A stretch of DNA of 35,223 nt, taken from positions 1 through 35,223 of the forward strand of contig NZ_WTEX01000025.1 of the NCBI RefSeq assembly GCF_009795845.1. The letters are read 5' to 3'. A model generated the notes under the pieces. It did no database searches and was not told the DNA's origin. It saw only the letters and a program-made list of their open reading frames with translations. The translations under genes were made by a program, and so were the position numbers. The DNA comes from Gilliamella sp. Lep-s35 (GTDB lineage Bacteria > Pseudomonadota > Gammaproteobacteria > Enterobacterales > Orbaceae). Below, in pieces: positions 1 to 35,223 of this stretch (the stretch's first letter is position 1; the number at the start of each line of letters is the position of its first letter).

Positions 1-44
1 CATCGAAGAATTCCTTTTAATAATGGACTCTTCTCTATTAGATC

Positions 45-72
45 AAAGAACTCGCCAAAAAGCGAGTTCTTT
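45..72 (+). terminator. hairpin, likely terminator of gene left of window
   Basis: A perfect 11-bp stem (AAAGAACTCGC with GCGAGTTCTTT) encloses the loop CAAAAA. It lies about 25 bases after a TAA at 18-20 in frame 3, so an unseen plus-strand gene could end there. Frame 2 also stays open to a TGA at 83-85, so which frame carries the end of the upstream gene cannot be decided from this edge. Confidence 0.5.
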
Positions 73-84
73 GTCATCAATCTG

Positions 85-110
85 ACAGGGCAATTGCCCT
101 GTTTTTGTTT
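85..110 (+). terminator. rho-independent terminator
   Basis: Stem ACAGGGC / GCCCTGT with a four-base AATT loop is followed directly by TTTTGTTTT on the plus strand. This is the second hairpin in tandem and has a better U-tract than the one at 45-72. It probably ends transcription of the gene left of the window and separates it from the convergent azlCD operon. Confidence 0.7.
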
Positions 111-158
111 TAACAAACAATAAAAAATTAGCCAGAGCAATTTATCAATAAATTCAAA

Positions 159-482
159 TTACATAATAAAATAACGAATCAACGCCATAAAACACATACC
201 TGCAACCACAATACACATTAAGTTTTTAGTGACTACTGCGACAATAACAGTTGGAATAGATGCCAAGCAATATTCTACGTGAAAATCAGGAAACTGCCCC
301 TCTTTTACCACAAATAAATTTTGCACAAATAGCGCTGTTAAAATACACAAAGGCACATACGACAAAAAACGAATTACCACATTCGGTAATTGCAACTTTC
401 GAACCAGCATAAAAGGAATCACTCTTGGCAACCAAGTGACTAAACCACAACCTAAAATAATTAATAAACTATAAATTGTCAC
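159..482 (-). CDS. azlD: AzlD family branched-chain amino-acid export subunit
   Basis: A 107-residue, very hydrophobic protein with about four predicted membrane segments, typical of the small AzlD partner of AzlC exporters (AzlC-AzlD move branched-chain amino acids or analogues out across the inner membrane). It begins with the Trp-Leu-Pro-Arg-Val region characteristic of the family (TWLPRVIPF, near residues 16-24). The start codon is GTG, and its GTGA overlaps the TGA stop of azlC, so the two are translationally coupled. The substrate cannot be told from sequence. The family assignment is firm from partner, size and motif; the exact transported amino acid is inference. Confidence 0.85.
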   Translation of the reverse strand: MTIYSLLIILGCGLVTWLPRVIPFMLVRKLQLPNVVIRFLSYVPLCILTALFVQNLFVVKEGQFPDFHVEYCLASIPTVIVAVVTKNLMCIVVAGMCFMALIRYFIM

Positions 483-1174
483 GCATCACGCTCCATAGCC
501 ATTCCCATAAAACAACCACCAAAAGTGCTAATTAAAATTGCCATTTCAGGTGACACAAAGCGCATTAATAAAATCAGCATAAGAGCAACGGTTAACATCA
601 CTAATAGTCGATTTTTAAGGCTTTTACTTTTATCACCAATTAATTGCAAATAAAGTAAACCAATAAACATGGCAACCAAGGCGTAATCAAAACCAAATAA
701 GTTAGGATCGGGCAGCCATTCACCAATGACTGCACCTAAAAAACAAGATACAATCCAAGCCAAATAAGCCGTTACATTAAGCCCATGCATCCAAGCGGCA
801 TTAACGGGCACTTTATTGGTTATAGCACCCATGACAACGGCAAAACTTTCATCAGTTAATAAGCTACCAATAGCTATATTATTAAAGAATGAAAATTTAC
901 GAAAAGCAGGTGCCGTTGCCATACTCATTAAAAAATGACGAGAGTTAACTAAAAAAACCGTAAAAATAATGGCTGAAACAGGCGTAGCCACCATCATCAA
1001 ACCTGCAATAATAAACTGTGCTGTACCGGCATAAACAATAATCGCCAATAATGTGATTTCAAGTACGGATAAATTTGCTGACTTCCCTACAACACCTGCA
1101 GCAATGCCAATACCAATGTAACCTAATAAAGTTGGAATACAAGCACAAACACCATCTTTAAAAGCCAAAGACAT
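479..1174 (-). CDS. azlC: AzlC family branched-chain amino-acid exporter
   Basis: About 231 residues with multiple hydrophobic segments. The N-terminal region DGVCACIPTLLGYIGIGIAAG and the later YAGTAQFIIAGLM and NSRHFLMSMA blocks are AzlC hallmarks. The family forms the large subunit of two-component amino-acid exporters (YgaZ in E. coli, with YgaH as partner). A start at 1174 is preferred over the ATG at 1180: an AAGGA ribosome binding site sits flush against the first ATG but six bases before the second. It is first in a two-gene operon with azlD and has a promoter at 1205-1233. Confidence 0.88.
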   Translation of the reverse strand: MSLAFKDGVCACIPTLLGYIGIGIAAGVVGKSANLSVLEITLLAIIVYAGTAQFIIAGLMMVATPVSAIIFTVFLVNSRHFLMSMATAPAFRKFSFFNNIAIGSLLTDESFAVVMGAITNKVPVNAAWMHGLNVTAYLAWIVSCFLGAVIGEWLPDPNLFGFDYALVAMFIGLLYLQLIGDKSKSLKNRLLVMLTVALMLILLMRFVSPEMAILISTFGGCFMGMAMERDA

Positions 1175-1204
1175 AATCATTCCTTAACGATAATAATATG
1201 TGAT

Positions 1205-1233
1205 TTTATAAATTAATATTTTAGATATTGCAA
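1205..1233 (-). promoter_or_regulatory. sigma-70 promoter of azlCD
   Basis: Read on the minus strand, TTGCAA (1228-1233) and TATAAA (1205-1210) are separated by exactly 17 bases, about 25 bases upstream of the azlC ribosome binding site. Sequence match only; no regulator site was recognised. Confidence 0.5.
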
Positions 1234-1320
1234 ACCGATAATACAGCTCTTGAATAACCTAAATATTAAGTATTAAATTCCCAATTAACCCACAATAAAC
1301 CGCAATCTTTTGTCAAATTT

Positions 1321-1329
1321 TGCTATAAT
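1321..1329 (+). promoter_or_regulatory. extended -10 promoter of gmk
   Basis: TGCTATAAT is a perfect extended -10 element (TGnTATAAT). A TTGTCA lies only 8 bases upstream, too close to be the -35 box, so this promoter would rely on the TG extension. It would give a 5' leader of roughly 45 bases before the gmk start. Confidence 0.5.
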
Positions 1330-1378
1330 ATCGCCTAACTTACATTAATGATAACAAAATAACTCAATAGCAACTAAC

Positions 1379-2023
1379 GTGGCAAACATATCTATGTATA
1401 CAGGAACTTTATTTATTATCTCAGCACCAAGTGGTGCAGGAAAATCAAGCCTTATTCGAGCTTATTTAAACCAAAATCCACAACAAGCAAAAGTATCAAT
1501 TTCACATACAACTCGCCAGCCACGACCAGGTGAATCACATGGCGAACATTATTATTTTGTGGATCACAAGCACTTTGAATCCTTAATTGATAAAAACTCA
1601 TTTGTAGAATATGCCAACGTATTTGACCACTATTACGGCACATCTAAAGCTGAAATAGAACAAAGCCTATTACAAGGAATTAATGTGTTTTTAGATATTG
1701 ATTGGCAGGGTGCAAGGCAAGTACGCCAAAAAATGCCTCAAGCAAAAAGCATCTTTATATTACCGCCTTCACTAAAAGAATTAGAAAACCGCCTAATAAA
1801 ACGCGGGCAAGACAACAGCAGCGTCATAGCTAAAAGAATGCAAAAAGCACAAGCCGAAATTTCGCATTATGACGAATATGACTATGTCATTATCAATGAT
1901 GATTTTGATACTTCATTAAATGCCTTAAGCACAATTATTACTGCTGCTAGCTTAGAGCAGGCAAAACAGACTATCATTAATTCGCAATTATTAAAAGATT
2001 TATTGGATAGTGATTTTAATTAA
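1379..2023 (+). CDS. gmk: guanylate kinase
   Basis: Phosphorylates GMP to GDP with ATP in the cytoplasm. The P-loop [10 protein letters not shown] is at residues 15-24, followed by the GMP-binding blocks [11 protein letters not shown] and GEHYYF, and by [15 protein letters not shown]. Along its length it closely matches the roughly 207-residue E. coli Gmk. The listed start is GTG at 1379 (214 residues); an in-frame ATG at 1394 would give MYTGTLF, and E. coli begins two residues before the equivalent GTL. Neither has a clear Shine-Dalgarno sequence, so the start is uncertain by five codons. In E. coli gmk heads the rpoZ-spoT operon; here it stands alone and is followed by a hairpin and convergent gloA. 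Confidence 0.95.
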
Positions 2024-2031
2024 AACGCCAA

Positions 2032-2063
2032 TAATATCGCCGAAATATTAATCGGCGATATTA
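2032..2063. terminator. bidirectional hairpin between gmk and gloA
   Basis: A perfect 12-bp stem (TAATATCGCCGA / TCGGCGATATTA) with an eight-base loop lies nine bases after the gmk stop and twelve before the gloA stop. U-tracts are weak: TAAAAAA follows on the plus strand, and GCGTTTTAA follows a short way down on the minus strand. It plausibly ends both convergent transcripts, most likely gloA. Confidence 0.55.
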
Positions 2064-2074
2064 TAAAAAAGCCT

Positions 2075-2482
2075 TTAATTTCCTAAAGCTTTATCAGCCT
2101 GATCGTTTTGAATCAACTCTAATTTATAGCCATCAGGATCTTCAACAAAAGCAATGATCGTTGAGCCACCTTTTACAGGTCCTGCTTCGCGTGTTACTTT
2201 GCCTCCTGCTTGCTTAACCGCATCACACATTTTTGCTACATCATCAACGCCAATGGCAATATGACCAAACGCCGTTCCATGATCATATTCATCGGTATCC
2301 CAATTATAAGTTAACTCAATCACTGAGCTTGTTGTCTCATCGCCATAACCAACAAAGGCTAATGAATATTTATATTGTGTGTTTTCACTGGTTCTTAGCA
2401 CTCGCATGCCCATTACACGGGTATAAAAATCGATCGAACGTTGCAAATCACCAACTCGAATCATAGTATGCAAAATACGCAT
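2075..2482 (-). CDS. gloA: lactoylglutathione lyase (glyoxalase I)
   Basis: Converts the methylglyoxal-glutathione hemithioacetal to S-lactoylglutathione, the first step of methylglyoxal detoxification. At 135 residues it is the same length as E. coli GloA and aligns without gaps. All four metal ligands of the nickel-type enzyme are in place: His5, Glu56, His74 and Glu122. The [11 protein letters not shown] and REAGPVKGG blocks are diagnostic. It is a single-gene unit convergent with gmk. Confidence 0.96.
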
Positions 2483-2629
2483 CGGCTTACTGTTCCTTTA
2501 ATAGCTTTAATAGAATAAATAAAATTTTTGTTGAGTTTATACATTAGTGCTTAAGCAGGCAAATTTTTGTTATTGATTGGATATTTTATGATGATTAATA
2601 AAAAGCTAATACCATATACCTAAATAACT

Positions 2630-2658
2630 ATTTTGCTCACTATCAAAGTGAGCAAAAT
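2630..2658. terminator. hairpin downstream of slyB
   Basis: An 11-bp perfect inverted repeat (ATTTTGCTCAC / GTGAGCAAAAT) with loop TATCAAA lies 37 bases past the slyB stop. The expected T-run lies on the wrong side (inside the 5' arm), so as an intrinsic terminator it is weak in either direction. Confidence 0.4.
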
Positions 2659-2695
2659 TAAGTGTTATCTTTTGATTTATTATTTTGATTGGCGG

Positions 2696-3190
2696 TTATC
2701 TTGATTGATTGCTATAACGTGGAGAAGCACTAATTTGCTTACCATTAGTAACTAAACGAACTGCCTGACCTGCAAAAAAATCTTTAGCTGAACCTTTTTG
2801 TACAAGCACAATATTTGATCCATTTTCTTGTTTGATTTCTAGCTCAACAGCACTTGCTTGGCTAGTTTTATCTTGAATTACATCACCCAAAATTGCACCG
2901 CCAATAGCACCGGTTGCTGTCGCTAATACTCGACCAGAACCATTACCAACAGTATTACCTAAAACACCACCTAAAACAGCACCACCTAAGCTACCTACGA
3001 TATTTTCGTTTTTACCGTTTGTGTTATTAGCTTGAATTTTAACAGGTCGTACTGAAACAACTGTACCATAACTCACTTGCTGAACTTGTTTGGCTTGATC
3101 AGCTGTATAAACATCGCCAGAATAGATATCACTATTGCTACATCCAGATAAAATTGCAGCTAAAATAGTTAGTGTGACGATTTTTTTCAT
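2696..3190 (-). CDS. slyB: outer-membrane lipoprotein, SlyB/Pcp family
   Basis: A 164-residue lipoprotein with signal peptide ending in LSGC, Cys17 being the lipidated residue. The mature start carries the SlyB signature YSGDVYTADQAKQVQQVSYG, then a glycine-rich double-helix segment (GSLGGAVLGGVLGNTVG and ATGAIGGAILGDV, a glycine-zipper 2TM domain), and a beta-rich C-terminal domain. In E. coli SlyB is PhoP/PhoQ-controlled and surrounds outer-membrane proteins under envelope stress. A GAGGA ribosome binding site lies eight bases before the ATG. The tail is slightly longer than in E. coli (155 residues). PhoP control here is an inference; no clear PhoP box was seen. Confidence 0.9.
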   Translation of the reverse strand: MKKIVTLTILAAILSGCSNSDIYSGDVYTADQAKQVQQVSYGTVVSVRPVKIQANNTNGKNENIVGSLGGAVLGGVLGNTVGNGSGRVLATATGAIGGAILGDVIQDKTSQASAVELEIKQENGSNIVLVQKGSAKDFFAGQAVRLVTNGKQISASPRYSNQSR

Positions 3191-3566
3191 AATTAATTCC
3201 TCATATAATATCGGTATCTTATTATTATACCTTGTTTAGAATAATCTTATTAAGAAAAAACGACAATAGCATTTTCATTATTTTATCAATAGCCAATACA
3301 ATTTATGCTTAAGTTAGGTTATACTCAGCGCAATAGTTTATTGAGCGTACAATGAATATATGAAACGGTTATTTTTTCAATTAATATTATCGGTTATGAT
3401 AACGGCTTGTCACGATGTAAATCAAGCTTCTCAAAAATTGAGAGGGTTGAATTTAAACAACCATCAAATGATTGTTTAAATAATGAATCGGCTAATGATT
3501 CACATCTTAACAAAATTCCTGCTTTAGGATGTCCCGTAAAATAATTTAATAGGCACAAGTAACACA
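3191..3566. other. slyB-seqA divergent spacer
   Basis: 376 bases between divergent slyB and seqA. A TATACT at 3320-3325 is a possible plus-strand -10 box without a convincing -35. The only coding potential is the short ORF at 3360-3479 and an overlapping frame that runs to a stop at 3542-3544. Confidence 0.5.
3360..3479 (+). CDS. possible small lipoprotein, doubtful
   Basis: A 39-codon ORF whose start reads MKRLFFQLILSVMITAC: a basic N-terminus, a hydrophobic core and a lipobox-like ITAC with Cys17. After the cysteine only 22 residues follow. No good Shine-Dalgarno sequence precedes the ATG. A second frame overlapping the tail (frame 2, stop at 3542-3544) ends in KIPALGCPVK and has protein-like composition, so this could be a frameshifted remnant of a lipoprotein of about 60 residues. 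No family recognised. Confidence 0.3.
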   Translation: MKRLFFQLILSVMITACHDVNQASQKLRGLNLNNHQMIV

Positions 3567-4070
3567 ATGAAAACGATAGAAATCGACGAAGAATTATACC
3601 AATTTATTGCTGGTCAAACCAAACACATTGGCGAAGATGCATCAAGTATATTACGACGTTTATTAAACATAAACCAATCAACCTTGGCAAAACAAAACAC
3701 CATCGTCAAAAAAGAAAATCACTATCCTATTTTTAATGATTTATTAACTAGCGACACCTTTATAAGCGAAAAATCCATTATCAGCCGTTTTATATTATTG
3801 CTTAGTGCATTATATAACTATAACCCAGCACTTTTTGCCATTGCTGCAACATCATTGCATGGTAGTAAAAGGCAATACCTAGCCAAAGATAAACTCGCTC
3901 TTGAAGCATCAGGTAAAAACACCAAACCCCGCGAAATCATTGGCACACCTTATTGGGTAATTAGCAATACCAACACTGCTAGAAAGCAGTATATTATAGA
4001 ATCAATAATGAGTGACATGGGCATATCTGAAACCATGATAAACCAAGTTACTAACGCTTTCTTGCCTTAA
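3567..4070 (+). CDS. seqA: negative modulator of replication initiation SeqA
   Basis: Binds hemimethylated GATC sites, sequesters oriC and organises newly replicated DNA. The 167-residue product has the oligomerisation N-terminus MKTIEIDEELYQFIAGQTKH and LRRLLN, a variable linker (about residues 36-60), then the DNA-binding domain with ATSLHGSKRQYLA and the closing GTPYWVISNTNTARKQ block that contacts hemimethylated DNA. Somewhat shorter than E. coli SeqA (181) because of the linker. It lies upstream of pgm with 93 bases between ORFs, the same order as in E. coli, suggesting co-transcription. Confidence 0.96.
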   Translation: MKTIEIDEELYQFIAGQTKHIGEDASSILRRLLNINQSTLAKQNTIVKKENHYPIFNDLLTSDTFISEKSIISRFILLLSALYNYNPALFAIAATSLHGSKRQYLAKDKLALEASGKNTKPREIIGTPYWVISNTNTARKQYIIESIMSDMGISETMINQVTNAFLP

Positions 4071-4163
4071 CAGGATAAACAAATAAAGCTAAAACATGAC
4101 AACACGAACCTGATCACATTTTAGCTATTATAAAATGACTATTTTATGAAAGAGGATAAAAAA

Positions 4164-5801
4164 ATGGCCAAGCAAAACCGCGCAGGAATGTTAGCTCAAC
4201 CATCAGATCTCATTAACGTTGAAACATTACGCAATAGCTACTACCAAATTCAACCTGATACGGATAACGCTAGCCAACTAGTCATATTTGGCACATCGGG
4301 CCATCGAGGCAGTTCAAACAAAGGCACATTCAACGAAGCACACATATTAGCCGTTGCACAAGCTATTGCCGAATATCGCAAAACCAACAATATCACAGGG
4401 CCATGCTTTATTGGTCAAGACACTCATGCCCTATCAGAACTTGCATTAAAATCAGTACTTGAAGTTTTTGTTGCCAACGAGCAAACCGTTGTTATCGCAA
4501 AAGATTGGGGCTATACACCAACGCCTGTAATATCGCATGCTATTTTAACCTACAACCAAGGTAAACAAGCCCAACTAGCCGACGGTATTGTCATTACTCC
4601 ATCGCATAATCCACCAGAAGATGGCGGAATAAAATATAATCCAACTAATGGCGGTCCTGCGGATACCGACATCACCAAACAAATTGAAAACCGTGCCAAT
4701 GAATTACTAAAAAATAAACTCAATGGTGTAAAACGTGTCACCTTAGACAAGGCTATAAATTCAAATTACGTTCATAGCAAAGAGTACGAGACCGACTACA
4801 TCAACGACCTTGAAAACATCTTAGATCTAGCGCTGATCAAATCATCATCGCTAAAAATTGGTGTTGACCCACTTGGTGGTGCAGGTATTACTTATTGGCC
4901 TAGAATTGCCGAAAAATATGGTATTAATCTTAACATTGTTAACAACAAAGTCGACCCAACATTCAGCTTTATGCACCTCGATCATGATGAAATCATTCGA
5001 ATGGACTGCTCAAGCCGCTGGGCAATGGCGGGATTGTTAACATTAAAAGATCAATTTGATTTAGCTTTTGGTAACGATACCGACTTTGACCGCCACGGCA
5101 TTGTAACGCCAAAGGGGCTAATGAACCCAAATGCTTACCTATCAACTTGTGTCAATTACCTATTCCAAAACCGCCCACAATGGCACAAAGATATCGCTAT
5201 TGGAAAAACACTAGTTACAAGCTCGATGATCGACCGCGTAGCAAATAGCTTAAACAAACAATACCTAGAATACCCTGTTGGTTTTAAATGGTATGCTGAT
5301 GGGCTATACAACGGCAAACTCGGCTTTGCCGGCGAAGAAAGCGCTGGCGCATCGTTTTTAAGAACCAACGGCAAAGTTTGGACAACCGACAAAGACGGCA
5401 TAATCCTATGCCTACTTGCTGCCGAAATGACTGCAAAAGTGGGCAAAAACCCACAAGAGCAATATCAAGAACTTGAAGCAAAATTTGGCGTTTCTTATTA
5501 TGGACGAATTCAAGCACCGGCCTCGTTTAATGAAAAACAAAAACTAGCCAAACTTGATGCTAGCCAACTAACCACCGACAACTTAGCAGGTGAAAAAATC
5601 ACCCAATGCCTAACCACTGCACCAGCTAACAACGCTGCAATTGGTGGGCTTAAAGTGATAACCCAAAACGGCTGGTTTGCCGCTCGCCCGTCGGGAACAG
5701 AAGATGCTTACAAAATCTATGCAGAAAGCTTTATAAGCAACGAACATTTAAATACACTACAGCAAGAAGCCGAACAAATTGTGGCTAAAGCAATTAAATA
5801 A
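4164..5801 (+). CDS. pgm: phosphoglucomutase, alpha-D-glucose-phosphate specific
   Basis: Interconverts glucose 1-phosphate and glucose 6-phosphate, feeding UDP-glucose and glycogen or trehalose synthesis. Catalytic serine loop [11 protein letters not shown] has Ser147 as phospho-acceptor; the metal-binding loop is [10 protein letters not shown], the sugar loop is [10 protein letters not shown] and the phosphate loop is [12 protein letters not shown]. The start is placed at the ATG at 4164, not 4146: AGAGGA at 4151-4156 is a strong ribosome binding site seven bases upstream, and the resulting 545 residues (MAKQNRAG...) match E. coli Pgm (546, MAIHNRAG...). Follows seqA as in enterics; a strong terminator follows. 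Confidence 0.97.
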
Positions 5802-5817
5802 TAGTAAAAGGTACAAG

Positions 5818-5847
5818 AAACAGCAGCTATTTGGCTGCTGTTTTTTT
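5818..5847 (+). terminator. rho-independent terminator of pgm
   Basis: AAACAGCAGC, a six-base loop TATTTG, then GCTGCTG followed by seven Ts. Classic intrinsic terminator 16 bases past the pgm stop. Confidence 0.9.
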
Positions 5848-5861
5848 ATGTAGGGATTTTA

Positions 5862-6272
5862 CTAAAAATACAAAAAATAAATAAAATCAATAATTAAGAA
5901 ACCACGCTCAGGATCCCATATGTCTGGTGGACCTCCAAAGTCCTTTAAGCCATCCCAATGCACGTCATGCCGACCATAATATAGATTCGGCCTTGCATAA
6001 TCGATAACTGGCGACAGCATTATTATTGCATCACTACGATTACCCGCACGAACCTTTTTACCATTTGCCTGTACATTCCATGACGATGACAATAATAACA
6101 GTGCTAATACTAGCAAAGCTGTTTTAGGTGATTTGGGAGATAATTTCGATAATACGTTGAGAGATAATTTCGAAGATATAAATAAGTTTCGTGCAGAAAC
6201 TCGTCGAATAAGATTATTTGATAAATTTAAGACATTGGTTTGCCAGTGCTTGTGCCTAAAATAATAATGCAT
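5862..6272 (-). CDS. unknown exported or membrane-anchored protein
   Basis: A 136-residue ORF of no recognised family. A strong ribosome binding site (AGGTGG six bases before the ATG) supports it. The layout is odd: about 50 mostly basic and Ser/Asn/Leu-rich residues precede a single hydrophobic segment (LLVLALLLLSSS, about residues 53-64) followed by WNVQANGKK. This fits either a signal peptide with a very long n-region, cleaved after VQA, or a type II anchor. The mature part is about 67 residues with many aromatic and charged residues (YYGRHDVHWDGLKDFGGPP) and ends FIYFLYF. The coding DNA has near-repeats of GATAATTTCGA in the N-terminal part. It could also be a degenerate gene whose original start lay nearer the hydrophobic segment. 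Confidence 0.5.
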   Translation of the reverse strand: MHYYFRHKHWQTNVLNLSNNLIRRVSARNLFISSKLSLNVLSKLSPKSPKTALLVLALLLLSSSWNVQANGKKVRAGNRSDAIIMLSPVIDYARPNLYYGRHDVHWDGLKDFGGPPDIWDPERGFLIIDFIYFLYF

Positions 6273-6641
6273 TGTAGTCCACCTATCAAGTAATAACTTG
6301 ATTTTTATTCCATTTTGTATAATTATTCGCTTATTTAATAAGCTTACTTTCCTGTTGCAATAGAAGTATAACCTTTTAAAAAATAATTAGCTAGTTTTTT
6401 AACAATTTTTTGTAAAGAAATATAAAAAATATAAATAATATAAATAAATTTAGAGAAACATAAAGACAGAAATAATTCAGTTATAAAAATAAGTGAATTT
6501 TTTAATTAAAATATGATATCAGATTACAGATATTTTAACCTTTGGTGGAATGATTAATATTAATCAATAACATCTAAAATACAAACAACTTTCCTAGGCT
6601 CTTTCCCTAATTTATGCAATATAGTATTCTAGTAGCCTTAT
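6273..6641. other. AT-rich divergent spacer
   Basis: 369 bases between the exported-protein gene and yccS, extremely A/T-rich, with long A tracts around 6400-6480. The only clear element is the 16-base perfect palindrome at 6551-6566. No ORF with a ribosome binding site was seen. Confidence 0.5.
6551..6566. promoter_or_regulatory. perfect 16-base palindrome, possible operator
   Basis: TGATTAATATTAATCA is its own reverse complement and lies about 75 bases upstream of yccS. The TGAT/ATCA ends resemble a dimeric regulator site, but in such AT-rich DNA chance palindromes occur. No regulator is assigned. Confidence 0.3.
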
Positions 6642-8831
6642 TTGAACTTACACCAAACCCAATATACCGTGCACACATTTATTTTGTCTTTACGTAAAGT
6701 CTTTTATAGCAGTAATCTTCTTTTTAGTCTTCGTATGCTAATTAGCTTAGCTGGATCGACGTTGGTTCCTTGGTATTTAGGACAAACATCGCTTGTTATT
6801 CCACTTACACTTGGTGTTGTGGCTGCTGGTTTGACTGAGATCGACACCCGTTTATTAAGCCGCTGTATTAATTTAGTCCTTACTCTGATCTGTTTTGCTA
6901 TTGCGACTTTTTCGGTCGAGTTGTTATTTGATTATCCCGCTTTGTTTATTGTTGGTTTGGTTTCGTCAACATTTATGTTTATTATGCTTGGTTCGCTTGG
7001 GCAACGTTACAGTGTGATTGCCTTCGGATCACTTTTGATTGCTGCCTATACCATGCTTGGGCATAATTTATTTACTGATAATTATACGCTACCTTGTTTT
7101 TTATTACTTGGGGCATTTTGGTATAATATTGTTTCGTTAATTGAATCGATCATTCAACCCATTCGTACAACCCAACAATCACTGTCACTATGTTTTATTC
7201 ATTTGGCACAATATCTTGATGCTAAAGCGGCTATGTTCGATCCTGATGAGTCTGATGGATTTAAAAAACAAATATTGCAATTAAATAATGCTAATAATCA
7301 ACTTATTAGCGCATTTAATAACGCTAAGCGTTCATTGTTTAATCGGTTAAAAAGCTACCGTGGACAGGTTTATATTAGAAAGTTACTCAGCTATTATTTT
7401 GTTGCGCAAGACATTCATGAGCGTGCCAGTTCAGCGCATGGACATTATCAAGCGTTAAGTGTGCATTTTAAACATAGCGATATTTTATTTCGATTTGCGC
7501 GTATTTTAAATTTGCAAGCAAAAGCTTGTGCTCAGTTGGCAATGACAATTAAGTTAAATCAAACTTATCAGCATGATCCACTATTTTCGCGCTATTTTTC
7601 GTATCTTGAAGAAGCAATTAATCAGTATCACACTAGCGACAATGCCAATATGCTAATGGTTAAGGCTCTAAAAAGTTTGTATCAAAATTTGTTGTCAATC
7701 GATCTGTTACTTGCCAATATTGATACCGAACAACATCTATCAAAAGAGCAAGAAGATAATCAGTTGATTGATGAAGAGTTAACTCGTTTCCATGATATTT
7801 TTATTAAAATTAGAAGTAACTTGACCGTTAAGTCAGCACTATTTCGCCATGCAATTCGTATGTGTGCTGTATTTTTTGTCGGGTATATGGTGATTTATGT
7901 TTCTGATTTGTCTCATGGATATTGGATTATTTTAACTAGCTTATTTGTATGCCAACCAAACTATTCCACCACAAAACACCGCTTAAAATTACGCGTAATT
8001 GGGACAATTTTAGGGATTATTGTGGGAATTCCGTTAACATTTTTATTTCCAAGTATACCTGAGCAGTTGGTATTAATTATTATTACTGGCTGGCTATTTT
8101 TTCTATTTAAAAATTCGCAATACGCTTATGCAACTGCGTTTATTACGTTGCTGGTATTTTTTAGTTTTAGTTTGATTGGTGAAAGCAGTATTGCCGTAGC
8201 GGCTTCACGCATTATTGCAACGTTAATTGGTTGTTTTATTGCTTGGTTTGCTGTGAGCTTTATTTGGCCTGATTGGCAGTTTAGAAATTTGCCTAAACTT
8301 GTTGATCGTGTTTGTCATGATGATAGCCATTATTTGGCGTTAATTGGTCGTCAATATCTGACTGGTAAAACGAATGATGTAATGTACCGTTTAGCAAGGC
8401 GAGCAGCGCATGATAGTAATGCCGATTTGTCGTCATTAATTAGTTTGATGACTAAAGAACCTCATATGAACCCTGTTGTTATTGATAAGGGATTTCGTCT
8501 GTTAACGCTTAATCATACGTTGATTAGTTATCTTTCGACTTTAGGTGCACATCGCGATAAACCGCTTTCAAAACAGACTTTCGAGCTATTTGATGATTTG
8601 TCAGTCTATATTATTAATCTTCTATGCGATAAGAAGATCGACAGCGAATATCAACCCGTTAAAAAGTCAGTTATCGATTATATTGAAACTATTTCAACCA
8701 ATTCAGTAGATGACGATAAAGCCAATAATGATCTGTTAGTTATGCAACAATTGGCTTTGATTTTGGATATTTTGCCTGAGGTAACAATGCTTGCTAGTGA
8801 ATTAGAAAATAAAATAGTAATAAAAAATTAG
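6642..8831 (+). CDS. yccS: FUSC-family inner-membrane protein YccS
   Basis: A 729-residue member of the fusaric-acid-resistance-like (FUSC) family. Two hydrophobic bundles (about residues 28-170 and 400-540) flank a soluble helical domain, and a second soluble domain forms the C-terminus. Blocks shared with E. coli YccS include LGQRYSVIAFGSLLIAAYTMLG, YYFVAQDIHERASS, RHAIRMCAVFFVGY, HGYWIILTSLFVCQPNYS and SFIWPDWQFRNLP. Function in enterics is unproven; efflux of aromatic acids is inferred from relatives. The start is uncertain: the longest frame opens with TTG at 6642 without a clear ribosome binding site; GTG at 6669 or TTG near 6684 are alternatives nearer the E. coli start, and the first ATG comes only at residue 31. 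Confidence 0.92.
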   Translation: MNLHQTQYTVHTFILSLRKVFYSSNLLFSLRMLISLAGSTLVPWYLGQTSLVIPLTLGVVAAGLTEIDTRLLSRCINLVLTLICFAIATFSVELLFDYPALFIVGLVSSTFMFIMLGSLGQRYSVIAFGSLLIAAYTMLGHNLFTDNYTLPCFLLLGAFWYNIVSLIESIIQPIRTTQQSLSLCFIHLAQYLDAKAAMFDPDESDGFKKQILQLNNANNQLISAFNNAKRSLFNRLKSYRGQVYIRKLLSYYFVAQDIHERASSAHGHYQALSVHFKHSDILFRFARILNLQAKACAQLAMTIKLNQTYQHDPLFSRYFSYLEEAINQYHTSDNANMLMVKALKSLYQNLLSIDLLLANIDTEQHLSKEQEDNQLIDEELTRFHDIFIKIRSNLTVKSALFRHAIRMCAVFFVGYMVIYVSDLSHGYWIILTSLFVCQPNYSTTKHRLKLRVIGTILGIIVGIPLTFLFPSIPEQLVLIIITGWLFFLFKNSQYAYATAFITLLVFFSFSLIGESSIAVAASRIIATLIGCFIAWFAVSFIWPDWQFRNLPKLVDRVCHDDSHYLALIGRQYLTGKTNDVMYRLARRAAHDSNADLSSLISLMTKEPHMNPVVIDKGFRLLTLNHTLISYLSTLGAHRDKPLSKQTFELFDDLSVYIINLLCDKKIDSEYQPVKKSVIDYIETISTNSVDDDKANNDLLVMQQLALILDILPEVTMLASELENKIVIKN

Positions 8832-8890
8832 ATAGATATTAAACCAAATAGCTAGATCTATAACAATACTATTATTTATTAGGTAAAATA

Positions 8891-9343
8891 TTATATGCCC
8901 AAAATATAAATCGAACCGTGTTTGTGAATATTTTCATCAATCCATGTTATAAAGTCACTAATCATTTGTGAAAAAAAAGATTTATATTTAGAAAAATTCT
9001 TTGTCACCTCTTGCAAGTCATCATCAAAGATAAATTTAAAATCAAATAAATCATTTTTCAGTTCGATTAGTTTTGCAGATTTATCGACCTTCTGTTTAAG
9101 TTTGATTAATGCCGATTTTATTAAGAACCACTGCTCTTTATTAACTTCAGTTATCCCCCAATGTCCATAGTTTTGATAGTTAGGTACATTATTGTATATA
9201 ATGCTTTCAATAAAACCAAATGCGTTTTCTGCTAGATATTTTGACGTCTCACTCCTGACATCACCTTTAAAAGGGGGGATAGCGAACTCAAAAATTAGTC
9301 CCTCCATATCTTCTTCCAAGGAACGTAACTTAAAATCTATCAT
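8891..9343 (-). CDS. hypothetical soluble protein
   Basis: 150 residues, acidic and lysine-rich, with no signal peptide and no membrane segment. No family recognised. It is rich in aromatic residues and has the block NYGHWGITEVNKEQWF in the middle. The ATG at 9343 has no clear Shine-Dalgarno sequence; the in-frame ATG at codon 13 follows GGAAGAAG and may be the real start. Size, composition and its place in a patch with decayed genes resemble orphan immunity proteins of polymorphic toxin systems, but no toxin gene is adjacent, so this is only a guess. Lower GC than the flanking core genes. Confidence 0.55.
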   Translation of the reverse strand: MIDFKLRSLEEDMEGLIFEFAIPPFKGDVRSETSKYLAENAFGFIESIIYNNVPNYQNYGHWGITEVNKEQWFLIKSALIKLKQKVDKSAKLIELKNDLFDFKFIFDDDLQEVTKNFSKYKSFFSQMISDFITWIDENIHKHGSIYILGI

Positions 9344-9486
9344 ACAAATTTTTTATATTAAAAAGGTTAGACACATGTAAATACTAGCACATTATTTTTT
9401 GATTACAATCAAGCCAACTAAGACTACCTCATTTTTGTCAAAAACTTTTAGGAACGCACCATGTTTATGTAAAAAAACCTAAAAAA

Positions 9487-9755
9487 TCATACAAATACAG
9501 CAAAAAAAATATTCTCTAGTTTGCGTTTCAAGCAAAGGGAAATCTTTGGTGTCACCTGTAGTATTTCACCCAGATAGGTTTTGTTATCGCCTTTAGCTTG
9601 CTGTCCTAATTTATCTTCAATGGATTTTCTATTTTAATCAGATGGTTAATTCCACAGCTAATCGTTTTATAACGATCATTCTGATTGGTTAAGGGAACAA
9701 AAGCTTCAATGCTTTATGCGTTTTTAAAAGTCTATTTCAATCATGAATTGCAAAT
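9487..9755 (-). pseudogene. decayed coding sequence, family unknown
   Basis: The minus strand reads as protein in pieces. One frame gives SIEAFVPLTNQNDRYKTISC continuing to NHLIKI, preceded by an in-frame TAA. Then the frame shifts and continues as NRKSIEDKLGQQAKGDNKTY and LGEILQVTPKIS up to a TGA at 9487-9489. Upstream, a third piece (MIEIDF) is again out of frame. Composition is protein-like across the pieces, with at least one stop and two frame changes, so this looks like a dead gene of 80 or more codons. The rest of the 485-base gap (9344-9828) shows nothing I can support. Confidence 0.45.
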
Positions 9756-9828
9756 AACTTTATGTTTTTTTATACAATTAAATTTTAAAGCAGCGTCTAT
9801 AAGCTAATTATGAAGGTAACTTTATTAA

Positions 9829-10161
9829 TCAATGCCCTGATACTTTTGAAAATAAATTAATAATCACAACACCAAACATAATAAACCCCATCCCAACTAA
9901 AGCAGCGAAGTCTAAAGTTTGTTTTAGAAAAATCCATGCAATTAAGCTTATTAACACTATTCCAATTCCAGACCAGATAGCATAAGCAATACCTACAGGA
10001 ATGGTTTTTAACGCTAATGAAAGTAAATAGAACGAGGAACTATAACCCACAATAGTAATGATGGAATAGATAAGATTAGTAAATCCATCGGATAGTTTCA
10101 ATGAAGAAGTTGCAATAACTTCACAAATAATTGCAAAAAAAAGTAATAAATATGAGTTCAT
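9829..10161 (-). CDS. small multidrug resistance (SMR) efflux protein, EmrE-like
   Basis: Proton-coupled exporter of lipophilic cations (quaternary ammonium compounds, dyes) in the inner membrane. With the start at 10161 it is exactly 110 residues, as EmrE, and the key residues fall at EmrE positions: Glu14 in the first helix (CEVIATS), Tyr60 and Trp63 in [14 protein letters not shown]. Four membrane helices. An upstream in-frame ATG (10194) would add 11 residues; the inner ATG is preferred because of the TAGG box upstream and the EmrE-matching N-terminus [15 protein letters not shown]. It stands alone in an accessory patch, suggesting horizontal acquisition. A sugE-type guanidinium exporter is the alternative; WSG with Glu14 and the VLIS motif favour the EmrE/Qac type. 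Confidence 0.88.
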
Positions 10162-10194
10162 ATTAATGCCTATAATCGTTAAATAAAAAACCAA

Positions 10195-10492
10195 CTACCC
10201 CAAATGTAGGTTAAAATTTCAGAACAATCAATCTCTATATAAATGTTAATAGATAAAAACAATATTTTGTTGCCTTATTTTGATATCATTAATTATGATC
10301 GAAAGGTAAAGATAGATAGCTATTAACGTTTAAAGTTTAAAATGGAAGATCTTTATGATAGTTTAGGCTTCTACTTTAAAAATAACTTATTAATTATCAA
10401 TAAATAAACACAAATCATATACCAAAATAGAACCACTAAATCTATATAATAACCATCATTATACCTAGAATAAGGCACTTAGTAGTACTTTT
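10195..10492. other. spacer upstream of SMR gene
   Basis: About 300 A/T-rich bases. No ORF, hairpin or promoter that I can support apart from scattered TATAAT-like strings. Confidence 0.4.
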
Positions 10493-10660
10493 TTATTTTT
10501 TATCTCCAGACGGTATAGAATCCTGAATATTTTTTACAAAAATATAATCTAAAAAGCGAGCAGTACGATCCTCGCCAAAATATTAGACAATGCCCACCTC
10601 TATCATTTTTTGTTTGAAAATGTGTTGCCATTCTAAAATTAAATGTAGGAATTTCTCACG
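10493..10660 (-). pseudogene. in-frame coding-like tail behind the unknown lipoprotein gene
   Basis: Directly after the stop of the gene at 10661-11206, the same frame stays open for 25 codons (REKFLHLILEWQHIFKQKM then IEVGIV), meets one TAA, then continues with YFGEDRTARFLDYIFVKNIQ and DSIPSGDKK to a final TAA at 10493-10495. The composition is clearly protein-like. Either the upstream gene was once about 56 codons longer and has two nonsense changes, or this is the tail of another gene fused in frame. Confidence 0.4.
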
Positions 10661-11206
10661 TTATTTACAGTAATTTCTTAAATTATCCCTACATCTTAAT
10701 TCTGCATCCATATTTTCATATATTTTAATTGGTTTAAGGGGGATTAATTCTTTGTGGTTTACTTCACATTCAGAATTTTTATTTGAAAGAATAATAATTT
10801 GTCCCAATGGTAATTTCAAATCAAGAAGTGCATATGGTACAACGGGAGCTAAAGAATAAAACTCTCTATCTCTGTTATCTGGAGGAAACTCATAATAAAC
10901 AACTTTTTTATTATAAACATACACGATTGTGTCAGAATGTTCCTGATATATTCCAAAATCAGTATTGGTATCAGAATACTGAACTTTTTTGACATCAATA
11001 CCTTGATCACGCATAAACTTTAAATAATATCCGCTGATATTGCCACTTATTAACCACACTTCATCCCATTTAAAATCAGTATAATCAGTTAACTTGATAG
11101 TTTTAATAGAATTTTCTTCAATATCATTTAATATTTTTTCTAATGGTGCTTTATTACAAGTTGTCAAAACTAAACAAATAATTAATAACAAAATGATTTT
11201 TTTCAT
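10661..11206 (-). CDS. unknown probable lipoprotein
   Basis: 181 residues. The N-terminus MKKIILLLIICLVLTTCNKA looks like a lipoprotein signal, but the lipobox LTTC has Thr at -1, where Gly, Ala or Ser is usual, so lipidation at Cys17 is probable rather than sure. The mature domain is mixed alpha/beta with no recognised family; it contains DFKWDEVWLISG, YEFPPDNRDREFY and a C-terminal cluster of cysteines (CEVN, LRCRDNLRNYC) that could form disulfides in the periplasm. The same frame continues past the stop with protein-like sequence (see 10493-10660), so this copy may be truncated at its C-terminus. No functional partner is adjacent. Confidence 0.6.
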   Translation of the reverse strand: MKKIILLLIICLVLTTCNKAPLEKILNDIEENSIKTIKLTDYTDFKWDEVWLISGNISGYYLKFMRDQGIDVKKVQYSDTNTDFGIYQEHSDTIVYVYNKKVVYYEFPPDNRDREFYSLAPVVPYALLDLKLPLGQIIILSNKNSECEVNHKELIPLKPIKIYENMDAELRCRDNLRNYCK

Positions 11207-11523
11207 TTTTTGATTTTCCTTTTACCTTAAAACTGTATTTACTGTTTTATAACTCTAACTTTTCCCTAAAATATTATTTATTTTAAAATACAAATTGACA
11301 TTGAATTAGTGGAAATTTTTTACTTTACTAGGGTTTGATTATAATTAGTTCATATTAAGTTATTAACTCCATAATTTGCATAATTTAATGTCAACATAAT
11401 TAAAATTAACTTGCATAATTATCATAATATGTCAGAATTCCCTGCCGCTTTAAGCGGGTAAAAAGGCAAAACTATACTTAGTAGTTTTTTATTGTTTTTT
11501 GGGACAGAGGAGCAAAGTAAGTC
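11207..11523. other. divergent spacer upstream of permease
   Basis: 317 bases between the unknown lipoprotein gene and the permease. The left part is featureless A/T-rich DNA. The right part carries the CATAAT repeats (11370-11429) and a 13-base palindrome CCGCTTTAAGCGG (11445-11457), then an AGAGGAG ribosome binding site at 11506-11512. Confidence 0.5.
11370..11429 (+). promoter_or_regulatory. five CATAAT repeats upstream of permease
   Basis: CATAATT occurs at 11370, 11379, 11395 and 11414, and CATAATA at 11423. TGCATAATTAT at 11412-11422 resembles half to three quarters of an ArgR box (TGnATnnnnATnCA). It could be an operator region for the permease; the AT-richness makes chance recurrence possible. 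Confidence 0.3.
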
Positions 11524-12885
11524 ATGTCCGCAATAAAAATGAAACGAGTTTTAACCACACCTGCATTAATTGCATTTGGTTTAGCTTATATGGTTCCTTT
11601 AGGGATCTTTACCACTTATGGGGAAGTCACTGTTGCCAGTAATGGACACTTACCTATAGCCTATATCATCACCCTTGCCATGATTTTTTTCACTGCATTA
11701 AGCTATTGTCGTATGGCAAATAAGCTACCTATTGCTGGTTCTGCTTATTCTTATGTACAACGTACTTTTGGTGGAAAAGTTGGTTTTTTGGTGGGTTGGG
11801 CACAAATCCTTGATTACCTATTTTTGCCAATATTAAATTATTTGGTTTTAGGTATTTATCTTAACGAAGCATTTCCAAGCATTCCTGCTTATGTTTTTGT
11901 TTTGGGTTCGCTTATTAGTGTTAGCTTTTTAAATTACCTTGGTATAAAACTGATTAATTCAGTAAACTTTACCTTAATCATTGTACAAATGGTTTTTATC
12001 GGGTTATTTATATTTTTGAGTTTAACTAATGTGGATTTAACTCCTGAAGCAATGATGAAACCATTGCAAGTTAATGCCAGCGATTTTAGTGGTTTAATGT
12101 CAGGAGCAGCAATATTGTGTCTTGCTTTTTTGGGTTTTGATGCCATTGCAACCCTAGCCGAAGAGTCTAATGATGCACAAAAATCATTACCTAAAGCTAT
12201 TATATGGACTGTGTTAATTGCGGGTTGTATTTTTTTAGTGGTTTCTTATTGTGCTCACTTAGCTTACCCAATGTGGGCTGATTTTGCTGATAATAAAGAT
12301 ACTGCAAGTTTAGAAGTGGTTCGTCAAGTTGGTAAAATTAGCCAATTAGGCGGTGATTTTATGTATAATTTCTTCCAAGCATCCTACTTAACGGGAGTTT
12401 TTGCATCAGCAATGACTGCGCAAACTAGCGTGTCACGGATTTTTTATGCAATGGGACGTGAAGGGGTGCTACCTAAACAGATTTTTTATAAAATTCACCC
12501 ACGCTTTAGAACGCCTTATTTATCAATTATCTTTGTTGCTTGCTTTTCATTGCTGTCATTAGTATTAGATCTTAGTTTAGTGGTATCAATGATAAGCTTT
12601 GGCGCATTAGTGGCTTTTACTTTTGTCAATTTATGTGTGATTAAAAGCTACCTTGGTGGCAATAATGCAAAAACAGCATCAACGTTATTTAAGTACGGAC
12701 TATTACCTGCAATTGGCGTTTTACTTTCACTGTGGTTGTGGACAAGCCTTGACGCAACAGCAATGATTGTTGGTTTAGTTTGGTTAGCAATTGGGTTTAT
12801 TTATTTGCTTTATCTTACCCGAGGATTTACTCACTTATTACCGTCGATTGATCATAAAGAGCTAAATTCGATTATTAAAGATTAA
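11524..12885 (+). CDS. APC-family permease, PuuP-like
   Basis: A 453-residue inner-membrane transporter with about 12 hydrophobic segments. It follows the order of the E. coli putrescine importer PuuP: LAYMVPLGIFTTYG in TM1, AGSAYSYVQRTFGGKVGF, GWAQILDYLFLPILN, LAFLGFDAIATLAEES in TM6, SVSRIFYAMGREGVLP and SFGALVAFTFVNLCV. The substrate is probably an amino acid or polyamine, coupled to cation symport. Start ATG follows AGAGGAG with 11 bases between. It has no catabolic neighbours, so PuuP-like is a family placement and not a substrate call. Confidence 0.85.
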   Translation: MSAIKMKRVLTTPALIAFGLAYMVPLGIFTTYGEVTVASNGHLPIAYIITLAMIFFTALSYCRMANKLPIAGSAYSYVQRTFGGKVGFLVGWAQILDYLFLPILNYLVLGIYLNEAFPSIPAYVFVLGSLISVSFLNYLGIKLINSVNFTLIIVQMVFIGLFIFLSLTNVDLTPEAMMKPLQVNASDFSGLMSGAAILCLAFLGFDAIATLAEESNDAQKSLPKAIIWTVLIAGCIFLVVSYCAHLAYPMWADFADNKDTASLEVVRQVGKISQLGGDFMYNFFQASYLTGVFASAMTAQTSVSRIFYAMGREGVLPKQIFYKIHPRFRTPYLSIIFVACFSLLSLVLDLSLVVSMISFGALVAFTFVNLCVIKSYLGGNNAKTASTLFKYGLLPAIGVLLSLWLWTSLDATAMIVGLVWLAIGFIYLLYLTRGFTHLLPSIDHKELNSIIKD

Positions 12886-12935
12886 TTTGATCTTTTTAAA
12901 TTAGGTCTACTTAAAAGTATCTAGTTACGCCTTTT

Positions 12936-12967
12936 AAAAAAATTCCGTCGACCTGAGTCGACGGAAT
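12936..12967 (-). terminator. rho-independent terminator of HPr gene
   Basis: On the minus strand ATTCCGTCGAC, loop TCAG, GTCGACGGAAT, then six Ts. A strong 11-bp stem, 38 bases past the HPr stop. Confidence 0.92.
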
Positions 12968-13005
12968 CAAATAAAAAATAATTATTAGCTAAGCTAATAT
13001 TATAA

Positions 13006-13269
13006 TTACTCACCAAAACCAGTAGCGAATAATTCACGGATTTCATCCATTGCTGCTTGTTCATCTTCACCATCACAGATGATTTCAACAGTTGAACCAC
13101 CTTTAACGCCAGCACCAAGTAAACCCATCATGCTTTTTAATTTGATTGCTTTATCATTATAAACAAGTTCAATTGATGATTTATAACGACCAGCTAATTT
13201 AACTAGTGCCGTAACAGGGCGAGCATGAAGACCAGTTGAATTTTTTACTACCATTTGTTCTTTTAACAT
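13006..13269 (-). CDS. HPr-family phosphocarrier protein
   Basis: 87 residues. Carries the phosphoryl group from Enzyme I via His15 in STGLHARPVTALVKLA and has the regulatory-type Ser46 in LKSMMGLLGAGVKGGSTVEI. The wording around Ser46 and the C-terminus (GEDEQAAMDEI then FGE) is closer to Firmicutes-type HPr than to E. coli PtsH (KSLFKLQTLGL). It is not next to ptsI or crr and has its own ribosome binding site (AAGGAC) and terminator, so it is a free-standing unit. It may be the main PTS HPr of this organism or an accessory paralogue; the window cannot tell. HPr-kinase control through Ser46 would need an hprK gene elsewhere. Confidence 0.93.
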   Translation of the reverse strand: MLKEQMVVKNSTGLHARPVTALVKLAGRYKSSIELVYNDKAIKLKSMMGLLGAGVKGGSTVEIICDGEDEQAAMDEIRELFATGFGE

Positions 13270-13396
13270 AATAAAGTCCTTATTTATATCTTAACGTTAA
13301 TACAATGCCTGTATTTATATCATAAATTAAATCATTTTTCTCTTTTTTAGTTATGATTTTTATACAATACTTTTAATTACTGGCATTTTAGACAAG

Positions 13397-14335
13397 TTAT
13401 GACCAATAATATCGCACAATATGAAAAAAAACGGGTGCAGCAAAGCAGATAGAGTCTAAACGGTCAAGCACACCACCGTGCCCACCAATGAGTTTCCCCC
13501 AATCTTTGATACCTTTATCTCGTTTTATTGCTGACATGACTAGTCCGCCCAAAAATCCAAGTAAAATAATCATCAGTGAAATCAAGCCTGATTGAATAAA
13601 AGTAAAAGGTGTTATCCAAAATAAACACGCACCAATCAAACTTGCCGATAATACTCCACCAATAAAACCTTCAATCGTTTTTGATGGTGACAAATTTGGG
13701 CTAATAGGATGTTTACCAAATAATTTACCAAAAACATATTGTAAAACATCTGAAAGTTCAACAACTAAAACTAAAAGAGCAATCAAAAGTAAATTACGAT
13801 CTTGGTAATGTTCAATGTTTAATGCTAATAATGCTGGCACGCAAGAAATACTATAAACAGTAATCATTAATCCCCATTGCACTTCAGCTGTTCTTTCTAG
13901 AAAATTATGCGTTGAGCCTGTGATTGCTGCTAAAATGGCTAATAACAAAAAGCCATAAACAGGAATAAAAATACTAAATAGCCCGTACCACGACACAGCC
14001 ACTAAAATATATTGTAAAGGTAAAGCAATAAGATAAGAAAATATTAATGCATAATTATCATAACGATTAGCTGAAGTTAAAGTAAGAAATTCTCGCAAGG
14101 CAATAGCGGATGCTAGGAAAAATAGAAAAATAACTGCCAATTTACCTAATAAAAATGCAATACCTATGATTGCTACCATTACCCACCATGAATTAATGCG
14201 AGTATTTAAATTATCAATAACACTATTTGGGCTTTTTATTCGTTTTTTTAGTTGTAAACCTATTATTGACGCAATAACGAGTAATACACCTATACCTGCA
14301 AACAATAATAAAGTATCACGTTGATAATCAGACAT
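13397..14335 (-). CDS. ynbB: CDP-diglyceride synthase-like protein YnbB
   Basis: About 312 residues, an integral membrane cytidylyltransferase related to CdsA (CTP plus phosphatidate to CDP-diacylglycerol). The CdsA signature is complete near the C-terminus: SAIKRDKGIKDWGKL followed by GGHGGVLDRLDS, and LSPSKTIEGFIGG precedes it. It matches E. coli YnbB more than CdsA, for example in the ending CFAAPVFFHIVRYYW. The start is set at ATG 14335 because GGGGGGAA lies just upstream; the longer frame from 14371 adds 12 unlikely residues. It is the last gene of the ynb cluster and seems intact although the cluster is damaged upstream. Confidence 0.88.
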   Translation of the reverse strand: MSDYQRDTLLLFAGIGVLLVIASIIGLQLKKRIKSPNSVIDNLNTRINSWWVMVAIIGIAFLLGKLAVIFLFFLASAIALREFLTLTSANRYDNYALIFSYLIALPLQYILVAVSWYGLFSIFIPVYGFLLLAILAAITGSTHNFLERTAEVQWGLMITVYSISCVPALLALNIEHYQDRNLLLIALLVLVVELSDVLQYVFGKLFGKHPISPNLSPSKTIEGFIGGVLSASLIGACLFWITPFTFIQSGLISLMIILLGFLGGLVMSAIKRDKGIKDWGKLIGGHGGVLDRLDSICFAAPVFFHIVRYYWS

Positions 14336-14397
14336 TGTTCCCCCCTTAATTATATTTGCAGCGCAATACATTTAAATCAATTCTGCATTGATACCAT

Positions 14398-14880
14398 TTA
14401 ACCAAAACGAATCATTCCACTGATTAATATTCCAACTAATAGTAGTATTTGTAAAATAAACCAAAAAATTTGTTTTTTTAATAATTTTATTGTTCCCTTT
14501 TGACGTTCAATAATCGATCTTGTAGGGAATTGATTGGTGTTAATTAAATTTAATTGCTGTAATGCTTCATCTAATTCGATTAACTTATTTGGTAACAGGT
14601 CAACATTAATGGCTAAATATTCAAACAGCTTTTTATCAAATTCAATACGCAGCGCATAATATTTGTTTATTAATCCTATCCCAAAACCGATAAGACAGCC
14701 AATAACACATAGCAATGAACCTATCCACCAACTTGCTATCAATCCAAAACTTAATGTTATTATCGTTATAGCTAATGAAAAAATATAAAATTGCTTACTT
14801 ATTGCCAATAAGCTACAAAATGTCACCAGTGCAGTTTGATTGGTAATTTTAGGTGATTTTGTTTCGTTAGAGCTTAGCAT
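14398..14880 (-). CDS. unknown membrane protein in ynb cluster
   Basis: 160 residues, no family recognised. Three clear hydrophobic segments: about residues 34-52 and 54-70 near the N-terminus and 140-157 at the C-terminus. A soluble, mildly acidic helical stretch of about 65 residues lies between (FDKKLFEYLAINVDLLPNKL). Its start overlaps the end of the phosphatase frame by 14 bases, typical of translational coupling, so it is part of the operon. E. coli ynbABCD has no equivalent at this place as far as I recall. Confidence 0.65.
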   Translation of the reverse strand: MLSSNETKSPKITNQTALVTFCSLLAISKQFYIFSLAITIITLSFGLIASWWIGSLLCVIGCLIGFGIGLINKYYALRIEFDKKLFEYLAINVDLLPNKLIELDEALQQLNLINTNQFPTRSIIERQKGTIKLLKKQIFWFILQILLLVGILISGMIRFG

Positions 14881-16200
14881 AGGTTTCCTTTTGGAATTTG
14901 TAGAAAAGATCTGACAAAATTAAACGTTGCTTAGTTGTAATAACGACTGAATGACGGCTTGACTTGACTTTCGTAATAGCATCATCAAGACTCGAAGCCC
15001 TTTTTGTTAGTAATAGCCAAGCAATTACTGCTGTAGCGCTGCGTGAATAACCTAACGCACAACATACTAATACATTCCCTTGTTTATGACACTGCTCTAT
15101 CATTTTAGACGCTTGCTGACACTGTTCAATAGTTAGTGGTGTCATGTCTAACACTGGAATTGAGCAATAATTACCAAAAACATGTCCTATAGGTAATTCA
15201 GCACATAGATCAACAATCGAGGAATAAGAATTTTTTGGTAATGTACTTTTTGAGGGTATCTGTCCTAAATAAACATTATCATAAATTAAATCGGCTGGCT
15301 TATTTTTAAATGTCCATAACCGTGAATTGATCCACATGATTATAAAATAAGGTAGATATAAAATCGTAGTAGCAAGATTAAAACGTCCGTTAGTCTGCTT
15401 TTGAAATCCTATTGCACCAATAAATAATTGGCACAAACCAATAAGAAAGAGCCTGAAAGCCACAGCAACCAAAGCCACCATCCACTAAAGTAGATTGCTA
15501 AACTTAAAGATAACAAAAATAATATAAAATAGATACTAGCCCAAACATAGTGTTTAGCTAATTGTCTATTTTTTAATGGCGATAAGTTGTTATTTGGCCA
15601 TAACCAAATACAAAAACAACCAACCCATAATCCAGTTGGAATATCAAAAAAATGGTGTTGCCAAGTTGTTAATACTGACACGCCTATTAAGAGGCACCAA
15701 ACATGCAAAATATAACGAGCAAGCTTGGTATGTAAATAATTAACATAAAACTGCCATAAAATGATAAGTAATGTGATGTGTAATGAAGGTGCTTGATTAA
15801 ATGGCTTATCAAATCCCATTAAAACAGCAAACAATATCCCAGAAAAACCGTCTAATGACGGGCGCTCAAAACTAAATTTAAGCGGAAAGATTAAAAAACA
15901 AAAAATACAAATAATCTGAGCAGATAAAAGTCTAAAACCAAGCCTTTTAAGAGTAGGATAAGAACTAGCCAACAAAATAGCTAATCCATACATAAGATCT
16001 ATTGACCAATAAGGTATGATAGTCCAAGGCCATAAAGGTATTGAGCGTTCCCATTCAAAAACTAAACTACCTACATCACTTCGTATCGCGGTAAGTTCAT
16101 TAGCAAAATTATAGCTAGTAAAAAAGAAAACGGTTAAACCAACTAACCATGCTAACTTATAAGCAGTTAGCTTATTAAAGCAATATTTTAACTCATACAT
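14867..16200 (-). pseudogene. ynbD: ynbD, PAP2 plus dual-specificity phosphatase, split by frameshift
   Basis: Two frames together cover the whole of YnbD (about 440 codons against about 430 in E. coli). The first (16200-15409) is a PAP2-type membrane domain with GFDKPFNQAPSLHI and VLTTWQHHFFDIPTGLWVG, carrying the lipid-phosphatase residues. The second (up to 15481, ending 14867) has the tail of the membrane domain (FIGAIGFQKQTNGRFNLAT) and a dual-specificity phosphatase domain with the CX5R loop CALGYSRSATA. The switch falls near 15405-15420, where the first frame reads NYLLVQ-stop while the second continues LFIGAIGFQ; loss of one base explains it. Each domain could still fold if the second is translated on its own, but no ribosome binding site supports that. 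A sequencing error is the main alternative. Confidence 0.8.
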
Positions 16201-16206
16201 TCTTTA

Positions 16207-17091
16207 TTATTTAATTCGTTGAGCCAGTGATACGGTAAAAATCCCCCACTGATCAATACGCATAGTGATCTTTTTAAACCCAACATCTGCGACAAGTTGA
16301 TCCATTTCAAGTTGGGTACGTCTGCGCATAATCCAAGGTTGTCCATCTCTATGTGATGTTAATGCTCTTGCTATAAATTCAAGCTGTGGGTGCCAAGGTT
16401 GGTTAGTATAAATTAAATAGCCACCTTCAGCGATTGAATCAGCTAGACCTGACAAAGATTCACGCAGTAACTGGTTATCACTAAATAATTCATATAACCC
16501 TGAAACAACAGCTAATGTTGGTTGTGGTGATAATTGAGCTAGCTGTTCACGATTAAAAGCATCGCCTTTTTCAAAGCGGGCTATATCAGTTAATCCTTTT
16601 TCTTCTATTAATGCTTGACCATCTTGTATGTTAATATCACTATAATCTCGTAATAGTACCGAATTGGGTTTATTAGCAATTTGGCTTATCGTTTCTAAAA
16701 TATAACGGCCATGCCCTGCGGCAATATCAACAATATCGACAGGCTTATTTTGTTCGTGAAGTTGATTGATAGCGAGTTTTAACAGTTCTTCAAGATGTGT
16801 TTTTCGTTGACGGATACCTCGCCACCCAATAGATTGTAAGTAAATGTAATCTAAAAAGCGACCTAGTTTTGAGGTGCCAGAAGGTTCATTACGATAGACA
16901 TAATCCAATGAGCTTCCCGAATCAAAGCCCATTGTCATGCCCAATTTTATCCCATCTGAAAGTCGGCTAGCGTATGCTAAACTAGCTTTAATAAATTTCC
17001 AATATAAAGGTTTAATCCAACCTGATGGCGGTAAGGCTAAATTATCTGCTTCTTGTCTTGTATAACCAATTATATCGCCTTGACGCGCCAA
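16207..17091 (-). CDS. ynbC: YnbC C-terminal methyltransferase domain, 5'-truncated
   Basis: 294 residues holding a class I SAM-dependent methyltransferase: motif I is VDIVDIAAGHGRYI, followed by LRDYSDINIQDG, PTLAVVSGLYELFSDN and GGYLIYTNQPWHPQLEFIAR. It corresponds to the C-terminal half of E. coli YnbC, a protein of about 585 residues whose N-terminal half is an alpha/beta hydrolase. That half is absent here. The frame opens at TTG 17091 inside the ynbA remnant with a stop just upstream, and no ATG or ribosome binding site exists before the conserved domain. Ends six bases before the ynbD start. Probably a deletion product; expression is doubtful. Confidence 0.78.
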   Translation of the reverse strand: MARQGDIIGYTRQEADNLALPPSGWIKPLYWKFIKASLAYASRLSDGIKLGMTMGFDSGSSLDYVYRNEPSGTSKLGRFLDYIYLQSIGWRGIRQRKTHLEELLKLAINQLHEQNKPVDIVDIAAGHGRYILETISQIANKPNSVLLRDYSDINIQDGQALIEEKGLTDIARFEKGDAFNREQLAQLSPQPTLAVVSGLYELFSDNQLLRESLSGLADSIAEGGYLIYTNQPWHPQLEFIARALTSHRDGQPWIMRRRTQLEMDQLVADVGFKKITMRIDQWGIFTVSLAQRIK

Positions 17092-17502
17092 TCATAACAC
17101 CTAAAATGCCACTATATTCCGTTAAAATAGATAGTAAAACCACAAAAATCACTAAATTACTATTTATTTCGTGAAGTTGTGTAAAAATGAGTAACAGCGC
17201 GCAGTTAGAAATGACATCACAAATTTCATTTAAATAAGCACCTAAATTTGATTTTTGGTTATACTCTCTCGCTAGCATACCATCAATCGCATTGAGTGCC
17301 ATACGGATAAACATCTATATTGGAATAAGAAAAAAATCCATTGATATGATGCCAATATTCCAACAATAAAAGCAATCATAATAGAACCCAAACAGGTAAC
17401 CAAGGTTACTTGATTAGCAGTAATATTAGCCTTATAAAGACGATCAACATAAGGACGTAGTCGTGCTTGAAACTTCGGCTTTAATTGATAAATTGATAAC
17501 AC
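17042..17502 (-). pseudogene. ynbA: ynbA, CDP-alcohol phosphatidyltransferase, broken
   Basis: The first frame (from ATG 17502) reads LSIYQLKPKFQARLRPYVDR and ANQVTLVTCLGS as in YnbA up to YQWIFFLF. A second frame continues FIRMALNAIDGMLAREYNQK, which carries the CDP-OH-P signature DGxxAR-x8-G-x3-N-x3-D (Asn at the third acidic position, as in E. coli YnbA), and ends LTEYSGILGVMIGASRRYN then WLYKTRSR-stop. Lengthening the seven-T tract at about 17323-17330 by one base would join the frames as WIFFLIPI, but an amber TAG then stands before MFIRM. The last 50 or so residues of the family are missing. So there is a frameshift, a nonsense codon and a 3' truncation. Confidence 0.82.
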
Positions 17503-17515
17503 AGGAAATCCTTGT

Positions 17516-18235
17516 TTAAATTTCTTTAGCTAATCCTTGTTTAGCGATTTTTATCACATTTTTTAAATCAACACCTTGTGCTTTAGCGGCAAAAATACAA
17601 CCACAATAACACTGCCGATAAACATCATACTCTTTACAAAGCTCGATAGAGCGTTTATAACCATTATTCTTTTTGAAATCAGAAGGCAGATAATTGACCG
17701 AAAAAATTTCTTGAATTTCTAATCCTAGTTCATTAATTTTTTGGCTATTTTTTTTAGGACTTAATGTTAATGCACTGGCGAAATAGTCAAAGCCTAGCTC
17801 TTGCGCTTTAATAGCTGCCAAATCTAAACGCATTTTATAACAGAGATGGCACCGTTCCCCTCCTTCTGGAGCATCACGTAAATGTTCAACTTGCTTAATA
17901 AACTCAGCAGGCTGATAAGGAGCTTCTAAAAACTGAACGTTATTGCCTGTTTTTTGATTAAAATCAGTAATAAACTTTTGTTGCACCACACTACGATATT
18001 CATATTCAACACGAGGATGAATATTAGAATTAGCAAAATAGATTGTAATATCAGCATACTGTGCTAAATACTCTAAAACATAGGTACTACAAGGAGCACA
18101 GCAACTATGAATTAACAGTTTAGGGCGAATAGCTGCCGATTGCCAATCAGCAATCAGCTCTTTTAAAACAGAATCGTAATTTACTTTATTGTGTGGGTTT
18201 AATTTATCAAGAATAGTTTTAGCATTAATTAACAT
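17516..18235 (-). CDS. queH: epoxyqueuosine reductase QueH
   Basis: Last step of queuosine synthesis in tRNA (epoxyqueuosine to queuosine), the non-B12 type that replaces QueG (formerly DUF208). 239 residues with the iron-binding cysteines: Cys45, Cys46 and Cys49 in HSCCAPCSTY, ERCHLCYKMR in the middle, and YRQCYCGC near the end. It also has FASALTLSPKKNSQKINELG. The remnant of ynbA starts 13 bases downstream, so queH probably heads that transcription unit. Confidence 0.93.
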   Translation of the reverse strand: MLINAKTILDKLNPHNKVNYDSVLKELIADWQSAAIRPKLLIHSCCAPCSTYVLEYLAQYADITIYFANSNIHPRVEYEYRSVVQQKFITDFNQKTGNNVQFLEAPYQPAEFIKQVEHLRDAPEGGERCHLCYKMRLDLAAIKAQELGFDYFASALTLSPKKNSQKINELGLEIQEIFSVNYLPSDFKKNNGYKRSIELCKEYDVYRQCYCGCIFAAKAQGVDLKNVIKIAKQGLAKEI

Positions 18236-18414
18236 GAGGACTCAATTATTTGTTATTTTAGTGAATAAAGTCTTTATGGTTAGCTATAATATAGCGATAC
18301 TATTCAACGTTCAAGATCAACACAACACTTTTATACTTATCATTATTTATCCAAACTCATTTTAAAATATTTAGGTTATTACCCACAAATTCCAAAATAA
18401 ATACAATAATCAAT

Positions 18415-18442
18415 TATACATAGCCATTAAAGGCTATGTATA
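18415..18442. terminator. hairpin after ABC permease operon
   Basis: An 11-bp perfect stem (TATACATAGCC / GGCTATGTATA) with a six-base loop, 29 bases past the end of the permease operon. No U-tract follows, so it is a weak intrinsic terminator or an mRNA-stabilising hairpin. Confidence 0.45.
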
Positions 18443-18470
18443 TAGTATTTTCAAGTTACGTTGATAACTA

Positions 18471-19664
18471 TTATTGATTGTCTTTTCTAACTTCCGTGAC
18501 AATCATCTTCTTGATACAACGTCTTTCTAAAATAAAGGCAATAAGAAAATAGACAATAGTCAATATCCACAAATGCCAATATTGCTGACTAAATTCAGAA
18601 AAATTTGCACCCATTTGATTGATTTTTACAGAGCCAACAATAGCTGGTACTGCAGGAAATATATAACCAATTAAGTGGAACAACGAAGGCATCAACTCTT
18701 TTGGCCAAGATAGTCCGGTAACAAAAAATATAATCATACTTAACGGTATAATTAAACAAAAAACATCACTAACCGTATGAACAAAATACGATATCACTTT
18801 ACCCAATAACGCCGTAGAAAAAATGAAAGGAATAATAAACGACAAGGAAACGAAGATATTCCCTAAACGTGGTAAGTTATACCAATAGTTAGCAAAGACA
18901 GTATAGATAATAAAATAGTTCAAATAAAGTACTAAATAAGTCAACAATTTACCTGAAAGTAGCAATAGTGCTGAAGATGTAGCATTATTTTGTTGATTAA
19001 TAAATGCTGTTTCAAAATCAGAATTTTTGCTAAATAGACGGCATAATATGCTACCAATAAGCAGTGTTTGATATAAAATTAAAATAAAGGCGGCGGGAAT
19101 AATGTAAGTTGCATAACCAGATTGTGGATTAAATAAACTAATCAGCTGAGTACTAAAAGGCGAAACATTACTGGTTGCAACGGCTGGATCAATGCCTTGA
19201 GCTATTTTGCGTGAAATTGAAATTTTAGCACCAAAATTACTAGCTACCGTATTAATAGCCGTTGCCACATTACTATAAATCAAAATATAACTAGCATCGC
19301 CATAATATAAAATGGTGCTCGTTTTTCCTGCTAAAATATGTTGTTGAAAACGATAAGGGATCAACACTGCACCATATATTTTACGTTCTTCAATCAGTTT
19401 TTTAGCTGTCTGTAAATCCGCAATGTGTAAGTCTGTTTCAATAGACTTATTTGCATCAATCTGCCTAATTAGCTCTCGGCTATAATTGGTATTATCTTGG
19501 TCGATAACGGCAATAGGAACATCGCGTATTGCTTCATGTAAATAAGGTTGCGGATAAAAAAAGAAATAAATAAATATCCCCAAAAACATAACGCTAAGTA
19601 TCGCTTTGGTTTGAAATATCCGCTTTAACTCATCATAGGAAATTAATAGTAAAGACTTAATCAT
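18471..19664 (-). CDS. ABC-2 type transporter permease (second of pair)
   Basis: 397 residues. One N-terminal membrane helix (about 22-38) is followed by a periplasmic domain of about 140 residues beginning DVPIAVIDQDNTNYSRELIR, then five hydrophobic segments. This is the ABC2_membrane_3 arrangement seen in YhhJ and YbhR/YbhS. The ATG overlaps the stop of the preceding permease by four bases (ATGA). Presumably pairs with the upstream permease to form a heterodimeric exporter channel with the HlyD protein. The ATP-hydrolysing subunit is not encoded nearby. Confidence 0.83.
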   Translation of the reverse strand: MIKSLLLISYDELKRIFQTKAILSVMFLGIFIYFFFYPQPYLHEAIRDVPIAVIDQDNTNYSRELIRQIDANKSIETDLHIADLQTAKKLIEERKIYGAVLIPYRFQQHILAGKTSTILYYGDASYILIYSNVATAINTVASNFGAKISISRKIAQGIDPAVATSNVSPFSTQLISLFNPQSGYATYIIPAAFILILYQTLLIGSILCRLFSKNSDFETAFINQQNNATSSALLLLSGKLLTYLVLYLNYFIIYTVFANYWYNLPRLGNIFVSLSFIIPFIFSTALLGKVISYFVHTVSDVFCLIIPLSMIIFFVTGLSWPKELMPSLFHLIGYIFPAVPAIVGSVKINQMGANFSEFSQQYWHLWILTIVYFLIAFILERRCIKKMIVTEVRKDNQ

Positions 19665-20821
19665 ATTAACCGCCTACGGATTTTTCGTAAATGAAGCATA
19701 ATAAGCATTAACACAACACTGAATTGAATCAGTAAATAAACAAAAGGCTCTAATGAAGTCATCATATTCGGAGATCTAAGTGTTTGATCAAGGCGAATCT
19801 GTATATACCATGTCACAGGTAATAAAGCTCCCCAAACATAAGCAAAAGTATTCATGGCAATACGAGGGAAAATAAGTCCTGTAAAACCAAAACTAGGCGA
19901 GGCAACTAAACTTGCAGTGCCATATGCCTGTGCTAATGTTGAACCTGTTAAACCAAAAAAAATCCCATATAAACATGATGTCAAGATAAAACCTATATCC
20001 CCAAATATAAGCAATATCAAATATCCATTTAGTGGTAGGTTAAAATAGGCAATTAAAATGCTATCAAATAAAATTAGACAAAATAAAAAATAGATAAAAT
20101 AAGGTGTAATGCGCCCTACTAAGAAAGTAAAAATATTGTAATTAGCTAATTGTAATGTTTTTTGATAGCTTGTTCCATCAAAGCGATCGCGAGTAATACT
20201 AGTAACCATTGCAATCATAATAATAATCTGCAAAATAGTAGGAATTAAACCACTCATTAATGTATATAAGTAATTTAATGTTGGATTAAATAATGGATGT
20301 AAATTTGTTGGAACTATTTGCATTTGGCTTTGAGCAACAGGTGAAGCAATCCCTTTTTCTAATAATCCCTGCAATACGATTTGGCTATTAGCTGTTTTTA
20401 ATGCGGTGCTCATAGCCCGAAAAATAATAGTACCAGCAGACATATATTGATTATTATAAAAAGCAACAACTTCAGGTTGACGACCGGCTATAAGATCTTT
20501 TTCAAACTTAGGCTGAATAAAAAGCACAGCATAAACATCCCCTTTAATCAACGCATGTTTAGCTGAAGAAAGATCTTGATAACGTTTAGCTACCTGCAAT
20601 TGTGGTGAAGCAGCTACTTGTTGAATTAATAAGCGTGATGATTTGGTTGTATCTTGATCAACAACAGCAATAGGTACCTGCGTAATAACGCCAGCATAGT
20701 ACATATAAAGAAATAAAAAAATAAATAATAAAGGGTAGATAAAAACCAGTAAAAACAAAAATCGTTGTTTCACTAATTTACTCAGTTCCCATCTAATCAC
20801 TTGTAATAGCGAAATAGACAT
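19661..20821 (-). CDS. ABC-2 type transporter permease (first of pair)
   Basis: 386 residues, same architecture as its downstream partner: helix about residues 22-45, periplasmic segment starting VPIAVVDQDTTKSSRLLIQQ, then five hydrophobic segments from about 190. The shared VPIAV(V/I)DQD motif shows the two are related. AAGGA lies about ten bases before the start. Lies 42 bases after the HlyD-like gene. Homology is to YhhJ/YbhS-type permeases; the exported substrate is unknown. Confidence 0.83.
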   Translation of the reverse strand: MSISLLQVIRWELSKLVKQRFLFLLVFIYPLLFIFLFLYMYYAGVITQVPIAVVDQDTTKSSRLLIQQVAASPQLQVAKRYQDLSSAKHALIKGDVYAVLFIQPKFEKDLIAGRQPEVVAFYNNQYMSAGTIIFRAMSTALKTANSQIVLQGLLEKGIASPVAQSQMQIVPTNLHPLFNPTLNYLYTLMSGLIPTILQIIIMIAMVTSITRDRFDGTSYQKTLQLANYNIFTFLVGRITPYFIYFLFCLILFDSILIAYFNLPLNGYLILLIFGDIGFILTSCLYGIFFGLTGSTLAQAYGTASLVASPSFGFTGLIFPRIAMNTFAYVWGALLPVTWYIQIRLDQTLRSPNMMTSLEPFVYLLIQFSVVLMLIMLHLRKIRRRLI

Positions 20822-20863
20822 GAATGCCGTTTCCTTTTGTGTAAGATCACCAGATTAATTATG

Positions 20864-21841
20864 CTAATGAGATTGCCATTTTGTGGTAACACTCATTCCT
20901 GGACGGAGACCTGTCACTTTATTAATTGGTTTTGCACGCATTTCAAAGGTTTTTAGATCAAAGTCACCTGTTGCCTTAGTCGCTTGCCAATTAGCATATT
21001 GCCCTAAAGCATTTAATACCGTAACTTTAACATCAATAACTTGATTATTTAATGCAGGAACATTTACCTGAAACGTATCGCCGACTTTAAGATTGCCTAA
21101 TAAATCTTCACGAATATTGAAAGTAAACCAAATATCGTTTAAATCAATAATTGAATAAAGAGGAGTACCAGGGCTATATAGCTGCCCTGTTTCAGCAACT
21201 CGAGTAGTAATTTGGCCATTGATAGGAGCAACCAAAGTTAATTCGTTAACATCTGCTTTTACTTGCTCTAAAGCAGCCTTTGATTGTTCTACTTGAGCAT
21301 CAGCTAATTTTTTCTGTTCTATGCTACTGCCATTTTCGGCTAACTCTAGATTAGCCTTAGCCGCTTCATAAGCTTTAATAGCTGCTTGGTATTGATTAAA
21401 AGATTCATCATAATTTTGCTTTGAAACCGTTCCATTTTTGGCTAAACGATTAATTCGCTCATAGCTAGCTTGAGATAAAGATAAATCCAATTTTGCTTTA
21501 TCTAATTGAGCCTTTTGTACATCAATTGTTTCAGGCCTAGTACTATACGTCGCATCGCGACTTGCTATTGCCACATTTAATTGCGCTTGAGCGGTTGCAA
21601 GCTGAGCTAATAATGCAGGACTTGAAAGAGTAAGAAGAGTATCACCCTTTTTAACATCATCCCCAACATCATAGTTAAATTGAATCACTCGACCTTGAAC
21701 TCTAGCGGCGACATCAACACGGTTAGATTCAACTTCACCCTGTAATATAATGGTACTTGGTTGATTAACAAAATAGATAATAATAACCATAGCAATAGCG
21801 GCAATGATTGCTACAATCAAAGAAAGACGTTTTTTATGCAT
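20864..21841 (-). CDS. HlyD/EmrA-type membrane fusion protein
   Basis: 325 residues. N-terminal signal anchor (about 7-25), lipoyl/barrel-sandwich half (VAARVQGRVIQFNYDVGDDV at about 46-65), a long alpha-helical coiled-coil hairpin (about 75-190), the returning half NELTLVAPINGQITTRVAET, then a beta-barrel domain (DIWFTFNIREDLLGNLKVGD) and the ending LRPGMSVTTKW. Links an inner-membrane exporter to an outer-membrane channel or to the periplasm, like YhiI/YbhG. First gene of a three-gene unit with the two permeases; promoter at 21895-21923. Confidence 0.9.
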   Translation of the reverse strand: MHKKRLSLIVAIIAAIAMVIIIYFVNQPSTIILQGEVESNRVDVAARVQGRVIQFNYDVGDDVKKGDTLLTLSSPALLAQLATAQAQLNVAIASRDATYSTRPETIDVQKAQLDKAKLDLSLSQASYERINRLAKNGTVSKQNYDESFNQYQAAIKAYEAAKANLELAENGSSIEQKKLADAQVEQSKAALEQVKADVNELTLVAPINGQITTRVAETGQLYSPGTPLYSIIDLNDIWFTFNIREDLLGNLKVGDTFQVNVPALNNQVIDVKVTVLNALGQYANWQATKATGDFDLKTFEMRAKPINKVTGLRPGMSVTTKWQSH

Positions 21842-22207
21842 AAATTGAGCTTATAAATAATTAGAATAAAACTAAAATGATATTATTGCGACATAATATA
21901 AAGCCAAATATTAAATTACGCAATAAAATATGCCATCATGTGTAGGAAAACGTCGAGTTGTTTACACCTCATGATTGCAATAATCCTATAAAAATGCATA
22001 AGGTGTTGTATCTAAAATCGCTTCTCATTAAACTGTAACAATTCCCCTAAACCTAAAATAGCACAGTAAAAAAATAAAATATTTTTTATGATAAAAGTAA
22101 AAATGATTTTAGTCATGAAATAGTGCTATTTTTTTGAATTTTAAAGAACTTAATGGAATTTAAAGATAACTTTTAATGGTAGTTATTTTATATGTTAAAA
22201 AATGAAT
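21842..22207. other. spacer between HlyD-like gene and tRNAs
   Basis: 366 bases. Holds the HlyD-operon promoter at 21895-21923 and a T-rich stretch just downstream of the tRNA-Gly 3' end. No ORF with a ribosome binding site was found in the rest. Confidence 0.5.
21895..21923 (-). promoter_or_regulatory. sigma-70 promoter of HlyD/permease operon
   Basis: Minus strand TTGCGT (21918-21923), 17-base spacer, TATATT (21895-21900). Would start transcription about 47 bases before the gene. Confidence 0.45.
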
Positions 22208-22283
<76 letters not shown>

Positions 22284-22301
22284 ATGAGAGGTGTTTATTA
22301 G

Positions 22302-22389
22302 TGGTGCCCGGGGCGAGACTTGAACTCGCACGGCCAAAAAGGCCGAGGGATTTTAAATCCCTTGTGTCTACCGATTTCACCACCCGGGC
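22302..22389 (-). tRNA. tRNA-Leu (UAA)
   Basis: 88 bases including CCA, class II with a long variable arm (CGGCCTTTTTGGCCG). Acceptor GCCCGGG pairs with CCCGGGC; anticodon stem AGGGA/TCCCT with loop TTTAAAA gives anticodon TAA. Lies 18 bases upstream of tRNA-Gly in the same direction. E. coli has glyW-cysT-leuZ; here the order is Leu then Gly and no tRNA-Cys is present. Confidence 0.98.
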
Positions 22390-22433
22390 TCAAAACTAAT
22401 TACGAAGAAGTAATTACGTTTTGAATGCTGTGC

Positions 22434-22461
22434 ATTTTACTCATCTTAAATTTATCGTCAA
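22434..22461 (-). promoter_or_regulatory. promoter of tRNA operon
   Basis: Minus strand TTGACG (22456-22461), 16-base spacer, TAAAAT (22434-22439), followed by GCAC. Lies about 45 bases upstream of the mature tRNA-Leu. Confidence 0.55.
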
Positions 22462-22613
22462 CAAAAAAATTCAAATTCTTGTTTGACTGCTCAATGTTTG
22501 TCACATTTTGTGTGGTTGTTAACCTTTTGCTTTAAAAGTTTAAAAAATAGAATTTATTGTTAACTATAAAAATGGTTAGCCTTTAATAAAAGGCTAAAGC
22601 CTAATTTTATAAA

Positions 22614-22952
22614 TTAAACACTAAACGATGAGCCACAACCGCAAGTGGTTGTTGCGTTAGGGTTGTCAACCACAAAGCGAGAGCCTTGTAGACCTTCAAT
22701 ATAATCGATTGTACCACCAACAAGATATTGCAAACTCATTGGGTCAATAACCAGAGATACGCCATTTTTTTCAATTGCTAAGTCGTCTTCGTTTACTTTT
22801 TCGTCAAAGGTAAAACCGTACTGAAATCCACTACATCCCCCGCCTGTAATGTAAACTCTTAATTTAAGGTTTGGATTTTCTTCTTCAGTGACAAGTGACT
22901 TAACTTTATTAGCGGCTGCATCAGTAAAGTTGATTGGTAAAGCATCGCTCAT
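22614..22952 (-). CDS. erpA: iron-sulfur cluster insertion protein ErpA
   Basis: A-type carrier that delivers Fe-S clusters to apoproteins, including isoprenoid-pathway IspG/IspH. 112 residues; cluster-binding cysteines Cys40 (GGGCSGFQY), Cys104 and Cys106 ([10 protein letters not shown]). The N-terminus and [20 protein letters not shown] match E. coli ErpA (114 residues). AGGAGA ribosome binding site. Divergent from hemL, near which erpA also sits in E. coli. Confidence 0.96.
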
Positions 22953-23111
22953 GTTCTTCTCCTAATATGGTGATCTTTGTATTATATACCTTTGCTAAAT
23001 GAAAATACAAAATAGAAAACCTCTATCAAATAAATTTTTGTTAGCTAGCTTGAATTTGTTTTGATTTTATGAATAAATACAACAAATTTTTTTAGAGAGA
23101 TTATCTCAATT

Positions 23112-24407
23112 ATGCTAAATACTTTCAAATCAGAAGCTCTTTATCATCAAGCCTTATCGGTTATGCCTGGTGGCGTTAATTCTCCAGTTCGTGCTTTTAA
23201 TGGTGTCGGTGGCATACCTTTGTTTATTGAGCGTGCAAACGGTGCATATATTTATGATGTCGATAATAAAGCCTATATTGATTATGTCGGCTCTTGGGGA
23301 CCAATGATTCTTGGGCATAACGATCCCGATGTTGCTAATGCGGTCATTAATGCCGTGCATAATGGATTAAGTTATGGCGCACCAACCGAAATTGAAATAA
23401 AAGTGGCTAATTTGGTTTCACAACTGATGCCCTCTATTGAAATGGTGCGAATGGTAAATTCAGGAACCGAGGCAACCATGAGTGCCATTCGTGTTGCGCG
23501 TGGCTTTACTGGGCGAGACAAGATTATTAAGTTTGAAGGTTGTTACCATGGACATGCCGATTATTTATTAGTTAAAGCTGGCTCTGGTGCCCTTACGTTT
23601 GGTCATCCAACCTCGCCAGGAGTACCTAATGATTTTGTTAAGCATACCTTAGTTTGTGACTATAACAATTTAGAATCTGTCAAAAAGCAATTTGCACAAT
23701 ATCCTAACGATATCGCCGCCATTATTATTGAACCAGTGGCTGGCAATATGAACTGTGTGCCAGCCAAGAAATCGTTTTTACAAGGCTTGCGTACGCTTTG
23801 TGATGAATATGGTGCGTTGTTGATTATTGATGAAGTGATGACTGGCTTTAGAGTCGCGTTAGGTGGTGCTCAAGATTATTATGATGTGGTGCCCGATTTG
23901 ACTTGTTTAGGTAAGATTATTGGTGGTGGTATGCCTGTTGGTGCTTTTGGTGGTCGTGCTGATATTATGAAACAACTAGCACCAACTGGACCAATCTATC
24001 AAGCTGGAACGCTTTCAGGTAACCCCGTTGCAATGGCAGCAGGATATGCGACATTAACAAAGTTGATGGAAGTAGGTATATATCAAGAATTAGAAGATAA
24101 AAGTGCATCGCTTGCCAACGGTTTGTTGGCGGCAGCTAAAAAGCATAATGTGCCATTAGTGGTGAATTATGTAGGTGCCATGTTTGGGTTATTTTTTACA
24201 ACTGCTCCAGAAGTAACCAGTTATCAAGATGTGATGCGGTGTGATGTTGAATTATTCAAAAAATTCTATCATCATATGCTTAACGAAGGTGTCTATTTTG
24301 CACCGTCAGCATTTGAAGCAGGCTTCATGTCACTTAAACATACAGATAAAGAGATCAATCACACAATTGATGCTGCAAGCCGTTTTTTTAGTAATTTAGA
24401 AAAATAA
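23112..24407 (+). CDS. hemL: glutamate-1-semialdehyde 2,1-aminomutase
   Basis: Makes 5-aminolevulinate from glutamate 1-semialdehyde in the C5 heme pathway; PLP enzyme. 431 residues with the PLP-binding Lys268 in [17 protein letters not shown], the aspartate in [12 protein letters not shown], and [14 protein letters not shown]. The N-terminus is three residues longer than in E. coli. The ribosome binding site is poor: AGAGAGA is 15 or more bases from the ATG and part of a small inverted repeat GAGATTATCTC. Confidence 0.97.
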
Positions 24408-24473
24408 TACTGTTTTTAATATACCCAAAGACATAACAAATTAAACGACTTAACTTAAATAGGTAATAATTAT

Positions 24474-24950
24474 ATGGTTAATCCACTTAAAGAAGGCGCA
24501 CAAGCTCCTCAATTTTCGTTACCAGACCAAGACGGAGAGCAAATAGGCTTGAAAGACTTTAAAGGTCACCGTGTTTTAATTTATTTTTATCCAAAAGCAA
24601 TGACACCAGGTTGTACGGTGCAAGCTTGTAATTTACGGGATTGTGCTGATGACTTTAAAAAGTATAATGTAGCAATCCTTGGAATTAGTACTGATAAACC
24701 AGAAAAGTTATCTCGATTTGTTGAAAAAGAGTTGTTGAATTTTACATTGCTTTCTGACGAAAATCACGAGGTCGCCCAAGCATTTGGTACTTGGGGCGAA
24801 AAAGAGTTTATGGGTAAAACTTATGATGGTATTCACCGTATTAGCTTTTTAATTGGTAAAGACGGGAAAATTGAAAAAGTATTTAATGATTTTAAAACTG
24901 CTAACCATCACGAGGTGGTTTTAGATTACCTTAAAAACCACCCTAAATAA
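24474..24950 (+). CDS. bcp: thioredoxin-dependent peroxiredoxin Bcp
   Basis: Reduces hydrogen peroxide and organic hydroperoxides with thioredoxin. 158 residues; peroxidatic Cys47 in AMTPGCTVQAC and resolving Cys52, the same five-residue spacing as E. coli Bcp (Cys46/Cys51). LLNFTLLSDENHEVAQAFG and FMGKTYDGIHRISFLI are conserved. It is convergent with perM, its E. coli neighbour; a shared terminator lies between. Confidence 0.96.
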   Translation: MVNPLKEGAQAPQFSLPDQDGEQIGLKDFKGHRVLIYFYPKAMTPGCTVQACNLRDCADDFKKYNVAILGISTDKPEKLSRFVEKELLNFTLLSDENHEVAQAFGTWGEKEFMGKTYDGIHRISFLIGKDGKIEKVFNDFKTANHHEVVLDYLKNHPK

Positions 24951-24961
24951 TTAGAGTAAAT

Positions 24962-24990
24962 AAAAGCAGATTAGCTATTAGTCTGCTTTT
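24962..24990. terminator. bidirectional terminator between bcp and perM
   Basis: AAAAGCAGA and TCTGCTTTT form a nine-bp stem around an 11-base loop. A and T ends give a U-tract in both directions. It reaches into the perM stop codon (24989-24991). Confidence 0.75.
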
Positions 24991-26065
24991 AACTCACACC
25001 ATTTGCATTATTTAATTCGTCTTGTTTTGGCCAAGCATTGATAATAGCTTTAACTAAAGTTGCTAGTGGGATCGCAAAAAATATCCCCCAAAATCCCCAT
25101 AAACCACCAAAGACAATCACCGCTAAAATAATAACCAGTGGGTGTAAATTGAGCTTTTCAGAAAACAAGCAAGGCACGAGTAAGTTACCATCTAATGCTT
25201 GTATTAAGATATAGAAAAATAGCAAATAACCAAATTGAGCGGTTAATCCCCATTGAAAGAGAGCAATAAGAACAACAGGAATACTTGAAATAATAATACC
25301 AACATAAGGCACCAATACCGATAAGCCGACAATCACAGCTAATAAAAGTCCATAATCTAAACCAAAATACCAAAAAGGAAGATAAATACAAACGGTTAAA
25401 ATAATAATATGCAATACGTTACCAACAATATAATTAGCTATTTGCATATCCATTTCATTGGCTACTTTGTTTAAAATTGTACGATTTTTAGGTAAGATTT
25501 TTGAACAATACCCCCATATTTTGGCTTTATCTTTTAATAAAAAGAACATCATGATGGGCACTAAGACTGCATTAATCGCAACTGAAACTAACCCTAATAA
25601 AGAGACAATTGAAAATTGCAATAATGAGTTACCTGTTTGTACAGCTTTGTTAGTAATACCTTGGATTATTGAGTCAAATAAGCGTACATCGATCAATTCT
25701 GGATAGTGCTGAGGCAAAGTGGTTAAAAAATTGTTAGCAAAATTTAGCATGTTTGGAATATTGGTGATTAAGCTAATGCTTTGCTGCCAAATTAATGGTA
25801 ATAAGATCATAAATCCAATTAATACAATCATCAAAAAAAGCAGTAATACCATTACCACAGCAAGCGTTCTTGGAATATTTTTTTTGTGTAAAAAGTTGAC
25901 TGGCCTATCAAGCAAATAAGAAAGTACAATCGCGATTAAAACAGGTAGCAGAATTTTATTGAAAAAATAGATGATGATAAATAGATTAATAATTACAACC
26001 ATTAACGAAACAACATGCGGATCGCTAAAGCGCTTTTTATACCATTCAATAAACATTTTTAACAT
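24989..26065 (-). CDS. perM: AI-2E family transporter PerM
   Basis: 358-residue inner-membrane protein of the AI-2 exporter/PerM family, about eight membrane segments. Starts with EWYKKRFSDPHVVSLM and ends with the strongly conserved NLHPLVIILAVIVFGGLWGF and FFAIPLATLVKAI. The function of PerM in enterics is unclear (permease of unknown substrate). Next to bcp, as in E. coli. Confidence 0.93.
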   Translation of the reverse strand: MLKMFIEWYKKRFSDPHVVSLMVVIINLFIIIYFFNKILLPVLIAIVLSYLLDRPVNFLHKKNIPRTLAVVMVLLLFLMIVLIGFMILLPLIWQQSISLITNIPNMLNFANNFLTTLPQHYPELIDVRLFDSIIQGITNKAVQTGNSLLQFSIVSLLGLVSVAINAVLVPIMMFFLLKDKAKIWGYCSKILPKNRTILNKVANEMDMQIANYIVGNVLHIIILTVCIYLPFWYFGLDYGLLLAVIVGLSVLVPYVGIIISSIPVVLIALFQWGLTAQFGYLLFFYILIQALDGNLLVPCLFSEKLNLHPLVIILAVIVFGGLWGFWGIFFAIPLATLVKAIINAWPKQDELNNANGVS

Positions 26066-26114
26066 TAAAATACTCCTACTTTACTAACTTTTGAGAGTAA
26101 TAAACTCTATTTAA

Positions 26115-27635
26115 TTATTTTTTAAAACCACCCAATATACCACGAGTGATCTGTTTGCCAATTTGATTCACAACTTGTCTTGTTGCTCTTTTGGCAATTT
26201 GTTGGGTTATGCCATCATGTTGCCCGCCTTTTGGCCCTTTAGAACCAAAAAGGAGTGTGCTAAAAAAATTAAGTAATCCGCCATTATTTTGTTTATTATT
26301 AGTATCATTACTTTTGTCATCACTACTATTGTTATCTTGATTAGACATATTATTTAACGAAAATCCAGCTTTTAATACTTCATAGGCCGATTGCCTATCT
26401 AAAGTTTGTGCATATTTATGATAAAAACGAGATTGATGAATAATCGATGATTGATTATCTGGCGACATTGCTCCCATTTTTGAACTTGGCGCAATAATAT
26501 AACCACGCTCAACCATGTTTGGGCGACCTTTTTCATCTAGAAATGAAATAAGCGCTTCACCAACGCCAAGTTCCATAATCTCTTTTTCAGTGTCAAAACT
26601 TGGATTGGCTCGCATAGTTTGGGCGGCTGTTTTTACTGCTTTTTGGTCTTTAGGTGTAAATGCACGCAAAGCGTGTTGTACACGATTACCTAATTGCCCT
26701 AAGATCGTATCAGGGATATCAGTCGGGTTTTGAGAAGCAAAATAAACGCCCACACCTTTAGAACGAATTAAGCGTACAACTTGTTCTATTTTTTGTAATA
26801 ATGCAGGAGAAATATCGTTAAAAAGAAGATGAGCTTCGTCAAAGAAGAAAACAAGTTTAGGTTTATCAAGATCGCCTACTTCAGGCAAGTGTTCAAAAAT
26901 TTCGGACAATAGCCATAATAAAAAGATAGAATATAATTTAGGCGAATTGTATAACTTTTCTGCCGATAGTATGTTAATGACACCACGGCCTTGAGGATTA
27001 ACTTGCATTAAATCTTGAATACCTAACATCGGTTCGCCAAGAAAAAATTCAGCGCCTTGTTGTTCTAATGTTAATAGCCCTCGCCCAATTGCACCAATTG
27101 ATGATGATGAAATATTGCCATATTGTGTTGTAAACGTTTTTGCGTTATCACCCACGAATTGAATTAATATACGAAGATCTTTAAAGTCAATTAATAATAA
27201 GTTGTTATCATCAGCGATTTTAAATATCAACTGTAATACACCTGATTGTACATTATTTAAATCAAGTAATCGGCTAAGTAAAATCGGTCCTATATCTGAC
27301 ACTGTACTGCGAACGGGTATTCCTTTTTCAGCAAAAATATCCCATAACTCAATCGGTGATGAATCGGGCTGCCAATCATTTACTTCAATACTGGCTAAGC
27401 GAGCTTGTAATTTTTCAGATAATATTCCCTGTTCACCAATGCCTGTTAGGTCGCCTTTTACATCAGCAAGAAAAACGGGCACACCGATTTTCGAAAATCC
27501 TTCAGCCATTTTTTGTAATGTTACTGTTTTACCCGTACCTGTTGCGCCAGTAATTAAACCATGGCGATTAGCTAATGCCGCTATAATAGATAGATCTTTA
27601 CCTTGGCTTTTGGCAATTACAATTGATTCACTCAT
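26115..27635 (-). CDS. yjgR: HerA-like ATPase YjgR (DUF853)
   Basis: 506 residues. Walker A GATGTGKT at 30-37, [10 protein letters not shown] soon after, Walker [13 protein letters not shown], arginine region [19 protein letters not shown], and [20 protein letters not shown]. The C-terminal tail (about 430-506) is low-complexity, Asn/Asp/Lys-rich, then basic with a final [20 protein letters not shown] and [11 protein letters not shown] predicted NTPase/helicase-type protein of unknown function. Ribosome binding site AAGGGG, seven bases before the ATG. Confidence 0.94.
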
Positions 27636-27859
27636 AAGGTAACCCCTTATTAATTTGTGATTAAAATAATATTGTTACGGTCAAATCTGTCTCGAAAAAA
27701 TTTTGCTCTAACAGCAGTTTATTTATAATAATAGCCTTTTTATAAAACCGCCCCATCTATAAAAATAATTTCTCTATGAAACGAGTTAATTATATTGTAT
27801 TCTGAATTAGCAATAGTCGCTATTGTTATTATTCCATCTAGCCTAAATAAGGAGGCGTT

Positions 27860-28090
27860 ATGTTTCCAGAATATCGAGAAATCATTTCTAAATTAAAAAA
27901 TACCGATTTACGTTTTCAAAAATTGTTTGATCAACATAATGAACTCGATCAAAAAATCAAAAATATTGAATCAGGTATTATTGTCAACACAACCGAAACG
28001 ATAGAAGCGTTAAAAAAACAAAAACTAAAGCTTAAAGACGAAATTTATGAAATCTTGAAAAAAGCATCTGATACAATTGAGAACATATAG
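27860..28090 (+). CDS. ydcH: DUF465 family protein YdcH
   Basis: A 76-residue, mostly helical (coiled-coil-like) cytoplasmic protein of unknown function. Starts MFPEYREIISKLK like E. coli YdcH and keeps FDQHNELDQKI and LKKQKLKLKDEI. A perfect AAGGAGG ribosome binding site at 27849-27855 predicts high translation. A hairpin-like CAATAG/CTATTG lies in the upstream region at 27811-27825. Followed by a strong terminator shared with the opposite-strand small ORF. Confidence 0.93.
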   Translation: MFPEYREIISKLKNTDLRFQKLFDQHNELDQKIKNIESGIIVNTTETIEALKKQKLKLKDEIYEILKKASDTIENI

Positions 28091-28145
28091 CCAAGTATCA
28101 TTTGCAAAAATTTTAATTAATCGATTTATTATAAGAAATGCAAAT

Positions 28146-28171
28146 AAAAACCCCAACGACTGGGGTTTTTT
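28146..28171. terminator. strong bidirectional rho-independent terminator
   Basis: AAAAACCCCA, five-base loop ACGAC, TGGGGTTTTTT. With T-tracts in both directions it can end ydcH from the left and the 26-codon ORF from the right. Confidence 0.92.
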
Positions 28172-28212
28172 ATTATCTTTAAACCTAACTGTTTATACTA
28201 ACCATTTTGGTT

Positions 28213-28293
28213 TTAATTATTTAGCTGCGCTTGTGCTTTTTTTTGTTTTCGGCTTTTGAGCAGCATAATTAAATTTTTATGCGGTTTTTTCAT
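28213..28293 (-). CDS. unlisted 26-residue basic small protein
   Basis: Reads MKKPHKNLIMLLKSRKQKKA then QAQLNN and stop. About a third of the residues are Lys, Arg or His, with a short hydrophobic patch (LIMLL). AAGGA lies eight to nine bases before the ATG. TATAAT on the minus strand at 28316-28321 gives a likely -10 box, though the -35 (ATTAAA at 17-base spacing) is poor. A strong terminator lies 42 bases downstream. It is therefore a complete small transcription unit between ydcH and mgtA. No family recognised; small basic peptides may bind ribosomes, RNA or membranes. It lies downstream of mgtA in the same direction but a hairpin and promoter separate them. Confidence 0.55.
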   Translation of the reverse strand: MKKPHKNLIMLLKSRKQKKAQAQLNN

Positions 28294-28370
28294 AGATTAT
28301 TTCCTTTTGTTATAATTATATGGTTAATAAATTAATTTTTAATTACTTTTACTATATAAATTTTAGAATA

Positions 28371-28396
28371 GCTAAGCGACATTTATATCGCTTAGC
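28371..28396 (-). terminator. hairpin after mgtA
   Basis: Nine-bp perfect stem (GCTAAGCGA / TCGCTTAGC) with an eight-base loop, 30 bases past the mgtA stop; followed on the minus strand by TATTCTAAAATTT, so only a weak U-tract. Confidence 0.55.
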
Positions 28397-28426
28397 GGTT
28401 ATTGGTAATCAGTTATTATTGTTGTA

Positions 28427-31138
28427 TTAAAACCATTGTCCGAAGCGTTTAATATAAATCCGTTTCATCAATTGTGCAACACAGCAATAACTAAATAAGG
28501 TTGCTAAAAGCCATGGAAAATATGACAAAGGTAATGGTTCTAACCCAATTAATCCACCAAGTGGAGAAAACGGAATATAAATACCCACAGCCATAATCAA
28601 CAAGGTCATCACAATAACAGGAAATGCCGCAGTGCTTTGCACAAATGGGATTTTTTGTGTTCTAAGCATGTGCACCACTAATGTTTGTGACAATAACCCT
28701 TCAATAAACCACCCCGAATGGAATAATGATTGCATTTCAACGCTATTAGCACTGAAAACAAACCACATTAATGCATACGTTGAGATGTCAAAAATAGATG
28801 ATGTTGGCCCAATCCAAATCATAAATCGCTTAATATTTAGCGCATCCCATTTGCGTGGTTTTTGTAAAAACTCATCATCCATTCTATCCCATGGTAATGA
28901 GAGCTGTGAAATATCATACAGCAAATTTTGAATGAGTAAATGTATCGCTAGCATAGGTAAAAATGGTAGAAACGCACTAGCAACCAATACTGAAAAAATA
29001 TTGCCAAAATTTGAACTTGCCGTCATATTTAAGTATTTCATGATATTACCAAAGGTTTCACGACCACATATTACACCTTCCTCTAATACCATTAGGCTCT
29101 TTTCAAGCAAAATAATATCGGCTGATTCTTTCGCGATATCAGTTGCGGTATCAACAGATATCCCAACATCGGCATCACGAAGTGCTGGCGCATCGTTTAT
29201 ACCATCACCTAAAAAGCCCACAGTATGGCCATTATCTTGTAATAATCGAATAATTCGTGATTTTTGCAATGGTGTTAATTTAGCAAAAATAGTACGTTGT
29301 TCGATTTGTATTTTAAGTTCGGCATCGTCCATTTTTTCAATTTCAGTGCCTAGTAGTGGTATACCTGGTTCTAAACCGACTTCTCGACACACTTTGATAG
29401 TAATAATTTCGTTATCACCTGTTAACACTTTAACACCCACACCATGTTCATTTAAAGCCGAAATTGCTTCAAATGCACTTTCTTTTGGTGGATCTAAAAA
29501 GGTTAAAAAACCACGAATTGCAAGGGCTGTTTCGTCTTGTACTGTATATTGCGCTTTTGTTTCGCTAGCGGGAATGTCTTTTATACCAACTGCTAACACT
29601 CTAAAGCCATCTTTGTTATAATCATGCGCTAAAGCAATTAATGCTTGTTTGCGTTTGTCATCTAATGGTAAATATTCGCCATTTTCATAAACATGACTTG
29701 CAATCGATAGCATTTCTTCAACAGCACCTTTACAAATCATTAAATGGTTATCACTATCATTTTGTACTACCACCGATAAACGACGACGCACAAAATCAAA
29801 CGGTAATTCATCAATTTTTTTGTATAAGCTAGCCCCCACCTTTTTCATACGGGTCTTTTCTTCGGCAAAACGGATAATCGCTTTATCCATCAGATTTTTC
29901 ATACCGCTTTGATAATAGCTGTTAAGCCAAGCTAGCTCTAAAACAGATGAATCGACCTGACCATTGATATCAAGATGATGCTCTAAAATGATTTTATCTT
30001 GTGTTAAGGTGCCTGTTTTATCGGTACATAAAATGTCCATTGCCCCAAAATTTTGGATAGCGTTAAGTCGTTTAACAACTACTTTGCGCTTTGCCATACC
30101 AACGGCGCCTTTAGCTAAATTGGCGCTTACAATCATTGGTAACATTTCTGGTGTTAAACCAACTGCTACCGCTAATGCAAACAATGCAGCATCGCCCCAA
30201 TCATTTTTTGAAAAACCATTAATAAAAAAGACAATTGGCACCATAATAAGCATAAAGCGAATAAGCAACCAACTTACACTATTAACACCACGATCAAACG
30301 AAGTTTCAGCGCGCGAACCAACGATTGACTTTGCCAACGAACCAAAATGCGTATCCGCACCGGTGGCAACTACAATGGCTGTAGCTGTTCCACTAACCAC
30401 ATTGGTGCCCATAAAACAGATATTATTGACATCAAGTACATTATCTTTAGCAATATCTGATTGTTCAATATTATCAGTCGTTTTTTGTGTTACCGCGCCC
30501 AACGTGTCATATTTTTCAACGGGGATTGATTCGCCAGTTAATACCGCTTGGCTAACAAATAAGTCTCTAGATTCAATCAACCGAATATCTGCCGGGATCA
30601 TGTCACCTGCGGATAAATAAACAATATCCCCTGGAACAATTTCACTTAATGGAATTTCAATGCGCTCAGGGGGCATATCTTTATGTGCACGACGCAATAC
30701 AGTTGCGGTTGTGCGAATCATTGATTTTAAAGCTTCGGCCGCTTTGTTCGATCTAAACTCCTGCCAAAAACGCAATAATCCACTAAGTGAGACCATCGTT
30801 AAAATAATAATAATCCCTGTTAAATCGGTCTCTTCACCATTTTGCAAAGGTAACCAAAAATCAGTCACAAAACTAACAATAGCTAATGCTAATAATACAA
30901 ATATAAATGGATTATTAAACGCCATTAATAGTTGTACTAAAACTGACGGTACCTTTTCACGGGCAACTTCATTTTTTCCATATGTTTCAATTCTCGACTT
31001 TGCACTTTCTTGTGTTAATCCTGAAAGGCTGGATTGAAATTTAGCTAAAATACTATCAAGACTGCTTTGGGCTTCGTTGATAGCTTTAATATCTACACTA
31101 TTTTGTGCTTTAGTTTTTGATGTATTTTTTGTCATCAT
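28427..31138 (-). CDS. mgtA: magnesium-translocating P-type ATPase
   Basis: 903 residues, P3B-type ATPase importing Mg2+ at low external concentration. Actuator TGES at 201-204, phosphorylated Asp373 in DILCTDKTGTLTQD, nucleotide-binding CKGAVEEML, hinge FLGDGINDAPALRDADVGIS, and ten membrane segments with the family ending PLSYFPWLLATLFSYC. PEMLPMI in TM4 is the cation-site motif. Very close to enteric MgtA/MgtB. The start is one of two adjacent ATGs (31138 or 31135), without a strong ribosome binding site. A 530-base 5' leader with two candidate leader peptides and a promoter lies upstream, implying post-transcriptional control. Confidence 0.96.
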   Translation of the reverse strand: MMTKNTSKTKAQNSVDIKAINEAQSSLDSILAKFQSSLSGLTQESAKSRIETYGKNEVAREKVPSVLVQLLMAFNNPFIFVLLALAIVSFVTDFWLPLQNGEETDLTGIIIILTMVSLSGLLRFWQEFRSNKAAEALKSMIRTTATVLRRAHKDMPPERIEIPLSEIVPGDIVYLSAGDMIPADIRLIESRDLFVSQAVLTGESIPVEKYDTLGAVTQKTTDNIEQSDIAKDNVLDVNNICFMGTNVVSGTATAIVVATGADTHFGSLAKSIVGSRAETSFDRGVNSVSWLLIRFMLIMVPIVFFINGFSKNDWGDAALFALAVAVGLTPEMLPMIVSANLAKGAVGMAKRKVVVKRLNAIQNFGAMDILCTDKTGTLTQDKIILEHHLDINGQVDSSVLELAWLNSYYQSGMKNLMDKAIIRFAEEKTRMKKVGASLYKKIDELPFDFVRRRLSVVVQNDSDNHLMICKGAVEEMLSIASHVYENGEYLPLDDKRKQALIALAHDYNKDGFRVLAVGIKDIPASETKAQYTVQDETALAIRGFLTFLDPPKESAFEAISALNEHGVGVKVLTGDNEIITIKVCREVGLEPGIPLLGTEIEKMDDAELKIQIEQRTIFAKLTPLQKSRIIRLLQDNGHTVGFLGDGINDAPALRDADVGISVDTATDIAKESADIILLEKSLMVLEEGVICGRETFGNIMKYLNMTASSNFGNIFSVLVASAFLPFLPMLAIHLLIQNLLYDISQLSLPWDRMDDEFLQKPRKWDALNIKRFMIWIGPTSSIFDISTYALMWFVFSANSVEMQSLFHSGWFIEGLLSQTLVVHMLRTQKIPFVQSTAAFPVIVMTLLIMAVGIYIPFSPLGGLIGLEPLPLSYFPWLLATLFSYCCVAQLMKRIYIKRFGQWF

Positions 31139-31317
31139 AAGTACCTATATTCATAATTTTGGCAAAAGTAGGCCAACTTATTGTTACTAAATAACAATAA
31201 ATAATTAAATTTTGTGATTAGCTAAAATTTAGTGCATAGCAAAATTAGCCTGTAAAGCTATTTTGTATAGCTTGGGCTGAGCATTAAATTTAATTAGCAA
31301 CAGAATTAATTAAGAAT

Positions 31318-31431
31318 TTAGATACAACTCGGTGGTTCTAAATGTTTTTCTGAAAGGTGCAAAATACACTGCATAAAGCTGTGTGCACATTGATGTTTTG
31401 AATTTGTGTGATAGCGTGTAAAAAAATGCAT
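31318..31431 (-). CDS. candidate leader peptide 2 of mgtA (37 residues)
   Basis: Reads MHFFTRYHTNSKHQCAHSFM, then QCILHLSEKHLEPPSCI and stop. GGTGA lies five bases before the ATG. It has six His and three Cys codons and ends LEPPSCI; acidic residues followed by prolines are the type of sequence that makes ribosomes pause or drop off in MgtL. Lies 180 bases before mgtA, after the hairpin at 31435-31472. No homologue recognised; it could be chance in a leader with few stops. Confidence 0.4.
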   Translation of the reverse strand: MHFFTRYHTNSKHQCAHSFMQCILHLSEKHLEPPSCI

Positions 31432-31434
31432 ATC

Positions 31435-31472
31435 GTTCACCGTTACCGTTTTATCAATTTCGGTTTGTGAAC
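31435..31472 (-). promoter_or_regulatory. RNA hairpin in mgtA leader
   Basis: On the minus strand GTTCAC-AA-ACCG, 12-base loop, CGGT-AACG-GTGAAC: a stem with one internal loop. The 3' arm contains GGTGA, the ribosome binding site of leader peptide 2, so folding would hide it. Position just after leader peptide 1 suits translation-coupled switching. Confidence 0.4.
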
Positions 31473-31500
31473 TGAAAAAATGATGATTTAGACAGGTTCG

Positions 31501-31566
31501 TTAACCGATAATGATGTGTTTAAATTTATCTCCCCGCATTTTGGGGTGACCCGATTGAGTGTCCAT
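31501..31566 (-). CDS. candidate leader peptide 1 of mgtA (21 residues)
   Basis: Reads MDTQSGHPKMRGDKFKHIII then G and stop. AGGAGA at 31570-31575 is a near-perfect ribosome binding site four bases before the ATG, the best in the leader, which makes translation very likely. The coding region itself holds a CCCC/GGGG hairpin. It stands about 100 bases after the predicted transcript start and 360 bases before mgtA. Confidence 0.5.
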   Translation of the reverse strand: MDTQSGHPKMRGDKFKHIIIG

Positions 31567-32085
31567 ATTTCTCCTGTAAATTGAACTCTACACTTTGTAT
31601 TTCAACTTTTCTTCACCCTCATTTTTAGTTTTCATAATAACTAAAAAAGGAAAAAAAGCTCAAAAGGCGCGCATTTTATACGCTTTTAAGAAATAAAAGT
31701 CAATCTATAAAGACATAAAAAAGTGATAATTATTGAAAAACAGCACTTATCGTTATTTTTATCTTCATGATTGATTAGTTTGCACTCCATAAAAAGACTA
31801 TAATTTAACGTTGAGCACAACCTATAGTCATCAGGTTGATTATATAATGTGGCAAGTTGTCTTGTTTAGTCTATTTAAGCAAAAAAACAATTAACTGTTT
31901 GTAAAATTTTCATCAAAAAGTTTTAGAAAACTATCTATTTCAATTTAAAACACTTTTCCATAATGTGTTTATTGATAAAACGCTTTTTTAACTATCTAAG
32001 ATTATTCAATAATAAAATTAAATTTTCGATTTTAATAAACAAAATAGATAGGCTAACCACACATTGATTTGTTTGTATCTAACCA
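31567..32085. other. mgtA promoter region and topB-mgtA spacer
   Basis: The long gap between topB and mgtA. The right part (31704-32085) is A/T-rich, with CAACCT/AGGTTG forming a small hairpin at 31818-31838 and no clear terminator for topB. The left part holds the mgtA promoter and, at 31622-31647, a nine-bp hairpin TTTTTAGTT/AACTAAAAA in the early leader. A 15-codon ORF (MKTKNEGEEKLKYKV, minus strand, ATG near 31635) has no ribosome binding site. Confidence 0.5.
31675..31703 (-). promoter_or_regulatory. sigma-70 promoter of mgtA transcript
   Basis: Minus strand TTGACT (31698-31703), 17-base spacer, TATAAA (31675-31680). The best-formed promoter in the window. It predicts a 5' untranslated leader of roughly 530 bases before mgtA. 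No convincing pair of (T/G)GTTTA PhoP half-sites was found upstream. Confidence 0.65.
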
Positions 32086-33978
32086 TTAGGCACAAATATT
32101 TAACCTTGCATTTTTTAACTGATTAACAAGATCTAATAGTGATAAATTAAGTTGATGCATAAATTGTTGGTACGAAAATGTTTTTTTACTAATTTCATCC
32201 AACTGTAATTCCCAATGGGCGGTCATATCGGGCATGGACATTATATCAGGTAGCGATAAAATTAGGTTTTTACCCACCTCGGTTGAGCGTATTGCTTTAC
32301 CTTGGCGAGTCAAGAACTGACGTTTAAACAACAACTCAATAATACCAGCCCTTGTTGCTTCTGTACCTAAACCATCGGTTTCGCGCAGTATTTTTTTAAT
32401 TTCAGGATCTTTAACAAATCGGGCAATCCCCGTCATTGCCGACAACAGTGTTGCATCGGTAAATGGCCTTGGTGGTTGGGTTTCTTTGCTAAGCAGTTCA
32501 GTATCAATACATTGCACTGTTTCACCCTTTTTAACTAATTTAGTTAATAAACTATTACTTTCATTATCGTCGTTATTAGCTTCTATTTGATTGTTTTTAT
32601 TTCGAAATAAAACCTTCCAACCTTCATCAAGCATTTGGTTAGCTTTAGAAATAAATTTTCCACCTTGAATATCAACATCAATTTGCAATTCAGCATATTT
32701 ATATGCTGGATAAAATTGAGCTAAATATTGCGTTGCAACGGCTTGATAAACGGCTTTTTCGTTAACTGATAGGTTATCCATTTTTGCTTTACGCAAGGTT
32801 GGAATAATAGCGTGGTGCGCCTCTACTTTTTTGTCATTCCACGCTTTAGTGCGTAAAGTGTAATCAGCATGACTAATTGCGGTTTGCAGTTCTGGACAAT
32901 TATTTTCAATGGCAGACTTTACCCCCGTAATTTGTTTTAAGTGTTCTTCAGGCAAAAAGCGACAGTCTGATCTTGGATAGGTAATTAATTTGTGTTTTTC
33001 ATATAACGATTGACAAACATCAAGCACATCTTGAGCACTCAGCCCATTTTTTTTAGCCATCTCAATTTGCAGTGCCGATAAATTAAATGGCATTGGTGGG
33101 GCAAGTTCTTTCTTTTTATTACTAACTTTATCAATTTTTCCTGATTGATTATTAATGCGTTGGCAAACATTTTCGGCCAATTTTTTAACTAAAACACGCC
33201 CTTCCTCATCCAGATAAGGCGCGCAAGCTTCGCTAGGTTGCCATTTGGCTTTGAAGATTTCATTATCTTGTGTTTGTAGCACGGCAAAAACTTCATAAAA
33301 GGGTTTAGGTACAAATTGCGCTATATCTAAATCACGCCTAACAACCAATCCTAAAATAGGCGTTTGTACTCGCCCAATTGACAACACTCCCCGATAACCG
33401 TTTTTTTGTCCAACAATAGTACAAAGTCGACTCATATTGATACCATAAAGCCAATCTGCTCGTGCTCTTGCCAAAGCCGAAGTAGACAAAGGAATAAAAT
33501 CTTGGTTACTGCGTAATTGCTGTAATGACTTTTCAACAGCGTTGGCATTCAAGTCACTGATCAAACAGCGCTTTATTGCTTTGCGTTTACTTGGTGGTAA
33601 TTGGCAATAATTTAAGACTTCATCAACCAACAACTGCCCTTCTCTATCTGGGTCACCTGCATGCACAATCTGATCGGCCGATTTAATTAGATCCACCAAA
33701 ATATCAAACTGTTTTTGTGTCGTATTTTTTGGGGTTAATATCCACTTTTCAGGCACGATGGGTAAATCGTTAATTGCCCACTTTTTATATCGCTGATCAT
33801 AAACTTCTGGCGTGGCTTGCTCAAGCAAGTGCCCAATACACCAGCTCACCACATCACCATTACTTGCTTTAATAAAACCATTACCTTTTTGATGAGGTTT
33901 TGGTAACACATCAGCAATAGCCCTAGCTAAACTAGGTTTTTCAGCAATAAATAGACGATAGGGCTGATTAGATCGCAT
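32086..33978 (-). CDS. topB: DNA topoisomerase III
   Basis: Type IA topoisomerase that decatenates replication intermediates. TOPRIM domain at the N-terminus (LFIAEKPSLARAIADVLPKP; acidic triad Asp109, Asp111, Glu113 in GDPDREG), catalytic Tyr334 in LITYPRSDCR, then DDKKVEAHHAIIPT-type loop (NDKKVEAHHAIIPT) and TQPPRPFTDATLLSAM with GLGTEATRAGIIELLFK. 630 residues: it lacks the basic C-terminal tail of E. coli TopB (653). No clear ribosome binding site before the ATG; the extra six N-terminal residues compared with E. coli may not be translated as drawn. Confidence 0.96.
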   Translation of the reverse strand: MRSNQPYRLFIAEKPSLARAIADVLPKPHQKGNGFIKASNGDVVSWCIGHLLEQATPEVYDQRYKKWAINDLPIVPEKWILTPKNTTQKQFDILVDLIKSADQIVHAGDPDREGQLLVDEVLNYCQLPPSKRKAIKRCLISDLNANAVEKSLQQLRSNQDFIPLSTSALARARADWLYGINMSRLCTIVGQKNGYRGVLSIGRVQTPILGLVVRRDLDIAQFVPKPFYEVFAVLQTQDNEIFKAKWQPSEACAPYLDEEGRVLVKKLAENVCQRINNQSGKIDKVSNKKKELAPPMPFNLSALQIEMAKKNGLSAQDVLDVCQSLYEKHKLITYPRSDCRFLPEEHLKQITGVKSAIENNCPELQTAISHADYTLRTKAWNDKKVEAHHAIIPTLRKAKMDNLSVNEKAVYQAVATQYLAQFYPAYKYAELQIDVDIQGGKFISKANQMLDEGWKVLFRNKNNQIEANNDDNESNSLLTKLVKKGETVQCIDTELLSKETQPPRPFTDATLLSAMTGIARFVKDPEIKKILRETDGLGTEATRAGIIELLFKRQFLTRQGKAIRSTEVGKNLILSLPDIMSMPDMTAHWELQLDEISKKTFSYQQFMHQLNLSLLDLVNQLKNARLNICA

Positions 33979-34050
33979 AACAACAATTATTCATAAAAAA
34001 TACCAAAATTATAAACGGTTATTCGTTTTTTACAAAAAAGATTAGCCCAA

Positions 34051-35052
34051 TTACCACCATTTTTTATATTTAAGCCAAATAACTGAAATAACACAAATAA
34101 TAACAAGCAGTAATATCAATCCAACAAAAGACCAACCTTCGCTACTAAAAGGAATACCCGCTAAATTGACACCAAGTAAACTGGTTAAAAATGTAATTGG
34201 TGTAAAAATAATAGTAAATAGCGACATTAAGTAAATTCGTTTATTGGTTGATTCGGCCAAAAAGCTATTAATCTGCTCCATAATTGAAGCTAACCGCAAC
34301 AAACAGCTATCGATATCTGATACATAATGATTTTGTTGATAAGAAATATCATGCAACCGTTGACGATCGTTATCATCAATCCATGATATTCTTTCAGTCG
34401 AAATTTTCACAAAAATATCACGTTGTGGCGACAATAATCGGCGTAAAACAATCAATTGTTTACGAACCCGACCGATCTCTTTATAAGAAAAGATACGTTG
34501 GTTTAAAACAGATTCCTCTAACTTAATGATTTTATTGTGAACACTATCAAAAGATAAGTTAACTTGATCACTAATTAAATCCGACATTTGAATCAACCAA
34601 TCGGCCACATCCACAGGGCCAATGCCCTTTTCTAAGTGATCTTTTAATTCCGCAATAGCAGAAATTTGTTGATGCCGAGTTGAAATGATCATGTTATCGG
34701 TAATAAAAAAACGAAAAGTAACAATAGGATCTGGAAGTTCATTGGGAATAAAATTAACGCCTTTTAACACGACTAAAACGCCCGACTCAAAACGAATCTC
34801 TTTGGATATTTGATTTGGTTTTACCAACTCATTTTTAATTAAATCAGGAACTAGGTTTGTGGTATTTATCCAATTAACAGTTTCTTGTTTAGCAAAGTCT
34901 AAATGAATCCAAAATGGTTGCGAAACAGAAGGCACACTATGTTCATTAAGCGGTATAGCTTTACCTTTACCATCTAACTGACAGCAAAAAGCTGGGTTAG
35001 CCTCTAGAAGATGAGAAACAGAAATAATACCTTCGCTATTTTGATTCGTCAT
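34051..35052 (-). CDS. zntB: CorA-family zinc transporter ZntB
   Basis: 333 residues. A large cytoplasmic N-terminal domain with a long helix (LRKQLIVLRR-type block, here VRKQLIVLRRLLSPQRDIF), then two C-terminal membrane helices with the pore signature GVNLAGIP, as in ZntB (E. coli GVNLGGIP); CorA itself has GMN followed by a different loop. Moves Zn2+ across the inner membrane. The start at ATG 35052 is chosen since GGAG lies six bases upstream; the upstream ATG at 35064 overlaps that site. Sits upstream of topB in the same direction, 72 bases apart. Confidence 0.92.
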   Translation of the reverse strand: MTNQNSEGIISVSHLLEANPAFCCQLDGKGKAIPLNEHSVPSVSQPFWIHLDFAKQETVNWINTTNLVPDLIKNELVKPNQISKEIRFESGVLVVLKGVNFIPNELPDPIVTFRFFITDNMIISTRHQQISAIAELKDHLEKGIGPVDVADWLIQMSDLISDQVNLSFDSVHNKIIKLEESVLNQRIFSYKEIGRVRKQLIVLRRLLSPQRDIFVKISTERISWIDDNDRQRLHDISYQQNHYVSDIDSCLLRLASIMEQINSFLAESTNKRIYLMSLFTIIFTPITFLTSLLGVNLAGIPFSSEGWSFVGLILLLVIICVISVIWLKYKKWW

Positions 35053-35122
35053 TACCAGCTCCATTTGTTATAGTTTTTTAAATTATATACTGAATTTAGA
35101 TTAAAAAGGATCTACTAATTAA

Positions 35123-35223
35123 GGCGTGTTGATCTTTGGTGATTATTTTTTAGACGGCATGATATGAGTTATAATAATTCTGCAAAAAACAACCATAACT
35201 CGATTCATCATGCCAAGAACAAT
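35123..35223 (+). mobile_element. probable left end of an insertion sequence, cut by window edge
   Basis: GGCGTGTTGATC at 35123-35134 resembles IS5-family terminal repeats, and an ATG at 35210 opens MPRT, a common start of IS5-group transposases. Between them, an imperfect inverted repeat (35156-35172 with 35195-35214) covers the ATG, as in many IS elements that limit read-through translation. TATAAT at 35170-35175 may be the -10 of the gene. Only four codons are visible, so family is a guess. Confidence 0.4.

Follow-up and report, generated by a model that had tools for sequence, protein, structure and literature searches.

The locus analyzed here raises the question of how a leader with two short open reading frames (ORFs) may control the gene of a Mg2+ pump in bacteria in which the PhoQ sensor domain was not detected (0 of 44 Orbaceae genomes, with a positive E. 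coli control). The reading that we favour, and to which we give a little better than an even chance, is that the MgtB-type Mg2+ pump is preceded by a tandem attenuator of the MgtM/MgtP type whose two units have been rewired to act in series, as a relay. The analysis was based on a stretch of 35,223 nt of Gilliamella sp. Lep-s35 (NZ_WTEX01000025.1; the genome itself is labelled G000), which is referred to as the window and whose numbering is used throughout. The pump gene and all features of the leader are located on the minus strand (-).

28427..31138 (-): gene of an MgtB-like P-type Mg2+ ATPase, identified from its sequence and its relatives

A preliminary description of this DNA named the gene mgtA. 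That name was not retained, as the encoded protein, judged by sequence identity, is nearer to MgtB-type than to MgtA-type pumps: it shares 68% identity with one of the two copies found in genome G121 and 55% with the second, which goes with an MgtL-type peptide (MDPDPTPHPRWSNLSFR). The start codon common to relatives is the ATG at 31135 (-), and the named relatives, with pump proteins 96-99% identical, are Gilliamella species. The pump gene was found in 41 of the 44 Orbaceae genomes (those without it are G039, G041 and G043), and a gene of the MgtC family in only one of them (G043, a genome without such a pump). Two genes upstream of the pump gene, at 34051-35064 (-), there is a divalent metal transporter gene, which we take to be of the CorA/ZntB type from its GVN-type end. 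A sub-threshold match to RF01770 (rimP leader; 31.3 bits, cut-off 47) was also recorded, at 28120-28243 (+).

Transcription of the leader would begin at a near-consensus promoter, which had been proposed before and was confirmed at 31703-31675 (-):

31675..31703 (-): promoter TTGACT-17-TATAAA, with a GC-rich stretch after the -10 box (from the sequence and 41/41 leaders)

This promoter was missed by the automatic scan, which required a -10 box ending in T, and the more general form TTGANN-(17 or 18)-TATANN is present at the matching place in 41/41 Orbaceae leaders. Since the promoter is so close to the consensus, regulation may rest largely in the leader. Upstream of the promoter (at about 31748-31732 (-)), a AAGTGCTGTTTTTAAGC-like block is kept in many Gilliamella leaders, and it is perhaps an activator site or an UP element.

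The leader precedes the pump gene in every one of the 41 Orbaceae genomes having that gene. A covariance model (R1), constructed from the block extending from ORF1 to the start of ORF2, found no leader in the three (of 44) Orbaceae genomes lacking the pump gene, and when 394 genomes of the order were searched with stricter filters it matched 32, every one of them from Orbaceae. When applied at E<=10 to 16 Enterobacterales pump loci, R1 gave one weak match only (E 0.42, 15.5 bits). The change rate per site is lower in the leader than in the region upstream of the promoter, and this, together with the confinement of R1 matches to Orbaceae, identifies the leader as more than a product of chance. 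Weak second matches of R1 were seen in G001, G030, G032, G033 and G034. The second matches L255 and L256 were rejected as chance hits, the former lying over the start of an unrelated 94-codon gene (presumably zapA-like) and the latter being a near-identical sequence. The start context GGTGAACG (allowing at most 1 mismatch, within 700 bases) was found only in the four Orbaceae among 59 scanned loci (L082-L140, from Pseudomonas, Mesorhizobium, Phyllobacterium and these four Orbaceae). The 529-base leader folds exceptionally well (z -2.69, 0/100 shuffles equally good), and the 151-base block alone folds unexceptionally (z -1.27, 21/200 shuffles equally good). A literature search returned nothing combining mgtA, leader and Gilliamella, and the matches for Gilliamella and leader peptide concern, by their titles and the opening lines of their abstracts, other subjects.

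The first of the two ORFs, with its AGGAG site, was confirmed at 31566-31501 (-), and it is accompanied by the following features:

31571..31577 (-): ribosome-binding site of ORF1, ACAGGAG (RNAalifold on alignment A1)
31501..31566 (-): ORF1 (MDTQSGHPKMRGDKFKHIIIG), 21 codons, with MgtM-like position and start (from the sequence and conservation of the start in 41/41 leaders)
31532..31546 (-): small hairpin CCCC (31546-31543)/GGGG (31535-31532) inside ORF1, with a loop of variable length (leader alignment)

No variation was seen in 41/41 leaders at the ATG, at Pro8 (CCC) or at the first two bases of the Ser5 codon; codon 7 is varied (His, Asn, Asp, Pro or Gln), and G040 has Asn in place of the acidic residue 2. 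In 35 leaders, ORF1 shows 27/21/43 changes at codon positions 1/2/3. It had been anticipated that both ORFs and their ribosome-binding sites would be kept in relatives. ORF2 and the beginning of ORF1 bear this out (41/41), unlike the tail of ORF1, whose frame differs in 9/41 leaders and runs there to a later stop, 7-12 nt before the segment designated 2 below; the other 32 ORF1s stop 24-30 nt before that segment. The fact that the stop is kept within a short interval, and the tail peptide is not, is taken here as a sign of action through the position of the ribosome. The ribosome-binding site of ORF1 might itself be hidden, as its ACAGG (31577-31573) can pair with CCTGT (31496-31492), a pairing in which only one-sided G-U changes were seen. 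Another sequence able to pair with this site is a pyrimidine run, TTTTTTC, at 31480-31474 (-), just before segment 2, which is kept in most species and replaced by CTCTCTT in G027.

The second ORF, with its GGTGA site, was likewise found where it had been described (31431-31318 (-)), as was the Glu-Pro-Pro near its end:

31318..31431 (-): ORF2 (MHFFTRYHTNSKHQCAHSFMQCILHLSEKHLEPPSCI), 37 codons, GGTGA site (coding constraint)
31330..31338 (-): Glu-Pro-Pro codons of ORF2 (codons 32-34), predicted ribosome pause site (41/41 leaders)

ORF2 is clearly under coding constraint, with 59/37/117 changes at codon positions 1/2/3 in the 35 Gilliamella-group leaders (of 41). It ends with Glu-Pro-Pro and 3-4 further codons in 41/41 leaders, and within the Glu-Pro-Pro codons changes are restricted to third positions (0,0,3; 0,0,4; 0,0,4 in the 35 leaders). 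The following Ser-Cys-Ile-stop shows scarcely any change in the same leaders, third positions included, which is expected if those bases also pair. Pausing at diprolines (PPX) is described as context-dependent (PMC4140641), in a text from which the term EPP is absent.

The window ORF2 contains six His and three Cys residues, and it had therefore been suggested that the peptide senses another metal or amino-acid charging at His/Cys codons. Such a role is very improbable, because in the 23 (of 41) peptides that were aligned only M1, E, P and P are invariant (Y, L and S nearly so), and His/Cys positions are replaced in several relatives. It could also be proposed that the RNA is the direct sensor, binding Mg2+ or a metabolite near ORF1, and that the ORFs merely report its state. 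The strong conservation of bases in the first eight codons of ORF1 and in the CCCC/GGGG hairpin, combined with a tail frame that is not conserved, is in line with this proposal; however, ORF2 is protein-coding, its changes at Glu-Pro-Pro are purely synonymous, and neither the window stretch nor any of nine relatives gave a match to a known riboswitch at E<=1. A direct RNA sensor is thus regarded as a poor candidate, albeit a better one than sensing by His and Cys.

Between the two ORFs, three segments can form two mutually exclusive pairings (1:2 and 2:3), and by prediction ORF1 ends within them:

31496..31508 (-): segment 1 (TCGGTTAACGAAC), overlapping the ORF1 stop and able to pair with segment 2 (alignment, folding)
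31460..31472 (-): segment 2 (GTTCACAAACCGA), common to both alternative stems (GTTCAC invariant in 41/41 leaders)
31435..31448 (-): segment 3 (CGGTAACGGTGAAC), holding the ORF2 site GGTGA (31441-31437) and pairing with segment 2 (alignment, folding)

The 2:3 hairpin, GTTCAC (31472-31467)/GTGAAC (31440-31435) with an inner CCG/CGG, agrees with the one noted in the preliminary description, and its 12 outer bases are identical in 41/41 leaders. Covariation, which had been proposed as a check of the stem at 31435-31472, was not found, and RNAalifold gave no pair with a two-sided change in the hairpin block; as the outer pairs never vary, this result neither supports nor refutes the stem. In the case of the 1:2 pairing, 93.3% of cells are paired, compared with 17-61% in slid controls, and against shuffles there is no excess of covariation (232/500) and little excess of pairing (42/500).

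Folding predictions (n=41) revealed how the position of a ribosome on ORF1 could shift the balance between these stems. In RNA ending before segment 3, the GTTC of segment 2 pairs with the region of the ORF1 stop (mean 0.96). In short-RNA folding, the mean probability of 2:3 is 0.39 in the free RNA; placing a ribosome at the ORF1 stop raises it to 0.90, and masking the first 12 codons of ORF1 lowers it to 0.04. Several leaders depart from this pattern: under short-RNA folding, G040 never forms 2:3, G008 and G027 form it poorly when a ribosome occupies the ORF1 stop, and in G037, G038 and G042 its probability remains near one half when the ORF1 start is masked. In longer RNA, the effect of ORF1 on the accessibility of the ORF2 site is small (means 0.19 vs 0.29); the position near codon 8 of ORF1 gives the higher accessibility in 26 and the lower in 4 of the 41 leaders. 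Of six Enterobacterales leaders examined, the five that were evaluated (all but L218) have the same predicted 1:2/2:3 logic at the MgtM stop.

At the other end of ORF2, a second, long-range complementarity connects the ORF with the pump gene:

31309..31325 (-): last codons of ORF2, its stop and the next bases (core GTATCTA, 31325-31319), complementary to the pump site (folding, duplexes)
31141..31147 (-): region of the pump ribosome-binding site, TAGGTAC (AGGTAC invariant in the 34/41 leaders aligned)

RNAalifold, run on alignment A3 (34 of the 41 leaders; G027 and the six non-Gilliamella leaders were left out), pairs GTATCTA with TAGGTAC. Six of these seven pairs are identical in 34/34 leaders, and the seventh is altered in two. 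When all 41 leaders are considered (30 distinct rows), 200 of the 210 cells of the core are paired, the outermost pair being G-C, G-U or A-U across genera, and two-sided changes are confined to a single pair, where two of the distinct rows (G037 and G040) have them. The support from covariation is weak for both key stems (2:3 and the long-range core), because they hardly vary. The helix reaches up to 18 pairs in a single species (G008), and it is included in the minimum-energy fold of the window leader, as read from the bracket line. In 27/41 leaders, the duplex formed within the species is better than 95% or more of the shuffles, and 14/41 miss the 5% level; the duplex is no better than shuffles in G036 and G042, and weak in G040, G001, G013 and G033 (135-154 of 600 shuffles equally good). 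Among 15 related representatives, own duplexes are more stable than swapped ones (mean -11.4 vs -9.7 kcal/mol, permutation p 0.00055).

When a ribosome paused at Glu-Pro-Pro was represented by a mask, the predicted accessibility of the pump site increased in 36/41 leaders, from a mean of 0.08 to a mean of 0.30, a value that indicates a predicted shift and not a full opening of the site. No effect was seen in the remaining five (G018, G026, G036, G040 and G042), and a mask in the middle of ORF2 raised the predicted accessibility in just 3/41 leaders. The stop of ORF2 lies inside the pairing sequence, and this would also suit simple translational coupling, in which ribosomes finishing ORF2 melt the pump site with neither a pause nor a signal. 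Coupling of this kind is improbable as a full explanation, since Glu-Pro-Pro is kept in 41/41 leaders while most of ORF2 drifts, and coupling alone would have no need for that motif.

Closer to the pump gene, a further hairpin was distinguished:

31178..31200 (-): hairpin TTATTGTTA/TAACAATAA just before the pump gene (pair counts in 34/41 leaders)

In this hairpin (31200-31178), 85.1% of cells are paired and 26 cells show two-sided changes, a number reached by 0/500 shuffles, with slid versions giving 2-7; the covarying pairs and the pair types are not beyond those of shuffles (136/500 and 131/500, respectively). These counts, from 34 of the 41 leaders, provide moderate support for a selected RNA structure at this site.

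The features described above may be combined into a serial relay, in which completion of the first peptide controls initiation of the second, and pausing in the second directly unmasks the pump site. We put this order of control forward tentatively, as a proposal that falls somewhat short of an even chance. Transcription having begun at the promoter, translation of ORF1 to its stop would bring a ribosome over segment 1, the 2:3 hairpin would form and the ORF2 site would be hidden, so that ORF2 and the pump would both remain off. If the ribosome gave up ORF1 early or came to a halt within its conserved first codons (a situation probably brought about by low Mg2+), 1:2 would pair and ORF2 would be translated. 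A ribosome would then pause at Glu-Pro-Pro, with three codons left before the ORF2 stop, and would cover the sequence that otherwise pairs with the pump site, so that the pump would be made. Of this scheme, the conservation, the coding constraint, the complementary sequences and the predicted folds are shown by the analysis, and the pausing, the succession of steps, the signal and any part of Rho on the C-rich ORF2 are deduced from them. The input, we infer, is likely to be the quality of translation at ORF1 and at Glu-Pro-Pro, and hence Mg2+, proline charging or EF-P activity.

As regards the output, Rho-dependent termination is a serious rival to the relay, given that C exceeds G in ORF2 in 41/41 leaders and that the scan found no intrinsic-terminator-like site on the minus strand of 31100-32150. 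According to this explanation, untranslated, C-rich ORF2 RNA would load Rho, and transcription would be terminated ahead of the pump gene; ribosomes that translate ORF2 or pause on it would shield the RNA, and pairing of the pump site would be secondary. A precedent is offered by MgtL of mgtA, whose incomplete translation turns the gene on and which is described as acting via a Rho-dependent terminator (PMC11282234). Nevertheless, in so short a peptide gene the codons may by themselves account for the C/G bias, the stretch with the best C/G value falls outside ORF2 in several genomes, and the near-invariant last codons of ORF2 and the pump TAGGTAC are left unexplained. We therefore consider Rho unlikely to be the main output, though clearly more probable than coupling alone.

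Returning to the tandem attenuator, the order of parts in the Orbaceae leader is the same as in mgtC_leader (RF02887), which comprises MgtM and MgtP. In both, two short ORFs precede a Mg2+-transporter gene or operon and, by prediction, the stop codon of the first ORF lies in an alternative stem; in the RF02887-positive loci, the first ORF starts with MD.. after AGGAG. In 41/41 Orbaceae leaders, the second of the two short ORFs has consecutive Pro codons near its end, and this diproline stands 3-4 codons before the stop, as in MgtP-type ORFs (cf. PPPRQA and PPPFRR). In the four MgtB-type Enterobacterales loci that match RF02887, MgtM starts UUG-GAC-AGU-CAC-CC and the MgtP-like ORF ends with PPP and three or four residues; in the window, the start of ORF1 resembles that of MgtM (TGGACA-N-TCA after AGGAG; MDTQSGHP vs MDSHP). 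Thus, the view of the preliminary description that this is a two-peptide leader with hairpins able to hide ribosome-binding sites, as in enteric Mg2+-transporter leaders, is supported, but its statement that the peptides are unlike those described is not supported, in that ORF1 starts like MgtM and ORF2 has an MgtP-like diproline near its stop.

How far this likeness reflects ancestry is another matter. The pattern AGGAG-N(4-9)-TGGACANTCA matched 50 of 295 genomes (the reversed control pattern, 14), and its matches comprise the leader itself in 15 of 22 Orbaceae, an mgtB-linked leader in four genomes (G121, G137, G266 and G292) and sites in 31 other genomes, so the shared start motif is too unspecific to prove common descent. 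Moreover, the amino-acid sequence of MgtM is stated to be not conserved (2012 paper, PMC3641672), which makes the likeness of the ORF1 start weak evidence of descent. RF02887 was positive at 4/4 of the Enterobacterales MgtB-type loci tested; it exceeded the cut-off in 0/44 Orbaceae genomes, with no weaker match at the leader among those listed, and a search of the window stretch and of nine relatives at E<=1 did not return it. The Orbaceae leader is accordingly treated as one that works like an MgtM/MgtP leader and may descend from it, and it is not filed as a member of RF02887.

The mgtCBR leader of Salmonella is described as having two ORFs that respond to independent, additive signals, with the last codons of MgtP placed in a stem, and the ribosome-binding site of mgtC can be hidden in its stem-loop D (PMC3641672). 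The start codon of mgtM is UUG (PMC6908480); the operon is derepressed when mgtM is not translated, and its expression falls when mgtP is not translated (PMC6908480, PMC3641672). Unlike in Salmonella, in Orbaceae (i) the alternative stem of ORF1 holds the ribosome-binding site of ORF2 itself, (ii) the end of ORF2 can pair directly with the ribosome-binding site of the pump, and (iii) the context is one of an MgtC-family gene in 1/44 genomes and no detected PhoQ sensor. A PhoP/PhoQ-controlled promoter and a response to ATP and proline also characterize the MgtM/MgtP type of attenuator, and the former does not agree with the lack of PhoQ sensor matches in Orbaceae (0/44). ORF2 also differs from MgtP-type ORFs in having 28-40 codons across Orbaceae, with Glu-Pro-Pro, compared with 15-17 codons and PPP. 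Since the ORF1 stem encloses the ORF2 site and the ORF2 end faces the pump site, a series circuit is predicted. As is proposed here for ORF2, in SecM-secA and in Erm-type attenuation the ribosome-binding site of the next gene is freed by a ribosome that pauses on a leader ORF; their peptides, genes and signals are, however, unrelated to those of the Orbaceae leader.

If the relay is correct, what are two independent attenuators in Salmonella would have become, in symbionts of the insect gut, an in-series gate sensing Mg2+ without PhoPQ. It would show the form of the leader of a Salmonella virulence operon in bee symbionts with no detected PhoQ sensor, and would indicate that attenuators can be wired in series, with completion of one peptide gating the other. 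It would also offer a system in which control of a Mg2+ pump by pausing at a diproline can be tested directly, and in which natural variants (ORF1 tails in other frames, and pairings that are altered in other genera) allow peptide effects to be told apart from RNA effects.

Two other leader peptides of Mg2+ pumps are of interest for comparison. MgtL resembles the system analyzed here in lying upstream of a Mg2+ P-type pump, but it is a single ORF with early acidic and Pro codons (EPDP), and ORF1 of Orbaceae (MDTQSGHP or similar) has no EPDP-type motif. MgtQ, encoded between mgtC and mgtB of Salmonella, has Asp2 and, inside a stem, a Pro codon CCC, and it is through the translation state of this small ORF that the ribosome-binding site of mgtB is freed (PMC8092293). 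It is a single 8-codon ORF acting through destabilisation by an acidic residue, whereas the ORF facing the pump in Orbaceae is long and ends with Glu-Pro-Pro. MgtQ-like short ORFs were also observed within about 260 bases upstream of MgtB-type genes at L214, L224, L225, L226, L230 and L232, and the starts of such ORFs in other genera of the order are MDEHP.., MDDHP.., MDDIPPP.. and MDDAPPP... At L217, in another family, a leader ORF of 46 codons (starting with MDDDPSG) is located 279 bases upstream of the pump gene.
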